Part shown: piece after piece, positions 1-64,000 of the stretch
How positions within the stretch are numbered: position 1 is the stretch's first letter
How the letters are laid out: every line of letters begins with the position of its first letter
Source of the DNA: Lactobacillus panisapium
Lineage (GTDB): Bacteria > Bacillota > Bacilli > Lactobacillales > Lactobacillaceae
NCBI RefSeq assembly: GCF_019469265.1
Contig: NZ_CP048268.1
Location: forward strand, 182,001-246,000
DNA length: 64,000 bases
Reading direction: 5' to 3'
Notes under the pieces: generated by a model
The model's input: only the letters and a program-made list of their open reading frames with translations
Told to the model about the DNA's origin: nothing
Databases searched by the model: none
Position numbers and translations under genes: made by a program

Positions 1-2
1 AT

Positions 3-971
3 TTCCGTGATCCGAAGGTATGGCGCCAAGGCAAGTACTATTACATGATTTTAGGCAGTCAGGCGGCAAATGGCTTAGGACGGGCGTTAACTTACCGCTC
101 TGAAAATTTATTCGACTGGGAATATTTGGGACCAATTGCTAACGCACAAACTAGTGCGCAAGAGGGCTTTATGTGGGAGTGCCCCGATTTATTTACACTA
201 GGAGACCACGACATTTTATTGTGTTCGCCGCAAGGCATCGAACCCGATGGTTTACGCTTTTTAAACGAGTTTCAAACAGGCTATTTTAGTGGCAAAATGG
301 ATTATCAGCAGAACAAATTTACTCACGGGGCGTTTACAGAATTAGACCATGGACATGATTTTTATGCAGCCCAAACAATGCTTGCCCCAGATCATCGGCG
401 GATTTTAATTGGCTGGATGGATATGTGGAATGCCAGCTTCCCGGAACAAGCCGACGGCTGGTCGGGTGCGCTGACAGTTCCGCGGGAATTAAGTTATGCT
501 TCTGGTCATTTGTATATGAAGCCGATTGCTGAATTAATGAGTTTGCGAACTGAAAAAATTATGGCTGAAGAGGGAGTGGTAACATCCCTTGAGGTCACGA
601 CGCCGGATCCGCAGCATTGTGAACTGCTTTTTGAAGCCAATACGTCATCTTGGTCGGGTAATGAAATTAGTTTTACGCTCGAGAGCAAACAGCAAGATTT
701 GGTTTCATTAACTTGGAATAAAAAAACTGGGCAAGTAACGGTTATCCGCGCTGATAAACCTGATGGGGATGATAAACGCTATGGTAATCTCCAGACTAGC
801 GCAAGCTTAAAACTGCATATCTTCATTGATACGAGTTCGATTGAGTTCTTCTTAAATGATGGTGAACTGGTCTTTTCAGAGCGTTATTATACCGAGAATC
901 AACCGCAAATCTTCTTTAGCACTGATAAAGGAATTAAGGCAAAAGTCGAAGGTTATACTTTGGCACAATAA
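3..971 (+). CDS. Sucrose-6-phosphate hydrolase / beta-fructofuranosidase (GH32), 3' part
   Basis: The open frame enters from the left edge, so the 5' end lies outside the window; an internal ATG at 45 is not the start. The first visible residues, FRDPKVW, match the GH32 RDP motif (transition-state stabiliser). MWECPDLF holds the conserved EC motif with the acid/base glutamate. The upstream nucleophile motif (NDPNG type) is not in the window. The C-terminal part looks like the GH32 beta-sandwich. GH32 enzymes cleave sucrose-6-phosphate or fructosides in the cytoplasm after PTS uptake. The family is secure; the exact substrate is inferred. A strong hairpin terminator follows. Confidence 0.93.
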   Translation, partial: FRDPKVWRQGKYYYMILGSQAANGLGRALTYRSENLFDWEYLGPIANAQTSAQEGFMWECPDLFTLGDHDILLCSPQGIEPDGLRFLNEFQTGYFSGKMDYQQNKFTHGAFTELDHGHDFYAAQTMLAPDHRRILIGWMDMWNASFPEQADGWSGALTVPRELSYASGHLYMKPIAELMSLRTEKIMAEEGVVTSLEVTTPDPQHCELLFEANTSSWSGNEISFTLESKQQDLVSLTWNKKTGQVTVIRADKPDGDDKRYGNLQTSASLKLHIFIDTSSIEFFLNDGELVFSERYYTENQPQIFFSTDKGIKAKVEGYTLAQ

Positions 972-983
972 ACTCTAGCTAAA

Positions 984-1025
984 AAGAGCAGCAGTGGTGG
1001 TTAAAACATCACTGCCGCTCTTTTA
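984..1025. terminator. Bidirectional hairpin terminator between convergent genes
   Basis: 13-bp arms (AAGAGCAGCAGTG / CACTGCCGCTCTT, one mismatch) are flanked by A-rich sequence on the left and a T run on the right. It can end the GH32 gene and the convergent ecfT-like gene. Confidence 0.8.
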
Positions 1026-1691
1026 TTATTTTAATGTAAATAAGGCAACGTTAGTGGCTAATAAAAGACCAGCGGCCCATAACCAATCGCTGCGTTTAAC
1101 GGGAACAGCCACGATGACCGAGCGCTTGGCATCTTCGCGAAAGCCGTGCGATTCCATTCCCTGTGCCAAGTTTTCGGCCGAGTTAAGCGCGACTAGGATA
1201 GCCTTAAAATAGAGAACGGGAGACCAAAAACTAAGATAAACGCCACGCATCATTGCCGCTGTGCGAATTTGTTTAACGGCAGTTTGCATGCGTGGAATAA
1301 TGTTGAGTGCTGCTAGGACCCCGTATGCGAATTTGCTAGGTAAATGAAAATTCTGTTCAAATGAACGCGCCAATTCTTCGGCACTAGTTTTTTGGGCGAC
1401 ACAGCATATTGTCAGCGTATAGACGTAGATTCTGCTAGAAAGACTTAAAGCGTTGGTTAAATTGGGCTGAGGTGCAAACCAGTAGAGTGTGGCAAACACG
1501 GTAAAGGCCGCAATTAACGGCACGGTAAAAGTTAACAGGAGATTTTTAACTTTCATGTGGCAGTAAAGTAAATAGCACGTGCAAAAGCCGATAATTAGCA
1601 CATTGGTAATTAGACTGGTTTTAAAAGATATTTCAACCGAAATAATTAAAGCGACAATGAATTTAAAACTGGGATTCATAACAAGCCTCAC
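1026..1691 (-). CDS. ECF transporter transmembrane protein (EcfT / YkoC-like)
   Basis: 221 aa with several hydrophobic segments, the architecture of the EcfT coupling subunit of energy-coupling-factor vitamin transporters. Two EcfT-type coupling motifs are visible near the C-terminus: AMMRGVY and MESHGFRED, the Ala-Arg-Gly-like motifs on the coupling helices that contact the ATPases. It overlaps the upstream fused-ATPase gene by four bases, so the two are co-translated. A TPP riboswitch controls the pair, which points to thiamine or a thiamine precursor. No S component lies in the operon. Confidence 0.85.
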   Translation of the reverse strand: MRLVMNPSFKFIVALIISVEISFKTSLITNVLIIGFCTCYLLYCHMKVKNLLLTFTVPLIAAFTVFATLYWFAPQPNLTNALSLSSRIYVYTLTICCVAQKTSAEELARSFEQNFHLPSKFAYGVLAALNIIPRMQTAVKQIRTAAMMRGVYLSFWSPVLYFKAILVALNSAENLAQGMESHGFREDAKRSVIVAVPVKRSDWLWAAGLLLATNVALFTLK

Positions 1692-3043
1692 TCGTCTACG
1701 TATGTTAATTGTTGCTGGTCAAATACAAGGTGGTAATCGCACCAATCTGCCAAATTAGTTAGTTCATGGCTGATAATTAGAAGTGTCTGCCCTCTTTTTT
1801 CCTGGCTTTCGCGCAACAGACCCATTACTTTTTGTGCCGATTCGTGATCTAAGCCGCTTAAGGGCTCATCAATTAATAAAACGTCTTGATCAGCAATTAG
1901 CATTAATAAAATTTGTAATTTCTTTTGTTGACCGCCCGAAAGTGAGTAGACGACTTGGTCTAGTGTCTGGTCAAGATCAAGGTCTTTCACCTCTTTCGCG
2001 ATTTTTTGATCGGAATAAAAGTTGCTAGTGCGCATTTTTTTACTGAGGTTAAGTTCATCTTCAACGGAAACGTTAATAAATTGATCACTTGCACTTTGAA
2101 ATATCTGCCCGACTTGACGCAAATATTTTCGCATGCGCAAGTTGCGAATTTCTTTTTGGCGGTAAGTCAAACTACCAGTGTATGTGAGCATCTTGGTTAG
2201 CGCATTGAAAAGCGATGTTTTCCCCACACCATTAGGGCCAGTGATTAGGGTGGCTTTGCCTGCCACAATCTTTAAGTGCTCCTGTTTTAGCAGTAACCGG
2301 TTCTGCTTAATTAAGGTATTAGTAAGTTCAAAGCAGCTTGTTTCATTAGTTGGTAGGGCAAAAGAATAATGCTCGTGGTGGTCATTTTGCTGAAGAAGCT
2401 GCTTTTTTTCGGCAGTGCTTAAGGCAGTAACCTGGTGACCGGTAAATTTAAACAAACAGTCACAAATACCCTCATAATCGGCTAGAACATGGTCGCTTAG
2501 AATAATTGTTTTTCCTAAGTCACGAAGATGAGCCAACTTTTTAATTAAAAATTGGCGGGCAGCAGGGTCGCAACTTGCAAAAGGCTCATCAAGCAGAAAA
2601 AGATCGACATCCATTGCAATTAAAACAGCAAGAGCTACTCGTTGCTGCTCACCGCCAGACATAGTATTGATTTTTTGATCAAGCAGCTGGTCGATCTGGG
2701 TAAAAGAAGTTGCTTTTTGCAATCGTTTTGAGTAGTGCTCACGGTCGATTTTCAGGTTTTCAAGTGCAAAAATGATCTCTTCACGTGGTGTTGCCATTGT
2801 GAATTGCTCGCCAGCATTTTGAAACATCATTGCACTCTTAAGCCCATTAAGATCGACAGTTCCACTAACTTTACCAGCATATTTAGGATAAAGGCCAGCT
2901 AAAATTTTTAATAGCGTCGATTTACCGCAACCTGTTGGCCCGATTAATAAGGAAAATTTGCCCGTCGGGATATTAAGATTAACATCTTGCAAAATAGGCT
3001 TTTTTTCATCATATGAAAAAGTAAGGTTTTTAGTTTTCAGCAA
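1688..3043 (-). CDS. ECF-type double ATP-binding protein (YkoD-like), thiamine-regulated
   Basis: Two ABC ATPase domains in one chain. Domain 1 has Walker A GPTGCGKSTLLK, signature SGGEQQRVALA and Walker B LFLLDEPFA. Domain 2 has GPNGVGKTSLF, LSGGQQKKLQ and VLLIDEPLSGLD. Fused tandem ATPases are typical of YkoD-type ECF modules. The frame is open back to 3169, but that 5' extension lies inside the TPP riboswitch and its terminator and cannot be coding. TTG codons at 3055 and 3043 lie just after the terminator; 3043 gives MLKTKNLTFSY, a normal ABC N-terminus (451 aa). No strong ribosome binding site is visible, so the exact start is uncertain. Partner: the EcfT gene at 1026-1691. Confidence 0.88.
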   Translation of the reverse strand: MLKTKNLTFSYDEKKPILQDVNLNIPTGKFSLLIGPTGCGKSTLLKILAGLYPKYAGKVSGTVDLNGLKSAMMFQNAGEQFTMATPREEIIFALENLKIDREHYSKRLQKATSFTQIDQLLDQKINTMSGGEQQRVALAVLIAMDVDLFLLDEPFASCDPAARQFLIKKLAHLRDLGKTIILSDHVLADYEGICDCLFKFTGHQVTALSTAEKKQLLQQNDHHEHYSFALPTNETSCFELTNTLIKQNRLLLKQEHLKIVAGKATLITGPNGVGKTSLFNALTKMLTYTGSLTYRQKEIRNLRMRKYLRQVGQIFQSASDQFINVSVEDELNLSKKMRTSNFYSDQKIAKEVKDLDLDQTLDQVVYSLSGGQQKKLQILLMLIADQDVLLIDEPLSGLDHESAQKVMGLLRESQEKRGQTLLIISHELTNLADWCDYHLVFDQQQLTYVDE

Positions 3044-3056
3044 TTTTTTAACCAAT

Positions 3057-3091
3057 CTAAAAAAGTCGCTATGGCATAAAAGCCAGGCGAC
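3057..3091 (-). terminator. Intrinsic terminator of the TPP riboswitch expression platform
   Basis: On the minus strand GTCGC-C-TGGC pairs with GCCA-TA-GCGAC, followed by six T residues (3059-3064). It sits between the TPP aptamer and the TTG start of the double-ATPase gene. This implies transcriptional attenuation: TPP bound, terminator formed. Confidence 0.8.
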
Positions 3092-3092
3092 G

Positions 3093-3185
3093 TTAAAATT
3101 CAGTGCTTTTCCCTTCGCTGGCATTATCCATAGCAGGTTCAGTGGGTATATTCTCAGCCAAGATGGCACCCCAATATTTCAGGTC
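3093..3185 (-). promoter_or_regulatory. TPP (thiamine pyrophosphate) riboswitch, THI element
   Basis: Read on the minus strand, the hallmark segments occur in order: GGGGTGCC (3165-3172), GGCTGAGA, ACCC, TGAACCTG, GGATAATGCCAGCG, AGGGA. These are the conserved THI-box sequences. It precedes the terminator and the ECF ATPase gene, so the transporter is thiamine-repressed. Confidence 0.93.
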
Positions 3186-3350
3186 AATTATACATAAAAG
3201 CAATTTTCTTGTCTAGTTGCGGCAAATTAGGCGCCGTTAATAGCACTTAAGGCTCAACTTCTATCACAGATGTTAAAAACATATAAATAGCGGCGCTTTT
3301 TGCTATATAATAAAATTATGAAAATAAATTACTAATTAGAAGGTGACATC

Positions 3351-4289
3351 ATGGCAGCAGTTAAGCTAGAACAATATTTGGTAAGTGTATTGGATTCAAC
3401 TAATGCGGATACGAATGAAGTCCGGCTAAAGCCCGGAAACAAGGCCTTTAACCTGTTTAGGGTTTACCTTGAAAATCATAATACGGGCATTCACCGGTAC
3501 CAAACCAGCAATCCCACAATTTTGTACGAAGCTGAAGGCATGGCAAAAACTAAAATTAACGGACAAAACTTAACTTTAAAAGCGGGTAATTTGCTGTTTT
3601 TGCAAGAAAAATGTGGCTATGAGGTCGAAAAACAAGGGAAAAATGATCTTTTGGTCAAATTAGAATTTAGTTCAAAGGTTAATTGCGCGGATTTTCTGGG
3701 AGAAAAAACAACGCTCAATTCACGTGAACAAAAAGTAGCCGAACAGCTTGTTCAGATTCTCAAGACTAAGAGACTATTAAGTTTGCGCTGCTCACAAATG
3801 TCGCGCCCGAGTCAGTTAATGAAAAAAGTTATTGATGAATATTTAAACCACAATCTTTTTACGCGCAGTATTATTGCAGCCGAATTGCGAATACTTGTGA
3901 TTACGGCAATTAGAAATCAAGACCTGGAAACAGCGCCAGCTAATCAACATAAGTTTGCGCAAACGGCGTTAGAGCGTTACATTGATGCAAACTATACTGA
4001 TATTACTTTAAATAAAACAGCAGAACACTTTGGACTCAACCCGAATTACTTTTCCAGTTTAGTTAAGCAAAAAACTGGTAAGAGCTTTGTTGAACATGTT
4101 GATGAACGCCGGATGCAGGAGGCACGCAATTTGCTTGCTCGGCCTGACATTTCGGTTAAAGAAATCATCGCGCGGGTCGGTTATAACGGTAAATCATTCT
4201 TTTACAAAAAGTTTAATGAATATTACCATGAAACGCCGGTACAAATGCGTGCGGAACTGTTTAGACAAGCCAATATCAATTTAAAGTAA
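3351..4289 (+). CDS. AraC-family transcriptional regulator
   Basis: 312 aa. The last ~100 residues form the AraC/XylS double helix-turn-helix: LNKTAEHFGLNPNYFSSLV and SVKEIIARVGYNGKSFFYKK. The N-terminal ~170 residues look like a cupin-type sensor domain, consistent with a sugar or metabolite sensor. The start follows an AGAAGGTGA ribosome site. It is transcribed divergently from the TPP-riboswitch operon but nothing links it to thiamine. Ligand and targets are unknown. Confidence 0.85.
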   Translation: MAAVKLEQYLVSVLDSTNADTNEVRLKPGNKAFNLFRVYLENHNTGIHRYQTSNPTILYEAEGMAKTKINGQNLTLKAGNLLFLQEKCGYEVEKQGKNDLLVKLEFSSKVNCADFLGEKTTLNSREQKVAEQLVQILKTKRLLSLRCSQMSRPSQLMKKVIDEYLNHNLFTRSIIAAELRILVITAIRNQDLETAPANQHKFAQTALERYIDANYTDITLNKTAEHFGLNPNYFSSLVKQKTGKSFVEHVDERRMQEARNLLARPDISVKEIIARVGYNGKSFFYKKFNEYYHETPVQMRAELFRQANINLK

Positions 4290-4306
4290 GAGCAATATTT
4301 TTATCA

Positions 4307-4346
4307 AAAAAGGAGCGGACTATTTTGCAGAGCGCTCCTTTTTAAG
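4307..4346. terminator. Bidirectional terminator between the AraC-type gene and htpX
   Basis: AAAAAGGAGCG and CGCTCCTTTTT form an 11-bp stem with A and T runs on both sides, placed between two convergent genes. Confidence 0.85.
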
Positions 4347-5243
4347 TTACATTTTTTCTAAACGTTTAATTCGGTCACTTGTAGGCGGGTGACTGTCGAA
4401 TAAGTGGGTAAGACCATGTCGTTTACGTAGCGGATCTTCGATATACATGCCAGCACTACTTGGATCAGCAGCTTTCATGGGGTCAGAACCGTCAATTTTT
4501 GTCAAAGCAGAAATCAAACCGTGAGGATTACGGGTCAACTCAACTGAAGAAGCATCTGCTAAATATTCACGGTTGCGTGATAAAGCCATTTGAGCAAGAC
4601 TGGCACAAATAGGTCCTAAAATAAGTACAAAAATGATCGCCACGATTTTGAAAATAACGACAATAGTATTGCCATTATCGTTGTCACTGTCGCGATCATC
4701 ATCAATCCACCAAATATAGCGACTGGCAATACCTGATAAATATGAAATGACACCAACCAGTACGGCTGCAATAGTGGAAACCAAGATATCATAATTTCTA
4801 ATATGTGAGATTTCGTGACCTAAAACGCCCTCAAGTTCCTCGCGATTCATCATGTCAAGTAAGCCCTGGGTGACAGCAACCGCAGAATGGTTTGGATCCC
4901 GTCCGGTTGCAAAAGCATTAGGACTAGGATCATTGATAATAAAAACGCGTGGCATTGGTACTTTGCCGACTAGCGCCATATCTTGAACAACGTGCCATAA
5001 AACGGGGTTGTCTTGTTCATGAATTTCTTGGGCATGATTTAGACTCATAACCATATTAGCGGGATTAGGCAAGACAATTAACATGTAAATCGCACTAAAA
5101 ATAAGCGCAATAATTACCCCTAATAAAGGTCGATTGCCCCAGATAAAACCTAATCCGGCACCAACTAAGGCGAGAATAATGACAAATAAAATCAAGATGC
5201 CAGTAGTTTTGCGTTTGTTGCTGGCAATTTGTTGAAATAACAT
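4347..5243 (-). CDS. htpX: Membrane zinc metalloprotease HtpX
   Basis: 298 aa M48 protease for membrane-protein quality control. The zinc motif HEISH is at residues 143-147 and the third ligand lies in the following SRNREYLADASSVEL stretch. Two hydrophobic segments at the N-terminus and two more around residues 155-170 and 195-215 match HtpX topology. It lies 16 nt after lemA, the usual lactobacillus lemA-htpX pair, and was probably transcribed from upstream of lemA. Confidence 0.95.
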   Translation of the reverse strand: MLFQQIASNKRKTTGILILFVIILALVGAGLGFIWGNRPLLGVIIALIFSAIYMLIVLPNPANMVMSLNHAQEIHEQDNPVLWHVVQDMALVGKVPMPRVFIINDPSPNAFATGRDPNHSAVAVTQGLLDMMNREELEGVLGHEISHIRNYDILVSTIAAVLVGVISYLSGIASRYIWWIDDDRDSDNDNGNTIVVIFKIVAIIFVLILGPICASLAQMALSRNREYLADASSVELTRNPHGLISALTKIDGSDPMKAADPSSAGMYIEDPLRKRHGLTHLFDSHPPTSDRIKRLEKM

Positions 5244-5259
5244 AAAATTGACCTATTGC

Positions 5260-5829
5260 TTAAAATTTAACTTTAGGTACTTCTTTTTCAGCTTCACTCG
5301 TTTGTAAGTAATCAACTTTGCGGAATCCGTGGATATTAGCAACGATATTGGAAGGAAAAGTTAACAACTTTTGATCGTAAAGAGCTGCAGATGAATTGTA
5401 AAGTTGCCGTGAATAAGCAATTTTATTTTCAGTGTTGGTTAATTCTTCCTGCAGTTGAGCAAAGTTCTGGTTAGCTTTTAAATCAGGATAATTTTCCGAT
5501 AAAGCAAAGATTGATCTCAAAGTATCAGAAATTTGGTTAGAAACCTTTAGCGTTTGGGCATGATCATCACTTGGAATAGCAGTCAACTGGTTCCGCAATT
5601 GAACAACTCTTTCCAGAGTTTCACTTTCATGCTTGGCATAGCCCTTAGTAGTTTCAACTAAATTAGGAATCAAATCATTGCGCCGTTTTAATTGCACATC
5701 AATCTGGCTCCAAGATTCGTCAGTGTAAACTTTAGCTTTTTGTAAGCCGTTATAGATTGCAATATAAATTGCGATGAGCAGGATAACAATAATTGCAATA
5801 ATTATTATTAACCAAGTTGAATTTGACAT
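5260..5829 (-). CDS. lemA: LemA family membrane protein
   Basis: 189 aa. One N-terminal transmembrane helix (about residues 5-28) is followed by the helical LemA domain with the family motif RRNDLIPNLVETTKGYAKHE. It is first in a two-gene operon with htpX. LemA proteins are often paired with HtpX-type proteases; the molecular role is not settled. The start has a GGAGG-like site just upstream. Confidence 0.92.
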   Translation of the reverse strand: MSNSTWLIIIIAIIVILLIAIYIAIYNGLQKAKVYTDESWSQIDVQLKRRNDLIPNLVETTKGYAKHESETLERVVQLRNQLTAIPSDDHAQTLKVSNQISDTLRSIFALSENYPDLKANQNFAQLQEELTNTENKIAYSRQLYNSSAALYDQKLLTFPSNIVANIHGFRKVDYLQTSEAEKEVPKVKF

Positions 5830-5884
5830 AATTTTTCCTCCTTATGTTTATTCAATTATAACTGATAAAGTTAAACTTGAGTAT

Positions 5885-5923
5885 TAAAAAAAGCTTTAGC
5901 AGCATTTGCAGGTAAAGCTTTAA
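5885..5923 (-). terminator. Hairpin terminator after the ion transporter gene
   Basis: On the minus strand TAAAGCTTTA... pairs with ...TAAAGCTTT followed by a run of T residues, just downstream of the transporter stop codon. Confidence 0.7.
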
Positions 5924-5936
5924 TAATTATTAAGTT

Positions 5937-7037
5937 TTATAGTAGTATCAATGCCCAGCCAATTAGTGTCAAGATGATTAAACCGGCGTATTGCATTAAT
6001 AGCCATTTTTTGAAAAATTCACTGCGGGAAACAGTTGCATTTTGAGTAAAAGTTTTTAAAACAAGCATATTGGCCATAGAACCAATTGGTGAACCGAAGC
6101 CACCGATATTTGATCCCAAAAAGAGGGCTTTGGCAAATGTAGTAAACTTGCCGACTAAAATAGTTGCTGGAACGTTGCTAATGATTTGACTAGAGATAAT
6201 AGAAGTAAAGTAGGTAGATGTCTCAGAGTTAACCATGGTGTGAATCAGGGTAACAATCATTGGGATCTGCTGGATATCGCTAATAAAGATAAAGAAGCAA
6301 GTAAAGGTTAGCAGCAAGGCGTAGTCGATTTTTAACAAAATGCGCGGATTAATTATTAAAGCTAAGATAGCTGCTACAATCATTGGGATTGCAACGTTAA
6401 TAACTTTGAAAACACCCAAAAAGAATAAAGCAAAAACTGCGGTAGTAATCACAGTTGGGCGTACGCTGATATTAATCTGTTTGATATCCTGAACGGGAAT
6501 TTTTTTCTGTGGGATAAAGTGAAAAATGATGAAAGTAATCGCGACAGCTGCAAGCAAGTATGGCAGTGACCATGAGAAAAATTCTAGTGCAGTGACGGAA
6601 TATTTGCTAACAAGAAAAATGTTATGTGGGTTACCCCACGGAGTAAATGCGGCTCCGATGTTGGCTCCCATTCCGATTAAGGTAACTGGTAGAATTTGCG
6701 GTAAATCGCATCTTTTAGCAATGTTTAAGTACAAGGGAATTAATGTAAGCGCTGTTATGTCATTACCCAAAAACATCCCAGAAATGATCGCCAGTAGCGT
6801 AAACAGGATATTGAGCTTGCGCATGTTATCGGCAATACTAGTTAATTTGTAAGCTAGTACATCGAGAACATGCAGGTAAGCATAAATTTGAATAATAATT
6901 AACATCGCGGCGACAGAAAAGATTGTGTGTAAGTTAATATCCGCCGGCCGAGGTCTAGCAAAGAAAAGACTGATTACCGTCACCACAACGGTAATTTGCA
7001 GAATTTTATCACTAAAGATCTTTTTTAAGACGGTCAT
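5937..7037 (-). CDS. Anion / sodium-ion transporter of the ArsB-NhaD (SLC13-like) superfamily
   Basis: About 366 aa, hydrophobic throughout, with around ten membrane segments. LLFTLLAIISGMFLGNDITA and ALFLGSNIGGFGSPIGS resemble the two conserved loop motifs of the ion-transporter superfamily that holds ArsB, NhaD, CitM and SLC13 carriers. The frame is open to 7067, but the AAAGGGGA ribosome site lies in front of the ATG at 7037 (MTVLKKIF), which I take as start. No operon partner gives the substrate, so dicarboxylate, citrate and sodium/proton exchange remain possible. Confidence 0.75.
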   Translation of the reverse strand: MTVLKKIFSDKILQITVVVTVISLFFARPRPADINLHTIFSVAAMLIIIQIYAYLHVLDVLAYKLTSIADNMRKLNILFTLLAIISGMFLGNDITALTLIPLYLNIAKRCDLPQILPVTLIGMGANIGAAFTPWGNPHNIFLVSKYSVTALEFFSWSLPYLLAAVAITFIIFHFIPQKKIPVQDIKQINISVRPTVITTAVFALFFLGVFKVINVAIPMIVAAILALIINPRILLKIDYALLLTFTCFFIFISDIQQIPMIVTLIHTMVNSETSTYFTSIISSQIISNVPATILVGKFTTFAKALFLGSNIGGFGSPIGSMANMLVLKTFTQNATVSRSEFFKKWLLMQYAGLIILTLIGWALILL

Positions 7038-7182
7038 AAAATGTCCCCTTTCACAAGTTACAATCATCTATAGTTGCTATATCCATTTTGAGCTTTTTTT
7101 CCTGTATACGCAATATAAATATTTGGATAGAAAAAAAACCATAAAATAAATAGCGGATAAAAGGGGCCAATAAACATAACTT

Positions 7183-7212
7183 TTGACTTCTGAACTTGTT
7201 CCACCCTATACT
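7183..7212 (+). promoter_or_regulatory. Promoter of the HesB-like gene
   Basis: TTGACT (7183-7188) and TATACT (7207-7212) are 18 bp apart and lie about 35 nt before the start codon and its TTAGGAGG ribosome site. Confidence 0.6.
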
Positions 7213-7248
7213 TGAGGAAACAGGCATTGATTAGGAGGAATTTTTATT

Positions 7249-7620
7249 ATGAGTAATTCAGAAACAGTTAATGTTAATATTAAATCTGCTGCTGCAGATA
7301 AAGTAAAAAACCAAGTTGAAGACGGTCAAATTGTTTTGCTATCTTTGAATGATGGTTCAAACAAATACTCAGATGTTGGCGGTTCTTGTGCTGCTGGCTC
7401 ACGTTTCCAATTTGTAATTTTGGATAAACAGGATCCTGATTTCTCAATTGAAGTTGAAAACAATGCTGGTCTTAAGATTTACACTAGTCCTGCTGAAATG
7501 CAATATCTTGGCAATGACCTAGTTGTTGATGTGAAAAATGCAGCAATGAGCTTGTCAGATGATAGTGGTGTTATTGACGGCGCAATGACAATAAATGAAT
7601 ACAAGCCATCAGATCAATAA
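7249..7620 (+). CDS. HesB-like (Fe-S cluster biosynthesis fold) small protein
   Basis: 123 aa, acidic, about the size of A-type iron-sulfur scaffold proteins. The order of beta strands and the YTSPAEMQYLGNDLVVDV segment resemble the HesB/YqkB group in lactobacilli. Only one cysteine (SCAAGS) is visible and the usual C-terminal CGCG motif is missing, so cluster binding is doubtful. It stands alone behind its own promoter and terminator and has an AT-biased, well-translated look with a strong ribosome site. Confidence 0.65.
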   Translation: MSNSETVNVNIKSAAADKVKNQVEDGQIVLLSLNDGSNKYSDVGGSCAAGSRFQFVILDKQDPDFSIEVENNAGLKIYTSPAEMQYLGNDLVVDVKNAAMSLSDDSGVIDGAMTINEYKPSDQ

Positions 7621-7651
7621 ATAGTTTATAATAATTTTAGTTAAAAGATTT

Positions 7652-7690
7652 GGGAAGACATTCTTGGTGGATTGTCTTCTTTCTTTTTAA
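7652..7690 (+). terminator. Terminator after the HesB-like gene
   Basis: GAAGACA and TGTCTTC arms around a 12-nt loop are followed by a T-rich tract. Confidence 0.75.
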
Positions 7691-7821
7691 TCAAAAATAT
7701 TTATACTTGTTTTGCAAAAATAGACTTAAAACAGGAACGTCTTAAGCCAACCCTTGCCTCATTATGTCTGACGTGTTAAACTGAATAAGATTTTCGAAAA
7801 TCTGAAAGGAAGTATAGTACT

Positions 7822-7962
7822 ATGCGTAAAGGTGAAAATTACAACACTGGTTGTGAACCAAACCAAAGACCTAAGAACAAGAAAAACGGTAAAAAGCGCG
7901 TTGCTCACGTAGCAGCAGTTGTTGCTTTCTTGAACAAGGCCAAAGCAGACGAAAACAAATAA
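7822..7962 (+). CDS. Small basic protein of unknown function (46 aa)
   Basis: Not recognised. A 46-residue frame begins with a GAAAGGA ribosome site nine bases before ATG and ends 18 nt before a strong terminator, so it has all the marks of a real single-gene unit. The N-terminal half is very basic (PNQRPKNKKNGKKR); the C-terminal half is an alanine/valine-rich helix (VAHVAAVVAFLNKAKA). There is one cysteine. Possible roles are nucleic-acid or ribosome binding or a membrane-active peptide; neither can be decided here. Confidence 0.7.
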   Translation: MRKGENYNTGCEPNQRPKNKKNGKKRVAHVAAVVAFLNKAKADENK

Positions 7963-7979
7963 TCTGCTAGTAAAGAATT

Positions 7980-8017
7980 AAAAAGACAGATCATGTAAGT
8001 GATCCGTCTTTTTTTAT
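7980..8017 (+). terminator. Terminator after the 46-aa gene
   Basis: AAAGACAGATCA and TGATCCGTCTTT form a near-perfect 12-bp stem followed by seven T residues. Confidence 0.85.
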
Positions 8018-8077
8018 TATCTAAATTTGAGTAAAATTAACATAAACATGAGTTAAGGGCAAAAGGAGCTGTTTTAA

Positions 8078-8998
8078 GTGAAATTTCAGTGCAGTGCATG
8101 CGGATTACGGATAAATTCCAGACATTTTAAACAAGAAGGACTAGTTAATCCGCAATTAACCAGTATTTGCGATCTCTGTATTCAACGTGGAGAACAACCA
8201 GCCGATTTTGCCAATGTTGCCGTTAATATTTTTGCGCAGGGCTTACTCTATACTTTTATTGGCCTAAGCGATGACAATGTTCAATCTGCACCTTTTTTCG
8301 TTACTAAAAAAGAAAACCGCAAACGCTACGAAGCTTTTATCCAAGATTATGATGGCAACGACTTAGCTCAGCAGCAATTGCCACGACCAGACTTTAATCA
8401 AGCCGTAATTGACAGTGAGAAAGGCAGCCTTGAGTTTGTTCCTAGTATGGAACTAACTTTTGCCGAAAACTTGCAAAAACTTGGTCTAAAAGTTGATTTT
8501 AAACTAAATGAAGTTGATTACATTGATCGTGAGCGTATTCGGGCTAAGTATCATTATCGCTGTCAATACTGCGGTCGGCGTGGTCGCAGTGTCGATCATA
8601 AGGACCCAGTATCGTTATCGCATAATAACGATTTTGACAACTTAATCTTATCTTGCCAAGAATGCAATCGCATTAAATCCAACATGCCCTATGAATTGTT
8701 TGTTCAGTTAAATGATCAAATTCCTAAAATTAACCAAAAATTGGTTAAGTATGAAAATGCGCTGGCCACGCTTAAAGGCGAGTTCGACCAAAAGCGCCGT
8801 GAGTTAGCAGCTACTATGCACCTCAAGGGTGTGGTTAATGATCCGGAACTAAATCAAATGCGTAAACAAAATAAAAAATTACAAGACGCAATTGATAGTC
8901 TGGAAAGCGATTATAAGGACTTGCGTTCTTTGCGTGAGCAGCACTTTATGACAGGCTGGAAATTAATGCTTGAGAATAAAAAAGAAGATATTATTTAA
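8078..8998 (+). CDS. HNH endonuclease-domain protein with N-terminal zinc finger
   Basis: 306 aa starting at GTG behind AAAAGGAG. The N-terminus holds two CxxC pairs (CSAC near residue 6, CDLC near residue 31), a probable zinc knuckle. The HNH domain lies around residues 160-205: CQYCGRRGRSVDHKDPVSLS, then DNLILSCQECNRIKS, with four cysteines and the catalytic DH. A coiled-coil tail (about 215-290) follows. HNH proteins of this layout occur in lactobacillus chromosomes without phage genes; the target is unknown. No methylase or phage gene is beside it. Confidence 0.8.
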   Translation: MKFQCSACGLRINSRHFKQEGLVNPQLTSICDLCIQRGEQPADFANVAVNIFAQGLLYTFIGLSDDNVQSAPFFVTKKENRKRYEAFIQDYDGNDLAQQQLPRPDFNQAVIDSEKGSLEFVPSMELTFAENLQKLGLKVDFKLNEVDYIDRERIRAKYHYRCQYCGRRGRSVDHKDPVSLSHNNDFDNLILSCQECNRIKSNMPYELFVQLNDQIPKINQKLVKYENALATLKGEFDQKRRELAATMHLKGVVNDPELNQMRKQNKKLQDAIDSLESDYKDLRSLREQHFMTGWKLMLENKKEDII

Positions 8999-9052
8999 AT
9001 TTGCTTGCGGATTAAGAATCCACCGTGGTTGCTATTTTTGTTTTTTTACAAG

Positions 9053-9240
9053 CTACTTTTTCTTGCCTTTTTGCATCTTTATTTTGTGCAAAGAGGTGAG
9101 CAATTCAAAGGCGCGATCTTGGCTAGGTGTGTTTTCAACAACAATTGATTGAGCAATGTGATTGATGTCAGCTTCTTGCTGCGCCTAGATCATTTCTTCA
9201 TTACTAGGATAACTTATTACCTCAAAGTGACAAACTCAAC
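9053..9240 (-). pseudogene. Decayed ORF relic of unknown family
   Basis: Minus-strand translation gives a protein-like stretch (NHIAQSIVVENTPSQDRAFE, then LLTSLHKIKMQKGKKK, then stop at 9053-9055), interrupted by an in-frame TAG at 9185-9187 and preceded by coding-like residues HFEVISYPSNEEMI. There is no intact start. It looks like the 3' end of a broken gene. The family was not recognised. Confidence 0.35.
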
Positions 9241-9289
9241 GCCTGTGATTAGTAAAGTTGATTAAACACACAGAATTAATTAAAAGAGC

Positions 9290-9700
9290 CTGGGGAAAAA
9301 GCTTTTGGTATTCTTCGTACTTCTGGTACGCGACTGATAGTCGTGCCTAATTTGATGGAGCAGCTTTTTAAGCACCATCACTTTTGTTTCTGCTTAGAAC
9401 CGCCTGAGATTGCTTTCGGTTTACGTTCAATCAGATGGCTAAATCGGTCCACTTCTACTGTCGTTTTTTCAGCCAGTCTGTTTAGCCCCTGATTGTTTTC
9501 TTCACTTCTTCCACTAGTTCCTGTTAGAGTGCTAATGTTTTATCCTGCAGTTTAGCTTGGAAACGGTCACGGTCAACGGCCTTCCGCCAAAAAAGAATAC
9601 TTGTTGGCCTCAGTTTCAAACTTGGTGCCATCAATAAAAAGGGCATGTTCATAAATCAGGCACTCTTCCTGGAGCAAGTGATTAAAGTAAAGAAAACACT
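9290..9700 (-). pseudogene. IS1182-like transposase remnant
   Basis: Minus-strand translation gives LIYEHALFIDGTKFETEAN, close to the IDGTK.EANANKY signature of IS1182-family DDE transposases. After a frameshift it continues as FWRKAVDRDRFQAKLQDKT. Several in-frame stops follow, then QKYEEYQKLFP in another frame, matching the region before the DDE Asp. Both ends are lost. This is a dead insertion sequence. Confidence 0.7.
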
Positions 9701-9775
9701 TAATTTTTCACTACGCAAATAAACAATTAAGCTATTTGTTTAACTATCAAGTTAATAAATATACTTGAAAAGCAG

Positions 9776-9816
9776 AAAAAAGCCATACCAAATATGATTT
9801 GTTACGGCTTTTATTA
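9776..9816 (-). terminator. Terminator downstream of the 122-aa gene
   Basis: AAAAGCC and GGCTTTT arms enclose a smaller imperfect stem. On the minus strand it ends in a T run and follows the gene at 9899-10267. Confidence 0.6.
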
Positions 9817-9898
9817 ATCTTTCTGTTAAACTTTTTCGGCTTAAACGAGCATAACTTTCATCAGGAATCTATTCCCAAATTATCACCTTTTTTGCCGC

Positions 9899-10267
9899 CT
9901 ACTTTATCGCAGTAGTTTGCTGAACAACTATTATCTTTTCTTTTAGTTTAGGGTAGTACAAATATGATTTCTTGTTTGTAATTATAATTGCACCATTAGC
10001 ACCATTTTTAGGTTCCAATACATATGCATTATCACTGGATTTTTTATAAATTCCGTGATCGAACTCCTTACCCTGAAAATAGAGTCGATAGCCATTTGCT
10101 CGCTTTACCGCGAAACCAATGTTTACGTTATCTGACAGAGCTGTATTATTAGAAAAAGCTCCAATAATACTCGGTGGATTTTTCGTTGCATCAAACAGAA
10201 AAAATAGCGTAATTACAAGTAACAAGCCAAGGATATAAGTACTGATTTTATAATAATTTTTTTTCAT
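9899..10267 (-). CDS. Small membrane-anchored protein of unknown function (122 aa)
   Basis: Not a family I can name. One N-terminal transmembrane segment (about residues 8-27, YILGLLLVITLFFLF) is followed by an extracellular beta-rich domain with the motif NKKSYLYYPKLKEKIIVVQ. A clear paralogue without the membrane anchor lies at 31069-31392: both share FD.G.Y...DNA.VL.P and KSYLYYP. It is 21 nt downstream of the 95-aa gene on the same strand, so the two are probably one transcript. It may be a surface or lipoprotein-like accessory protein. Confidence 0.65.
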   Translation of the reverse strand: MKKNYYKISTYILGLLLVITLFFLFDATKNPPSIIGAFSNNTALSDNVNIGFAVKRANGYRLYFQGKEFDHGIYKKSSDNAYVLEPKNGANGAIIITNKKSYLYYPKLKEKIIVVQQTTAIK

Positions 10268-10288
10268 ATTCTCTTCAATTAAACTGCT

Positions 10289-10576
10289 TTAACGCCGCTG
10301 ATTTGGCTTATAGACATATTTGTTCAAATCTTCTTTGCAGTCATTGATAGTAAAGCCATATTCATATTCGTGGACGCCGTCAAAACTTTCTCTCTTATCA
10401 ACATTAAAATATGCACCTATAGCGCCAAGTATATTTACCATATCCAGAAAGCCGTCAAAAGAATAGACTGCTATATACAATGCGCCATTTATTGACTTTT
10501 CACATTTGTACTCATATAGATCTTTAATGCCCTGTTTTAAAAGCAAAATTAGGTTATCTCGATTGACCTCATCCAT
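10289..10576 (-). CDS. Hypothetical protein (95 aa)
   Basis: Not recognised. It is an acidic, soluble-looking protein rich in Tyr, Asp and Asn (EYEYGFTINDCKEDLNKYVY) with no signal peptide. Size and acidity resemble immunity or small cytoplasmic accessory proteins, but nothing proves this. It is followed after 21 nt by the membrane-anchored 122-aa gene and preceded by a possible 55-codon ORF. The ribosome site (AGAAAGAG) is modest. Confidence 0.55.
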   Translation of the reverse strand: MDEVNRDNLILLLKQGIKDLYEYKCEKSINGALYIAVYSFDGFLDMVNILGAIGAYFNVDKRESFDGVHEYEYGFTINDCKEDLNKYVYKPNQRR

Positions 10577-10592
10577 TCTTAGTCAGCTCTTT

Positions 10593-10760
10593 CTATTTGA
10601 AATGCAGCAGTAAGCTAAAAAACAACAGCGGACGTTGATAAATGTTTAGAAGAAGTAGAACTACATATCCGTGACTGCCTACGTTAGGAATAGTGATATT
10701 ATTAGTGCAAGTTACATTGAGGGTTTCAAAAGCCGCTCTTGCCACCTTAATAATTTTCAT
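10593..10760 (-). CDS. Possible 55-aa ORF, perhaps a gene remnant
   Basis: An ATG at 10760 opens 55 codons ending 17 nt before the 95-aa gene. The C-terminal half is hydrophobic (YVVLLLLNIY, LLFFSLLLHF), so it could be a small membrane protein. The ribosome site is weak. No family was recognised. It could equally be chance coding or the 5' fragment of a lost gene. The remaining part of 10577-10959 holds only the terminator below. Confidence 0.25.
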   Translation of the reverse strand: MKIIKVARAAFETLNVTCTNNITIPNVGSHGYVVLLLLNIYQRPLLFFSLLLHFK

Positions 10761-10817
10761 AATCTTACCACTATAATTTGAATAAAGATAGGAGAAATAC
10801 GTTTAATTTCTATGGGA

Positions 10818-10852
10818 AACAAAAAATCAATAGTTTTTGCTATTGATTTCTT
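10818..10852 (-). terminator. Terminator after the first SLAP gene
   Basis: AAATCAATAG and CTATTGATTT form a perfect 10-bp stem; the minus strand continues into a T run. Confidence 0.75.
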
Positions 10853-10959
10853 AACTATGCTAGTTGCTTTTAAAAGCCACGCAATTGCACTGTGATCATA
10901 ATGCACACTTTCTTGTCACAGCACTAGCACTATTAATATTTTGATTTTCAATAAATCAA

Positions 10960-12498
10960 TTAGTCACCAAGTGGATAAGACATTGTAGTGAGTTGCGTGA
11001 TTGCTGTTTTAAGATACCAAACAGCTTCCTTTACTTCGGCAACAGTTACTTTATCAGATTTTTGAATAAGAATAGCGTTTGTTAATGCACTGTCATAGTT
11101 TGCTTTTAAGTTTGTGTATGCACTATTTATTTTTCTATCTTTTTCTTGATCGATTAGTTTAGCCAGTTCCTGTTTATCAGTTTCTGAGGCAGTTTTTTGA
11201 TCACTTTCAGCCTGAGCAGCGGTATTTATTGGGTTTAATTTAATACCGCTAATATATTTGACATCACTTGCCTTGATAAAGTTGTTGCCATAATTTAATT
11301 TTTGCTTTTCAACAGGGTGAGCGGGACTAGAATTTGTTGTCGCTGAATTATTAGCATCGATAACGCTGGAATTTTCATAATTTAGGCAGTGATAAAATAA
11401 CTCGGCCTTCTTTTCCTCGGGTATCCAAAGATACATTAGACCATCAACCGTGAGGTCCCTGTACTTTTGCTTTTTAATGCTTTTACCGATTGATTTGCCA
11501 GTAGTATCGTAAAGCTGGACGGTGTCACCAGAAAGTGGCTGAACAAAGGTGTAAGTTAAATCTTCATAATTTACGATTGGCAAGTTTACCTTTAAAGAAA
11601 CATTATTTTGATCAATATATTCATCTGGATGGTCGTGTAGTCTAAAAATATATCCTTCAAAACCATCATTGGCATATGGAATCACAGCTAGATCAACTTT
11701 GATTTTCTGACCCTTTTTAAGAGTACGTTTAATAGAAGAATAGTTGACTGTAGTTGTTGATGACTTAGTTAACACTGTTGCGGTGGCAACGCCGTTATAC
11801 CGTTGCGCATGACCATCAATATAGCCGACATTAGCAGCTTTAATATAGTGACCTTGACCCAATGAATAAAAGTTTTTACCTTTTATTTTGGCTGTTGGCA
11901 AGTATTCAATTTTTAAATGTCGTGCGGAATCATCTTCATAAAAAAAGTATGTTGGAGCTTCAGTTGCAGATTTAATTTTGCCTTGGTAGCTCACAATATC
12001 TTTTTTAAATAGTTTTTTGCCTGTGGCATGACCATTTTTGTTATAAACAAACGAATTGTGATTTAAAATCAGTTTGTTTTTCTTTGTGTTTTTGCCATTT
12101 TGATTTATAACGACGGCTGCATCAAGATAATAGTTGTTGGCAAGCTGATAATAAGTACGACCATTAATTTTCTTAGTGCCATAATAAGGATAGGTACCAT
12201 AATTTTCTCCAGTATCCCTCACGCTGTTAACATCTGTCATGGCAAAGCCTTTTTTGTCGACCCTAAAGTCTGCAGGTATCAAATAGGCCTTTGAAGTTGG
12301 GTCTTGCTTAATTTTGATTTTATTACCAAATTGGTTATAAACGTAGTCATCTTCTAGCAGTTGAACTGTTCCTTTTGCTTTTTTAACGCTCTTCTTAGCA
12401 GCCAAAACTGGTTGTACTTGAGCTAAAACTGTCGATAATGGAGTGATTGCTAATACTGTTGCTGTTAGCCCAATTCTAATCTTTTTTGTTAATTTCAT
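10960..12498 (-). CDS. SLAP-domain surface protein (copy 1)
   Basis: 512 aa. A signal peptide (KKIRIGLTATVLAITPLS..., cleavage near VLAA) is followed by SLAP-type repeats: YVYNQFGNKIK, VVINQNGKNTKKNKL and SFVYNKNGHATGKKLF, the pattern used by lactobacilli to bind secondary cell-wall polymers. The middle (about 225-380) is a domain of unknown function with KKGQKIKVDLAVIPY and LRLHD-like motifs. The C-terminal ~60 residues form a helical tail ending in EVKEAVWYLKTAITQL. A paralogue lies at 17054-18559 and a 3' relic at 14604-14711. It is divergent from a BspA-like gene. Confidence 0.82.
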   Translation of the reverse strand: MKLTKKIRIGLTATVLAITPLSTVLAQVQPVLAAKKSVKKAKGTVQLLEDDYVYNQFGNKIKIKQDPTSKAYLIPADFRVDKKGFAMTDVNSVRDTGENYGTYPYYGTKKINGRTYYQLANNYYLDAAVVINQNGKNTKKNKLILNHNSFVYNKNGHATGKKLFKKDIVSYQGKIKSATEAPTYFFYEDDSARHLKIEYLPTAKIKGKNFYSLGQGHYIKAANVGYIDGHAQRYNGVATATVLTKSSTTTVNYSSIKRTLKKGQKIKVDLAVIPYANDGFEGYIFRLHDHPDEYIDQNNVSLKVNLPIVNYEDLTYTFVQPLSGDTVQLYDTTGKSIGKSIKKQKYRDLTVDGLMYLWIPEEKKAELFYHCLNYENSSVIDANNSATTNSSPAHPVEKQKLNYGNNFIKASDVKYISGIKLNPINTAAQAESDQKTASETDKQELAKLIDQEKDRKINSAYTNLKANYDSALTNAILIQKSDKVTVAEVKEAVWYLKTAITQLTTMSYPLGD

Positions 12499-12695
12499 TT
12501 TTAACCTCGTAAATGATCTTAAACCTCATAATCAAATCTATTATAGATCACTTTTTTATAACTATATATATAAATCTGAGTTCAACATAAAGCTATTTAA
12601 AAAATCGGTCTTTTTTCTTCTTGTAAATTTCATCTTTTAACCAATTTAACCAGCAAGCCGGTCTATAATGAAGGTATGAGAAGAGAGGTTATGTT
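12499..12695. promoter_or_regulatory. Divergent promoter region between SLAP copy 1 and BspA copy 1
   Basis: 197 nt between two divergent surface-protein genes. For the plus-strand gene TATAAT (12663-12668) lies about 30 nt before the start codon, with AGAGAGG as ribosome site. A-rich stretches upstream of the minus-strand start suggest a second promoter, but no exact boxes are claimed. Confidence 0.45.
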
Positions 12696-14537
12696 ATGAA
12701 ATCGAATAGCATGAATAAATTGAAAAAAAGCAAAATTGCAGTTACTGCACTCTTGCTCTGCTTGCTGTGCCTGACTGGCTTCACGGCGACGACTAAAGCC
12801 GATACGCCAGCTGGCACGTCACTAAGTAATGAAACTAATTCTTCAGCCGATAGTGGTTTATGGACGGGTAAAGACGGTGACTGTGATTGGAAATTTGACC
12901 TAGTCACCAAAACGCTCACAATTAGTGCCCCCGCAAAAACAAGTCAGCTGTCAAGTACGCCTTTTAAAAAGGAATTTAACTGGTCTGACATTATTGAGCA
13001 CATTGTCTTTGAAACCCCGGTTAGTCTGGCTTCTGATTCAAGTTCAAAATTTGCAGATTTAAGAAGTCTGCAAGATATTAAGGGCTTAAACCAGGTGGAT
13101 ACCAGTGAGGTAACTAGCATGGTACGGCTTTTTGCTGATGACCCGAATTTGACTAGTCTTGATGTCAGTCATTTTGACACTGGCAAAGTGACCGATATGA
13201 GTGGTATGTTTGAAGATTCTAAAGTTAAGCAGCTTGATTTGAAGAATTTTAATACCACCAAGGTTACTGATATGTCAAAAATGTTCTATTCTACTGCAAT
13301 AGAACAGCTCGACTTGAGTAATTTTGATACAAGTAGTGTTACCAATATGGCAAGCATGTTTAGTTATACGAAGTTGGCCCAGCTTGATCTGAAAAACTTT
13401 AATACTAAAAAGGTTACCGATATGAACGGCATGTTTAGAAATAATAGCTTTGCTAGTCTAGATGTAAGCAATTTTGATACACGCAACGTAACCAAGATGA
13501 ATGGTATGTTTGAAGAACTAAAAAATGTGACTAACCTTGATTTAAGTAATTTCGATACCAAAAATGTCACTACTATGAGCTATATGTTTGCTAATTCAAA
13601 AGCTTTAACTAAGGTAAACACTGCCGGCTGGGATACGAGCAGCTTAAAAGATACTTCGAATATGTTTTACAATGCAATCGCTCTGACAGATTTTGATTTA
13701 GGTAATTTGAATACCCGTAGTGTAAAAGATATGTCTTACATGTTTTCGGGGTTTACACATCTAGACCAAGTAGACCTAAGTAAGCTTGATACTGGCAGCG
13801 TAATCTATATGGTGGGAATGTTTGAAAATATTAAAGAAGTTAAAAAGATTGATGTTAGTCACTTTGATGTCCGAAAAGTAATACGTACTTTTAATATGTT
13901 CAAGGGTGATACCACTCTAGAGGAAGTTAACTTAAAAGGATGGAATTCAAAGAACCTAAAAGATATGGGAGGCATGTTTAGAAACGACAAAAGTTTAGTT
14001 AACGTTGATCTAAGATCATTAAATACTAAAAGCGTTAAAAGCATGAATGATATGTTTAGAAACGATGCAAAACTGCAGAAAGTTGACCTGCGCGGGTGGA
14101 ATACGCGAAAGACTGTAGCTACTGCTAGAATGTTTATGAACTGTCCTGAGCTTACTTATGTTAATCTACACGGCTGGCACATGGCTGAATTAGAAGATTC
14201 AACTCTAATGTTTTACAATGACCACAAACTTGCTCTTGTTGATTTGAGTCATTTTAATATTCATAATAGCCAAATATTGAAACAAGCTGGTAATCCAGAG
14301 GGCTTTGCCGTTAAGCTGGGCCATTACCGTCTGCGCAAGAGCTCTGGCGTTGGTCATGGTTTTAAGCATATTCAGGCAGTTGGTAAGGGCACTGTTAGAA
14401 AGCCAAAAGGTAAAAAATATACTGAAAAGCGACTGCTTAAACTTTATAATCATTCAGCCAAAAAGAGTCCAATGGGAGTTTACGTAATGTATAACGGTAA
14501 AAAGCCATATTTTCCTAAAGGATTATCAATTAAATAA
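12696..14537 (+). CDS. BspA-like (DUF285) leucine-rich-repeat surface protein, copy 1
   Basis: 613 aa. A signal peptide (about 1-36, ending TTKADT) is followed by the BspA lead segment LWTGKDGDCDWKFDL / TLTIS, then about 16 repeats of 23-25 residues with consensus LDLSNFDTxxVTDMSGMF (Mycoplasma-type DUF285 repeats). The basic C-terminal domain (LGHYRLRKSSGVGHG..., KPKGKKYTEKRLLKLY, ...YVMYNGKKP) is shared with copy 2. There is no LPxTG or SLAP domain, so the basic tail may hold it at the wall by charge. BspA proteins bind host matrix or other bacteria; the ligand here is unknown. Confidence 0.9.
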   Translation: MKSNSMNKLKKSKIAVTALLLCLLCLTGFTATTKADTPAGTSLSNETNSSADSGLWTGKDGDCDWKFDLVTKTLTISAPAKTSQLSSTPFKKEFNWSDIIEHIVFETPVSLASDSSSKFADLRSLQDIKGLNQVDTSEVTSMVRLFADDPNLTSLDVSHFDTGKVTDMSGMFEDSKVKQLDLKNFNTTKVTDMSKMFYSTAIEQLDLSNFDTSSVTNMASMFSYTKLAQLDLKNFNTKKVTDMNGMFRNNSFASLDVSNFDTRNVTKMNGMFEELKNVTNLDLSNFDTKNVTTMSYMFANSKALTKVNTAGWDTSSLKDTSNMFYNAIALTDFDLGNLNTRSVKDMSYMFSGFTHLDQVDLSKLDTGSVIYMVGMFENIKEVKKIDVSHFDVRKVIRTFNMFKGDTTLEEVNLKGWNSKNLKDMGGMFRNDKSLVNVDLRSLNTKSVKSMNDMFRNDAKLQKVDLRGWNTRKTVATARMFMNCPELTYVNLHGWHMAELEDSTLMFYNDHKLALVDLSHFNIHNSQILKQAGNPEGFAVKLGHYRLRKSSGVGHGFKHIQAVGKGTVRKPKGKKYTEKRLLKLYNHSAKKSPMGVYVMYNGKKPYFPKGLSIK

Positions 14538-14549
14538 TTTTGTAAAACA

Positions 14550-14597
14550 AAAACAGGATTAGTTCATGTTAGTGCATGAATCAATCCTGTTTTTTTA
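14550..14597. terminator. Terminator after BspA copy 1
   Basis: AACAGGATT and AATCCTGTT enclose an inner TTCATG / CATGAA stem and end in seven T residues. The same AACAGGATTAGT sequence recurs after BspA copy 2. Confidence 0.85.
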
Positions 14598-14603
14598 ATG
14601 CCC

Positions 14604-14711
14604 TTAATCTTTTTGCGGAAAATTCATTGAAGTCAGTTGGATCTTGGTTGTCTTGAGGTACCACATGGCTTCTTTCACCTCGCAAATCATTACTTTACTT
14701 AGTATTATAGC
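14604..14711 (-). pseudogene. 3' remnant of a third SLAP gene
   Basis: Minus-strand translation gives about 35 residues ICEVKEAMWYLKTTKIQL...MNFPQKD then stop, clearly homologous to the C-termini of the two SLAP genes (EVKEAVWYLKTAITQL...SYPLGD and QVKEAVWLLETTKLQL...FPESD). It is cut off by an in-frame TGA (14712-14714). The rest of the gene is missing. It sits where a minus-strand SLAP partner of BspA copy 2 would be expected. The rest of 14538-14860 holds the terminator above and the BspA copy 2 promoter. Confidence 0.85.
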
Positions 14712-14860
14712 TCAAATGCTAAGCTTTTAATATAACATCTGAAGACCCTGCTATCTGTAAAAAGATAAAAAATCGTAATAAAATATGCTGACTTATTATC
14801 TGGTGCCGATTTAAGCGCGAAAACAGCTTATAATAAAAATAAGAGAAAAGAGGTCATGAA

Positions 14861-16990
14861 ATGAAACAGCATTTGTTTACAAAAAATAAAAAGATAACTG
14901 CAAGAATCGTTGCAATACTTAGTTTATCCTGCTTAATCAGTGCAGTAGCACTCACTGTTCAACCTACCACCAAAGTTTTGGCTGATACAAGGGATACTAT
15001 GAACAATTTGGGCTACTGGACAGGTAAGGACGGCGACTGTGAATGGAGCTATGATGTTGGTACTTGGACATTAACCATCAGTGCAACTAAAGAGGGTAAT
15101 AGTATGTCGTCCCAACCGCTTTATCAAGCACTCGCCTGGCATCAAAATATTAGACACATTGTCTTTAGCTCGCCGGTGAAGCTTCCAGCTAATTCAAGCA
15201 AAAAATTTCTTGGGCTAAGTAGCTTGGAAGATTTCAGGGGATTGGATTTAGTTGATACAAGCGACGTAACCAATATGTCAGAGTTGTTCATGGGGGATGG
15301 TGCGTTGACTGGGCTAGACTTAAGTCATTTTAATACTAGTAGTGTGACTAACATGAGTAGAATGTTTTCGCAAACTAATCTGGCAAAACTTGACCTTCAC
15401 GGGTTTAAAACTGAAAACGTGACTAATATGAGCGGCATGTTTTTAGGTGCAAAAATTACCAACCTAGACTTAGCAGGCTTAAACACCCAAAAAGTAACTA
15501 ACATGTCTGACATGTTCAGCAATTTGGATACCGAAAGGCTAAACCTGTCCAAGTTAACTACCAAAAATGTGACCACAATGAGCGGTATGTTCAGGGCATG
15601 CAAGGCTAAACAAATTGATTTCTCAAACTTTGACACTAGCAACGTGACTGACATGAGTCACATGTTTGCTTCTTGTAAAGCAGAAAAGCTTGACTTGTCG
15701 AGCTTCAATACTGGTAAAGTAACCAATATGAGTGACATGCTTAGTGGAGTTGATACCGATAATCTGGATTTAAGTGGCCTGAACACGAGCAGTGTCACTA
15801 ATATGAGTGAGATGTTTTCAGGTAGCAAGGTAAAACAGTTGAACCTGTCTCATTTTAATACTAGCAAAGTGACTGATATGGCTAGTATGTTTAAAGGGTT
15901 AAATACTGCCAGTTTAGACTTAAGCAGTTTTAACACTAAGAATGTTACCAATATGGCTTCTATGTTTGCAGGAAGTGGATTAAAAGATCTGGATTTGTCT
16001 AACTTTGATACCAGTAAAGTGACCGCAATGAACGGTATGTTTAGCAAAATGGGCATAACCAGTTTAGATTTGGGTAATTTGAATACGAGCAGTGTCACCA
16101 ACATGAGTGAAATGTTTTCAGATGATGCTGCGTTAACAAAACTGAATTTAAGCGGCTTTGATACTAAAAATGTGACTAATATGAGCCGAATGTTTAATGG
16201 TTGCCAAGGCCTGCTTGATTTTGACATTGGCCATTTTGATACCAGCAAAGTAACATCTTTTGCCGGCATGTTTGCGAATCTACCACAGATTAACAGTTTG
16301 GATCTTAGTCATTTTAAGACCAAGAGAGTAACTGACATGAGTAGTATGTTTTCAGGGGATACGGCTCTAACGGATCTGAATTTAATGGGATGGAATACCA
16401 ATCAGGTCGGGAATATGAGCCAAATGTTTAGCAATACAGGCTTGGTAAAAATTGATTTGAGTCACTTTAAAACCAAGCGTTTAACTAATGTCTTCGGCAT
16501 GTTCAAAGGTGCTGCTAATTTGAAAACGGTCGATCTGCATAAGTGGAACACACGAAAAGTCAGGCATTTAGATGAAATGTTTATGAACTGTCCAAAGCTG
16601 GTTAATGTTAATTTTCACGGCTGGCGTTTATTGAATTCAATTTCTTTTGGTGCAATTCGCATGTTTGCCGGTGATTATCAACTTGCTAGCGTTGATTTGA
16701 GCGGTTTTAACAAAAATAATAGTCGAATATTGCAAAATGCTGGCAATCCAAAAGGTCTAGCTGTCAAACTGGGGCATTATCGTTTAGCTAGAGATTCAGG
16801 CATTGGACATGGCTATAAACATATTCGTGCTGTTGGCAAAGGGACTATCCTAGCTCCTAAAGGTAAAAAGTATACTGAAAAACAATTGCTAAAACTGTAT
16901 AGTCGTTCTGCTAAAAAGTGTCCTAAAGAGACCTACGTAATGTATAACGGCAAAAAGCCGGTCATACCAAAATGGCTTAAAATCAAATAA
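14861..16990 (+). CDS. BspA-like (DUF285) leucine-rich-repeat surface protein, copy 2
   Basis: 709 aa. Layout as copy 1 with more repeats: signal peptide (about 1-43, ending VLADT), lead segment YWTGKDGDCEWSYDV, roughly 20 DUF285 repeats (LDLSxFNTSxVTNMSxMF), then the same basic tail (LGHYRLARDSGIGHGYKHI, PKGKKYTEKQLLKLYSRS, YVMYNGKKP). The start ATG follows AAAAGAGG; an overlapping ATG six bases earlier is out of frame. The length difference from copy 1 is due to repeat number. Unequal recombination between repeats is likely. Confidence 0.9.
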   Translation: MKQHLFTKNKKITARIVAILSLSCLISAVALTVQPTTKVLADTRDTMNNLGYWTGKDGDCEWSYDVGTWTLTISATKEGNSMSSQPLYQALAWHQNIRHIVFSSPVKLPANSSKKFLGLSSLEDFRGLDLVDTSDVTNMSELFMGDGALTGLDLSHFNTSSVTNMSRMFSQTNLAKLDLHGFKTENVTNMSGMFLGAKITNLDLAGLNTQKVTNMSDMFSNLDTERLNLSKLTTKNVTTMSGMFRACKAKQIDFSNFDTSNVTDMSHMFASCKAEKLDLSSFNTGKVTNMSDMLSGVDTDNLDLSGLNTSSVTNMSEMFSGSKVKQLNLSHFNTSKVTDMASMFKGLNTASLDLSSFNTKNVTNMASMFAGSGLKDLDLSNFDTSKVTAMNGMFSKMGITSLDLGNLNTSSVTNMSEMFSDDAALTKLNLSGFDTKNVTNMSRMFNGCQGLLDFDIGHFDTSKVTSFAGMFANLPQINSLDLSHFKTKRVTDMSSMFSGDTALTDLNLMGWNTNQVGNMSQMFSNTGLVKIDLSHFKTKRLTNVFGMFKGAANLKTVDLHKWNTRKVRHLDEMFMNCPKLVNVNFHGWRLLNSISFGAIRMFAGDYQLASVDLSGFNKNNSRILQNAGNPKGLAVKLGHYRLARDSGIGHGYKHIRAVGKGTILAPKGKKYTEKQLLKLYSRSAKKCPKETYVMYNGKKPVIPKWLKIK

Positions 16991-17002
16991 CTTTACAAAA
17001 AA

Positions 17003-17047
17003 TAAAACAGGATTAGTCCTCATTAATTGTGGGATAATCCTGTTTTG
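17003..17047. terminator. Bidirectional terminator between BspA copy 2 and SLAP copy 2
   Basis: AAAACAGGATTA and TAATCCTGTTTT form a perfect 12-bp stem between convergent genes with A/T runs on both sides. Confidence 0.85.
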
Positions 17048-17053
17048 TCCTTA

Positions 17054-18559
17054 TTAGTCGCTTTCTGGGAAAGCGAAAGCAGTTAGTTGCAGCTTAGTTG
17101 TTTCCAATAGCCAGACTGCTTCTTTTACCTGTGCAATCGTAGCCGAATTAGATTGCAAGACTTTAGACGCGATAATGATAGCAGCACTATAGCTTCGTAG
17201 CCGATAATTAATTTGAACTGACCTGTTTTCGTTTTTTTGTCCTTCTAAAAATAGAGTTTGTAGTTTCTTTTTATCAGCATTAGTGGCGATGTTCTGGTCA
17301 AGTTTAGCTTGTTTAGCAGTAATCACGGGCTTTAACTTAATTCCGTGGGTGTAGTTGACGTCGCTAGCTCTAATAAAACTGTTTTTTTCAAGAACTAATT
17401 CTTCCGTATCAATTTTTTCTTTGTTTGTTTGAGGGTCAACTAAAGTTAAGGTTGGCACACTTCCGTCGTTGTTAATGAAGCCAGAATCAAAGTCTAAATA
17501 GTGGTAAAATGGCTCGGCTTTCTTTTCTTCAGGAAGCCATAAATAAAATAGCCCATCAACGGTAATTTCTTTTTGCTTATTCTCGATGTTGCGCGCAATT
17601 CGCTGACCAGCAAAATTATAAAGTTTAATATTCTCACTGGTTACCGGTTTAACATAAGTAAACGCAGCATCGTGATAGTCAATGTTGGGCAGGTAATTTC
17701 TTAAGTTAACGTCATATTCGTTAATAAATTCATTAGGATAATCATGAAGCCGTAAGTAATATCCCTCAAAGTCGTCATATGGTGGAATTACCATTAAATC
17801 TACTTTGACTTTTTGCCCTTTTTTCAATTTATGCTTCGTTTTTACCCCAGAAACCATGGTAGTTGTCGTCTTAGTCAGCATTTTTGCATATGTAGTTCCC
17901 CTGTAAACTGCATAACAACCGTTAATGCTTCCGACATTATAAGCTCTAATATAGCGATTACGCCCGATTGAGTAATATTGTTTACCTTTGATGTCTGTAG
18001 TTGGCAGGTAACAGGTTTTTCTTGAGCGATTGAGATAATAATATTTTGGCGCAAAATTGGACTTGGCAATCTTGACTTTTCCGCGGTATTTAACGACTGC
18101 TTTTTTAGCTAAAGCTTGTCCTGTCTTTTTCCCATTTTTGGTATAAACAGTCGACTGGTGATTTAACACCAGTTTGCCCTTCTTAGTGTCTTTACCGTTT
18201 GCTTTATACACATCGCCAGCATTTAAATAATGTCCGTGGCCGATATTATAATATGTTTGGCCGTGAATTTTCTTTGTACCGTGATTATAAAAAATGTTGT
18301 CATTAAATGACAAAATGCGCATGTAGTTATTAGGGTCAAGTTCAATATAAGGGAAGCTTTTGGTCGTATTTCCCTTGATTTTATGTCCCAACTTGTTGTA
18401 AACGTATGCGTCGTAAATTAAAAAGATTCTTTTTTTGCTATTCGTACTTTTCTTGGAGGCTTGAACGGTCTGCATGTTGTTCGAGCTAGATAGAAGCGGA
18501 CTGAGTGCTAGGACGGAAGCTGTCAGTCCAATGCAAATTTTTTTGATTAATTTCATCAT
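17054..18559 (-). CDS. SLAP-domain surface protein (copy 2)
   Basis: 501 aa. Same order as copy 1: signal peptide (KKICIGLTASVLALSPLL, cleavage near VQASK), SLAP repeats (AYVYNKLGHKIKG, LNHQSTVYTKNGKKTGQAL, YYSIGRNRYIRAYNV), the middle unknown domain (LKKGQKVKVDLMVIPPY, YYLRLHDYPNEFI, ELITVDGLFYLWLPEEKKAE-like region) and the helical tail ending in VKEAVWLLETTKLQLTA. The conserved middle and tail across copies suggest a specific function beyond wall anchoring. Start ATG behind GAGGTGA. Confidence 0.82.
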   Translation of the reverse strand: MMKLIKKICIGLTASVLALSPLLSSSNNMQTVQASKKSTNSKKRIFLIYDAYVYNKLGHKIKGNTTKSFPYIELDPNNYMRILSFNDNIFYNHGTKKIHGQTYYNIGHGHYLNAGDVYKANGKDTKKGKLVLNHQSTVYTKNGKKTGQALAKKAVVKYRGKVKIAKSNFAPKYYYLNRSRKTCYLPTTDIKGKQYYSIGRNRYIRAYNVGSINGCYAVYRGTTYAKMLTKTTTTMVSGVKTKHKLKKGQKVKVDLMVIPPYDDFEGYYLRLHDYPNEFINEYDVNLRNYLPNIDYHDAAFTYVKPVTSENIKLYNFAGQRIARNIENKQKEITVDGLFYLWLPEEKKAEPFYHYLDFDSGFINNDGSVPTLTLVDPQTNKEKIDTEELVLEKNSFIRASDVNYTHGIKLKPVITAKQAKLDQNIATNADKKKLQTLFLEGQKNENRSVQINYRLRSYSAAIIIASKVLQSNSATIAQVKEAVWLLETTKLQLTAFAFPESD

Positions 18560-18721
18560 TTCACCTCATAATTGTTACTTTATATAGTATTATAGCGCAT
18601 TAAGCTTGTCGGTCAGTGTTCAAAATAAAAAAGGCAGGATCTGTATAACTCGGCAAAAATATCTGCTTGACTTAAAGAATACTTGAAGTGCTAAGCTCTG
18701 AATAAATAAGGAGGCAAAAAG

Positions 18722-19405
18722 ATGCAAAGAGCAAAAGTCATTGTTCACATGTATGTGACAATTGATGGCAAAATTGACGGGAAGACCGAGAGTCCTGAAT
18801 CCGGTCAATATTATAGTGATGAATTATTTGTTTTAAGTAACGCTGACGGTAACGGCCGGCGCACAATCCAAATGTACGCTGCACCAGACACAATTGACTT
18901 GACGAAATACAGTCCTGAAGGTATTGACGATCAGGATTGGTTACCTGACATTAAGTCAGACACTTGGTCAGTTGCGTTTGACCGCAAGGGTAAATGTGGC
19001 TGGAATCAAAATTATTTCTTGTATAATCAACACCGCATGCACGCAATTGAGGTGGTTACACGGCAGGCTAAAAAAGAATATCTTGCTTTTTTACGGTCAC
19101 TCAATATTCCCTACATTATTTCTGGTGATGAGAACTTTAATTTAGCGGAAGTACTGGTCAAGTTAAAGCAGCATTTTGGCATTGAAACACTGGCTGTTTG
19201 TGGTGGAGCCAGAATTAATGGCGTCTTTTTGGAGCAACATGTCGTTGATGAAATTTCGCTTGTGATCTCGCCCTATGTTAATGGGGACAAAGAGATTAAG
19301 GCGGCTTTTGAAACGGCTGCGCGCATCGATGACCGCTTCAAAATCGACATGGTAAAAAAGCTAACTGACGGCGGTGTTCATTTACTTTTTAAAAAAGATA
19401 ACTGA
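18722..19405 (+). CDS. RibD C-terminal / dihydrofolate-reductase-like protein
   Basis: 227 aa with the RibD_C fold. The N-terminus HMYVTIDGKIDG matches the family's substrate strand, and TLAVCGGARINGVFLEQHVVDEISLVISPYV-type region (residues about 155-185) holds the NADPH-binding CGG motif. No riboflavin genes are nearby, so it is likely a stand-alone reductase of unknown substrate. Strong AAGGAGG ribosome site. Confidence 0.8.
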   Translation: MQRAKVIVHMYVTIDGKIDGKTESPESGQYYSDELFVLSNADGNGRRTIQMYAAPDTIDLTKYSPEGIDDQDWLPDIKSDTWSVAFDRKGKCGWNQNYFLYNQHRMHAIEVVTRQAKKEYLAFLRSLNIPYIISGDENFNLAEVLVKLKQHFGIETLAVCGGARINGVFLEQHVVDEISLVISPYVNGDKEIKAAFETAARIDDRFKIDMVKKLTDGGVHLLFKKDN

Positions 19406-19423
19406 AAATAATTGAGTAAAAGA

Positions 19424-19452
19424 TTAGCTTGCATCTTATGCGGGCTTTTTTA
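19424..19452 (+). terminator. Terminator after the RibD_C gene
   Basis: AGCTTGCA / TGCGGGCT stem followed by six T residues. Confidence 0.65.
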
Positions 19453-19546
19453 TGTAAAAAAATTCGTAATGATCTTTTGTTAGCAAAACTACTACTGCCA
19501 TGTATAATGAAGGTAACTGGTTACAATTAGTAGAGAAGATAGAGCT

Positions 19547-20869
19547 ATGAAACAAGAATCATTATTTGCAAATAATGCAGCTAGTGAGCCACTAGCGAAT
19601 CGGGTCAGGCCGCAAAATTTAACTGAATTCGTTGGTCAAGAGCAATTGCTCGGCCCGGGTAAGATTTTGCGGGAAATGATTGATCATGATCAGGTTTCCT
19701 CCATGATTTTTTGGGGCCCACCTGGAGTGGGTAAGACTACTCTGGCTGAGATTATTGCGCGGCAAAGTCAGGCAGGTTTTTACAGTTTTAGTGCCGTTGA
19801 TAGCAGTATTGCGAAAATTCGCAAAATTATGAAGCAAGCCGAAGAAGAAAGCCAGTTAGGACAGAAGACGTTAGTTTTCATTGACGAAATTCATCGCTTT
19901 AACAAGGCGCAGCAGGATGCTTTTTTGCCGTATGTTGAGCGTGGCAGTATTACTTTAATTGGCGCAACCACCGAGAATCCTTCCTTTGAAGTTAATTCAG
20001 CCTTGCTGTCACGTTGCAAAGTTTTTGTTTTAAAGGCACTTGAAGTTACCGACATTATTAAATTGCTCAAAAATGCCATTAATAACCCTAATGGTTTTGG
20101 TAAGGTTAAAGTTAACATTGACGAGCAAGAGATTAAGGCAATTGCTAAGTTTGCGAATGGCGACGCACGGACTGCGCTTAACACCTTGGAAATGGCTGTT
20201 TTGAATGGTGTAAAAAATGGTGACACGATTAGCGTGACAATGGCTAGTTTAAAGCAGCTGATTACGCAGAAGTCGGTTTTATATGATAAAAATGGTGAAG
20301 AACACTACAACATTATTTCCGCTTTGCATAAGTCGATGCGTAACAGCGATGTCAACGCCGCAATTTATTGGCTGTCGCGCATGCTAGATGGCGGGGAAGA
20401 TCCGCTCTACATTGCGCGGCGGCTCGTGCGTTTTGCTAGTGAAGATATTGGACTCGCTGACACCAACGCACTCAACGTGGCAATCAATGTTTTTCAAGCC
20501 TGTCAGTTCCTAGGGATGCCGGAGTGTGATGTTCATTTAACGGAAGCCGTGATTTATCTGTCGCTAGCACCAAAATCCAATGCTGTTTACAAGGCACGAC
20601 TTGCGGCCGAAAAAGACGTTAAAAAAACAATTGATGAGCCGGTTCCGCTCCAAATTCGCAATGCGCCAACTAAGTTGATGAAGGACTTGGATTACGGTAA
20701 GGGCTATGAATACGCTCATCAGACCCAAGATAAACTGACAACGATGAAGACCATGCCGCCTAATTTAGAGGGGCACGAGTACTATTTGCCAACTGAGCAG
20801 GGGCATGAGGATCGTTTCAAAAAGCGTCTGCAGCAGATTAAAAAGTGGCACCAAGAACACGATAATTAA
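19547..20869 (+). CDS. rarA: Replication-associated recombination protein RarA (MgsA)
   Basis: 440 aa AAA+ ATPase acting at stalled replication forks. Walker A GPPGVGKTT is at residues 57-65, Walker B is VFIDEIHRFNKAQQDA (about 106-121), sensor 1 is LIGATTENPSFEVNSALLSR. The C-terminal part holds the MgsA tetramerisation region (ALHKSMRNSDVNAAIYWLSR, IARRLVRFASEDIGLAD). Full length for the family. A single-gene unit at the border of the accessory catabolic island. Confidence 0.96.
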   Translation: MKQESLFANNAASEPLANRVRPQNLTEFVGQEQLLGPGKILREMIDHDQVSSMIFWGPPGVGKTTLAEIIARQSQAGFYSFSAVDSSIAKIRKIMKQAEEESQLGQKTLVFIDEIHRFNKAQQDAFLPYVERGSITLIGATTENPSFEVNSALLSRCKVFVLKALEVTDIIKLLKNAINNPNGFGKVKVNIDEQEIKAIAKFANGDARTALNTLEMAVLNGVKNGDTISVTMASLKQLITQKSVLYDKNGEEHYNIISALHKSMRNSDVNAAIYWLSRMLDGGEDPLYIARRLVRFASEDIGLADTNALNVAINVFQACQFLGMPECDVHLTEAVIYLSLAPKSNAVYKARLAAEKDVKKTIDEPVPLQIRNAPTKLMKDLDYGKGYEYAHQTQDKLTTMKTMPPNLEGHEYYLPTEQGHEDRFKKRLQQIKKWHQEHDN

Positions 20870-20904
20870 AATGTATTAAAGTTTGATAATAATAATTGTT
20901 TTGT

Positions 20905-20946
20905 AGTACATGATTTAGATGTTTTATCTAGATCATGTATTTTTTG
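20905..20946 (+). terminator. Terminator after rarA
   Basis: TACATGATTTAGAT and ATCTAGATCATGTA form a long stem followed by six T residues. Confidence 0.8.
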
Positions 20947-21129
20947 TTAAAAATAATTTACAGCTATGAAAATGAGTAAATGTTATTGTATGAGGTGATT
21001 GAACAACAAAGCTGCATCGGATAGCTTATGATATTTTGTTTTTTAGTATTCACACTATTTAGCTAATTGATTTTTTTGCTATCTTACCTAAAGCATCTTA
21101 ATATCAAGCTTGATTAGCATATTTAAGCA

Positions 21130-21945
21130 CTAAATCCAATTTGCAAGACTTTTTAATACTTTTTGTACTTGTGGGTTATTAATTTCTTTTAGAAAATCGT
21201 GATCTAAATAATAAAGTGGATAAAAAACGTTATATTGGGAAAGTTGTTTTAATGACTTACTGTAGCTAAAGGGTACCTCTTTATCTGTTGTACTTGCAGC
21301 GGAAAAAATAGGAGGGAAATTTTTTAATTCGTCTATGGTAATTGAATATTTGCTTACTTCATTTTCGTTAACGTCATAAGCTTTTAACAAATCACCTTGT
21401 TCAGCAAGATATAAATATAAAAGATAGCGAGATAAAGCAGAATCATCATGAATAAATTTTTTTGTATCTATTGATTGTATAAGCTCTTTTGAAATAGTCG
21501 TAGTCGATAATTTTTTTGCTCGATTAGCGTCTTTCAAGTCATAGTAACCATAGAAATTGATAATTTTGGTAGGCTTTTTTATTTGGCTTAATTTGAGAAT
21601 CTGATTGGCCAACCAAAACATAATAAAACCTCCAGCAGAGCGGCCACATAATATGTAATTAAAATTATGTGGTTCGATTACTTTTTTATATAGCTCTTTA
21701 AATGACTGGAAAGTTGTTTCTAAAATTTTACTTAAAGAAGAGTTTGGAGCTAGTGGATAATCTAGTGCAATAACTTCTATCTGTTTTTTTAGGAAAATAT
21801 TAGTTAAAGCAGAGGGTAAGTCATTACGTGTGCCATATATTAATCCGCCACCATGAAAGTAAATTAAGATAGTTGATGTTGGGGTGCTAGGGTACCATAA
21901 AGTACATTGCATTGAATTGGATAATTTTTGCATATTATGTTTCAT
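21130..21945 (-). CDS. Alpha/beta hydrolase, HSL/BD-FAE-like, in the carbamoyl-catabolism locus
   Basis: 271 aa. IYFHGGGLIYG is the HGGG oxyanion motif of the hormone-sensitive-lipase group and CGRSAGGF holds the nucleophile serine. Near the C-terminus SAASTTDKEVPF and YYLDHDFLKE supply plausible Asp and His. No signal peptide, so cytoplasmic. It overlaps the PucR gene by 11 nt and must be translated with it. Being co-expressed with the regulator of the FdrA operon, it may hydrolyse an ester or amide precursor of the pathway substrate; this is inference. Confidence 0.8.
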   Translation of the reverse strand: MKHNMQKLSNSMQCTLWYPSTPTSTILIYFHGGGLIYGTRNDLPSALTNIFLKKQIEVIALDYPLAPNSSLSKILETTFQSFKELYKKVIEPHNFNYILCGRSAGGFIMFWLANQILKLSQIKKPTKIINFYGYYDLKDANRAKKLSTTTISKELIQSIDTKKFIHDDSALSRYLLYLYLAEQGDLLKAYDVNENEVSKYSITIDELKNFPPIFSAASTTDKEVPFSYSKSLKQLSQYNVFYPLYYLDHDFLKEINNPQVQKVLKSLANWI

Positions 21946-23515
21946 TATTTTTCTCCATACTAAGTAAATAAGTTGAGATTTGATAATTGATTAGTTCAGT
22001 TTGGTTTTCAAGATCAAGATCTAATAAACCTTGAATCTTTTTAATCCTGTAGCGGACGGTTTTTTCGTGTACAAATAATAGTTCAGCAGCTTTTTTGTAA
22101 TTTTTATTTGTGTCAAAAAATATTTTTAGCGTTTTAAATAAATCATAATTATCTTTTTTCAAATCTATTAAATTTTGAGGGATGAATTTATTTAAAGTGC
22201 TAGGGTCTTTGATTGACAAGAAATATCTAAATATACCTAGTCTTTCAATTGAGAAAACATAATTAATAAAAATTTTTGCGTTAAAACTCAAGGCCTGCAA
22301 GCATTCATCTAAAATGGTTTGCAAGTTATTTTTTGTCTTAATAAAGCTAATTACAATTGAAAGACTTGAACGCTTTTGAAAATACTTAGACAACTTCTTT
22401 TTTATTAGTGCAGAATCTAACTGATCAGAGTGACTTTCAATATTAAAAAGAATGATCATATAGTCGTGGTGTTCTGAGTAAATGCTGTAGCGCTTAAGTC
22501 CTTGAAGTATTGCTCGAATATTATAAAGATCCATTTTACTCAAATTAGTAGTAAAAAAAGCACAAGCTTGATAATACTTGTAATGATTTAAATTTACTTC
22601 ATCTAGCAGTGTATCAAGCTCTCTTTCATCCAAAAGTGGGTATTGCAAAATCGCATCTGCAATATTATTTAAGTGGGCGTACTCTTTTTGCTTTAAAGCA
22701 TATTCCGTTTGTAATTTATTCTGAATAATATCAATGAAATTTTCGAAAATCATTGTCTCTGATTCACTTAATTTTTGAGTTTTATGAATTACTAAGAGTG
22801 AATTACGTTGATTAACATTATTCGTTGAAAACTCAATTCTTGTGGCGTTATATATTTGATTTGTAGCCAAAGATTCAAGAGTGTACAAAAAATATTTGTT
22901 TTTCACAAATTCAGAATCTTCTTCTGTATAGGGACTCCTTTCCTTAATTACCATTTTTTCAGGCATATCTTTGCTTTTATAAGAGGTTGAGTTTGAAGCT
23001 AAATATAACGAGCAAGGATAGTGAGTTATATTATTAAATTCGGCTACTAAAACTTGGTAAGAAGCTAGACTATCAGCTAAAGGTATTAATCTTTGTCTTG
23101 TTTTATAGTAGTTCTCCAAGACTAACGATTGATTATTTAAAATTGGCTGATAGATAGCTAATATTATTTGTTCATAATTTAACTCCGTACCCACTTTGAT
23201 TAACGGAATTTTATTTTGATAGCAAAGGTCTATAAACCAATTTGGTACTTGTTTAATCAGTCGATCAACTTTCACGATAATTCCACTAATCCCGATCCGT
23301 ACCATCTTTTCAAAAAAAGTATTCATCTCATCGGGCGATAATTGCTTTAATGCATAAAAAGAGGTCAAAATGATTTGATTTTTGCGTGACCATTTTTCAA
23401 TATCTAAAGCCTCTAAAACCATTACAGACTTAATTTCAGTATTTCTTTCCAATTTTGGTGTTAAAATTTTGCTTTCTTTGAAAATTGGTAATTCTAGCAG
23501 ATCGTATAGTTTCAT
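21935..23515 (-). CDS. PucR-family transcriptional regulator
   Basis: 526 aa. The N-terminal ~125 residues match the PucR sensor domain (LYDLLELPIFKESKIL, VKVDRLIKQVPNWFIDLC). The C-terminus has the PucR/CdaR-type helix-turn-helix (NKNYKKAAELLFVHEKTVRY, RIKKIQGLLDLDLEN). PucR of Bacillus controls purine and ureide catabolism, which fits an FdrA-type operon. It is transcribed divergently from that operon across a 141-nt region with a palindrome and a cre-like site, so it is the likely direct regulator. ATG follows AAGGAG. Confidence 0.88.
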   Translation of the reverse strand: MKLYDLLELPIFKESKILTPKLERNTEIKSVMVLEALDIEKWSRKNQIILTSFYALKQLSPDEMNTFFEKMVRIGISGIIVKVDRLIKQVPNWFIDLCYQNKIPLIKVGTELNYEQIILAIYQPILNNQSLVLENYYKTRQRLIPLADSLASYQVLVAEFNNITHYPCSLYLASNSTSYKSKDMPEKMVIKERSPYTEEDSEFVKNKYFLYTLESLATNQIYNATRIEFSTNNVNQRNSLLVIHKTQKLSESETMIFENFIDIIQNKLQTEYALKQKEYAHLNNIADAILQYPLLDERELDTLLDEVNLNHYKYYQACAFFTTNLSKMDLYNIRAILQGLKRYSIYSEHHDYMIILFNIESHSDQLDSALIKKKLSKYFQKRSSLSIVISFIKTKNNLQTILDECLQALSFNAKIFINYVFSIERLGIFRYFLSIKDPSTLNKFIPQNLIDLKKDNYDLFKTLKIFFDTNKNYKKAAELLFVHEKTVRYRIKKIQGLLDLDLENQTELINYQISTYLLSMEKNNET

Positions 23516-23547
23516 ATTAAATCTCCTTAAATTATTTTCCTTTGTCC

Positions 23548-23570
23548 ATTTGGCTAAAAATCTTCCAAAT
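23548..23570. promoter_or_regulatory. Inverted repeat, candidate operator
   Basis: ATTTGG (23548-23553) and CCAAAT (23565-23570) are separated by 11 nt in the pucR-fdrA intergenic region. It could be a binding site for the PucR protein or be chance; short arms. Confidence 0.3.
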
Positions 23571-23588
23571 AGATTTACTTTTTATCCA

Positions 23589-23617
23589 TTGTAAGCGCTT
23601 CTATACAATCATACAAT
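23589..23617 (+). promoter_or_regulatory. Promoter of the fdrA operon with cre-like site over the -35 box
   Basis: TTGTAA (23589-23594), 17 nt, TACAAT (23612-23617) makes a plausible sigma-A promoter. Positions 23589-23603 (TTGTAAGCGCTTCTA) match the CcpA cre consensus WTGNAANCGNWNNCW with one mismatch, so the operon is probably repressed by CcpA when good sugars are present. Confidence 0.55.
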
Positions 23618-23627
23618 TTAAATTGTA
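23612..23627. promoter_or_regulatory. Perfect 16-bp palindrome over the -10 box, candidate PucR operator
   Basis: TACAATTTAAATTGTA is an exact palindrome beginning at the -10 hexamer of the fdrA-operon promoter and ending 29 nt before the start codon. A half-site TACAAT also occurs at 23604-23609. A repressor or ligand-responsive regulator bound here would block transcription. Confidence 0.5.
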
Positions 23628-23656
23628 AAAAAATTAACAAATTGGAGGTATGAAAA

Positions 23657-26600
23657 ATGCTTAAGACAGTAATCTTAAAGGATAACTATCAGGATTCAAT
23701 TAATCTTATGCTATTGACGAATAAGATTAACGAGCTGGCCGATGTAGAAATGAGCCAGATCATGATGGGTACTGAAGCGAATAAGGATATTTTGGCTAAT
23801 ACTGGCTTGTTAACTGAGAAGGCTAAAACTGCATCACCCAATGATTTAATGGTAGTTGTTAGAAGTGATGACAATGAGGTTATGGATAAAGTTTTACCAA
23901 CTGTTCAGTCATTCCTGGAAGATCTTTCTACTAAAAAGACTGAATCTGATGAAGACACAGTGGCGGTTGATAATTGGGATGATGCATTAAAGGCATTGCC
24001 AGATGCGAATTTGGCTTTATTTAGCATACCTGGAGAATACGGAGCTCCAGAAATGGAAAAGGCTTTGAAACATAATTTAAATGTGTTCTCATTTACGGAT
24101 AATGTTTCAATCGAAGATGAAGTTAAATTAAAGAAATTAGCCCATAAAAAAGGCTTACTAATGATGGGACCTGATTGTGGCACGGGTGTTATTTCAAGTA
24201 TTCCATTGGCGTTTACTAATGTTGTCTCACCCGGAAATATTGGCATTGTTGGTGCTTCAGGAACTGGAATTCAAGAAGTAACGACCATTATTGACAGATT
24301 GGGCAATGGTGTTATTCATGCCATAGGTACCGGTGGACGTGATTTAAGTAATGAGGTAGATGCAATTACGGTTAAAGATGCAATTGCGGCTTTAGAAGAT
24401 CATGAGCCAACGGATGTGATTTGTGTCATTTCTAAACCACCTGCAAAAAAGGTTAGAGATGAAGTTATGCAGATTCTTGAAAGCTGTGATAAGCCCGTTG
24501 TTGCTGACTTTTTAGGTGAGCGACCTACTCATTATGAAGGTAATGTTTATTTAGCTCATACATTAGAAGAAACGGCTAAGATTGCTGTTGATTTGGCAGC
24601 TGGTAAAGAAGTTAAAAAGAATTATTTTGAAAAAGTTGAACTACCAGCTAATGTTAAAACACTAGCAGACGATAAAACTATTAAGGGACTCTATTCAGGT
24701 GGAACTTTGGCTAATGAAGCCGGCATGCTGATTTCTGAAGCACTTGACTTAGGGCACTTAACAAAGGAAAAAGGATATATTCTAAAAACTGAGGGATATG
24801 ATGTCATTGATTTAGGAGATGATGTTTATACCCAAGGAAAGCCACACCCAATGATTGATCCAGAGGTTCGGATTAATAAAATGCGCGAATATTGTCAGGA
24901 TCCACATACTGGGGTCATTTTACTTGATGTAGTGTTGGGATATGGCGCAAGCGATGATATGGCTGGTGCTTTAATTCCAGTAATTGATGAAGAAATTGAT
25001 AAGGCTGAAAAAGCTGGCAGACCATTATACTTTGTTGCCACTGTTGTAGGAACGAATAAAGATCCGCAAAATTATGATGAAACAGTTGAGCGCTTAAAAG
25101 AACATGGCGTTTTAGTTGAGAAGAGCAATGCAAAGGCTGTTCAACTAGCATTAAAGTTAAAAGGAATTCAAATTTCTGAGCCAGATAAAACAAATATTCC
25201 ATATACAGGGAAGAAAATTGCATTACCAACAGTTAGCAACGAAGTAAAGGAATTATTAGCTACAAAACCACGAGTAATTAATATTGGTATTAATAGTTTT
25301 ACCGATTCGATTATTAAATATGGTGGAAAAACTGTTCAATTCAATTGGAAGCCACGCGCTAATGGTAATAAGCGGATGATTAAGTTATTAGATGCACTAG
25401 AAAAGTATGATGACAAGATTGACGCAGACAATGAAAAGGTAATTCAAAGATTTAAGGATGCGAAACCGTTTCTGACTGATGTAGTTCCTGCTAAGACTGT
25501 TATTCCTGAACTGAATACTGAGCACAAGACATTGTTGCATGCAGGACCGCCAATTACATATACAGAAATGACAGGACCTATGCAGGGCTCATGTGTTGGT
25601 GCAGCAATATTTGAGGGCTGGGCAAAAGATGAGATTGAGGCACGAAAGTTATTGGAAAATGGAGAAATAAGTTTAATGCCTTGTCATTCTGTTCATGCCG
25701 TCGGACCAATGGGTGGAATTACATCAGGAAATATGCCTGTTGTCATTGTTGAAAACAGATTAGACAATACGAGAGCTTATTGCACCTTGAATGAAGGTAT
25801 AGGTAAGGTTTTGAGATTTGGAGCATACTCTCAAGAAGTTATTGATCGGCTAGTTTGGATGAGGGATGTACTCGGTCCAGTCTTATCAAAAGCTTTAAAG
25901 AAAACTGAGGATGGCCTTAACTTAAATGTCTTAATAGCACGTTCTATTACAATGGGAGATGAGTTCCATCAAAGAAATATTGCCGCTTCAGCAAACTTCT
26001 TATGTTCAATAGCGCCACTAATTAGTGAACTAGATATTAGTGAGAAAGACAGATACGATGTAATTAAATTTTTAGCAGATACTGATCAATTCTTCCTCAA
26101 CATTATGATGGCTACTGGCAAGTCAATTGCTGATGCTGCAAGAAAGTATCAAAAAGGTACTATCGTAACTGCAATGGCTAGAAATGGACGTGATTTTGGT
26201 ATCCGTATTGCTGGTATGGGAGACCAATGGTTTAAAGCACCTGTAAATACTCCTAAGGGCCTTTATTTTGCAGGCTTTTCAGAGGATGACGCTAATCCCG
26301 ACATTGGCGATTCTTCAATTACAGAAACTGTTGGTGTAGGCGGTATGGCCATGGTAGCAGCTCCTGGTGTAACAAGATTTGTTGGTGCAGGCGGTTTTGA
26401 AGATGCATTAAGAATTTCCAATTCCATGGAGAAGATTAATACTACTCACAATCCAAATTGGTCGATTCCAACTTGGGACTTTAAAGGCACGAACTTGGGC
26501 ATTGATATTAGAAAAGTAGTAGAAACTGGCATTGAGCCAATTATTAACACAGGTATTGCACATAAAAAACCAGGTGTTGGTCAGATTGGTGCTGGTACTG

Positions 26601-26674
26601 TTAAAGCGCCAATAGCCTGCTTTGAAAAGGCTTTGGAAGCCTATGCTAAGACCTTAGGTATCGAAGTTGATTAA
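23657..26674 (+). CDS. FdrA-DUF1116 fusion, oxamate carbamoyltransferase-type (AllF-AllG fused)
   Basis: 1005 aa. Residues 1 to about 505 are FdrA (AllF): the succinyl-CoA-synthetase-like fold is marked by MGPDCGTGV (170-178) and IGIVGASGTGIQEV (195-208). Residues about 530-1005 are DUF1116 (YlbE/AllG): INIGINSFTDSIIKYGG, HAGPPITYTEMTGPMQG, MPCHSVHAVGPMGG, EDDANPDIGDSSITETVGVG. In E. coli these are separate proteins (about 555 and 420 aa) which with AllH form oxamate carbamoyltransferase, making carbamoyl phosphate from oxalurate. Here no stop or frameshift separates them, so it is a true fusion. ATG at 23657 lies eight bases after GGAGG; an earlier ATG at 23650 is out of frame and stops at once. 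First gene of a five-gene operon. Confidence 0.88.
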   Translation: MLKTVILKDNYQDSINLMLLTNKINELADVEMSQIMMGTEANKDILANTGLLTEKAKTASPNDLMVVVRSDDNEVMDKVLPTVQSFLEDLSTKKTESDEDTVAVDNWDDALKALPDANLALFSIPGEYGAPEMEKALKHNLNVFSFTDNVSIEDEVKLKKLAHKKGLLMMGPDCGTGVISSIPLAFTNVVSPGNIGIVGASGTGIQEVTTIIDRLGNGVIHAIGTGGRDLSNEVDAITVKDAIAALEDHEPTDVICVISKPPAKKVRDEVMQILESCDKPVVADFLGERPTHYEGNVYLAHTLEETAKIAVDLAAGKEVKKNYFEKVELPANVKTLADDKTIKGLYSGGTLANEAGMLISEALDLGHLTKEKGYILKTEGYDVIDLGDDVYTQGKPHPMIDPEVRINKMREYCQDPHTGVILLDVVLGYGASDDMAGALIPVIDEEIDKAEKAGRPLYFVATVVGTNKDPQNYDETVERLKEHGVLVEKSNAKAVQLALKLKGIQISEPDKTNIPYTGKKIALPTVSNEVKELLATKPRVINIGINSFTDSIIKYGGKTVQFNWKPRANGNKRMIKLLDALEKYDDKIDADNEKVIQRFKDAKPFLTDVVPAKTVIPELNTEHKTLLHAGPPITYTEMTGPMQGSCVGAAIFEGWAKDEIEARKLLENGEISLMPCHSVHAVGPMGGITSGNMPVVIVENRLDNTRAYCTLNEGIGKVLRFGAYSQEVIDRLVWMRDVLGPVLSKALKKTEDGLNLNVLIARSITMGDEFHQRNIAASANFLCSIAPLISELDISEKDRYDVIKFLADTDQFFLNIMMATGKSIADAARKYQKGTIVTAMARNGRDFGIRIAGMGDQWFKAPVNTPKGLYFAGFSEDDANPDIGDSSITETVGVGGMAMVAAPGVTRFVGAGGFEDALRISNSMEKINTTHNPNWSIPTWDFKGTNLGIDIRKVVETGIEPIINTGIAHKKPGVGQIGAGTVKAPIACFEKALEAYAKTLGIEVD

Positions 26675-27530
26675 TTCTCATGTTGTTCAAATTAGTAGTT
26701 ACATTAATCCCATTACTAAATTTGGCAAAATAGGCAAAATACATTCAATATTCACCCACTCTATTAATATTCAAATTGGTTATCACTTAGTAAATATTGG
26801 CTGTTTTGAGAATTACTTGTCCTGCTTTGGGATGAACATTCCTGAAAACATTTTGCAATCAATTATTCATAGTGTGGGAAAAAACGAAATAGTTAAATTT
26901 TCAAATGATTATCTCTACTTCTATACCAAAGATGGGATTAAAAAGATTAGTTTAGTAGATTCAAATATAGTTGACTTAAAAATTAATGCGTTTAGTCAGT
27001 TTCCAAAAGCTGAATTAAAAAAAGTCCTGAAAATCCTGGAAAGAAAAAAATTAGATCAAAGAATAGGGCTACCCAACAATAGTTTGTTCAAAACTTTTAC
27101 TGAGGAAATGACTACATTTAAGAATCTTAATATTGAGCAAGTTGTTACTTGGTTACTTGGCAGAGGAAAGGGATTAACGCCAAGCGGTGATGATATCCTT
27201 TGTGGTTACATTTTCATACTATTATTAGTTGGCAAAGCAACTAATTATTTATCAAACTTTATTGAACAAATAATTAGTAATCTGAGTCTTACTACTGATG
27301 TGAGTAAAGCTTATCTAATTTGTGCAACACAAGGATACGTTAATTCCAAAGTTTATCAATTATATGAATCCTTGAAAAATCATGATTTAAAAAATATAGA
27401 CCGTGAGCTAAATTCCATTCTTAATATTGGCCATACTTCGGGTAATGATTTGAGTTATGGGATTGAACTGGGTATTTTAGCTAGTTTAAATACTCCTGAG
27501 TCTATGAAAGGAGCGAATAATGAAAAATGA
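26667..27530 (+). CDS. DUF2877 protein (YlbF/AllH-like)
   Basis: 287 aa. The C-terminal part has the DUF2877 signature LLGRGKGLTPSGDDILCGY and GHTSGNDLSYGIELG. E. coli AllH is the third protein needed for oxamate carbamoyltransferase. The frame starts with TTG overlapping the end of the fusion gene by eight bases, which implies translational coupling; an ATG is not available nearby. It overlaps the next gene by 11 nt. Together with the fusion it would give a complete AllFGH set. Confidence 0.85.
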   Translation: MINSHVVQISSYINPITKFGKIGKIHSIFTHSINIQIGYHLVNIGCFENYLSCFGMNIPENILQSIIHSVGKNEIVKFSNDYLYFYTKDGIKKISLVDSNIVDLKINAFSQFPKAELKKVLKILERKKLDQRIGLPNNSLFKTFTEEMTTFKNLNIEQVVTWLLGRGKGLTPSGDDILCGYIFILLLVGKATNYLSNFIEQIISNLSLTTDVSKAYLICATQGYVNSKVYQLYESLKNHDLKNIDRELNSILNIGHTSGNDLSYGIELGILASLNTPESMKGANNEK

Positions 27531-28764
27531 CGAAGAAGCCGTAAAGGTTTCTAAAAACTATTGGATAAGAGTCGTCATTATATTCTTCTTAGGTTGGATA
27601 TTAATGTATGGAACGCGTACCATTTTTAATCCAATTATGGGAATCGTTGGCAAACAGTTTGGTTTAAATAATACTCAGCTGGGATTAGCCAATAGCATAT
27701 TCTTTTTGACCTATGCTGTCTTCCAAGTACCATTTGGGGCGCTAGGTGACAAGTATGGAAGAAAATTGGTGATTACTATTGGGTTTCTTGTTTTAGCTGT
27801 GATGAGTTGGTTATCAGGAATTGCAGCTAGTTTTACTTTATTTCTGATAATTAGAGCTCTTGCTGGTGTTGGTCAAGCTTCCTATTATGGTCCACAATAT
27901 GCGCTGTCTTCAGAAGCTATTCCAGAAGATAAGTTAACTCTTGGTACTGCAATCATCAACTCAGGTATGGCTTTTGGTACTTCTGGTGGATACCTGCTTT
28001 CAAGCTATTTAGTATTACAAAATCATCAAAGTTGGAAAGTTCCTTTCTTTGTAGTAGCTGTCCCAACAGCTATCTTGGCAGTTTTATTTTATACATGTTT
28101 AAAGGAGAAAGTTTATAGACCTAAAAAGGCTGAAAAAGTATCAGAGAATCAGCCAAAAGAAAAGGTTTCTCTTAAAAAGATTTTCACCAATAAAAATTTG
28201 GTTGCGGCATTTGTTCTTTGCTTTTGTAGTATTTATGCCAATTTTGTAATTATTACTTGGCTACCATCGTTTTTAATTTCCAATAGGGGATTCGAAGGTG
28301 GCAGTGTAGGATTTATTTCTTCGTTAGTGCCCTGGGCTTCCATACCGGGTGCTCTAGTATTTGCTAAATTAGCCGATAAAACTGGTAGTACAAAAAAATG
28401 GATCTACCTTCTAGTACCGTTATCAATTATTTCAGTATTTGCGATTGCTTTTGTTTCCAATAAAGTTTTGCTAATAGCAGTACTTATTTTATATGGGCTA
28501 ACCGGTAAGCTGGCAATTGATCCTATTATTGTAGCCTATGTTACAAAGAAAGCTCCATCAGGTTCTTTATCAACAACATTAAGTGCTTATAACTTTATTG
28601 GTATGTCAGGTTCCATTTTGGCACCTTATATCACTGGCTGGCTAGCAGATGTGACTGGACAAATGGAAATCGGTTTTTATTTAGGCTGTGGTCTATTAAT
28701 AATTGGCTTGATTGTATTTGCTGTACTGGCAACTGACTCAAAGAAGGGAGAAACAGCTGTATAA
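27520..28764 (+). CDS. MFS transporter, anion:cation symporter-like
   Basis: 414 aa with 12 hydrophobic segments and a central cytoplasmic loop (about 195-220, KEKVYRPKKAEKVSENQPK). The loop-2 motif FGALGDKYGRKLV is the MFS signature D-x-x-G-R-K. General likeness is to organic-anion or hexuronate-type porters (ACS family). AAAGGAG precedes the ATG. In this operon it most likely imports the carbamoyl compound or exports the residual acid (oxamate); inferred from position. Confidence 0.82.
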   Translation: MKNDEEAVKVSKNYWIRVVIIFFLGWILMYGTRTIFNPIMGIVGKQFGLNNTQLGLANSIFFLTYAVFQVPFGALGDKYGRKLVITIGFLVLAVMSWLSGIAASFTLFLIIRALAGVGQASYYGPQYALSSEAIPEDKLTLGTAIINSGMAFGTSGGYLLSSYLVLQNHQSWKVPFFVVAVPTAILAVLFYTCLKEKVYRPKKAEKVSENQPKEKVSLKKIFTNKNLVAAFVLCFCSIYANFVIITWLPSFLISNRGFEGGSVGFISSLVPWASIPGALVFAKLADKTGSTKKWIYLLVPLSIISVFAIAFVSNKVLLIAVLILYGLTGKLAIDPIIVAYVTKKAPSGSLSTTLSAYNFIGMSGSILAPYITGWLADVTGQMEIGFYLGCGLLIIGLIVFAVLATDSKKGETAV

Positions 28765-29699
28765 TGGCTACTAGTGTAATCGCCCTAGGTGGGAATGCAA
28801 TTCTAGAGAAAGATCCAACCGATATTGGGCAAAAAGAAACGGTTAATAGGGCAGCAAGATATATTGTTGAATATATAAAGGCTGGAAATAAAGTGGCAAT
28901 TTGTCACGGTAATGGTCCGCAAGTGGGTAATTTGTTGTTGCAACAGAATGCCGCTAATTCTAAGAAAAATCCTGCTTTTAGACTTGATACCTGTGGGGCA
29001 ATGACAGAGGGTAGCATTGGTTATTGGATTCAACAAGGGCTAGATAATGCTTCTAAAGATCTTGGTCAAAATATCAAATCTCTTACGGTTATTACCCAAT
29101 CTGAAGTTGATAAAAATGATCCATCTTTCAGGTCTCCAAGTAAGCCGATAGGCCCCTTTTATACCAAAAAAGAAGTAATTGAATTACAAAAAAATAGTAA
29201 TGATATGTTTATAGAAGATGCTGGTCGTGGATATAGAAAAGTAGTACCTTCTCCTAAACCAATAAAAATAGTCGAAAGAGATATTATTAAAGATACTGTA
29301 AATGCTGGTATTGTGCCGGTTGTAGCAGGTGGTGGAGGTATACCTGTTATTGTAGAAGGCAATCAAATAAAAGGTGTAGAAGCTGTTATTGATAAAGATT
29401 TTGGTTCTGAGAAAGTTGCAGAGGGGATTTCAGCTGATAATTTAATAATTTTAACAGCTGTAGATAGTGTTTATATCAATTTTGGTCAAGAAAATCAAAA
29501 AGCTTTGAATCATATAACGGTTGCTGAAGCCGAAGAATATATAAAACAAGGACAATTTGCGAAGGGAAGTATGTTACCCAAGATTCAAGCCGCAATTTTA
29601 TTTGTTATGGATCATCCAGATAGAAAGGCAATAATTACATCAATTTCTAATTTACCAAATATTTCTCAAAACGCTGGTACCTTAATAACTGATAAGTAA
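28764..29699 (+). CDS. Carbamate kinase
   Basis: 311 aa, full length for ArcC-type carbamate kinases. Motifs: IALGGNAILEKDPTDIGQ (phosphate/ATP), CHGNGPQVGNLLLQQ, VVAGGGGIPV, LTAVDSVYINFGQENQKAL, FAKGSMLPKIQAAI. Reaction: carbamoyl phosphate + ADP gives ATP + carbamate. The start overlaps the MFS stop (TAATG). Its place after the carbamoyltransferase genes matches E. coli allK (ybcF). No arginine deiminase gene is nearby, so it belongs to this pathway. Confidence 0.93.
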   Translation: MATSVIALGGNAILEKDPTDIGQKETVNRAARYIVEYIKAGNKVAICHGNGPQVGNLLLQQNAANSKKNPAFRLDTCGAMTEGSIGYWIQQGLDNASKDLGQNIKSLTVITQSEVDKNDPSFRSPSKPIGPFYTKKEVIELQKNSNDMFIEDAGRGYRKVVPSPKPIKIVERDIIKDTVNAGIVPVVAGGGGIPVIVEGNQIKGVEAVIDKDFGSEKVAEGISADNLIILTAVDSVYINFGQENQKALNHITVAEAEEYIKQGQFAKGSMLPKIQAAILFVMDHPDRKAIITSISNLPNISQNAGTLITDK

Positions 29700-29717
29700 A
29701 GAAAAGCAGGTGCTATC

Positions 29718-30938
29718 ATGATGAAAAAAGTCAAGATATCAATGGTTAATCAGATTTTGATAGCAGTTATTCTAGGCATAATTTTTGCTTTTGTGTTGCC
29801 GAATGTTTCGGTACATTTAAAAATAATCGGTGATATTTTTTTGAAACTAATGCAAATGTCAATTCCGCTTTTAGTGCTGGGACAAATTATTCAAGCAGTT
29901 GGAAGTATTAAACCTGATGAATTAAGTAACTTGGGAATAAAAACCATTATTACTTTTTTAAGCTCCTCATTGTTAGCAGCTGCTTTTGGAGTAATAATTG
30001 GGGTGCTTTTTAAACCCGGAATTGGAATCCAGTTAACTAAAGCTACTGGTAAAGTAATTAAATTTAAATCTATTTCATTAAATAATACTGTTTTGAATTT
30101 CTTCACTAGCAACATTTTTGCATCTTTAACTAAAGGAACGATTATTCAGATTATTGTTTTTGCAATATTTTTTGGAATTGGATTGAGCAGATTTATGGTA
30201 AAAAGGCCACAATCAAAATTGCTTAGTTTAATAATTGATTTCAATGATGTCGTTATTCAGTTGGTAACTTGTGTGATGTTCTTTGCTCCAATCGGTATTT
30301 TTGCTTTAATTGCTTCCACAATTAGTAATTTGGGTATAAAAATTATTATTCCATTGATAAAGTATTTGCTTTCATATGGATTTGCAACGTTTGCTTATCT
30401 ATTGATTTGGATAGCTGTTATCTCCTTATTCCTTAAAGTAAATCCAATTAAGCTAATTACTAATATGTCTGAAATGTCCATTATGGCATTAGCCACCACT
30501 TCTTCGGCAATTACCTTACCAATTGAGATGAAGGAAGCCAAAAATAGTTTAGGGCTAAAGGATCGAATTACTAACTTAGTGTTGCCATTGGGGATGTCAC
30601 TCAATTCAAATGGGTCTGCAATGCATATGGCTATAACTGTGATTACAATTGCTCAATTGTATAATATTAACTTTTCTTTTGATAAAATTCTTTATCTCAT
30701 CATAATGTCGACATTTGTGTCTTTGGCTAATGCTGTTGTACCTGGAGCTGGATTAGTTTCTTTAGCGATAATAGTTCCTCAGATGGGTTTGCCGATTGAG
30801 AGCATTGCCATTTTTGCAGGTGTTGAATGGTTTGTTGGAATGCTCAGAACAATTCTTAACGTTAATTCTGATGTCTATTCTGCGCTAATTGTTGGAAAAT
30901 CAGTTAATGCGATTGATTATGAAGTATTCAATAAGTAA
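29718..30938 (+). CDS. Dicarboxylate/amino acid:cation symporter (DAACS family)
   Basis: 406 aa with about eight membrane segments plus re-entrant loops. TTSSAITLPIEMKEA is the serine-rich HP1 region and PLGMSLNSNGSAMHMA is the TM7 sodium/substrate motif of GltP/DctA/SstT proteins. Last gene of the operon, 18 nt after carbamate kinase, with a terminator behind it. Likely substrates are small anions or amino acids; in context a second route for substrate or product, such as a ureido acid. Two adjacent ATG codons (29718, 29721) are possible starts. Confidence 0.85.
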   Translation: MMKKVKISMVNQILIAVILGIIFAFVLPNVSVHLKIIGDIFLKLMQMSIPLLVLGQIIQAVGSIKPDELSNLGIKTIITFLSSSLLAAAFGVIIGVLFKPGIGIQLTKATGKVIKFKSISLNNTVLNFFTSNIFASLTKGTIIQIIVFAIFFGIGLSRFMVKRPQSKLLSLIIDFNDVVIQLVTCVMFFAPIGIFALIASTISNLGIKIIIPLIKYLLSYGFATFAYLLIWIAVISLFLKVNPIKLITNMSEMSIMALATTSSAITLPIEMKEAKNSLGLKDRITNLVLPLGMSLNSNGSAMHMAITVITIAQLYNINFSFDKILYLIIMSTFVSLANAVVPGAGLVSLAIIVPQMGLPIESIAIFAGVEWFVGMLRTILNVNSDVYSALIVGKSVNAIDYEVFNK

Positions 30939-31034
30939 ATTTACGAGAAAGTAAGTTCTTAGTAAGTATATAAAAATTGTTGTTTATTTTATTCTTACTA
31001 CCATTCAAATTAGTGTTAATTTTAAAAAAATAAT

Positions 31035-31071
31035 AAAACCGCCTTGAGACAGTGTTCAAGGCGGTTTTTTA
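31035..31071. terminator. Bidirectional terminator ending the fdrA operon
   Basis: AAACCGCCTTGA and TCAAGGCGGTTT form a perfect 12-bp stem, with T and A runs on the respective sides. Confidence 0.9.
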
Positions 31072-31392
31072 CTTGTCGATTTTCAGTGGCTCGATAGGTG
31101 TTTCACCAGGGAGTTTATTGATGACTAACAGCTTTTTCTTAATGGCAGGATAGTATAAATATGATTTTTGATTGCTTAAGACTATCACGCCGTCAGTTTT
31201 ATTACTTGGTTTCAAAACGCAGGCGTTATCATTTGGATTTTCATAAGTACCACTATCAAATTCTCTGCCATTTTTGAAAAGCCGATATTTGCCGTTGGTT
31301 CCTAAAGATATCGTAATATGAGGATTGACCGAACTTGTATGAATGCCATGATTGGCAAAGCCACCATAAGCTGTAGGTGGCTTTTTCTCCAA
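31069..31392 (-). pseudogene. 5'-truncated paralogue of the 122-aa membrane protein
   Basis: The readable frame (107 aa from a TTG at 31392) aligns along its whole length with residues 29-122 of the protein at 9899-10267: PP...GGFANHG / PPSIIGAFSNN, YRLFKNGREFDSGTY / YRLYFQGKEFDHGIY, SNQKSYLYYPAIKKKLLVI. The N-terminal membrane anchor and an ATG with ribosome site are missing, and upstream the frame is closed, so it is probably dead. A cytoplasmic product from TTG cannot be excluded. It lies at the right border of the catabolic island. Confidence 0.6.
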
Positions 31393-31582
31393 ATTTTTTA
31401 GCTGTAATATTTTTTCGTCTATATTTAATTAGCTTTGGTCTGTGCAAAAATATCTCACTTTAAGGAAATAAGTAACAAAGTTAGAAGCATTTAATATTTA
31501 TCTCTCATTAGTGTAATCTTTCGTCATTGTTGTCTTCTAAAAATAAGTTATAGTGAATTTTTCTTAAACAAATTATATATAA

Positions 31583-31617
31583 TAAAAAAATGTTTCGAAA
31601 GGAAACATTTTTTTATT
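31583..31617. terminator. Terminator after the lysine ABC transporter operon
   Basis: AAAAAATGTTTC and GAAACATTTTTT form a 12-bp stem-loop with T run on either strand. Confidence 0.85.
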
Positions 31618-31621
31618 TAAG

Positions 31622-32371
31622 CTAATTATTCTGGAAGTTACTTAAGAACTTCGCTGTTTTTTCATTTTGCGGATGATTAAACAATTGGTCAGGATTGCCT
31701 TGTTCAGCAATTACACCATCACTGATAAAGAAAATCTGATCGGAAATATCACGGGCAAAAGCCATTTCATGGGTAACGATAATCATCGTTAAACCAGTAG
31801 TGGCCAAGTTTTGCATAACGCTCAAAACTTCGCCGACCATTTCTGGGTCAAGTGCACTAGTTGGTTCGTCAAATAGCAAAATCTCTGGGTCCATGCTAAT
31901 CGCCCGTGCAATTGCAACCCGCTGCTGCTGACCGCCTGAGAGTTGGCTAGGGCGGGCATTAATGTACTGCTCCATGCCAACTTTTTTAAGGTTTGCGAGG
32001 GCAACTTGGCGAGCCTCTTCTTTTGAATGCTTCAAAACAAGTTCTTGGCCGACCATGCAGTTAGCCAGCACATTTTTATTTTCGAATAAATCGAATTGTT
32101 GAAAGACCATGCCGACCTTGGCCCGGTAAATATTCCGATTATAGTTTGGCTCTAAGACATTTTCACCGTGAAAAATAACTTCGCCAGCGGTTGGTTCTTC
32201 TAGTAAATTGATACACCGTAAAGTAGTCGATTTACCACCACCAGAAGGTCCAATAATCGTAGCAATTTCGCCTTTATTAATATCAAGAGAGATGTCACGC
32301 AGAACTTGATGTTCACCAAAAGCTTTTTGAATGTGCTTTAAGCTTAAAATAGTTTCATTTGTTTCAGTCAT
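31622..32371 (-). CDS. Amino acid ABC transporter ATP-binding protein (lysine-regulated)
   Basis: 249 aa polar-amino-acid ABC ATPase (GlnQ/HisP type): Walker A IGPSGGGKSTTLR, Q-loop FQQFDLF, signature LSGGQQQRVAIA, Walker B EILLFDEPTSALDPEMV, and H-loop IIVTHEMAFA. Start overlaps the stop of the fused permease by one base. The lysine riboswitch upstream of the operon points to lysine as the transported amino acid. Confidence 0.92.
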   Translation of the reverse strand: MTETNETILSLKHIQKAFGEHQVLRDISLDINKGEIATIIGPSGGGKSTTLRCINLLEEPTAGEVIFHGENVLEPNYNRNIYRAKVGMVFQQFDLFENKNVLANCMVGQELVLKHSKEEARQVALANLKKVGMEQYINARPSQLSGGQQQRVAIARAISMDPEILLFDEPTSALDPEMVGEVLSVMQNLATTGLTMIIVTHEMAFARDISDQIFFISDGVIAEQGNPDQLFNHPQNEKTAKFLSNFQNN

Positions 32372-33996
32372 TATTTATTAGCCTCCGTGTCTTTTGTTGC
32401 TCCTACTTGAACCTGGTTTGCCATTAAGTTGTAGTTTTTGCTACCCTGCAGGTGCTTTTCAATTAAATTGAAGATTCTGGTAGTCGTGAACGTTAACAAC
32501 AGGTAAATTGCGGAAATGGTTAAGTAAGTCGGGAAGAACTTGAAGGTTTGACTGGCAACCGTTGTTCCGACAAAGAATAATTCAGAAACAGAAATGATGC
32601 TCAAAACGGAAGTATCCTTAATATTGACGATAAATTCGTTAGTAATTGATGGCAAACAGTTCTTGATTGCTTGTGGCAAAATAATGTGCCACATTCTTTG
32701 ATTATGTGTCATTCCCAAAGCACTAGCTGCTTCAAACTGACCTTCGGGTGTTGAAATAATCCCACCTCGAATAATTTCGGCTAAATAGGCACCAGTATTA
32801 ATCGAAACAATGACTAACGCAGCAATTGTTCGGTCAATATTAATGTGCCAGAATTGGGCTATGCCATAGTAAATTACAGCGGCCTGTACCATCATTGGCG
32901 TGCCCCGGAAGATCTCAATGTAAACGGCTAAGAGCCAATTGACAATTTTTAAGAGCCATTTTTTACCCTGGCTGGTTGGAGTTGGGATAGTTCTGATGAT
33001 ACCGACAAACAGGCCGATAAAGAAGCCGGCGATGGTACCCACTAAGGCTAAGAGCAGGGTCATGCCAATCCCATTTAAAATCATGCCGCCGTATTGCTTC
33101 CACATTGAAACTAGCCACGGCTCGGACTTCCCGTTTTTACCCTTTTTCTTATCATCAGTTTTTGGCTGCTGCTTAATGGCCGTGGTCATTAACTTTGTTC
33201 GCTGGGAATTTGGAATTGTACCTAAAACGTGGTTGACCTCTTTTAGCAGTTGCTTGTTTGGCTTAGCAATTCCGATAGCAGTAGTTGAATCTTCCTTGGA
33301 AACTTTGAACCCGGCCATTTCGCTAATTGGAATCGCCTTAATGTCAGGATCAACCATCTTAAAGGAAGTTGATTCGGTATCTTCGGCAACATAGCCATCA
33401 ATCGTTCCTGAAATTAAACTTTGGCGCATTGCCGCAAAGTCGCGCATTGCTGGCTGTCTTTTAGCGCCCTTTAATTGCTTAATCAAAGCATAATGCGAAG
33501 TACCTTGTTGGGCGGTTAATTTCGCACCCTTAAAATCATTTAATGTTTTAGCATTAGCGTATTTGCTATTAATCTTGGTGATAACAACAAAAGTGCTGTT
33601 TCTGTATGCATTGGAAAAATTAATTGCCTTGGCCCGCTCAGCCGTTGGGCTCATCCCAGCAATAATTAGGTCGGCCTTGCCACTAGTTAAAGCTGGCAGC
33701 AGTCCATCCCACTCAGTTTTGACAACTACGACTTTGCGGTGCAGCTGTTTACCAATAATTTTGGCAATCTTCACATCGTAGCCATTGGCATACTCGTTTG
33801 ACCCCTCGATCGGAACAGCACCATTAGCGTTAGTAGTTTGGGTCCAATTGTATGGTTGGTAATTGGCCTCCATAGCTACTTTGAGTTCACCGCTATTACT
33901 TTTTGCTTCAACTTGAGAAAAGTCGAAGTTGCTGCCGATAATGAAACTGAGCAGCACAGAAAGCAGAACGGTAATCCACTTATTTCTTGACTTCAT
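32371..33996 (-). CDS. Fused substrate-binding/permease protein of a lysine-regulated ABC transporter
   Basis: About 541 aa. Signal-anchor (residues 1-30), then a periplasmic-binding-protein type 2 domain (GELKVAMEANYQPYNWT ... GYDVKIAKIIGKQL, about 35-280), then a permease domain (from about 310) with the EAA loop EIIRGGIISTPEGQFEAA. Gram-positive cocci and lactobacilli often have this GlnPH fusion. The frame is open to 34056, but the GGAGG site precedes the ATG at 33996 (MKSRNKW). Partner ATPase overlaps downstream. A lysine riboswitch with terminator lies 50-290 nt upstream. Confidence 0.92.
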   Translation of the reverse strand: MKSRNKWITVLLSVLLSFIIGSNFDFSQVEAKSNSGELKVAMEANYQPYNWTQTTNANGAVPIEGSNEYANGYDVKIAKIIGKQLHRKVVVVKTEWDGLLPALTSGKADLIIAGMSPTAERAKAINFSNAYRNSTFVVITKINSKYANAKTLNDFKGAKLTAQQGTSHYALIKQLKGAKRQPAMRDFAAMRQSLISGTIDGYVAEDTESTSFKMVDPDIKAIPISEMAGFKVSKEDSTTAIGIAKPNKQLLKEVNHVLGTIPNSQRTKLMTTAIKQQPKTDDKKKGKNGKSEPWLVSMWKQYGGMILNGIGMTLLLALVGTIAGFFIGLFVGIIRTIPTPTSQGKKWLLKIVNWLLAVYIEIFRGTPMMVQAAVIYYGIAQFWHINIDRTIAALVIVSINTGAYLAEIIRGGIISTPEGQFEAASALGMTHNQRMWHIILPQAIKNCLPSITNEFIVNIKDTSVLSIISVSELFFVGTTVASQTFKFFPTYLTISAIYLLLTFTTTRIFNLIEKHLQGSKNYNLMANQVQVGATKDTEANK

Positions 33997-34049
33997 TTTG
34001 AAAACCTCCGAAAATCTTGTTTCAAATAAAGCCAATACAATAAAAAGCG

Positions 34050-34087
34050 TAAACAAAAACCTCGTTGCTCTTCAAAACAACGAGGTT
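34050..34087 (-). terminator. Riboswitch-controlled terminator before the lysine ABC operon
   Basis: ACCTCGTTG and CAACGAGGT arms plus a following T-rich run on the minus strand, between the lysine aptamer and the coding region. Confidence 0.85.
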
Positions 34088-34109
34088 ATAATTAATCATC
34101 TTTAGACAA

Positions 34110-34285
34110 ATCATATAGCGCTCCCTGGGAATTAACCAGGACAGTCTGCAAGATATTCTCTTTGCAGCCCAACAAAAACATCAAAACGAAAATCTTTTTG
34201 TTTCGGCGACAATTCTTACGTTATCTTTCTTTGTGTTCGTTCACTCAAGATAATTTTGTAATGGTCGCGACCTCTATTGCATTGG
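34110..34285 (-). promoter_or_regulatory. Lysine riboswitch (L box)
   Basis: On the minus strand the aptamer landmarks occur in order: ATAGAGGTCGCGACC at the 5' side, then AAGAAAGATAACG, GTCGCCGAAACAAAAAG, TTTTTGTTGGGCTGC, ATCTTGCAGACTGTCCTGG and CCAGGGAGCGCTAT. This is the B. subtilis lysC leader order (AGAGGTGCGA ... GTCGCCGAAGCAAAT ... ATTTGCTGG ... GGCTGTC ... GGAGGGCTA). It fills most of 33997-34367. Confidence 0.9.
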
Positions 34286-34367
34286 AAATTATTTAACTTA
34301 TGAAAAATAATAGGCTAAAAACAAAGGCTTGTCAATCTTTTCATTTAAAGATTATTTTATCATTATC

Positions 34368-35000
34368 TCATTTCCAACCATGATCTGAGCGATAGTCACG
34401 CTTTTTCATGCGGGAAACATATGGATTTCCAGCCACATAAAAGCGCAATTTTTTGTTAGCCCATTCGCGTTCCGACTGGTTGACACCAATGCGTGGACTA
34501 GTTGCGATTTTCTGGGCATTTTTGCGGTGACGATCGTTTAAGTCAATAGTAAAAGGGGAATCACTAAGAAAATGTAAATCCCATTTTTTATCATGAATAC
34601 CAAATGCCTGCATCATTTTTGCCGGTCCGCTGGTTAAAGCAATGCCACTTTTACCTGAGCGGTTTAAACACATTTGTTCAATTCCCCAGATGGGTTCAAT
34701 TGCTCTAATTAAAACTCCCTGTGGTTCATCTTTTTGTCTGGTTGCTACGTCAAAAAAGAAATATTGCCTTTGAGCATAAATATAGATTGTTCCACCGGGG
34801 CCATATAGTCCTTCATTTGCCGGACTGCGATGACCGCCATATGAATGTGCCGCACGATCTTTAACACCCAAATAAGCTTCGGTTTCGACAATATAGCCGC
34901 CAAGTACCTGGTTATTGCTGCGGTAAGTTAATGGCCGGCCGATTAAGTCAGCACTGATGGTTTCGGTTGATTGATTAGTAAAATAAGTTGTGTAATTCAT
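34368..35000 (-). CDS. 3-methyladenine DNA glycosylase (AAG/MPG family)
   Basis: 210 aa monofunctional DNA glycosylase that removes alkylated purines. Family features: VETEAYLGVKDRAAHSYGG (catalytic Glu), the conserved YGPGGTIYIYAQRQYFFF strand, VLIRAIEP, and LTSGPAKMMQAFGI. Full length. It is divergent from the DUF488 gene with a 43-nt gap. Confidence 0.93.
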   Translation of the reverse strand: MNYTTYFTNQSTETISADLIGRPLTYRSNNQVLGGYIVETEAYLGVKDRAAHSYGGHRSPANEGLYGPGGTIYIYAQRQYFFFDVATRQKDEPQGVLIRAIEPIWGIEQMCLNRSGKSGIALTSGPAKMMQAFGIHDKKWDLHFLSDSPFTIDLNDRHRKNAQKIATSPRIGVNQSEREWANKKLRFYVAGNPYVSRMKKRDYRSDHGWK

Positions 35001-35043
35001 TTTTTCCTAAAGTAGTACACTAATAATAATTGAGGTGAATGTA

Positions 35044-35415
35044 ATGACAAAAATAAAGCTAGTCCGTGTATATGCTCAAGATCAGCCGGAGGGCTACCGC
35101 ATTTTGGTAGACCGTTTGTGGCCAAGAGGCAAGAGTAAAAGTGTGTTGCACCTTGATTGTTGGGCAAAAGAAATTGGACCGACAACCGCTTTACGTAAAT
35201 GGTTCAATCATGATGATAATAAATTTTCTGAGTTTAGGCAAAAGTACCTGATAGAATTGGCGGAAAATCCGGCAGGGGCCGAGTTTGTCAAAACTGTCGA
35301 AAACAAGCTGCAAGAACAGGATGTTTTATTTTTATACGGAGCAAAGGACCCACTGCATAATCAAGCTGTGATTTTAAAAGAATACGTTGAAGGGCAAATA
35401 GTTAATTTGCACTAG
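35044..35415 (+). CDS. DUF488 family protein
   Basis: 123 aa. The family signature RILVDRLWPRGKSK is at residues about 18-31, followed by LDCWAKEIGPTTALRKWFNH. The GAGGTG ribosome site fits the ATG at 35044 better than the GTG at 35035. Function of the family is unknown; often associated with stress genes. Confidence 0.88.
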   Translation: MTKIKLVRVYAQDQPEGYRILVDRLWPRGKSKSVLHLDCWAKEIGPTTALRKWFNHDDNKFSEFRQKYLIELAENPAGAEFVKTVENKLQEQDVLFLYGAKDPLHNQAVILKEYVEGQIVNLH

Positions 35416-35461
35416 TAGACAGTGAAGTAATAACAGCCTTGTTTTACTTAAAAAAGCCAAT

Positions 35462-35500
35462 AAAAAAGTTAAGCCCATTAAAGCAGCTTAACTTTTTTTA
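35462..35500. terminator. Bidirectional terminator between DUF488 and terC
   Basis: AAAAAGTTAAGC and GCTTAACTTTTT form a 12-bp stem ending in T runs, between convergent genes. Confidence 0.85.
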
Positions 35501-35526
35501 TCTTGTAGTTTTGCCCTTAGCAAAAT

Positions 35527-36306
35527 TTATAGCTTGCGGCCGTGCTTTTTAATCCGGATAAAGTGAAACGCAATTGTTAACAGCAAGACGCCAAAAACGA
35601 TTATTGCAAAGACGGTATTAGGTAATTCATAGTGCAGAGGTGGCAATGAAATCAGCAGTTTTAGAGCAATAATCCCAATAAGAACATAGGCCATTGGTTG
35701 CAATTCTGGGATAATATCCATTAATTTGATGATAATCTCAGCTACACCTCGCATGCATAAGATCCCAATCATGCCACCAATTAAAACGACGACCGGATTA
35801 CTGGAGACGGCTAAGGCTGCTAGAACCGAATCAATTGAAAAGACGATATCCATCGCTTCAATTGAAATAACTGTCCGCCAAAATAGGGATAGGAAATGTT
35901 TGCCTTTTTTTGGGCGGTGACTAGCAATTTTGGCTTCTTCAGCCTTTTCTTCGGCTGCAGCTTTTTGTGGATGGTGCTGATCATAAAAATACTTAATGGC
36001 GAGGTAGAAAAGATAGAGACTACCAGCCAATTTAATTTCCCAAAAATTAATTAAGTATGTACCAATTCCAATTACAATGAAGCGGAAAATGTAGGCACCC
36101 CACATGCCGTAAAATAATGATTTTTCTTGTTGCTTCTTATCTGGCAAAACCTTAGTTTGTGCTGCCAAAACAACGGCATTATCAACGGAAAGAAGACATT
36201 CCATGAGAATTAAGGTTAAAATAATTAGCCAGTCTTTACCGCTAGTTAAAACATGCAGCCAGTTATTAGCGCTAAAGAATGGGGCATACAATTTTAAAAT
36301 TGCCAT
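35527..36306 (-). CDS. TerC-family integral membrane protein
   Basis: 259 aa, about seven membrane segments. LMECLLSVDNAVVLAAQTK and AMDIVFSIDSVLAALAV are the two repeated acidic TerC motifs. TerC proteins are thought to act in metal (Mn) export or metalation of exported proteins. A charged loop lies at about 115-140 (HHPQKAAAEEKAEEAK). Single-gene unit. Confidence 0.92.
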   Translation of the reverse strand: MAILKLYAPFFSANNWLHVLTSGKDWLIILTLILMECLLSVDNAVVLAAQTKVLPDKKQQEKSLFYGMWGAYIFRFIVIGIGTYLINFWEIKLAGSLYLFYLAIKYFYDQHHPQKAAAEEKAEEAKIASHRPKKGKHFLSLFWRTVISIEAMDIVFSIDSVLAALAVSSNPVVVLIGGMIGILCMRGVAEIIIKLMDIIPELQPMAYVLIGIIALKLLISLPPLHYELPNTVFAIIVFGVLLLTIAFHFIRIKKHGRKL

Positions 36307-36418
36307 TTAAAAGTTCTCTTTTCTAGTTTAATCAAGTGATAGTCACGTTGCTTTGCTATTTTAGCATAAGTAAACTGTTTTACTGATTGCAAGAGCCTAA
36401 GCCAGTCAGGCTAAAACC

Positions 36419-37123
36419 TTATAAGGCGCTAAAAACATCAAGAGCATCGCCAATAATTGCGGATATATCATTTGCCGGGATAGCGGTTTTATTAATTGCC
36501 CAAACTTTTGCGCCTGCTTGGCGGTATGTTAGTAGTTGAGCGAATGGATAAACGACAAAGCTAGTACCCGAAATAATAACAAGATCAGAATTCTGCATGG
36601 CATTAACTGCCTGAGCTAACCGATCGCCATTAATTGCTTCTCCGTATAAAACGATTCCGGGGCGAATAATGCCGCCACACTCTTTGTGACGAAAAGAGTC
36701 GGCATATTCCGCATAAGTAACTGATTTGTGGCATTTGGTGCAATAAATTTCGTATAAGCTACCGTGAAATTCGGTTACGTGCTTATTGCCAGCCTTTTTA
36801 TCTAAACCATCAACATTTTGGGTAATTAATTCACCTTTTTGATTACAGATTTCGGCAATTTTTTGGTGGATTTTATTAGGCTTAGCTTCTGGAAAATACA
36901 TGTTGTCCATAACGAACCGATAAAAAAATTCAGGTCGATTGTAGAGCGTGTCTGCACTTAAAATTGTCTCGGGGCTCTCACTCACGCCGTCGTAGATACC
37001 GTTTTTGGAGCGGTAATCCGGAATACCAGAATGAGTTGATACGCCTGCACCAGTCAAAAAAGTGATATGCTTGGCCGCGTTAATATCTGCCTTGAGTTCA
37101 GTAAGTTGCTGTGAATCAATCAT
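36419..37123 (-). CDS. NAD-dependent protein deacetylase, Sir2 family
   Basis: 234 aa sirtuin. NAD-binding GAGVSTHSGIPDYRS (about 21-35), QNVDGLDKKAG, catalytic FHGS (His about 119), then the zinc module: CTKC and, in place of a second CxxC, HKEC, followed by GGIIRPGIVLYGE. The third zinc ligand would therefore be His, as in some other Firmicutes sirtuins. GTSFVVYPFAQL and WAINK are the other NAD contacts. Confidence 0.93.
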   Translation of the reverse strand: MIDSQQLTELKADINAAKHITFLTGAGVSTHSGIPDYRSKNGIYDGVSESPETILSADTLYNRPEFFYRFVMDNMYFPEAKPNKIHQKIAEICNQKGELITQNVDGLDKKAGNKHVTEFHGSLYEIYCTKCHKSVTYAEYADSFRHKECGGIIRPGIVLYGEAINGDRLAQAVNAMQNSDLVIISGTSFVVYPFAQLLTYRQAGAKVWAINKTAIPANDISAIIGDALDVFSAL

Positions 37124-37252
37124 AAAATGTTTCGACCTTTCTCAAAATTATTACTATGTGATAGTTTACTACAAGATTTTTACTTTAAACCAGGTTTATT
37201 TAGTAAATAAAAATTCACACGATAGTAACTTAACGTGTGAATTTAAACATAA

Positions 37253-38266
37253 TTACAAAATTTGCATCTGATGCTTTTGACATTGCTCAATCATTTCTTG
37301 GGGCCAAACACTTGCTTGCACTTCGCCAATGTGTGCCTTAGCAAGTAAAAGCATGCATAGACGAGATTGACCAATGCCGCCGCCAATAGTGTAAGGAAGT
37401 TTGCCATCTAAAAGCATCTTGTGAAATGCCAATTTTTCCCGGTCTAGGCAGTCAGCCTTTTTCAGTTGTTCGTGCAAACTTTCAGGACTGACACGAATAC
37501 CCATTGAGGAGATTTCGATCTTTTGGTCGAGCGGTTCATACCAGAAAATCAAGTCACCGTTTAATTGCCAATCATCATAGTCAGGGGCCCGGCCATCATG
37601 AGGCTCACCGCTGCGTTTTAGTTTGTCACCGATTTTCATAATAAAGACGGCTTTTTCTTTTTGGGCAATTTTATCCTCACGTTCTTCGGGACTTAAATCT
37701 GGCCACGTGTCTTCTAGTTCTTGGGTCGTAACGAAGTGCACCTTTTCGGGTAAACGGTAAGTTGAAGCAGGGTAGCGAGCCGCACATTCTGCTTCGATTT
37801 GTTTAATTGCCGCAAAAATCTTAGTTACCGTTTCTTTTAGAGTATCTTCTGTCCGCTCTTTTTTAGCAATAATCTTTTCCCAATCCCACTGGTCAACGTA
37901 AATTGAGTGGAAATTATCGAGATCTTCGTCGCGGCGGATAGCGTTCATGTTAGTATACAAACCTTCGTGCATGCCAAAACCATATTTTTTCAGGGCCAGT
38001 CGTTTCCATTTCGCAAGTGAATGAACGATTTCAATTGTGTCGTCTTCAGGCAAATCCTTAGCATCAAAAGCGACTGGACGTTCAACCCCATTTAAATTGT
38101 CGTTTAACCCAGTGCTTTTTTCGACAAAAAGCGGTGCTGACATTCTTTGCAAGTTTAGCTTTTGACCCAATATTTCTTGGAATCTTTCTCTAATAAAGAC
38201 AATTGCGGCTTCAGTGTCACGAATTGTTAAAGTTGGTTGATAATCTTCTGGCAAAATTAAAGACAT
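37253..38266 (-). CDS. asnA: Aspartate-ammonia ligase (asparagine synthetase A)
   Basis: 337 aa. Class-II aminoacyl-tRNA-synthetase-like enzyme making asparagine from aspartate, ammonia and ATP. Motifs: [58 protein letters not shown]. The frame is open to 38395, but those extra codons are the T-box leader; GGAGG lies before the ATG at 38266 ([10 protein letters not shown]). Confidence 0.95.
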
Positions 38267-38296
38267 GGTAGTTACCTCCAAATTTTTGAGCCAAAG

Positions 38297-38345
38297 AAAA
38301 AGCCCTTTGTCCCGTAATAATAAAAATAAGGACGAAAGGCTTTTT
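38297..38345 (-). terminator. T-box-controlled terminator in the asnA leader
   Basis: On the minus strand AAAGCCTTTCGTCC pairs with GGGACAAAGGGCTTT, followed by T residues; it overlaps the 3' part of the antiterminator. Confidence 0.8.
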
Positions 38346-38560
38346 CCGCGGTACCACCTAGATTGCCCAAACTTTGGGCCACTCATGAAACACAATCATG
38401 CTTCACCAGTTTGATAACGTACTGGAGACGGCACCACCTACTTTAATTACTAGTTCAGTGTGCTGCTAGAAGTGTTTTTCGATAATCCAGGGTCTGCCGA
38501 TTTTCCACTATCACCGGTTCACTTTAAGAGATAGATTATTTACTCGTCTTCATCACTGCA
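38346..38560 (-). promoter_or_regulatory. T-box leader of asnA
   Basis: On the minus strand the T-box core AGGTGGTACCGCGG (38346-38359) is followed by a terminator and preceded by about 190 nt with stem I elements. A GAAC sequence in AAAGTGAACCGG near the 5' end may hold an AAC (Asn) specifier, which fits asnA. Uncharged tRNA-Asn would turn the gene on. It occupies most of 38267-38699. Confidence 0.9.
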
Positions 38561-38699
38561 TTTAAGTTAATAGTAATTTAACAACTATTTTAATTAAAAT
38601 GCAAGTAAAAATTAATATAAAATAATAAAAAACGGTTTGGCAATCTAAAAAGCCTTGTTCTGTTATAATGGATAGGAATATTTATTGAGAGGAAATTTT

Positions 38700-39176
38700 A
38701 TGGCAAGTTTTTATCTTATTTTGGATGCCTTGCTGCTTGGCTATACTTGCTATAGCTGGTACTGGCAGGCCAACATCAACTTAAAGGGACATTATCGGTC
38801 CTCATCAATTATTTGGGCGATAATTTTTATTTGGATTGGCTTTGCTTGGCAACTGATTGAAAAAAGTGATCCTGGCCTGTCTGTTTTTTTAGCGATCCTG
38901 TTAGTGATGAGCATTATTGACGGCTTTACCGGGTTTGCACCTAAAAAAGCAGTTGTGTCGGGCTACTTTCGCCGAACTGTACCGTATTCAGAAATTGCGT
39001 TGGTAACACTAATCAGAGTGCCTAATCCGAAAAAGAAAGCTGTGATTTGTATTTTAACAACGCAGAAAAATCGGCAATATTATCTCCAATTTTCAACGGG
39101 AGTTGCTCAGATCGTCGAGACGATTAAGAGCTACGCGCACCGCAGTATTAGAATTGAAATTCAGGATTTATTATAA
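38700..39176 (+). CDS. Small membrane protein (158 aa), unknown
   Basis: Three N-terminal membrane segments (about 3-20, 37-55, 62-82) are followed by a soluble C-terminal part GYFRRTVPYSEIALVTLIRV that resembles small bacterial PH-like domains (strand pattern only). GAGGAAA precedes the ATG at 38700; a TTG 15 nt earlier is unlikely. Function not recognised. Confidence 0.7.
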   Translation: MASFYLILDALLLGYTCYSWYWQANINLKGHYRSSSIIWAIIFIWIGFAWQLIEKSDPGLSVFLAILLVMSIIDGFTGFAPKKAVVSGYFRRTVPYSEIALVTLIRVPNPKKKAVICILTTQKNRQYYLQFSTGVAQIVETIKSYAHRSIRIEIQDLL

Positions 39177-39191
39177 AAATAATTTAGCAAG

Positions 39192-39234
39192 CAAGAGACC
39201 AGTTTTAGCTGATAAGCAGGACTAGTCTTTTTTA
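39192..39234 (+). terminator. Terminator after the 158-aa gene
   Basis: AAGAGACCAGT and ACTAGTCTTTT arms with one mismatch, then T run. Confidence 0.6.
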
Positions 39235-39316
39235 TTACCAATAAAAGTGAAAAATATCACAAAATGTTGTAAACTATACTATAATTGGTGTTTTTAAATT
39301 AGAAAGCGTGAAACTG

Positions 39317-39958
39317 ATGCTTAATAATGATTTTAATGATGTTGTTCAAAACCGCCATTCTGTTCGAAATTTTGATAAGAACGTTAAAATTCCGCGCGAG
39401 GAATTCAAGCAAATGTTCGAAGAAACTATTACCGCTCCTTCGGGCTGCAATCTGCAGGGTTGGTACTTTGAAGTTGCTGATACACCTGAGAGTCTCGCTA
39501 AAGTAAAGAAGTACATGATGAAGTTTAACGATCCACAACTGAATACCTGCTCTGCGATTGTTCAAATGTTTGCTCGTGTTGATGCTTACAAGAAATACCG
39601 GGAAATGTGGAACAAAACTTATGAAGAGGGACACATAACCAAAGAGAAGTTAGACGAAGTTTTGCGGACTTTTCTTCCCTTATACGAAAATGGCACCTAT
39701 GATATGTGTGCAACAGACGCAATTAGGTCCTGCTCACTTGCTGCAATGCAGTTTATGCTCGTGGCACGCCACCATGGTTACGACACTAACCCGATTGCTG
39801 GTTACGATGAATCCAAGATTGCCAGAACTTTTAACCTTGACCCGAAAATCTATCTGCCAGTGATGGCGATTGCTATCGGTAAAAGTAATGAATCTGAGAA
39901 AGAGCAAATTAAAACCATTCGCTATCCAGTTGAAGACGTCTATCACTTTGCGGATTAG
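39317..39958 (+). CDS. Nitroreductase-family protein
   Basis: About 213 aa FMN-dependent oxidoreductase. VQNRHSVRNFD is the N-terminal FMN-phosphate motif and ETITAPSGCNLQGW the second; AMQFMLVARHHGYDTNPIAG and PVMAIAIGKS complete the fold. A GTG at 39308 is an alternative start. Substrate unknown. Confidence 0.9.
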   Translation: MLNNDFNDVVQNRHSVRNFDKNVKIPREEFKQMFEETITAPSGCNLQGWYFEVADTPESLAKVKKYMMKFNDPQLNTCSAIVQMFARVDAYKKYREMWNKTYEEGHITKEKLDEVLRTFLPLYENGTYDMCATDAIRSCSLAAMQFMLVARHHGYDTNPIAGYDESKIARTFNLDPKIYLPVMAIAIGKSNESEKEQIKTIRYPVEDVYHFAD

Positions 39959-40007
39959 TGAGCATAATAAAAATTGCCTAAATGAGGCCTTGTTCAAGTT
40001 AAAGAGA

Positions 40008-40038
40008 TAAAAAGGCAGCCAATTGGCTACCTTTTTAT
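40008..40038. terminator. Bidirectional terminator between nitroreductase and cls
   Basis: AAAAAGGCAGCC and GGCTACCTTTTT form the stem between two convergent genes. Confidence 0.8.
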
Positions 40039-40066
40039 CTTTAGTATTATTAACAGCTAATCTTGT

Positions 40067-41524
40067 TTATAAAATTGGTGACAACATCCGTGAAAAACTT
40101 TGAAGAGTTCGTAACCAGCGACCTTGCTGCTCAATCATCTCTGGTGTCAGTAAAGTAGAAACTTGCATGTCGTCCTCAAATGATTTGGCAACTTCCTTAG
40201 TGAAGTTTTTATCATAGAAAACGGCCACGTCCTCAAAGTTTAGGTCATAAGAACGATAATCTTGGTTCATTGAGCCCACGGTTGCGAAATCGTCATCAAC
40301 GACAATGGTTTTGGCATGGATAAACCCGTTATTGTAAATATAAACCTTAATGCCGTAGCGAGATAATTCGTTCGCATACCACTGCGTTGCCCGGTAAATG
40401 AAGGGATGATCCGGCTTGCACGGAATCATGATGCGCAAATCAACACCAGACATGGCAATTGTTTGCAGGGTGGCAAACATCGCGTCATCTGGAATTAGGT
40501 AAGGTGTTTGAATCCACAAGCGTTTTTCAGCTTGAAACATGAGCCGGATAATACCATTACGCATATTTGCGTTGTAACGGTCAGGCCCGTCAGAAATAAT
40601 TTGGGTGGCTACATCACCGGGATGAATTTCATTTTCATCCAAGTTAGGGAAGAGCATCGTGTTAAAAGTAATAATCTGATCCTCTTGCTGAATTGAGGCA
40701 TTCCAGTCCATGACGAAACGTTCTTGCAAAAGCAATGACGCGGATCCGACAATTCGCACCTGACTGTCGCGCCAGTAGCCGAACTTTTTCTTGCGACTCA
40801 AATACTGATCACCGATGTTGAACCCGCCAGTCCAAGAAGTTTTTCCGTCAACGACAACAATTTTGCGGTGGAGATGGTAGTTGATGCGGTAACGGGTAAT
40901 CATATTGCGTGAAGTAATGAAAGGTAGAACCTCGCCTCCGGCCTTACGCAGCTGGTCAAACCAAGTTTTGGTTGCACCCATTGAACCCCAAGCATCATAG
41001 AGTAATCGCACCCGAACACCCTGTTTAGCTTTTTTAATTAGTAAATCAAGAATTTCGTTACCGATTTGATCATTATAAAAAGTGTAGAATTCAATATTGA
41101 CAGTCTGTTTAGCATTTTCAATGTCACGCATCATGTCGCGAAACATTGGTACACCATCAGTATAGAGCTGAACGTGATTGTTTTTGCTGAGCGGCGATTC
41201 GCTGTTACGGTCAAAAAAGCGGACAACCATGCTCGCTTTTCCTGAGGTGTCTGAAGGACTGGTCTTTCTCGGCGCCTTGGTAATTGACTTTTGCACATTG
41301 CGCAGTCCGATATGGTGCTGCTTATTAATGGCAAAAATATTTTCCTGCGAAATACCTCGTCCAAAAAAGCCGTACAAGATAATGCCAATAACAGGGAAAA
41401 CTAGTAAGATAATTAGCCAAGCCCAAGTTGTTGAGACCGAGCGCCGGCGGTGAAAGACGATGTAGAAAGCTAAAATTGTGTTAGTAATAATGATAATGCG
41501 AATAATATCGCGGAGTAGAATCAC
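40067..41524 (-). CDS. cls: Cardiolipin synthase
   Basis: 485 aa. Two N-terminal membrane helices (about 4-24, 33-53) and two phospholipase-D HKD motifs: HLHRKIVVVDG (His 219, Lys 221, Asp 226) and FIHAKTIVVDDDFATVGS (about residue 400). Joins two phosphatidylglycerols to cardiolipin at the membrane. Followed upstream on the same strand by the lipase-like gene (23-nt gap), so the two may be co-transcribed. Confidence 0.94.
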   Translation of the reverse strand: MILLRDIIRIIIITNTILAFYIVFHRRRSVSTTWAWLIILLVFPVIGIILYGFFGRGISQENIFAINKQHHIGLRNVQKSITKAPRKTSPSDTSGKASMVVRFFDRNSESPLSKNNHVQLYTDGVPMFRDMMRDIENAKQTVNIEFYTFYNDQIGNEILDLLIKKAKQGVRVRLLYDAWGSMGATKTWFDQLRKAGGEVLPFITSRNMITRYRINYHLHRKIVVVDGKTSWTGGFNIGDQYLSRKKKFGYWRDSQVRIVGSASLLLQERFVMDWNASIQQEDQIITFNTMLFPNLDENEIHPGDVATQIISDGPDRYNANMRNGIIRLMFQAEKRLWIQTPYLIPDDAMFATLQTIAMSGVDLRIMIPCKPDHPFIYRATQWYANELSRYGIKVYIYNNGFIHAKTIVVDDDFATVGSMNQDYRSYDLNFEDVAVFYDKNFTKEVAKSFEDDMQVSTLLTPEMIEQQGRWLRTLQSFSRMLSPIL

Positions 41525-41547
41525 GTAGTTCCTCCAAAAACAAAAGA

Positions 41548-42480
41548 TTATTTTTTAAGTCCAATAAATTTATCAATAATACTGATTACCAGCGGATTAT
41601 CATGCATCCAGCTGTGCTCGGCGTATTTTTTACCCCGAATTTCGACCTCATGATAGGATTTGGCATGTGGTGCCAGAATATAGCGAATGCTTTTAGCCGA
41701 GATAACAGAAATAAATTTATCGCTATTTGTGTTATCAAGTACATTACCATAAATATTTAAAACCGAAATATCGGGATTGAACCTTTTACGCCTAAATAAT
41801 AAATAAAGATAGTGCAAATTAATTACCGCTGGTCGACCGTTGCGATTGAGGCCGTTAACGTTGGGAATATCGCCCATATAGGTAACACCGTCAAATGGAC
41901 CGGCAATGAATGCGCACATTGTTAACCGCGGGAAATTTTTCCTGTGGTATGTCCGCATTTCGGTTCGCACAATACAAGGACAAGCTAAGGAATGAGCCAC
42001 AGCACGGTAATGCTTAAAATGATACCTGTTAGCCAAAAATGGCAGGATTAATCTTAGATAATAATCAATTGCGTAGACACCGACAATTCTCTGCCGAAAA
42101 ACTACCTGCACAATAGGATTTTGATCCCCCGTCCATGTTCCTTCAAGCTTAAAGTTACCAAGCAAATCAGCGGTTACCTTGAGAAATTTAGCATTATTTT
42201 TATCTTTTAAGGCTTGCTTAACCATAATATTGGTGGTGTAGTCACCGCCACGGAAGCCGTGAAAATAAATAATCGGTATTTGCTCAAAGTCACCGGTTTT
42301 GCTTTCAACAGTAGCATTATCTTCAATCCGTCTTTTATGTAGGCGTAAAAAAATGCGCATTGGTGCAATTGTTGCTAAAATAGCTAAGGAAATCATGTTG
42401 AACCGACTAGGTTCTTTTGATAAATTGTGCTTACGGTTCTTCTCAGCTTCTTCTTTATATTTTTTTGTATTGAAGAACAT
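41548..42480 (-). CDS. Alpha/beta hydrolase, DUF915-like, with altered nucleophile elbow
   Basis: 310 aa. One N-terminal membrane segment (about 29-45) then a DUF915-type fold: IPIIYFHGFRGGDYTTNIM (oxyanion strand), YRAVAHSLACPCIV (nucleophile elbow), AGPFDGVTYMGDIPN, LNIYGNVLD, and SWMHDNPLVISII at the C-terminus with a plausible catalytic His. The elbow reads A-H-S-L-A, not G-x-S-x-G. It is upstream of cls in the same direction. Perhaps a membrane-bound lipase or esterase; substrate unknown. Confidence 0.78.
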   Translation of the reverse strand: MFFNTKKYKEEAEKNRKHNLSKEPSRFNMISLAILATIAPMRIFLRLHKRRIEDNATVESKTGDFEQIPIIYFHGFRGGDYTTNIMVKQALKDKNNAKFLKVTADLLGNFKLEGTWTGDQNPIVQVVFRQRIVGVYAIDYYLRLILPFLANRYHFKHYRAVAHSLACPCIVRTEMRTYHRKNFPRLTMCAFIAGPFDGVTYMGDIPNVNGLNRNGRPAVINLHYLYLLFRRKRFNPDISVLNIYGNVLDNTNSDKFISVISAKSIRYILAPHAKSYHEVEIRGKKYAEHSWMHDNPLVISIIDKFIGLKK

Positions 42481-42550
42481 AATACCACCTTAAAAATAGA
42501 GCTACCTACATTTTAACATTGACTACGAAAATATAGTGACAGAGGTACAT

Positions 42551-43342
42551 ATGAAATTTTACGCCGTAAAAAAAGGCCGTACACCGGGTGTTTATCGCAC
42601 ATGGGATGCAGCCAAAAAACAAGTTGATGGTTTTCCTAACGCCGAATATAAGTCCTTTAGCAAAGTTACGGATGCAACGGACTACTTGGATTGGGATCAG
42701 CCAACAATTAAGCAGGTTTTTCAAAAAGACAAAGACTCCTTAGAGCAAGCAATTGCCAAAATACAGCGGGCTAGTCAGACAGTTAATAAAAAGCAGCAAG
42801 TGCCTAAACAGAAAAAGACACATGCTGCAACAGAAAATGAGACTAGTGGCGACTATTTTGCCACGATTTATACTGACGGTGGAACCCGCAATACAGGCAA
42901 CTTCAAAGGCGGCCACGTGAAGGCAACCGACAAGGCGGCCTGGGCTTATTTAATTGAGTGGTATGACCATAACCAAAAACAAACGGCATATGACTCGAAT
43001 GGTGAATTTGGTGCCACTAATAATAAGATGGAGCTAACCGCCTTAATTGAAGCTTTGAAAAAGTTGCTGCAACTGGGCTTTAATCAGCAGCCATTATTGT
43101 TTGTCCTCGATTCTCAGTACGTGTTAAATCCGATCACTAAAGGCTGGCTCAAGGGTTGGAAAAAACGGGGCTGGAAAAAGAGCACACCGGGTGCAATTGC
43201 CAATTTAGAATGCTGGCAGGAAATGGACCGGTTGCTAGAGCAATTTCCTAGCGCCCAATTCGAATGGACTAAGGGCCATAATAATAACCGCGGCAATGAA
43301 TTTGTCGACCATACGTTAAATAAGTTTATGGACCAAATGTGA
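42551..43342 (+). CDS. Ribonuclease H with N-terminal viroplasmin domain
   Basis: 263 aa. Residues 1-45 are the caulimovirus-VI/viroplasmin RNA-DNA-hybrid-binding domain (YAVKKGRTPGVYRTWDAAKK). A linker (75-100) leads to the RNase HI domain: IYTDGGTRNTGN (first Asp), NNKMELTALIEAL (Glu), LDSQYVLN (Asp) and KGHNNNRGNEFVD (His/Asp). GAGG lies before the ATG at 42551. Its stop directly abuts the stop of the convergent DUF1002 gene. Confidence 0.93.
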   Translation: MKFYAVKKGRTPGVYRTWDAAKKQVDGFPNAEYKSFSKVTDATDYLDWDQPTIKQVFQKDKDSLEQAIAKIQRASQTVNKKQQVPKQKKTHAATENETSGDYFATIYTDGGTRNTGNFKGGHVKATDKAAWAYLIEWYDHNQKQTAYDSNGEFGATNNKMELTALIEALKKLLQLGFNQQPLLFVLDSQYVLNPITKGWLKGWKKRGWKKSTPGAIANLECWQEMDRLLEQFPSAQFEWTKGHNNNRGNEFVDHTLNKFMDQM

Positions 43343-44308
43343 TTAGTTAAAGACGACGATTGTACCGCCAAATAAGTGACTAAAGAAATTAGTTACATTT
43401 TGCCAAGCTTGTTCTAGCCAGTTGCGGTTTTCAGGGGTATTGACTTTGTCAAAAATGCCCTTAGCATCTTTTTTGATGTTATCGGATAAAGCTCCAGCTT
43501 GATCTTTAAACTTGTTGTCTTTTAAGGCTCCAGAATTGCGGATTTCAATTAAAACATTAATAATCTGCTGTTTTTGGTTATTGTTAATAACATCACCTAA
43601 GTGGTTAATATTAATTTGGTTGTTAACGATGTCACGAATTTGGCTGTCAGAAATGTTGTTGCCAATTTTACCCATTTCTTGTTTGGCACCGGCAACGGCG
43701 TTGTTTAATTGAGCGTCACTGTAACCATCTTTACTCTTGTTTTCCTTGGTAATTTTACTTAAAGTTCCCATTTCGTCTTGGGCGGCGTTAACCTGACTTT
43801 GATTGAGGCTTTCACCGGTTTTGTGGTAAGCAGCATAGACACCAGCTAAAGCACCAGAGCCATCGATTGGCACGGCACTAGTCACATAGATATTTGCATC
43901 AGCAATTCCGGCCGTTAGTGCGGCATTTTTATACTGATCGGCGGTAATAGTCGTGATATTGTTTTTACCTTGATAATCCAAGATTTTGACATTAATACCG
44001 CTGCCTTGAGCAGTCTTTTGAATCATTGCACTGGACCAAACGCCAGAATTAGTGGTGAAGTTAGCCCCCGAAGGATTAAGATATTTAACTAAATCGCTTC
44101 CTGTGATGGTAATAGTTTGGTAACTATTGCCGTTTAACGGCTCACTAAGCGTTTTAACTGTTCCGCTGCGCTGACCATCCGATAAAGAAGTTCCTAGGCA
44201 AACGACGGGAAGATCATCTGCCTTGACTGTTTGTTGGGGCAGAGATAGTCCCAACGTTCCGATTAATAACGTTAAAATAGTAGTAATAATAGTTGTTGCT
44301 TTTTTCAT
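43343..44308 (-). CDS. DUF1002 secreted protein
   Basis: 321 aa. Signal peptide (about 1-29, ending TVKAD) and a DUF1002 domain (LGTSLSDGQRSGTVKTL, LNPSGANFTTNSGVWSSAMI, TSAVPIDGSGALAGVYAAY). The C-terminal third is helical. Related to Bacillus YpuA; function unknown. No wall anchor is visible. Confidence 0.85.
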   Translation of the reverse strand: MKKATTIITTILTLLIGTLGLSLPQQTVKADDLPVVCLGTSLSDGQRSGTVKTLSEPLNGNSYQTITITGSDLVKYLNPSGANFTTNSGVWSSAMIQKTAQGSGINVKILDYQGKNNITTITADQYKNAALTAGIADANIYVTSAVPIDGSGALAGVYAAYHKTGESLNQSQVNAAQDEMGTLSKITKENKSKDGYSDAQLNNAVAGAKQEMGKIGNNISDSQIRDIVNNQININHLGDVINNNQKQQIINVLIEIRNSGALKDNKFKDQAGALSDNIKKDAKGIFDKVNTPENRNWLEQAWQNVTNFFSHLFGGTIVVFN

Positions 44309-44449
44309 AAAATAATCAACTCCTTGTTTATTGCTATTAATTATACTAAATGCTGATTACAAAAGTTTAAAATCGCTTTTTAGACCATCCGGTTTACGAT
44401 ATTTTTAATATTTTAGATGGTATAATAAAAAACAATGAGGGAGGTAGCG

Positions 44450-45295
44450 ATGATTCAGCAACCTGAATTAACTGTCATAATGCCGGTCTACAATGTTGAA
44501 AAATATTTGCCGCGAGCACTAGAACACTTGGCTAAACAGAGCAACCCGAATTTCAAATTGTTGATTGTCAATGATGGTTCAACTGATAATACGAGAAAAA
44601 TTGCGGAAAGTTACCGGAATGATTTTCACGACTTAAAAATTATAAATAAACCTAATGGCGGTTTGTCTGATGCCCGCAATGTTGGAATCGACAACGTTGA
44701 TACGCCGTATTTTACCTTTCACGATGGTGATGATTGGGTAGATTCTGGTTATACCGACTTTTTTGTCCGAGCTTTTCATGAGCATCCCGAAGCAGCAATG
44801 GTTTCTTGCGGCTTTTGGCTTGATTACGAAAATAAGAAAGGTTCCGTGCCAGCAACTAAGAAGAAAGTAAACGGGATGAAAGAAAAATTGCGCAGTTATC
44901 AGCTTATCTGCAATCCACTAGGATCATTATTTGACAATCACTTCTTAGCAACACCAGTTAAAGGCTACACATGGAATAAGGGCTATAAGCTTTCCGTTGT
45001 TCGGCAAAATCACTTGCGTTTTATGGGCAACTTGGCATTTATGGAAGACCAGATTTTCAATGTGCAGTATTTAGCTAAAACAGATGGCTTTTATTGTGAC
45101 AGCACGCCGCTATACCATTATTGGCAGCGCAAAGACAGTATGGTCCATAACTTCAATTTAAAGATGATTCCTGATAACTTTCGGGCAAATTATATTATCC
45201 TTAAAACGATGATACGTAGTTTGTGGCAAGAGCACAAAAAGGAAAAAGGTTCTGAGCAAGAGCTGCTTGAGGCTAGTGAAAGGGATCAGCGATGA
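44450..45295 (+). CDS. Family 2 glycosyltransferase
   Basis: 281 aa GT-A fold. LTVIMPVYNVEKYLPRALEH (N-terminal motif), LIVNDGSTDNTRKIAE, GGLSDARNVGI and the DxD-like FHDGDDWVDSGY. No membrane segment. GGGAGG fits the ATG at 44450. The last codons overlap the start of the next hydrolase by four bases (ATGA), so the pair is coupled. Product (wall polysaccharide or glycolipid) unknown. Confidence 0.92.
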   Translation: MIQQPELTVIMPVYNVEKYLPRALEHLAKQSNPNFKLLIVNDGSTDNTRKIAESYRNDFHDLKIINKPNGGLSDARNVGIDNVDTPYFTFHDGDDWVDSGYTDFFVRAFHEHPEAAMVSCGFWLDYENKKGSVPATKKKVNGMKEKLRSYQLICNPLGSLFDNHFLATPVKGYTWNKGYKLSVVRQNHLRFMGNLAFMEDQIFNVQYLAKTDGFYCDSTPLYHYWQRKDSMVHNFNLKMIPDNFRANYIILKTMIRSLWQEHKKEKGSEQELLEASERDQR

Positions 45296-45948
45296 GAGAA
45301 AAAGTTAACGGTAACGAATTATATTACAGCAAACTGGGTAAGGGAGAACCACTTCTTTTATTGCACGGTCATCACTTAGATGGCGGGATGTTTGACCAGA
45401 TTATTGCCCCGCTTGGACTTTATTACACAGTTTATGTCCTTGATATGCGCGGACACGGCTTAAGTGAAGGCGAAATAGCGCAACATTATCAGACTGAAGT
45501 TAAAGATGTCGCTGATTTTATTGATCAGGTTGGCATTCGGGGCTGTTATTGTTTTGGCTTTGATGCTGGTGGCTTAGTTGCAATGATGCTTGCAAGCCAA
45601 GACCAAAAGGCCTTTAAAAAGTTGATGGTTGCCGGCGTATTTGTCAATGGCAATGGCATTAGACCATATCATTACTTAACTGAGGGGATTTTGCGCTTTT
45701 TGAGGCGTAATCGTGACAGTGAAGTAGAATTGACCGAAAGCTTTATGTCCGTTGATAGCTTAAAGGCAATCTCAATTCCAACGTATTGTGTTGTTGGTGA
45801 AAAAGACTGGGTCAAGGTAGAACATGTTCGCTGGTACAGTCAGATTATTCCGCAGGGCCAGCTTCTTGTAATGCCGAGACAGAAACATGAAAGTTATGCT
45901 GTGAAAAGTTTTAAACTTCTTAATTTAATGGAAGATTTTTTTAAATAA
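45292..45948 (+). CDS. Alpha/beta hydrolase with Asp at the nucleophile position
   Basis: 218 aa. LLLLHGHHLDGGMFDQI (oxyanion), VLDMRGHGLSEG, then CFGFDAGGLVAMM, where the nucleophile elbow G-x-D-x-G has Asp 91 instead of Ser. CVVGEKDWVKVEHVRWYS (acid) and MPRQKHESYAVK (His) follow. Asp nucleophiles are known in haloalkane dehalogenases and epoxide hydrolases of this fold. Coupled to the glycosyltransferase. Terminator behind it. Confidence 0.85.
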   Translation: MREKVNGNELYYSKLGKGEPLLLLHGHHLDGGMFDQIIAPLGLYYTVYVLDMRGHGLSEGEIAQHYQTEVKDVADFIDQVGIRGCYCFGFDAGGLVAMMLASQDQKAFKKLMVAGVFVNGNGIRPYHYLTEGILRFLRRNRDSEVELTESFMSVDSLKAISIPTYCVVGEKDWVKVEHVRWYSQIIPQGQLLVMPRQKHESYAVKSFKLLNLMEDFFK

Positions 45949-45959
45949 ATATTTTTTAA

Positions 45960-45995
45960 CAAAACGTCGAAAAAGTTTTCGGCGTTTTGTTTTGA
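45960..45995 (+). terminator. Terminator after the glycosyltransferase/hydrolase pair
   Basis: AAAACGTCGAAAA and TTTTCGGCGTTTT form a near-perfect stem. Confidence 0.85.
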
Positions 45996-46076
45996 TTTTT
46001 ACCTTTTCTAGGCACTAGGGACTTTTTTTGGTTATAATAGACTTGCAAAGATAGTATTTTAAATAAAGAGGTAGCT

Positions 46077-47057
46077 ATGAACAAAGAAGAACTTCTTCAG
46101 TTAATGCATCCAATGAAGTTAATTGGGTTAAGTGGTAATCCTGCTTTAAACGAAAAGATCGCCACGATTTTGAAAAAACCGCTAATTGAAACTGCTGTGC
46201 AGCATTTTAGCGATGGCGAAATTCAGGTTAATATTGGTGAAAGCGTCAGAGGATGTGACGTTTTTGTTATCCAGTCAATTCAAGATCCAGTCAACGAAAA
46301 CTTTATGGAATTAGAAATTGTCTTGGATGCATTGCACCGCGCTTCTGCGCACCGAATTAACGTTGTTGTGCCTTACTTGGCATATTCGCGTTCTGATACT
46401 AAGACACGTTCCCGTGAACCAATTACAGCTAAACTGGTTGCTAATTTATTGCAGATTACCGGCTTAGACCATTTAATTGCTTTAGATTTACATGCTTCGC
46501 AAATTCAAGGCTTTTATAATGTTCCGGTTGACCATCTGCACGCAATGCCGCTGTTAGCGCAATACTTCCTTGATAATGGAATTGCGACTAAAGAAGAAGA
46601 CGATATTGTTGTTGTTTCACCTGATCATTCAGGAGCAAAATTAGCGCGGAACTTTGGGCAGTTCTTTGATGCGCCAATCGCAATTGTTGACCAGCGTCGT
46701 GAACGTTATGACACTGATGTGCATGACATGATTGGTGACGTTAAGGACAAGAAATGTATTATTGTCGATGATTTGATTGACACAGGTTCACGCATTTCTT
46801 CTTCAACTAAATCAGTTTTAGCAGCTGGCGCTAAAAAAGTTTATGTTGCAGCTACGCATGCACTTCTTTCACAAAATGCACTGGAAACGCTTAATGAATT
46901 GCCAATTGAACAAATAGTGGTAACTGACACAATTAAGCACAGCCACTATCCAGACAGAATGGTTCGGATTTCCGTCGATTTGCTTTTGGCTCGTGGAATT
47001 AATTATGTGTATAATGATCGCTCAATGCATTTGTTAAGTGAAAGTGACTTAAAATAA
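46077..47057 (+). CDS. prs: Ribose-phosphate pyrophosphokinase (PRPP synthetase)
   Basis: 326 aa. Motifs: FSDGEIQVNIGESVRGCDVF, RSDTKTRSREPITAKLVA, DLHASQIQGFYNVPVDHL, VVSPDHSGAKLARNF and the PRPP loop CIIVDDLIDTGSRIS. Makes PRPP from ribose-5-phosphate and ATP. Single gene; lactobacilli often carry more than one copy. Confidence 0.96.
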   Translation: MNKEELLQLMHPMKLIGLSGNPALNEKIATILKKPLIETAVQHFSDGEIQVNIGESVRGCDVFVIQSIQDPVNENFMELEIVLDALHRASAHRINVVVPYLAYSRSDTKTRSREPITAKLVANLLQITGLDHLIALDLHASQIQGFYNVPVDHLHAMPLLAQYFLDNGIATKEEDDIVVVSPDHSGAKLARNFGQFFDAPIAIVDQRRERYDTDVHDMIGDVKDKKCIIVDDLIDTGSRISSSTKSVLAAGAKKVYVAATHALLSQNALETLNELPIEQIVVTDTIKHSHYPDRMVRISVDLLLARGINYVYNDRSMHLLSESDLK

Positions 47058-47197
47058 TTTAATAATTGGCTTTTATTTTTAAATACTTATAAACGTTGTT
47101 GCTTCAATATTTTTTAGTGCTATGATGTATTTTTGTTTATTTATTTTATAACATTGGTATAATAAAAAACAAAATGCGTAGGAACGGAGAATCCATT

Positions 47198-47881
47198 ATG
47201 GCACGAAGGAAAAATTATAAGAGAAGACGAATTATTTTAAGTAATACCTTTCATTTAATTAGGGAAAATGGCATGGACAATGTGTCATTTCAGATGATTG
47301 CAGAAAAATCAGGGATTTCCAAATCTCTTCTTCAATCATATTATCCCCATAAAGCAAAGTTAACGGATGACGTGGTTCGTAATATTCTTAATACCTTGGA
47401 TGAGCAGGTAAGAAAATCCAACCATGCCAAGGAGGGCAATATTTGTGCCCGAACTAAGGCTTTTATTTATACGATTGCGATGCTGGGAATCTATGACAAG
47501 GGACTCAAGCGAATTATTTCTGAAGTTTTCAGTAGTAACGAGACCCTTGATAATTGGAGCCAAATGCTTAATAGCTGGGTAAAAGATAACCAAATTTTTG
47601 ATGAAGATGCTTTTGATTTAAATGAAGTAGAGTATGGCATTGCATTTGTAGTAACTGGGGTTGGCCGGCTATACCATGACAGTAAAAGATTTAGTCTATC
47701 TGCCGAGCAGCTGGCAGATTACGCTACTAGTTCATTAATGTATAGTTTCCTGCATTGCACCCCAGAACAGGTTAACCACGCTCTTGAAGCTGGTCATGAG
47801 ATCATTAAATCAACTGATATCGAAGCAATTCATCACGCAATTGATACGATGTTTGATGAAGAAAAAGAGATCGTCTGTTAG
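47198..47881 (+). CDS. TetR-family transcriptional regulator
   Basis: 227 aa. N-terminal helix-turn-helix ILSNTFHLIRENGMDNVSFQ ... MIAEKSGISKSLLQSYYPHK (about 13-55), helical ligand domain behind it. CGGAG lies before the ATG at 47198. The membrane protein starts 12 nt after the stop and is its likely target or partner. Confidence 0.88.
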   Translation: MARRKNYKRRRIILSNTFHLIRENGMDNVSFQMIAEKSGISKSLLQSYYPHKAKLTDDVVRNILNTLDEQVRKSNHAKEGNICARTKAFIYTIAMLGIYDKGLKRIISEVFSSNETLDNWSQMLNSWVKDNQIFDEDAFDLNEVEYGIAFVVTGVGRLYHDSKRFSLSAEQLADYATSSLMYSFLHCTPEQVNHALEAGHEIIKSTDIEAIHHAIDTMFDEEKEIVC

Positions 47882-47892
47882 GAAGGAAAAAT

Positions 47893-48720
47893 ATGGCAAA
47901 TGGCGCGCGAGATGATCTGCGCAGAGTAACTCAGGAACAGAATGACCAATATCAAAAGGTACTGTCCTTTATTATTTATCTAATTGTGACGCTTATTATG
48001 GTTACGGTTACTTTTCTCAATCCTTTTTTCATGAAGAATCAGATTAGAACTGACAATAATGAAGCCATCATTGTTAGGCAGGTCAACAAGCACTTTGATA
48101 CACTTGCTAGCGAGATTGGGGCCAATAAGAATGGCAATGCCAATCTTTTGACTACTAAGCAAACGCAACCGATTGCCGATCATATTATTGATTATACTTT
48201 GGGTGCTTTTTTTAAGTTTAATAATCTTAATTTAGCTAACCAAATTTTATACGACATTGATTTAAATATTGACCAAGGGGCATCAAGCGATGCTCAGTTG
48301 GTTCAGCAAAAATTAAAAAAGCAGGGCAGTAATGCACCTTATGAAGTAGTTGATGCGTTCAGTTTAAATACAATGATGGTGGGCAGCAATGTTGCAACGG
48401 CATTACTGCTGCTTAATATTATTGTGTTAGTAATGGCTGCTATCAGCTTGCGCTCGCTTATTAGTGACTTGCGCACAGAGATGACTTCGAAAAAGTTAAC
48501 CCATACTATTACGGGTGCGGCCATGTGGGCAAGTTTTTGGCTAATGCTGATTGCGGGAATAATTGCGCTTATTCCAATAGTTTTTAATGTCAGGGAAATT
48601 GCTGTTTTTGGCTATATTTTGGAAATTAGCAGCAGTATATTCTTGGATTTTGTAATTGTGGGGGTTGTCCTCTACATTTTAAGTGCCATTTTATGGGAAT
48701 TTACAGCGCAAGAAAATTAG
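47893..48720 (+). CDS. Membrane protein of unknown function (275 aa)
   Basis: Not recognised. A long helix 1 (about 24-42), an extracytoplasmic loop with polar residues (50-155), then three helices (about 160-185, 205-230, 240-268). The overall pattern (one helix, loop, three helices) is seen in several small regulated membrane proteins. GGAAGG ribosome site. Operon with the TetR gene. Confidence 0.75.
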   Translation: MANGARDDLRRVTQEQNDQYQKVLSFIIYLIVTLIMVTVTFLNPFFMKNQIRTDNNEAIIVRQVNKHFDTLASEIGANKNGNANLLTTKQTQPIADHIIDYTLGAFFKFNNLNLANQILYDIDLNIDQGASSDAQLVQQKLKKQGSNAPYEVVDAFSLNTMMVGSNVATALLLLNIIVLVMAAISLRSLISDLRTEMTSKKLTHTITGAAMWASFWLMLIAGIIALIPIVFNVREIAVFGYILEISSSIFLDFVIVGVVLYILSAILWEFTAQEN

Positions 48721-48830
48721 CTGCTTAACTTACTCCTTGACCTTCTAAAAGCTCCTGACTAATTAATAAGTGAATTGTTCAGGTGACCCTGTCTTTTTTA
48801 AATAGGCAATTACGAACTAAGGAGTTAATA

Positions 48831-49307
48831 ATGAAAATTTACTTTGCAAATGCTCTGTTTTCTCAGGCAGAAATCAATTATAATGCCCAATTAGCAGCTA
48901 AAATTCGTCAACTAGATCCTGCAATTGATCTATATTTGCCGCAGGAAAATGCTGCAATTAATGATAAAGAAGCGTATGCCGATTCAAAAATGATTGCTCA
49001 GGCCGATACTGATAAGCTCCTTCAAAGTGATTTAATGGTTGCCGTTCTTGATGGTCTCAGTATTGATAATGGGGTAGCAAGCGAAATCGGTATTGCCTAC
49101 GCTAAAGAAATTCCGATTATTGGTCTGTACACGGATACACGACAAAAGGGCAGTAATAATAAGCAAAAATTAGCTGCACTAAGTGAAATCGCTGAAAATC
49201 AATTTCACTACGTAAACCTTTATACAACGGGACTAATTAAGCTAAATGGGACAATTGTTAATAATGAACCTGATTTATTACAGGCAGTTGCAAAGTATTT
49301 AAAATAG
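48831..49307 (+). CDS. Nucleoside 2-deoxyribosyltransferase
   Basis: 158 aa, normal length for lactobacillus NDT. KIYFANALFSQAEINYN (N-terminal strand and loop) and VAVLDGLSIDNGVASEIGIA, holding the conserved Asp and nucleophile Glu. It exchanges bases between deoxyribonucleosides for salvage. AAGGAG fits the ATG at 48831. Confidence 0.92.
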   Translation: MKIYFANALFSQAEINYNAQLAAKIRQLDPAIDLYLPQENAAINDKEAYADSKMIAQADTDKLLQSDLMVAVLDGLSIDNGVASEIGIAYAKEIPIIGLYTDTRQKGSNNKQKLAALSEIAENQFHYVNLYTTGLIKLNGTIVNNEPDLLQAVAKYLK

Positions 49308-49314
49308 CAAAATA

Positions 49315-49347
49315 AAGCCACGGAAGTAAAATTTCCGTGGCTTTTTT
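49315..49347 (+). terminator. Terminator after the deoxyribosyltransferase gene
   Basis: AGCCACGGAA and TTCCGTGGCT form a perfect 10-bp stem followed by six T residues. Confidence 0.85.
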
Positions 49348-49357
49348 CTGTCATAAA

Positions 49358-50347
49358 TTAGTTGCTGCCTAGTCGAAAAAGCTTGAAATGATAAGAAAGA
49401 ACTCCCGCAATATCAACCCGGTATTCATGCCCATTAACTAAGGGAGTAGCTCCCGGAGAATAAGTAATAATGGTTGTAAAATTGCCATAGCCGGAATTAT
49501 GATAATTGTGAACTTCCTGAGCTTGATAAGTTGTTTGCGTATCCTCATCGGTAATAGTAATTTGCGGAATTTCTTTAATTACCTGATCGGAGCTATAAAA
49601 AGACCAAGCAATGTTTTGTCCTTGGACTAATTCGAGCGGAAAAACGCCTGAACTAGGATAAGTAACTTGCTGTTGACTTGGCTTGCGAAAGACGTCAGCT
49701 GAATTAAGAACTTTTTGAACAGAATAGCGATAACCGTTTTTTCCGTAAGCGGCTCCGATTCCGGTTGTAGTCAGTCTAGTTGAGAGTAACCAGGCACGGT
49801 GTCCTGTGTCTGGCCCGGATAAATTATAGCGATCAGTAATTAAATCAGTAATTACATCGCCTGCAGTTTGGTCATGAGTATTAAAGTTAAGATTAGCAGA
49901 ATTGGAAGTGGAGCGGGCGATTTGCCAAATCGCTTTGCTAACGTTGCGCGGCCTTTTTTCATAAGGAAGGTTGTGCTGGTTAATTAACGGATTGGCATTT
50001 AAGGTTGCCAAGACGGCGGCCGTTTTTTGTGCATCAATACTGTCTTGTTTGGCCTCAGCTATTGGTGTTAAGCCGAAAAGTCCGCGATAATAATTAATGT
50101 AAGCGAGTTGATCACTAAGATAAGTCGGGGTTAGCACGCCTTCTTTAAATTTGCGGTTGAGCTGCGGCTTAGTTACATAGAGGTTATCTTCATTAAAAGG
50201 AGTTTTATCTAAAGCAGCATACTCTTGTTGCAATTGCTTTACTTGGTTTGCTTCACTTGGCGTGAAATTAGCCGCGTGAGTAGTTGTAGCGCTAAATGGA
50301 AAAATGAAAAGTAGGCTGGTAAGTATAATAGATAATTTGCGTAACAT
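49358..50347 (-). CDS. CAP (SCP/PR1) domain secreted protein
   Basis: 329 aa. Signal peptide (about 1-25, ending TTHAA). CAP domain about 80-215: LAYINYYRGLFGLTPI, NQHNLPYEKRP, NFNTHDQTAGDVITDLI, HRAWLLSTRLTTTGIGAAY. The C-terminal part is beta-rich. No SLAP or LPxTG anchor. CAP proteins may bind lipid or cleave; role in lactobacilli is unclear. Confidence 0.88.
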   Translation of the reverse strand: MLRKLSIILTSLLFIFPFSATTTHAANFTPSEANQVKQLQQEYAALDKTPFNEDNLYVTKPQLNRKFKEGVLTPTYLSDQLAYINYYRGLFGLTPIAEAKQDSIDAQKTAAVLATLNANPLINQHNLPYEKRPRNVSKAIWQIARSTSNSANLNFNTHDQTAGDVITDLITDRYNLSGPDTGHRAWLLSTRLTTTGIGAAYGKNGYRYSVQKVLNSADVFRKPSQQQVTYPSSGVFPLELVQGQNIAWSFYSSDQVIKEIPQITITDEDTQTTYQAQEVHNYHNSGYGNFTTIITYSPGATPLVNGHEYRVDIAGVLSYHFKLFRLGSN

Positions 50348-50455
50348 TTTTCAAGACGCCTCCTAACTATGAAATATTATAAGGCAAAAAAGCCCTTTAG
50401 ATAGCTACAAAACAAAAAATTAAGAAAAGCTGGTAGAAAAGAGCGTTTATTAAAT

Positions 50456-51508
50456 ATGATTAACCCAAACATACCACAAGCAAGAAATGTTGAACTGAAA
50501 TTGGTTAGTAATCTTGATGATTGGGACGGCGTTACTGGTCCGGTTGACCGTGATTTGCGTCAAGTCGTTGTTCAAAAAGCAACAATCGGCAAGAATTATA
50601 CTTATGCCTTGCAACACGTTGCTGGTGATACTTTTGTTTATCGCAGCCACAATGGTCAAAATGTTAACTTTAATAAAAATAAGCCGGTGTTGTTCATGAC
50701 GGGAACTGCTGCAGGGCATACCCAAACATTTGAATATGCGAATAAATTTGGTCAATATTTTGTGGGAACTAAGCCAAATGACCTTAATATGAGCAGTACG
50801 TGGTCGAGTTGGTCAAAGCAGATTGCCCGGGTTTCCCTGTGGCACGCACAAAAATATCGTTCTAATACAAGCGTGCAACCTCGGCTGGCAAACTTAAATC
50901 ATGCAGGTAGCGACTTTGGTGTTGGTTGTGCAGGTGACCAATTTGCCCGCGTCGAGGCGGCCGTTTCACCTGATGGTCAATATTTTATGATTGCTTACGG
51001 TGATAACGATCATAATGGTTACTTTGCACTATACCGCCTGAGTGCAATTAATGATGCCTTGGATCATGCCACAACTGCCAGCAAATATGTTGATATAACA
51101 ACTGTACAATGCCTTGCCGCTTTTAAAATTCCAACTTTATCTGGCAATCAAGGACAGGTAGGGTCTTTGCAAGGATTTGCCCTTGATCATTATGTTGTTA
51201 ATCACAACGACCAGTTTAATCTTTATCTTTCTAGCCAGCCATCTACTGATATAGCTGGCTTTGACCGTAAAATTGTCAAAATTCCGTGGGGCGAAGTTAA
51301 CGCTGCCGGTTGGGAATTAGTTGATTTGACAACTGCAACAGAACTGGCAATTCCAGGCTATTATACGGAAGTTGAAGGCATTCAGGTTGTAAGTAATAAC
51401 AATGTTTTGGTGACGGTTGCCTACCACCAACTGCACGATTTTGCTAATCCAACTAAGCATCCCACTAAAATTAATAAAATTTACCAAGTAACTTGGGGAC
51501 TTTTATAG
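50456..51508 (+). CDS. Helveticin J-family protein (class III bacteriocin-like)
   Basis: 350 aa. VVQKATIGKNYTYALQHVAG, YANKFGQYFVGTKPN and NLNHAGSDFGVGCAGDQFAR are the helveticin J family motifs; helveticin J is a heat-labile 37-kDa protein. No signal peptide is present, as in the family. No neighbouring immunity or transport gene is visible, so it may be an orphan. AGAAAAGAG ribosome site. Whether it is bactericidal is not shown. Confidence 0.87.
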   Translation: MINPNIPQARNVELKLVSNLDDWDGVTGPVDRDLRQVVVQKATIGKNYTYALQHVAGDTFVYRSHNGQNVNFNKNKPVLFMTGTAAGHTQTFEYANKFGQYFVGTKPNDLNMSSTWSSWSKQIARVSLWHAQKYRSNTSVQPRLANLNHAGSDFGVGCAGDQFARVEAAVSPDGQYFMIAYGDNDHNGYFALYRLSAINDALDHATTASKYVDITTVQCLAAFKIPTLSGNQGQVGSLQGFALDHYVVNHNDQFNLYLSSQPSTDIAGFDRKIVKIPWGEVNAAGWELVDLTTATELAIPGYYTEVEGIQVVSNNNVLVTVAYHQLHDFANPTKHPTKINKIYQVTWGLL

Positions 51509-51744
51509 CCAACAATAATGTTCGGAAAAAATATTGGATTAAAAGTCAAAATGATTAAGAGCAAAGCGAATTTTCACAATGAAAAAAAGCGGACTATTAA
51601 CTAATTGAAAAATTACTCATGTTTTTTAAGATTTAGGTTCGGATTAAAAAAATATTTCTAAAATTCGGCTAATTTGTGCTTTTTTAGGCTTACATTGCCG
51701 TATAATTAAAAAGTTAGAAACATTAATTAAGAGGTAAAAATAAA

Positions 51745-52830
51745 ATGACTAGGAAAACACAGGTTGGCCTAATTTTTGGTGGCAATTCATCCGAATATGA
51801 AGTCTCAATTATGTCAGGCCACAATATTTATAATGCAATTGATCAAGATAAGTTTGATGTTCACCCGATTTGGATTACCAATGACGGGTACTTGGCTAGT
51901 GAAGCAGATTCTTTTAAGGTACTTAAAGATCCACACTATACGGTGCAAAATCCGTACAAAGTCGCTAATATTTCTAATCTAATTGAGTTAGCTAATTTAC
52001 CTGAAATCGATGTTTTCTTCCCAATTGTCCACGGTAACTTAGGCGAGGATGGCAGCCTGCAAGGTTTATTTAGAATTTTGGATAAGCCATTTGTAGGTGA
52101 CGATGTTCTATCCGCTGCAGTAACAATGGATAAGGAATTTACCAAGATTTTGGCGCAACGAGCTGGTGTTCCAGTTGCCGACTGGATTGCAATTAAACGC
52201 TTTGAATATGACGAAGAAAATAATGCTAAATGTGATTACGCAAAAGTAAGCGAAAAATTGGGTGGCGACTTGTTTGTTAAGCCATCTAATCAAGGCTCAT
52301 CTGTTGGGGTTCACCATGTTACAAGCGAGAAAGAATACCGTGAAGCTTTAGCCGATGCCTTTAGGTATGATGATAAAGTTTTAGTAGAAGAAACGATTCA
52401 TGGTACTGAAGTTGAAGTTGCTGTTTTAGGCAATGACAAGCCGCTTGTTTCTGGGGTAGGCCAAATTATTAACGCTGCGGGAACCTTCTATAGTTATGAA
52501 AATAAATATGATGATGATTCCACCACAACACTGCAGATTCCAGCCGAATTACCAGCAGAAATTGTTGAAAAAATTCGGGCTAATGCTTTAAAAGTTTACC
52601 AGGCAACTGAATGTAGTGGTTTGGCTCGGGTTGACTCTACTTTACGTGAAAGTGACCAGAAGATTGTTTTGACTGAAGTCAATGCATTACCAGGTTTTAC
52701 TAACATTAGTATGTATCCAAAACTGTTCGAAGAAGCTGGTATTCCTTATTCTGAATTAATCACACGGTTAATTGAAATCGGCCAAGAACGTTATGAGCAT
52801 AAAAAGACGTTGCTACATAAAATCGGTTAA
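51745..52830 (+). CDS. ddl: D-alanine-D-alanine ligase
   Basis: 361 aa ATP-grasp enzyme for peptidoglycan. GLIFGGNSSEYEVSIMSGHN, GNLGEDGSLQGLF, DLFVKPSNQGSSVGVHHV, EVNALPGFTNISMYPKLF. TTAAGAGG ribosome site; TATAAT about 45 nt upstream. Confidence 0.97.
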   Translation: MTRKTQVGLIFGGNSSEYEVSIMSGHNIYNAIDQDKFDVHPIWITNDGYLASEADSFKVLKDPHYTVQNPYKVANISNLIELANLPEIDVFFPIVHGNLGEDGSLQGLFRILDKPFVGDDVLSAAVTMDKEFTKILAQRAGVPVADWIAIKRFEYDEENNAKCDYAKVSEKLGGDLFVKPSNQGSSVGVHHVTSEKEYREALADAFRYDDKVLVEETIHGTEVEVAVLGNDKPLVSGVGQIINAAGTFYSYENKYDDDSTTTLQIPAELPAEIVEKIRANALKVYQATECSGLARVDSTLRESDQKIVLTEVNALPGFTNISMYPKLFEEAGIPYSELITRLIEIGQERYEHKKTLLHKIG

Positions 52831-52856
52831 TTAGATTGTGCTGGGAGTAATATTTT

Positions 52857-53615
52857 ATGACTAAAGATAAGCATGATTTTGAAGAATTGACCGCCCCTGC
52901 AGCAACAGCTAAGGAATTGCAGATTAGTGTTGCCACTTTGCGCAAATATTCCTTAATAGTTGAAAAAGTTGCCGGTAAGCCTGATTATTACGCTAGAACC
53001 AAACAAAATGCCCGGTTATATAGTAAAAAGGATGTTCAAGATTTAAAGGATTTTCATAAGTTGGCACAGGAAAATGGCCTTACTTTGCAAGAAGCGGCAC
53101 AGCAGATTTTTGCTGTGAGTGATAAAAGCGCAAAAGAATCAAATGCCGTGGACGAACCTAACAATGAAGTGATGAGCACACCGCAGGTAATGAAACTTCT
53201 TAATGCCTTGCAACAGACTATCGGACAACAGAATTCAGCGCTTGCGAAATTACAAAAGCAGTTAAATCGAATTGAAAAGCAGAATAAAGATCTACTAACA
53301 AGACAGAAGGAGTTAGAAAATTCATCTGCCAAAGAAGCCGATTTTGCTAGCTTACCTGATATTTCAGGAATTGTAACCGATGATCTGGCAACTGCACCAA
53401 TTTTTGCTGAAGAAAATAAACCACTGACACCTGCTGAAAAGCGGGCGCAGGTTGCTAATGATGAACAAAAATCAAGCAAACAAGTGCATGATGAAATTTT
53501 GTCAAAAGCACAAGAAAACGCCCAAAAAAGTACGGTTAATGCGCACCGGACATTGTCAGATATGCAAGTAGAACCGGAAAAAAAGCACTGGTGGCAAAAA
53601 TTTATTGATATGTAG
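52857..53615 (+). CDS. MerR-like DNA-binding coiled-coil protein, RacA-like architecture
   Basis: 252 aa. An N-terminal winged-helix MerR-like domain (ATAKELQISVATLRKYSLIV, about 15-70) precedes a long coiled coil (LLNALQQTIGQQNSALAKLQ ... KQLNRIEKQNKDLLTR, about 105-150), an acidic linker, and a short C-terminal aromatic/basic end KKHWWQKFIDM that could sit in the membrane interface. This order resembles RacA-type chromosome-anchoring proteins. It follows ddl after 26 nt. Function inferred from layout only. Confidence 0.7.
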   Translation: MTKDKHDFEELTAPAATAKELQISVATLRKYSLIVEKVAGKPDYYARTKQNARLYSKKDVQDLKDFHKLAQENGLTLQEAAQQIFAVSDKSAKESNAVDEPNNEVMSTPQVMKLLNALQQTIGQQNSALAKLQKQLNRIEKQNKDLLTRQKELENSSAKEADFASLPDISGIVTDDLATAPIFAEENKPLTPAEKRAQVANDEQKSSKQVHDEILSKAQENAQKSTVNAHRTLSDMQVEPEKKHWWQKFIDM

Positions 53616-53621
53616 ATTAAG

Positions 53622-53652
53622 TAAAAACGACTTTTAAAAAAAGCCGTTTTTA
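53622..53652 (+). terminator. Terminator after the RacA-like gene
   Basis: AAAAACGACTTTT and AAAAGCCGTTTTT stem, T run behind. Confidence 0.75.
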
Positions 53653-53745
53653 TTAATGCCAAATTTAGCAAACTTAAGTTAAACTTTTAATTATGATATC
53701 CGCTTTTGAGGTACAGTAGACAAGTATAGATTAAGGATGATTACA

Positions 53746-54861
53746 TTGAAAAAAACTAAGCAGCGCTACGTGTTGGCGCTAGTTGTAGCTATTATTGGAC
53801 TGGCCTTGACGGCGTGTACTTATTTTGCCACTGACATCTACACTAAGCATGATGTAGCAGTAATTACGGACCGCACGATTAAGGACACTTTAGTTGAAAA
53901 AAGTACGGATGTGTATAACAACAAGGACGAAACCAGAAAACAGGTGCTTCACCTCAAAGTTTTATCTGGCAAGCATAAGAACCAAACTTACCGAACGGTC
54001 AATTATTATTATCCATCGCAATTGATTACGCAAAAATACCGGGCTGGTCAGCGGATTTTTGTCAATATTAAACATAATGATCCGGCTATTCAAACGCCTA
54101 AACGCGATTGGGTGTTGGTTTTAGCACTGACAGTCATGGCGACACTAATGGTAGCCGTTTCTGGTAAAAACACGCTGGGACTGATTGCGTCCATGGCTTT
54201 GAGCTGGCTCTTGTTTTACCTCGTAATTATGACCGATATTAAACTGAACGGCTCGTATATTGTGCTGCTCTTTGGCTTTGCTGACATCGTCTTTTCCTTT
54301 TTCAGCTTATTGCTTGTTCAAGGACTTAATAAAAAAATGCTGGCGACCTGGGCCGCGACGCTGTTAGGAGTCTTTGTTTCGTTTGCTTTGTGCTACTTAA
54401 TTATGCGCCTTACGGGAGAGTCTGAAATCAAATATGAAACTGGCGATTACGCTACCCAAGATCCCCGCGGCATTTTTCTAGCGCAGACCTTGCTTGGCAT
54501 TTTAGGAGCAGTGATGGATGAAGCAACGGATATTATCTCAAGCTTATATGAATTAATTCAGACTAAAAAAGATCTGACTGCCAAACAGCTGATTGAAAGT
54601 GGCCGAACAATGGGCCAAGAGATTATGGGACCACTGATTAATGTGTTAGTGCTGATTTTCATGTCTGAAGCGTTGCCGCTAACAATTATTTATTTACGTG
54701 ACAACAACACTTTAAGTTCCACCTTTGGCTTCACCTTATCTTTAGGAGTAACGCAAAGCGTTATCTCCGCAATCGGAATTGTTTTAACGGTCGTTTTCGC
54801 GACTGGCTGCAGTTTGTTCTTTTTAGAAGGTCAAAAATGGAAGGAGTGGAATAAAAAGTGA
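53746..54861 (+). CDS. YibE/F family membrane protein 1
   Basis: About 371 aa. N-terminal helix, an extracytoplasmic domain (about 30-120), then about seven helices. GILGAVMDEATDIISSLYEL and GRTMGQEIMGPLINVLVLIF are the YibE/F motifs. AAGGA sits nine bases before the TTG at 53746 (MKKTKQRYV); the ATG at 53737 is too close. Overlaps the second YibE/F gene by four bases. Function unknown. Confidence 0.85.
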   Translation: MKKTKQRYVLALVVAIIGLALTACTYFATDIYTKHDVAVITDRTIKDTLVEKSTDVYNNKDETRKQVLHLKVLSGKHKNQTYRTVNYYYPSQLITQKYRAGQRIFVNIKHNDPAIQTPKRDWVLVLALTVMATLMVAVSGKNTLGLIASMALSWLLFYLVIMTDIKLNGSYIVLLFGFADIVFSFFSLLLVQGLNKKMLATWAATLLGVFVSFALCYLIMRLTGESEIKYETGDYATQDPRGIFLAQTLLGILGAVMDEATDIISSLYELIQTKKDLTAKQLIESGRTMGQEIMGPLINVLVLIFMSEALPLTIIYLRDNNTLSSTFGFTLSLGVTQSVISAIGIVLTVVFATGCSLFFLEGQKWKEWNKK

Positions 54862-55619
54862 ACACATTAATGGCACTGATAATCGTTTTGGCAATATTAA
54901 TGACGGTCATTGGCGGTGAAACTGGCATTCGTAGTTTTTTCAGTGTGCTGATTAACACCTTATTGTTAATTTTGCTGGCAATTCTGATTTCATGGGGCAT
55001 CAGCATTCCCGTGTTAATTTTGATTTTTATTCCACTCAAGTTAGTGACAATAATCTTTTTGGGAACGCATGACTATCAAGTAGCGAAAAACTCATTTTAT
55101 TCTGCTCTAATTGTGTGTTTAGTTGTCAGTTGTTTGATTTTAGGATTCGAATGGCTGGCACAAGCTGCTGGTCTAGGCCCAGAAGCAGGAGAGATTCTCG
55201 TTGGTTTATCACAAATGCCGGGGCTTAGCTATCCGTTAATTGCCGTAGCTGTTGCGATTTTTTCAACGCTTGGAGCGGTTGCGGAAGCGGCGGTTGCAAT
55301 GAGTTCTGGATTATTAGAAATTAAGAAGCACAATCCCGAGATTACCCATGAAGAACTACTGAATAGTGGGGCAAAAATCGGCAACGATGTTTTAGGAACA
55401 GCGATGAATACCATTTTATTTGGCATGTTTGGTAGCTTTCTTTCCCTATTTTTGTGGTATATTAGGCTCAATTACACATTAGGTGAAATTTTAAATGAAA
55501 AATTATTTGTCAATGAAACGCTTATTATTATGTATTCATTGATTGGTGTATTACTAACTGTGCCATTATCGACTGCTTTTTTAGCAAAAAAGATGGCTAA
55601 ACGTGAGGTGAAAAAATGA
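54858..55619 (+). CDS. YibE/F family membrane protein 2
   Basis: 253 aa with about seven membrane helices. FSTLGAVAEAAVAMSSGLLE and NSGAKIGNDVLGTAMNTILF correspond to the motifs of the first protein. Likely a heteromeric partner; both genes overlap and so does the hydrolase that follows (ATGA). Confidence 0.85.
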   Translation: MNTLMALIIVLAILMTVIGGETGIRSFFSVLINTLLLILLAILISWGISIPVLILIFIPLKLVTIIFLGTHDYQVAKNSFYSALIVCLVVSCLILGFEWLAQAAGLGPEAGEILVGLSQMPGLSYPLIAVAVAIFSTLGAVAEAAVAMSSGLLEIKKHNPEITHEELLNSGAKIGNDVLGTAMNTILFGMFGSFLSLFLWYIRLNYTLGEILNEKLFVNETLIIMYSLIGVLLTVPLSTAFLAKKMAKREVKK

Positions 55620-56434
55620 AAGTAAATGATTTAACGTTAACTAACTTTAACAAGCGGGAGTTTAAAGTTCATACTTATACTCTGGATTCAATTGGTGACT
55701 TAGTGACTCCTAAGCATCCGCTTGCCATTATTATTCCAGGTGGCAGTTTTGACCACTTGTCTTTACGAGAAGGCGAGCCGGTAGCACTTGCCTTTAATAA
55801 CTGCGGCTTCAACAGCGTTGTAATGGAATATAACCTGGTTCAAGATGAAGGTGATATCTATCCGGATGCGGGGCTAGATGTATTGACTACGGTTAAGTAC
55901 TTTCGTGATCACGCGCGTGAATACAATATTGATCCTGCAAAAATTGTTACTGTTGGTTTTTCAGCTGGCGGTCACGTGGCCAGCTTTGCCAATAGCATGG
56001 CTAACTCTCCTAAATACCAAAAAGAATTTTCTTTTACCAGCAGTGCCGTCTTACCATCTAAGACTATTTTAGGGTACCCGTTAATTAACTTAGCTAAAAT
56101 TGGCTTTGATGTCCCCGCTGAAGAGGAGGGCAAGGTACCGACAGATGAGTTTGTTAAAAATAGTGCATTAGGTGTAACTGCCAAAACGCCTGCAACTTTT
56201 ATTTTTCATGCGTGGGATGATCCAGTTGTATTAGTGACAAATACCATGGAATATATTGCTGCTTTACATGCCAAAAATGTGCCATGTGAGGTTCATATTT
56301 TCAATCGTGGTGGTCACGGCTTTTCACTAGCCCGTAAGGATATGGTGATAAAAGGGCGCGAGTGGCAGGAAAATCCGCATGCGGCCCACTGGTTTAAGTT
56401 AGCTCAAGAGTGGTTGGCCAGCGAATGGTCATAA
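55616..56434 (+). CDS. Alpha/beta hydrolase (esterase-like)
   Basis: 272 aa. LAIIIPGGSFDHLSLREGEP (oxyanion strand), VTVGFSAGGHVASFANS (nucleophile Ser about 123), FIFHAWDDPVVLV (Asp) and FNRGGHGFSLARK (His) complete the triad. BD-FAE/acetyl-xylan-esterase-like, cytoplasmic. Third gene of the YibE/F operon. Confidence 0.88.
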   Translation: MKVNDLTLTNFNKREFKVHTYTLDSIGDLVTPKHPLAIIIPGGSFDHLSLREGEPVALAFNNCGFNSVVMEYNLVQDEGDIYPDAGLDVLTTVKYFRDHAREYNIDPAKIVTVGFSAGGHVASFANSMANSPKYQKEFSFTSSAVLPSKTILGYPLINLAKIGFDVPAEEEGKVPTDEFVKNSALGVTAKTPATFIFHAWDDPVVLVTNTMEYIAALHAKNVPCEVHIFNRGGHGFSLARKDMVIKGREWQENPHAAHWFKLAQEWLASEWS

Positions 56435-56605
56435 ACAGGCAGTGTAGCTGCTTTTTTGTGGGCTATTTGCCAGCATTAAGACTTACTAGAAAGAATATTA
56501 ATATAAAAATTAAAAAGTGCGAATTTTTTTAAACAAAAGTATTGCATTTATTTCTAAAAGGTATATAATTGCACATATTTGAATCAAAAGAAAGGACATG
56601 ATTTT

Positions 56606-56872
56606 TTGAAGTTAACGAAAATAAAAATTTTAACAGCAATTAACGGCGTACTAACTTTAAGCAGTCTAATCATGTTATTCTTTGGATTGTGTAATCAAGT
56701 TAATGAGTCAAGTCGCCTTTTAGATGATGAGCAAACAATTGCCCTTAATAGTGGGAATGGTTTATTCATCTTTACAGCAATAATTGCCGTAATCATTTTT
56801 GGATTTGCCTTCTTTGCCAGTTGGCTGAGAAGTGAACCTGCGAAGGCTCATTTGTTAAGACACCATGCTTAA
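56606..56872 (+). CDS. Small two-helix membrane protein (88 aa)
   Basis: Two membrane helices (about 6-28 and 52-75) with a short polar loop. The GAAAGGA site fits TTG at 56606; the nearby ATG at 56599 is out of frame and stops at once. Unknown function. A terminator follows. Confidence 0.6.
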   Translation: MKLTKIKILTAINGVLTLSSLIMLFFGLCNQVNESSRLLDDEQTIALNSGNGLFIFTAIIAVIIFGFAFFASWLRSEPAKAHLLRHHA

Positions 56873-56875
56873 TTA

Positions 56876-56924
56876 AGAAAAAACTGCACTTTTGGTAAGA
56901 CACAAAAGCGCAGTTTTTTTATTT
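56876..56924 (+). terminator. Terminator after the 88-aa gene
   Basis: AAAACTGCACTTTTG and CAAAAGCGCAGTTTT form a long stem with one mismatch, followed by T residues. Confidence 0.85.
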
Positions 56925-56960
56925 GGTTTTGATTAATGACAATTGAAAATAAGACAAAAT

Positions 56961-56997
56961 AAAAAACAGCTTAGTCAATTACTAAACTGTTTTTATT
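56961..56997 (-). terminator. Terminator after the Apf-like gene
   Basis: AAAAACAGCTTAGT and ACTAAACTGTTTTT form the stem; on the minus strand it lies 30 nt after the Apf-like stop. Confidence 0.75.
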
Positions 56998-57026
56998 ATT
57001 AGGAAAACTGAAATCTATTACTCTTT

Positions 57027-57392
57027 TTAATACCAATGATGACTTAACCAAAAGCTCTTGGCATTAACCCATGAACCGTAGCGGCCGTAAACGTAATTAT
57101 CGGCAACTCGTTCCTGGTTCTTAGGGGAATAATTACCATGAAGGTAATTAATGTTTAATTGGTACTTGCCGTAACACACACCATTTCTAGCATAGTAGTT
57201 ACCACCGGATTCTCTCATTGCAATCCAGTTCTTGGCAGCACGTTCACGCTTAGATAATTTTCTAGCAGCTTGAACAGTTTGAACATTTGAACTGGTGTTA
57301 GTTGTTTGCGCAACAACAGTAAAACCAAAAGATAGTGCTAAAGCTGCAATTAACTTAGTTAACAGACTTTTATTTTTCTTCAATTTCTTCAT
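57027..57392 (-). CDS. Apf-like mini surface protein (lysozyme-like fold)
   Basis: 121 aa. Signal peptide (about 1-42, ending VQAAR) and a C-terminal domain NWIAMRESGGNYYARNGVCYG KYQLN / ERVADNYVYGRYGSWVNAKSFW that matches the aggregation-promoting-factor C-terminus (a transglycosylase-like fold with the Glu of RESGG). Apf proteins usually have a longer N-terminal LysM or repeat region; here it is missing. Single-gene unit. Confidence 0.85.
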   Translation of the reverse strand: MKKLKKNKSLLTKLIAALALSFGFTVVAQTTNTSSNVQTVQAARKLSKRERAAKNWIAMRESGGNYYARNGVCYGKYQLNINYLHGNYSPKNQERVADNYVYGRYGSWVNAKSFWLSHHWY

Positions 57393-57551
57393 TCCCTATA
57401 AAAAAGATCACTTATTTACTATGGATAATCATACACATGCAATATTTCATTGTTGTTACAGAATTAACACGCGACTCTTACAATCAAGTTTTAATGTTAT
57501 TTCTGCATAGTTTTGGTAGAATTTAGAGGAAACTATTCTAGGAGGTAGATT

Positions 57552-60095
57552 ATGACTGCAAAACATTTTTATGAAACTTTTCATCCTGATCATTATGACT
57601 TGTTTATTGATGTTAACCGTGAACAGAAAACAATTACCGGTACTTCAACAATTACCGGTGAGGCAATCGAAGATACAATTTTAATTAACCAAAAATATAT
57701 GACTATTACAAAAGTCATGTGTGATGGTACTGAGGTTCCTTTCACCGTTGATGATGAGGAAGAAGCAATAAAAATTGCGGTAGGCAAAACTGGCAAAGTT
57801 ACAGTTGAGATTACTTATTCTGCACCACTAACTGATACTATGATGGGAATTTATCCTTCATATTACAAAGTGAATGGCGTTAAAAAACAGATTATTGGAA
57901 CACAATTTGAAACTACCTCAGCTCGTCAGGCTTTCCCATGCGTTGATGAACCTGAAGCAAAGGCCACTTTTTCGTTAGCCCTTAAATATGACGAGCACGA
58001 AGGCGAAACGACAATTGCTAATATGCCGGAAATTAAGGTTGAAAATGGCGTTCACTATTTTGAAAAAACAGTTAGAATGTCCAGTTACTTGATTGCGTTT
58101 GCGTTCGGTGAATTGCAATCTAAGATGACAGAAACCAAAGACGGCGTCAAAGTAGGCGTGTTTGCGACTAAAGCGCATCAAGCTAAGGAACTAAACTTTG
58201 CGCTTGATATCGCCAAGCGGGCAATTGAATTTTATGAGGAATTCTATCAAACTAAGTACCCATTACCACATTCTTGGCAATTAGCGCTACCTGACTTTTC
58301 TGCTGGGGCAATGGAAAACTGGGGCTTGGTTACTTACCGTGAAGCCGCAATTTTATTGGATCCAGACAATGCTACTCCTGAGCAAAAAGCTTATGTGGCA
58401 ACAGTTATTGCCCATGAACTTGCTCACCAATGGTTTGGTGATTTGGTAACGATGAAGTGGTGGGACGATTTATGGTTAAACGAAAGTTTTGCCAACATGA
58501 TGGAATATGTCTCAATTGACGCTTTAGAGCCTGAATGGCATGTTTGGGATAACGTTTACCAAATATCAGAAGTTCCTGCTGCTTTAAATCGTGATGCTAC
58601 TGATGGTGTCCAACCAGTTCACGTTGAAGTTGAACATCCTGCCGACATTGATGCAATTTTTGATAGCGCGATAGTTTACGCTAAGGGCTCAAGAATGTTA
58701 GTAATGGTTCGCGCTTTATTGGGCGACGAAGCATTGCGCAAAGGGCTGAAGTATTACTTTGACCAACATCAGTTTGGCAATGCAACCGGTGACGATCTGT
58801 GGAATGCATTGTCTACTGCAACTGACTTAGATATTGGTAAAATTATGCACACTTGGCTCGATCAACCTGGTTATCCGGTTGTCACGGCTAAAGTTAATGC
58901 AGAAAATCATTTGGTTTTGAGCCAAAAGCAATTCTTTATTGGTGAAGGCAAAGATGCTAACCGTAAATGGGCAATTCCACTTAACGCCAATTTCGCTGCG
59001 CCACAAATTATGTCAGAGCGTGAACTTGATCTTGGTGATTATCAAGACCTGCGTGCAAAAGCTGGTCATGCATTACGCATTAATGTTGGTAATAGTTCGC
59101 ACTTTATTGTTAACTATGACGAAACATTGATGAATGATATTATGACCGAAGTTGATCAATTACAGCCAGTTGATCAATTACAACTCTTGCAAGACTTGTC
59201 CTTGCTTGCTGCGGGTAACCAAATTTCTTATGCGCAAATCATTCCGCTATTACCGAAGTTTGCTGCATCTAGATCTAATATTGTCATTAATATTTTATTC
59301 AATATTGTTGATCAATTGCGGAAATTTGTCACTCCTGGATCGGCTGACGAAAAAGCGCTGAAGGCATTTTGCAATAAATTATCTGCCGAAAATGTAACCC
59401 ACTTAGGCTGGCAAGCCAAAGAGACTGATACTTCAGATGATAAACTGATTCGACCAATCGTCTTAATGGCTGCGTTATATGCAGAAAATTCTTCTATTTA
59501 TGCAGCAGGTCACCAAATTTTTACAGAGAATAAAGATAATTTGGCAGCCATTGAGGCATCAGTACGACCTCATGTTTTGGTAAATGAGGTTAGAAATTAT
59601 CATCAACCTGGTCTTGTTGCCGACTTAATTAAGCAGTACCAAGAAGCAGTGGACCCATACTTTAAACAAGACTTGTTAGCAGCTATTACTATGACCACTG
59701 ACAAGAATGAATTAGAGAAGATTGTGGATAATTTTGAAAATGCTGATATTATCAAACCCCAAGATCTTCGTGCTTGGTACCGCTCCATTTTACTTAACCA
59801 GAATGGTCAACAATTAGCATGGGATTGGTTACGTCAAGACTGGTCATGGCTTGAAAAGACAATCGGTGGCGATATGGAATTCACGAGTTATATCACTGTA
59901 ACTGCGAAAGTTTTCGATACCGCGCAGAGATTAACTGAATTCAAAGAATTCTTTGAGCCAAAAATCGATCAACCAGGACTTGGTCGTGAAATAAAGATGG
60001 ATACACGCGTGATTGCAACAAAAGCTGCTTTAGTTGCAAATGAAAAAGCTCAAGTTAATGAAGCAATCAAGGCAATTTTGTCGCAGGATAAGTAG
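57552..60095 (+). CDS. pepN: Aminopeptidase N (M1 family)
   Basis: 847 aa, typical length for lactobacillus PepN. Substrate motif GAMENWGLVTYRE (about 253) and zinc site HELAHQWFGDLVTMKWWDD with NESFANMMEY (about 288-320). Removes N-terminal residues from peptides in the cytoplasm after milk or host protein uptake. GGAGG ribosome site. Confidence 0.97.
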   Translation: MTAKHFYETFHPDHYDLFIDVNREQKTITGTSTITGEAIEDTILINQKYMTITKVMCDGTEVPFTVDDEEEAIKIAVGKTGKVTVEITYSAPLTDTMMGIYPSYYKVNGVKKQIIGTQFETTSARQAFPCVDEPEAKATFSLALKYDEHEGETTIANMPEIKVENGVHYFEKTVRMSSYLIAFAFGELQSKMTETKDGVKVGVFATKAHQAKELNFALDIAKRAIEFYEEFYQTKYPLPHSWQLALPDFSAGAMENWGLVTYREAAILLDPDNATPEQKAYVATVIAHELAHQWFGDLVTMKWWDDLWLNESFANMMEYVSIDALEPEWHVWDNVYQISEVPAALNRDATDGVQPVHVEVEHPADIDAIFDSAIVYAKGSRMLVMVRALLGDEALRKGLKYYFDQHQFGNATGDDLWNALSTATDLDIGKIMHTWLDQPGYPVVTAKVNAENHLVLSQKQFFIGEGKDANRKWAIPLNANFAAPQIMSERELDLGDYQDLRAKAGHALRINVGNSSHFIVNYDETLMNDIMTEVDQLQPVDQLQLLQDLSLLAAGNQISYAQIIPLLPKFAASRSNIVINILFNIVDQLRKFVTPGSADEKALKAFCNKLSAENVTHLGWQAKETDTSDDKLIRPIVLMAALYAENSSIYAAGHQIFTENKDNLAAIEASVRPHVLVNEVRNYHQPGLVADLIKQYQEAVDPYFKQDLLAAITMTTDKNELEKIVDNFENADIIKPQDLRAWYRSILLNQNGQQLAWDWLRQDWSWLEKTIGGDMEFTSYITVTAKVFDTAQRLTEFKEFFEPKIDQPGLGREIKMDTRVIATKAALVANEKAQVNEAIKAILSQDK

Positions 60096-60145
60096 AAATC
60101 TAACACTTATCAAATTCGTATCGTTAAGTTAATATTGATAGACTT

Positions 60146-60183
60146 AAAACGCCAAGCTAAACATTTAGCTTGGTGTTTTTTTA
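60146..60183 (+). terminator. Terminator after pepN
   Basis: AACGCCAAGCTAAA and TTTAGCTTGGTGTT form a perfect-looking stem (one G-T pair) plus T run. Confidence 0.85.
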
Positions 60184-60359
60184 TTGGTGCAAAATAAGAC
60201 TTTGAGCAATTAATTGTAATTTATTAATGGTAATAGTGAATGGCATAGCAGAATAGGCACTTTTATCGTATCAGCTAAATTAAGATTTAAATTTTTAGTG
60301 AATTGCTATTTGATAGTTATTTAGTAAAATAATTAAGGGAATAATAAGGGGGTTAACAA

Positions 60360-61274
60360 ATGAAAAAATGTCCAAATTGTGGTGCATTGATGAAATCAAA
60401 TGTCAATTTTTGTACTAAATGTGGGGCCGATCTGCGGCAGATAGATAATAGTTCCCAAGAGGCTACTGCTAAGTCAGAGGATTCACACCAAATAAAAGGT
60501 CAATCAAATAGTGGAGAAAACTTTGAGCAAAATCAGGCAAAGCCAAATGCTGCTAATAATGAACAAGCGCAAGAAAGTCAGTTCCAGCAAGCACCGACTT
60601 CAGTTAATACGCAAGAAACCAATTCAGGAAGACTATATGTCGTCATTCAAAATTACTTGCAATGGTGCGTTGATTCGTGGAAACGCCCATTTTCAGCGGT
60701 GATTGGTGAAAGCTGGTATGGCTGGGCTACAATTCTATTAGACAACTTGCTAATTATTTTAGGTTTTTATTTTTGCTTGAAGTCTGTGGCTAATGGTTAT
60801 GGTGTAGGTCGAATAGTTTCTGGTTTTTCCCTTATTGGCGTGATTAGGGTACTGCTATTTGCACTTTTGTTTGAAGCAACTATCATTGGTGGCTATTATG
60901 CAGGACACTATTTTATTTATGGTAAAACTGACGGCTTAATTGCTTTCGTTAATCGGGGCGTTCATGCCAGCAATTTTAATTTGATATTATCATCGCTTGT
61001 TTTTATTGTTTTAGTATTGGGGCCAGGCAATGGCACATTTGTTTCTGTAGTATTATTTATCATCTTTTCGCTCTTTTATATGGGCTTCCAGCTAACTGCA
61101 CTTGGTGAAAATAGACAACCTATTCGAGATAAAATGTATGGTTACATTATTTCTCATCTAATAATACTAGTAGCAGTCTTGATATTACTAATAGCAGTCA
61201 TTATTTTCTTTTCGATACTATACAATTCAATGCATCAATCAATCTTATACCAAATCTTTTCAACCTTAAATTAA
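60360..61274 (+). CDS. Zinc-ribbon membrane protein
   Basis: 304 aa. Zinc ribbon CPNC / CTKC at residues 4-7 and 18-21, a polar Gln/Asn/Ser-rich linker (30-90), then five or six membrane helices (from about 120) resembling Yip1-type or DUF-type membrane proteins of lactobacilli. AAGGGGG ribosome site. Function unknown. Confidence 0.75.
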   Translation: MKKCPNCGALMKSNVNFCTKCGADLRQIDNSSQEATAKSEDSHQIKGQSNSGENFEQNQAKPNAANNEQAQESQFQQAPTSVNTQETNSGRLYVVIQNYLQWCVDSWKRPFSAVIGESWYGWATILLDNLLIILGFYFCLKSVANGYGVGRIVSGFSLIGVIRVLLFALLFEATIIGGYYAGHYFIYGKTDGLIAFVNRGVHASNFNLILSSLVFIVLVLGPGNGTFVSVVLFIIFSLFYMGFQLTALGENRQPIRDKMYGYIISHLIILVAVLILLIAVIIFFSILYNSMHQSILYQIFSTLN

Positions 61275-61344
61275 TTATAGAATTTCAGATGGGGAAAACT
61301 GGTATTTTACCTTTTTTCCCTTATTAACAAATGCGCGAGTAAAT

Positions 61345-61385
61345 TAAAAAGGCATGCTGCTGTAAATTGCAACATGCCTTTTTAA
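61345..61385. terminator. Bidirectional terminator between the zinc-ribbon gene and the L,D-transpeptidase
   Basis: AAAAAGGCATG and CATGCCTTTTT form a perfect 11-bp stem between convergent genes. Confidence 0.85.
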
Positions 61386-61412
61386 TTATTATTAACTTAG
61401 AGTATTCACGAG

Positions 61413-62624
61413 TTAGTCATAGACGATGACTGCTTCATGCTTAACAACATTATGCCAAACATGCTTGATTTCACCTGGCTTAATATTGACGCAACCGTGA
61501 GAACCGCCCCGCAAGTATGCTTTTTTACTCCAATCGCCGCGCCAACTGGCATCATGCAATCCGCAACCGCTAAGAGTAAACGGCATCCAGTATTTTACCG
61601 GAGAGGCATACTTTGAACCGTCATTGTTGCGGCCACGTAAAACAGCAGGCGACTCTTTATACTGAATATACCATACGCCAGTAGGGGTACGGTTTCCTTT
61701 GCCGCCATTTTCAGTTCCAGTAACAACATCGTTTAAGTGAACGGCTAATTTGCCTTTTCTGACAATCCATAATTCTTGTTTCTTGAGAGAAACAACAACA
61801 TAATCATTTCCGATTCCATGATTGGACTTGTTATAGCCTAGACCATAAGTACTGTAGCCTAAACCATAGATGTAATCTTCGCCATTTAAGCTGGTTGTAC
61901 CTTTTAAAAAGGCCTCTTCAACTGCTTTTTGCGCTTTTTTGACGTTAACGCCCCAGCCGTAGCTCTCATTTTTGACGGTAATTGCTTTACTATTAAGCTT
62001 ATTTTTAACCGGTACTTTAAACTGGTAGCTTTTATGAATTGTCGAAACTTCTTGGTCGATCTTATTTAATTTCGCTGTTAGATTCTCCGAATTAATAAAC
62101 GAGAATGTACCTTGTTTAAAAATGACCTTGTTAAGGAGCTCATTTGCCTTTAATTTATAGGACTTACCGGCAACTTTGTAGGTCACGCTGGCACGGCTAA
62201 CTGACGTTAATTTGCTGTTGGCACTTTCTAAATCAGTATAGTAGTACTCGTAATTTTTCTTGTTGGGCATGGTTGTGTGTTGTTTAGCAAAATAATCACG
62301 CACAGTTTGCCGATCAATTGTGTTAATGCTGGGATCACGCTCGATTGCGACTTTACCTTTTTCAAGGGTCACAATATTGTTGGCCTGGCGGTTAATTTTG
62401 GCCGTTGCCTTGGCAACAGTTAAATTGCCCACTTTAACACCATAAATACTTACATTAGGGTTAAAATGGTTGGTGGCAAATTCTCTTGCCTGTCTTTGTG
62501 ACTCGACATGGTGGTTATATAAAACTACGCCGAAAACAACCGCTAAAATTAAAACAATTCCAATAATGATTAGGTAAAGATTGTTGCGATTATTGTATTT
62601 TTTTAAGTTTTTTCTCGATTCCAT
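61413..62624 (-). CDS. L,D-transpeptidase (YkuD domain)
   Basis: About 403 aa. N-terminal membrane anchor (about 18-38), a substrate-binding region with PG-binding-type repeats (60-250) and the YkuD domain at the end: VVVSLKKQELWIVRKG ... RGGSHGCVNIKPGE with the catalytic Cys of SHGCVNI (about 377). It makes 3-3 cross-links in peptidoglycan or attaches proteins. ATG at 62624 (MESRKNLKK) has a weak GTGGG site; the frame is open to 62705, and that extension is unlikely. Confidence 0.88.
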   Translation of the reverse strand: MESRKNLKKYNNRNNLYLIIIGIVLILAVVFGVVLYNHHVESQRQAREFATNHFNPNVSIYGVKVGNLTVAKATAKINRQANNIVTLEKGKVAIERDPSINTIDRQTVRDYFAKQHTTMPNKKNYEYYYTDLESANSKLTSVSRASVTYKVAGKSYKLKANELLNKVIFKQGTFSFINSENLTAKLNKIDQEVSTIHKSYQFKVPVKNKLNSKAITVKNESYGWGVNVKKAQKAVEEAFLKGTTSLNGEDYIYGLGYSTYGLGYNKSNHGIGNDYVVVSLKKQELWIVRKGKLAVHLNDVVTGTENGGKGNRTPTGVWYIQYKESPAVLRGRNNDGSKYASPVKYWMPFTLSGCGLHDASWRGDWSKKAYLRGGSHGCVNIKPGEIKHVWHNVVKHEAVIVYD

Positions 62625-62734
62625 AATTTTTACCCACTGTAAATAATTTTTTAAAAATAATTGCGGTTCCAGTTTATCATCTATTGTGGCTCTAGTAAAA
62701 TACAATAGTTAAAAAACTTGTTTAGGAGGTTCGC

Positions 62735-63526
62735 ATGGAAAATGATCCGTTAATTTTTGATGTTAATATTGCCAAAGAAAAGCCCAATTCATACCGGAAA
62801 ACCAAGAATAAGTCAGGCTGTCCCTTTTGTGCACCAGATGAATTGAGCAATATTTATGACCGTAACGGCGATATGATCTGGCTGCGCAACAAATATCCTA
62901 CGTTGCGTGATACGGTTCAAACTGTTCTAATTGAGTCGAGCGATCATCAAGGCGATATTACCACCTATTCTACTAAACAAAACCGGGCGTTAATGCGTTT
63001 TTCTTTAGCATGCTTTAATAAAATGCGAAAGCAAGAAGAGTTTCGGTCAACCTTGTGGTATAAAAATTTTGGCCCGCAATCGGGTGGATCACTCATTCAT
63101 CCTCATATGCAGATTGTTGGCCTGAAAAAGCAAGACGGCTACCATTATTTGTCAGAAAAGAATTTTAATGGGGTTACTTTGTTTAACCAGGAAAACGTAG
63201 AAGTCAATATTGCTCGTTTTCCGGTTCAAGGCTATATTGAAATTAATATCAATTTGCTTAATAGCGCCGGTATAGACTTGTGGGCAGATTGGATTCAATG
63301 CGGGGCAAAATATATGCTGACGGTTCTTTCGAATGGCCGGTGTGATTCGTATAACCTCTTTTTTTATCCGCGAAAAAATAATGTGATTTGTGCTAAGCTG
63401 ATTGCGCGTTTTGCTGCGCCACCATATTTTGTTGGCTACAAACTATCCCAAGTAGATAACGAAGAGAAATTACAGGACGAGGCCCAAAAATTACGGCAGT
63501 TTTTTGCTATCACCGCTAATAAATAA
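62735..63526 (+). CDS. DUF4931 (GalT/HIT-like) protein
   Basis: 263 aa. CPFC at about residue 29 (zinc-like pair) and the HIT-type IHPHMQIVG motif (about 127) mark a galactose-1-phosphate-uridylyltransferase-like fold. Function unknown. AGGAGG ribosome site. Confidence 0.8.
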   Translation: MENDPLIFDVNIAKEKPNSYRKTKNKSGCPFCAPDELSNIYDRNGDMIWLRNKYPTLRDTVQTVLIESSDHQGDITTYSTKQNRALMRFSLACFNKMRKQEEFRSTLWYKNFGPQSGGSLIHPHMQIVGLKKQDGYHYLSEKNFNGVTLFNQENVEVNIARFPVQGYIEININLLNSAGIDLWADWIQCGAKYMLTVLSNGRCDSYNLFFYPRKNNVICAKLIARFAAPPYFVGYKLSQVDNEEKLQDEAQKLRQFFAITANK

Positions 63527-63661
63527 TTAAACTTGCCGTAGATAGTATTGATAGTTTTTCTTTATGCCATTATTATAATTTTTAATAATCTTAAGCACGA
63601 TTATTTGCGGCTTATTTGGTTTAGCAATATAATGACAACGTGTTATTTAAGGAGAAATCAG

Positions 63662-64000
63662 ATGCGTAGAGAACAAACTAGAAACTTGGCAATTACTGCC
63701 TTATTTATTGCAATTTTTTTACTGCAGACTTTCGTCCCTAATATTGGTTATATCCGTATTTTGCCTGGCTTGCCTGCAATTACTACAGCGCCGTTGACTG
63801 TTGCTGTTTATTCACTGTTAATGGGACCGGTTGCCGGAACTTGTTTTGGCATTTTCTGGGGACTGCTACGGGTGATCCTAGCATATACCCAGCCTGGAGA
63901 TATGGTCAGCTTAATCCTATTCCAGAATATTTTTATTTCATTTATCCCAAGTATTTGTGCGGGACTTTTCCCAGGGCTAATTGGTAAGGCCAGTCAAAAT
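63662..64000 (+). CDS. ECF transporter S component, 5' part
   Basis: The ATG at 63662 follows AAGGAG and the frame stays open to the right edge. The 113 visible residues have about three membrane segments and the conserved layout of an ECF S subunit: RNLAITALFIAIFLLQTFVP, IRILPGLPAITTAPLTVAVY, GTCFGIFWGLLRVILAY. It is similar to pantothenate (PanT) or folate-type S components; the substrate is not certain. Confidence 0.8.
   Translation, partial: MRREQTRNLAITALFIAIFLLQTFVPNIGYIRILPGLPAITTAPLTVAVYSLLMGPVAGTCFGIFWGLLRVILAYTQPGDMVSLILFQNIFISFIPSICAGLFPGLIGKASQN

Follow-up and report, generated by a model that had tools for sequence, protein, structure and literature searches.

The window, i.e. 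the whole 64,000-nucleotide stretch of DNA analysed here, carries an island at positions 21130-31068 in which genes for an alpha/beta hydrolase (abh) and a PucR-family regulator are divergent from those for a fused AllF-AllG protein, AllH, an MFS transporter, a carbamate kinase and a DAACS symporter. The earlier note on this DNA had named these genes and the divergence of PucR and abh, and all were present at or near the positions which it gave, with scores above the cut-offs of curated models. It had also described one overlapping operon. This holds through the carbamate kinase gene, with overlaps of 8 nt (AllF-AllG/AllH), 11 nt (AllH/MFS) and 1 nt (MFS/carbamate kinase), but fails at the last gene because an 18-nt gap precedes the DAACS gene; PucR and abh overlap by 11 nt. 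A terminator-like hairpin at 31035..31068, with 14 pairs on the plus strand and a match on the minus strand too, may mark the operon end, and another lies at 20905-20941; as classes, terminator-like sites (8 versus 5.7, sd 2.5) and promoter-like sites (42 versus 49.7, sd 7.1) were no more numerous than in shuffles. Because gene blocks in identical or nearly identical order recur across many genera, the cassette is more than a chance assembly. Of the loci compared, 80 were the best of 271 obtained with the fused window protein, a query that favours fused copies. Counts over 91 loci leave out the copies L002, L003, L123, L116 and L120, those for PucR and its operator use 88 loci, and genes in loci were counted by tblastn (naive ORF calls picked antisense frames in some of them).

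The fused AllF-AllG gene (FdrA-DUF1116; 23657..26674, plus strand) is predicted from profile, identity and conserved columns to encode the main subunits of an oxamic transcarbamylase (OXTCase). Its product scored 312 bits with the AllG profile (cut-off 27) and 674 bits with the FdrA profile PRK06091 (cut-off 433). AllH (DUF2877; 26667..27530, plus strand, TTG start), the predicted third subunit, gave 100 bits against a cut-off of 25. Judged by profile scores and identities to the E. coli proteins, homologues of AllF, AllG and AllH are thus all present. The G part showed 60.6% identity to E. coli AllG versus 43.6% to YahG, while the F part stood at 38.7% to AllF (586 positions, 389 bits) versus 39.2% to YahF (508 positions, 323 bits); the window AllH could be aligned to E. 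coli AllH across residues 164-269 only. The fusion itself is ordinary among loci found with the window query (79/91), and AllH was present in 83 of the 91.

Conservation was assessed in an alignment of 79 fused rows, each 970 aa or longer, recruited with the window protein. A column was taken as invariant if AllF or AllG and 75 of the fused proteins agreed in it, after the window, L002, L003 and L123 had been set aside. The window protein retained 94/94 such columns in the F part and 119/120 in the G part, the exception being F to L at residue 673. The earlier note had named a loss of conserved FdrA/DUF1116 catalytic residues as evidence against its reading; with 0/94 and 1/120 columns changed, the alignment does not refute it. 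Similarly, the window AllH departs from none of the 21 columns that are conserved across 90% or more of the rows. The PDB entries 3dmy, 3clq and 2qru match cassette proteins by sequence.

The catabolic carbamate kinase gene (28764..29699, plus strand; TIGR00746 (arcC), 377.2 bits versus a cut-off of 358.25) is one of two in the genome, and a carbamate kinase lies within the locus in 81/91 cases. Homology therefore supports the combination of an oxamate-carbamoyltransferase-type enzyme with carbamate kinase that had been proposed for this DNA, and from that combination an ATP-yielding route would follow. Two carriers are encoded alongside. The MFS transporter (27520..28764, plus strand; MFS_1, 200 bits, cut-off 33) is a putative oxalurate importer or oxalurate/oxamate exchanger; its best named model, TIGR00893, gave 137 bits, below the cut-off of 395, and relatives at least 50% identical occurred in 40/91 loci and in 0/20 of those with an NCS1 permease. 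The DAACS-family symporter (29718..30938, plus strand; SDF, 336 bits, cut-off 28) fell far under the cut-offs of the GltP and DctA models and may be a second acid carrier, taking either oxalurate in or oxamate out. DAACS carriers transport dicarboxylates and amino acids.

The hydrolase abh (21130..21945, minus strand; Abhydrolase_3, 52.6 bits, cut-off 25) is hormone-sensitive-lipase-like and has a GRSAG nucleophile motif, which differs from the GESAG, GTSAG and GCSAG motifs after which models name subfamilies. It is an almost constant partner of the cassette (78/91 loci). An HGGG oxyanion motif is present together with what we take, from the familiar pattern, to be a Ser-Asp-His triad. In an alignment of 77 of 83 abh rows, filtered by length and for one copy, R102, S103 and D221 were found in 77/77 rows and H249 in 76/77. 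The window protein scored 209 bits against PDB 2qru, and the abh of an E. faecalis cassette is near-identical to 2QRU. The crystal structure 2QRU carries only the label 'uncharacterized protein'. Oxamate is an inhibitor of lactate dehydrogenase. Speculatively, abh perhaps acts on oxamate or another small acid.

The PucR-family protein (21935..23515, minus strand; PucR N-terminal model 75.2 bits, cut-off 34; HTH_30, 58.3 bits) is probably the regulator of the cassette, and PucR is adjacent and divergent in 50 of the 88 loci examined. A candidate operator, TTGTCCA-N2-TGGCTAA, lies at 23542..23557 (plus strand) and matches the consensus TTATCCA-N2/3-TGGATAA at 12/14 positions. The exact half-site GGATAAA/TTTATCC occurred in 42/50 loci with adjacent divergent PucR versus 3/38 others, and a whole-repeat score of at least 11/14 in 45/50 versus 9/38, the motif having been first spotted by eye in the same sequences that were later counted. 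A cre-like site, a candidate for CcpA catabolite repression, was seen at 23590..23603 (plus strand), with 13/14 matches to the cre consensus; it overlaps the -35 element of a promoter-like pair at 23589-23617. A score of 13 was reached in 27/92 upstream regions (two of them near-copies of the window), and 24 of these sites were nearly co-located.

The closest proven system is that of E. coli, in which AllF, AllG and AllH together have OXTCase activity, with a high Km for oxamate (36.9 mM), according to the available part of PMC11326118. The allFGH-allK operon comprises the same three protein families and carbamate kinase as the window. However, AllF and AllG are separate in E. coli, allantoin genes adjoin, and abh, MFS and DAACS genes are absent from the operon, which is controlled by ArcA and AllS (PMC12535856, in the part available), whereas the window cassette has these three genes, a fused AllF-AllG and PucR. 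The E. coli yahEFG-yahI-yahJ genes form a paralogous set of FdrA, DUF1116, DUF2877 and carbamate-kinase-like proteins which has no named substrate; it differs in that the window G part is nearer to AllG than to YahG and the window genome has no YahJ match. Arginine and agmatine deiminase pathways likewise employ a catabolic transcarbamylase, carbamate kinase and a dedicated carrier and gain ATP from carbamoyl phosphate, but OXTCase bears no resemblance to the ATCase/OTCase family (PMC11326118, same part).

The same gene order was found in E. faecalis IDRL-9065 (abh-PucR|AllFG-AllH-MFS-arcC-DAACS-allD-c12-YahJ), with identities to the window of 72.4% (AllFG), 69.2% (MFS), 63.3% (DAACS) and 59.2% (carbamate kinase); its downstream allD, c12 and YahJ-type amidohydrolase genes are lacking in the window. 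The first measurements of OXTCase, in the 1960s, were made in streptococci. Reviews cite work in which parabanic acid induced the enzyme in a streptococcus (Tigier and Grisolia 1965) and a report that E. faecalis has an oxalurate pathway, together with a third carbamate kinase (Vander Wauven 1986). The strain of the 1986 work is ATCC 11700, as against the IDRL-9065 compared here.

Similar gene sets in Enterococcus, Clostridium and other Firmicutes show that the cassette is not unique. The suggestion that the system may be undescribed in lactobacilli agrees with the open-licence papers among the matches listed, but AllG was found in 15/397 sampled Lactobacillaceae genomes and 7/40 genera. Among 42 chosen cassette genomes, 24 lack AllD, 20 of them with a minimal cassette and 4 with YahJ. 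On the enzyme tree (built by a fast search, with SH-aLRT as the sole measure of support, without L004, L119, L045, L067, L116 and L120), the 29-row group around the window has 15 minimal, 7 AllD, 6 YahJ and 1 allantoin neighbourhoods. To account for the AllD-only neighbourhood, 7 changes are needed on this tree, so AllD has been gained or lost repeatedly next to an enzyme that stays largely the same. The very long branches of the E. coli rows make the root unsure.

The island has a GC content of 33.8% versus 37.4 and 40.1% in its flanks; its site holds other DNA in nine relatives, and it is rare in Lactobacillus. No direct repeats marking an insertion were found at the island, and two-copy repeats look like chance. 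The cassette was probably gained horizontally, and its tree position suggests an Enterococcaceae/Streptococcaceae-like source. A near-identical enzyme also occurs in two other Lactobacillus genomes (G037 and G062), which were rejected as independent cases: their contigs (L002 and L003) are 99.5-99.7% identical to the window and stop at the borders of the cassette or close to them, while RarA of G037 is 89% identical, which suggests misbinning.

Queries for AllC, AllD (PF02615), AllE and YahJ (single queries) had no match in the complete, one-contig genome (completeness 100), and the set of allantoinase, allantoate amidohydrolase, ureidoglycine aminohydrolase and ureidoglycolate dehydrogenase was not found there. 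As controls, PF02615 gave matches in 4/14 genomes, and G266 contained a match to the AllE query; the query for AllC, which had no control of its own, recovers Lactobacillaceae AllC elsewhere at 57-59%. The only AllB-like match (31% identity) was rejected as allantoinase: it looks like dihydroorotase because its neighbours on either side were read as pyrB and carA. Searched with AllB, the other three Lactobacillus genomes yielded a single full-length match, at 28% (G025), besides short ones. Hence the absence of upstream allantoin genes, earlier noted for the window, extends to the whole genome. The possibility raised with it, that the true substrate is a different one, is now less supported: close relatives of the fused enzyme have AllD or an amidohydrolase of the YahJ type as neighbour, and a closely similar cassette is present in E. 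faecalis, for which oxalurate catabolism is known.

We consider a stand-alone, horizontally acquired oxalurate fermentation cassette the best reading, with a probability of roughly three in four. The MFS and DAACS carriers would import oxalurate made elsewhere and release oxamate, the choice of importer being a guess. By homology to the proven enzyme, AllF-AllG with AllH would convert oxalurate and Pi to oxamate and carbamoyl phosphate, from which carbamate kinase, going by its family, would form ATP, CO2 and ammonia with ADP. The conserved sites suggest that PucR induces the operon when substrate is present, and that CcpA may shut it off at the cre site under plentiful sugar. The small pathway acid on which abh might act would most simply be oxamate. 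The donor of the unit may have been Enterococcaceae/Streptococcaceae-like. The genome seemingly also has the arginine deiminase pathway, in a separate operon (so read here) that includes a carbamate kinase of its own, and the oxalurate route would likely run parallel to it. Four observations speak against this reading: the F part is no closer to AllF than to YahF, AllH aligns with its E. coli counterpart over a short stretch only, the E. coli enzyme has a high Km for oxamate, and most FdrA rows, though neither the window nor E. coli AllF, have a His where SucD has its phospho-His.

An enzyme acting as transcarbamylase of another ureido acid (e.g. ureidosuccinate, ureidopropionate or hydantoate), imported by DAACS, is unlikely. 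The dicarboxylate and amino acid range of DAACS carriers would suit it, as would the lack of any upstream gene in the genome that fixes the substrate, the near-equal distance of the F part from AllF and YahF, and the E. coli Yah paralogues with no named substrate. However, the G part is clearly AllG-like, minimal, AllD, YahJ and allantoin loci are mixed in the 29-row tree group, AllD makes oxalurate, and the oxalurate pathway cited in reviews was reported for E. faecalis, a species in which this cassette occurs. Slightly less probable still is a feed of ureidoglycolate or parabanate, turned to oxalurate by a missed LDH-like 2-hydroxyacid dehydrogenase or by spontaneous parabanate hydrolysis; the induction by parabanic acid reported in a streptococcus, as cited in reviews, is consistent with it, but PF02615 and YahJ have no match in the genome, and the membrane protein c12 occurs in 11/17 YahJ-type loci and in no minimal locus. 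Finally, a role of FdrA-DUF1116 as acyl-CoA synthetase or ligase, to which its CoA_binding and Ligase_CoA domains and the database name 'acyl-CoA synthetase FdrA' would point, is very improbable: E. coli AllFGH is a transcarbamylase (available part of PMC11326118), carbamate kinase accompanies the enzyme in 81/91 loci, the loop before the SucD catalytic (phospho-)His is 4-6 residues shorter in 9/9 FdrA-type rows aligned with SucD, and at residue 293 the window has Tyr (directly preceded by His) where the proven E. coli AllF has Arg. The idea that this His is simply missing from FdrA was rejected, as a His aligns with it in 72/81 FdrA rows, and for the same reason a ligase-like step could still occur within the FdrA family.

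To go beyond the oxalurate fermentation reading, one may rather doubtfully picture a self-contained energy module for extracellular oxalurate, formed from urate oxidation via parabanate, in gut lactobacilli of a urate-voiding insect, with the GRSAG hydrolase as an unrecognised oxamate/oxalurate amidase that removes the LDH inhibitor. A bee-gut origin is suggested by the strain numbers W8171 and W8172. If the picture is right, E. faecalis would have further parts of this system, with c12 importing parabanate and the YahJ-type amidohydrolase hydrolysing it.

No paper naming genes of the Gram-positive oxalurate pathway was found in the literature searched. The gene assignment proposed here from sequence comparison would thus be new, as are the almost constant GRSAG hydrolase partner and the candidate PucR operator and cre sites. 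The comparative map links streptococcal and E. faecalis physiology to one transferable cassette, often without allantoin genes. Its parts can now be tested: the fused enzyme, two carriers, a regulator with its candidate operator, and a hydrolase with the structure 2QRU. For lactobacilli, the cassette would provide another carbamoyl-phosphate fermentation besides arginine deiminase.

The cassette at 21130-31068 is real and well defined, in a window that represents bases 182001-246000 of a one-contig genome of 2,188,116 bases. On the minus strand lie abh, which encodes an alpha/beta hydrolase, and the PucR regulator gene; divergent from them are the genes of an AllF (FdrA)-AllG (DUF1116) fusion of 1005 aa, AllH (DUF2877), an MFS carrier, carbamate kinase (CK) and a DAACS carrier, so that every gene named in the earlier note is present. 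Adjacent genes share 1-11 nt; only DAACS, at the end, is set off from its neighbour by a gap of 18 nt. A terminator-like hairpin, of a class not above shuffles, occupies 31035-31068.

According to an excerpt of PMC11326118, AllF, AllG and AllH of E. coli form a proven oxamic transcarbamylase, which interconverts oxalurate plus Pi and oxamate plus carbamoyl phosphate. The F part of the fused protein shares 38.7% identity with E. coli AllF and, over a shorter stretch, 39.2% with the paralog YahF; the G part shows 60.6% identity to AllG versus 43.6% to YahG. AllH is 37.4% identical to its E. coli namesake over residues 164-269 only. Both halves of the fused protein have a PDB counterpart (3dmy and 3clq). 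Loss of conserved FdrA/DUF1116 residues, which the earlier note held would speak against its reading, is confined to a single column: of the alignment columns that are constant across AllF or AllG and 75 further fused proteins, 94/94 (F) and 119/120 (G) are retained. The database name of the protein is 'acyl-CoA synthetase'. In nine FdrA-type rows aligned to SucD, of the succinyl-CoA synthetase type, the loop preceding the catalytic (phospho-) His is shorter by 4-6 residues. At the His position itself, 72 of the 81 FdrA rows in a larger alignment carry His; the window has Tyr at residue 293 (24533-24535) with a His one place earlier, the residue is Arg in E. coli AllF, and in YahF it is acidic. 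Because the proven E. coli enzyme does without it, the SucD-type His is dispensable for the transcarbamylase. The fused protein very likely belongs to an oxamic transcarbamylase, and its substrate is probably oxalurate.

A species-genome scan with the fused protein gave 271 relatives, the best 80 of which include Enterococcus, Streptococcus, Tetragenococcus, Clostridium, bacilli, Lachnospiraceae, Collinsella and others. AllG was found in 15 of 397 sampled Lactobacillaceae genomes (7/40 genera); in the window's genus 4/75 genomes match, two of them through doubtful MAG contigs. FdrA/DUF1116 relatives also occur on 194 of 72,556 PLSDB plasmid records (140 of the 194 predicted conjugative, 96 of them Escherichia), and the enzyme class therefore travels on plasmids.

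The earlier note had called for a comparison of fusion neighbourhoods across Lactobacillaceae; it was made with rows reaching beyond that family and gave four types over 91 non-redundant loci (78 from the best 80 of the 271 relatives, 12 from another search, and the window). The fused form of AllFG occurs in 79 of them, a count that favours fused copies since the query was itself fused; abh is present in 78, AllH in 83 and carbamate kinase in 81. Type A features an allantoin cluster, complete or partial (36 loci), type B features a YahJ-type amidohydrolase (17 loci, of which 11 also encode a protein termed c12), type D has AllD alone (11 loci), and type C, with 27 loci, is minimal like the window. 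Among the type C loci, 25 have an MFS at 50% identity or more and 24 have DAACS; a few lack one gene or carry it elsewhere. The window-type MFS occurs in 40/91 loci and in 0/20 loci with an NCS1 (allantoin-type) permease, and this lack of overlap suggests that it imports the substrate where allantoin is not the source. In 14/91 loci, mainly of Clostridia, a carrier of the LctP type hints at export of the lactate-like oxamate. One locus of Clostridium sp. MCC353 combines several FdrA/DUF1116 copies with such a carrier. The c12 protein (L032:6863-8230 and L172:18618-19973) is a 450-aa membrane protein with about 11 hydrophobic segments and no match in a Pfam and NCBIfam model search, and it shares the locus with a YahJ-type amidohydrolase in 11 of 12 cases. 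It might represent a new family of carriers, conceivably for parabanate.

The earlier note saw no upstream allantoin genes in the window, and the search it proposed extends this to the whole genome. Four Lactobacillus genomes, the window's and three others, gave no match to queries for the AllD family (PF02615), AllC, AllE or YahJ. The controls gave PF02615 matches in 4 of the 14 genomes used, an AllE match in G266 and a YahJ match in G459; AllC had no same-search control, and the same query elsewhere finds Lactobacillaceae AllC at 57-59%. An AllB-like hit in the window's genome was rejected as allantoinase, as its neighbours, read by eye, point to dihydroorotase. Of 42 chosen cassette genomes, 9 have an allantoin or AllD gene next to the cassette and 33 do not; AllD is absent genome-wide from 24 of them (20 minimal, including W8174, and 4 YahJ-type). 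Drafts or MAGs are among these genomes, as are two of E. mundtii.

Between PucR and AllFG, a cre-like site (23590-23603; 13/14 to the consensus) overlaps the -35 element of a promoter-like pair (23589-23617). The same score is reached by 27 of 92 upstream regions, two being near-copies of the window, and 24 of the 27 sites stand at nearly the same place; these counts rest on mononucleotide shuffles and related sequences, are uncorrected and include one masked region. The same intergenic region holds an inverted repeat, TTATCCA-N2/3-TGGATAA, which is degenerate in the window (12/14) and perfect in W8174. Its exact half-site occurs in 42/50 loci with an adjacent divergent PucR versus 3/38 others, the motif having been noticed in the same sequences before counting.

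Of 83 abh rows, 77 were aligned after a length filter and removal of a duplicate. All 77 have HGGG, R102, S103 and D221, and 76 keep H249. The Arg before the nucleophile sets abh apart from the GESAG, GTSAG and GCSAG subfamilies and would suit a small acid. As abh occurs in every neighbourhood type (A 30/36, B 16/17, C 25/27, D 7/11), it may serve a step shared by all, for example oxamate removal. For E. coli, whose cluster has no abh, the excerpt of PMC11326118 describes oxamate as a dead end.

In a tree of 92 AllF parts, the window, its near-copies L002 and L003, and W8174 share a branch (SH-aLRT 100), apart from other Lactobacillaceae copies and beside Enterococcus, Streptococcus and Tetragenococcus (93) inside a 29-row group (99). 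The GC content of the island is 33.8% versus 37.4 and 40.1% in the flanks, and at this site nine relatives, with both flanks covered, have 0.8-6.9 kb of other DNA between the same bordering genes. It is possible that the island was lost in those other relatives instead of gained here; we take it as gained horizontally at a variable site. Window and W8174 are 81.4% identical in the island and 76-80% in the flanks, and this similarity implies that they share the island by descent or by transfer near their split. The rarA to ABC transporter stretch (window 20870-31622 and L154-L163) is a variable site in the Lactobacillus group; read by eye, it contains in relatives ABC transporter genes, a different hydrolase, or a 2-hydroxyacid dehydrogenase accompanied by carrier and sensor kinase. 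Elsewhere in the window, on the minus strand, lie a TPP riboswitch (3093-3183), a lysine riboswitch (34108-34284) and a T-box leader (38325-38565).

Urate is voided by insects. Among named isolates, Lactobacillus sp. W8174 comes closest (92%, among the best 80 of 271), and in an excerpt of PMC8729767 the strains used as bacteria of the honeybee gut include L. melliventris W8171 and L. apis W8172, so a bee-gut setting is likely.

Excerpts of a review and a research paper describe oxalurate as usable for energy via oxamate transcarbamylase, an old pathway of E. faecalis; among the open-licence matches listed, no naming of its Gram-positive genes was found. In E. faecalis IDRL-9065, on a plasmid-labelled record of 747 kb, the genes run abh, PucR | AllFG, AllH, MFS, arcC, DAACS, allD, c12-like, YahJ-like. 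Identity to the window is 72.4% for AllFG, 69.2% for MFS, 63.3% for DAACS, 59.2% for CK, 41.3% for abh, 39.8% for PucR and 38.3% for AllH; its c12 and YahJ are 60.7 and 78.4% identical to the reference copies, and its abh shows few differences from PDB 2QRU in 270 residues. The core is common to both, and AllD, c12 and YahJ are missing from the window. From the old physiology and the similar cassette, we propose that the cassette encodes the classic oxalurate pathway, and the window carries a trimmed variant of that known pathway. A second carbamate kinase of the genome lies in what looks by eye like an arginine deiminase operon that also encodes ornithine transcarbamylase (arcA, arcB, amino-acid carrier, arcC; L171:4703-10276, genome 1788702-1794275), which a PucR-type helix-turn-helix protein adjoins. 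The oxalurate cassette would therefore be a second carbamoyl-phosphate fermentation of this genome.
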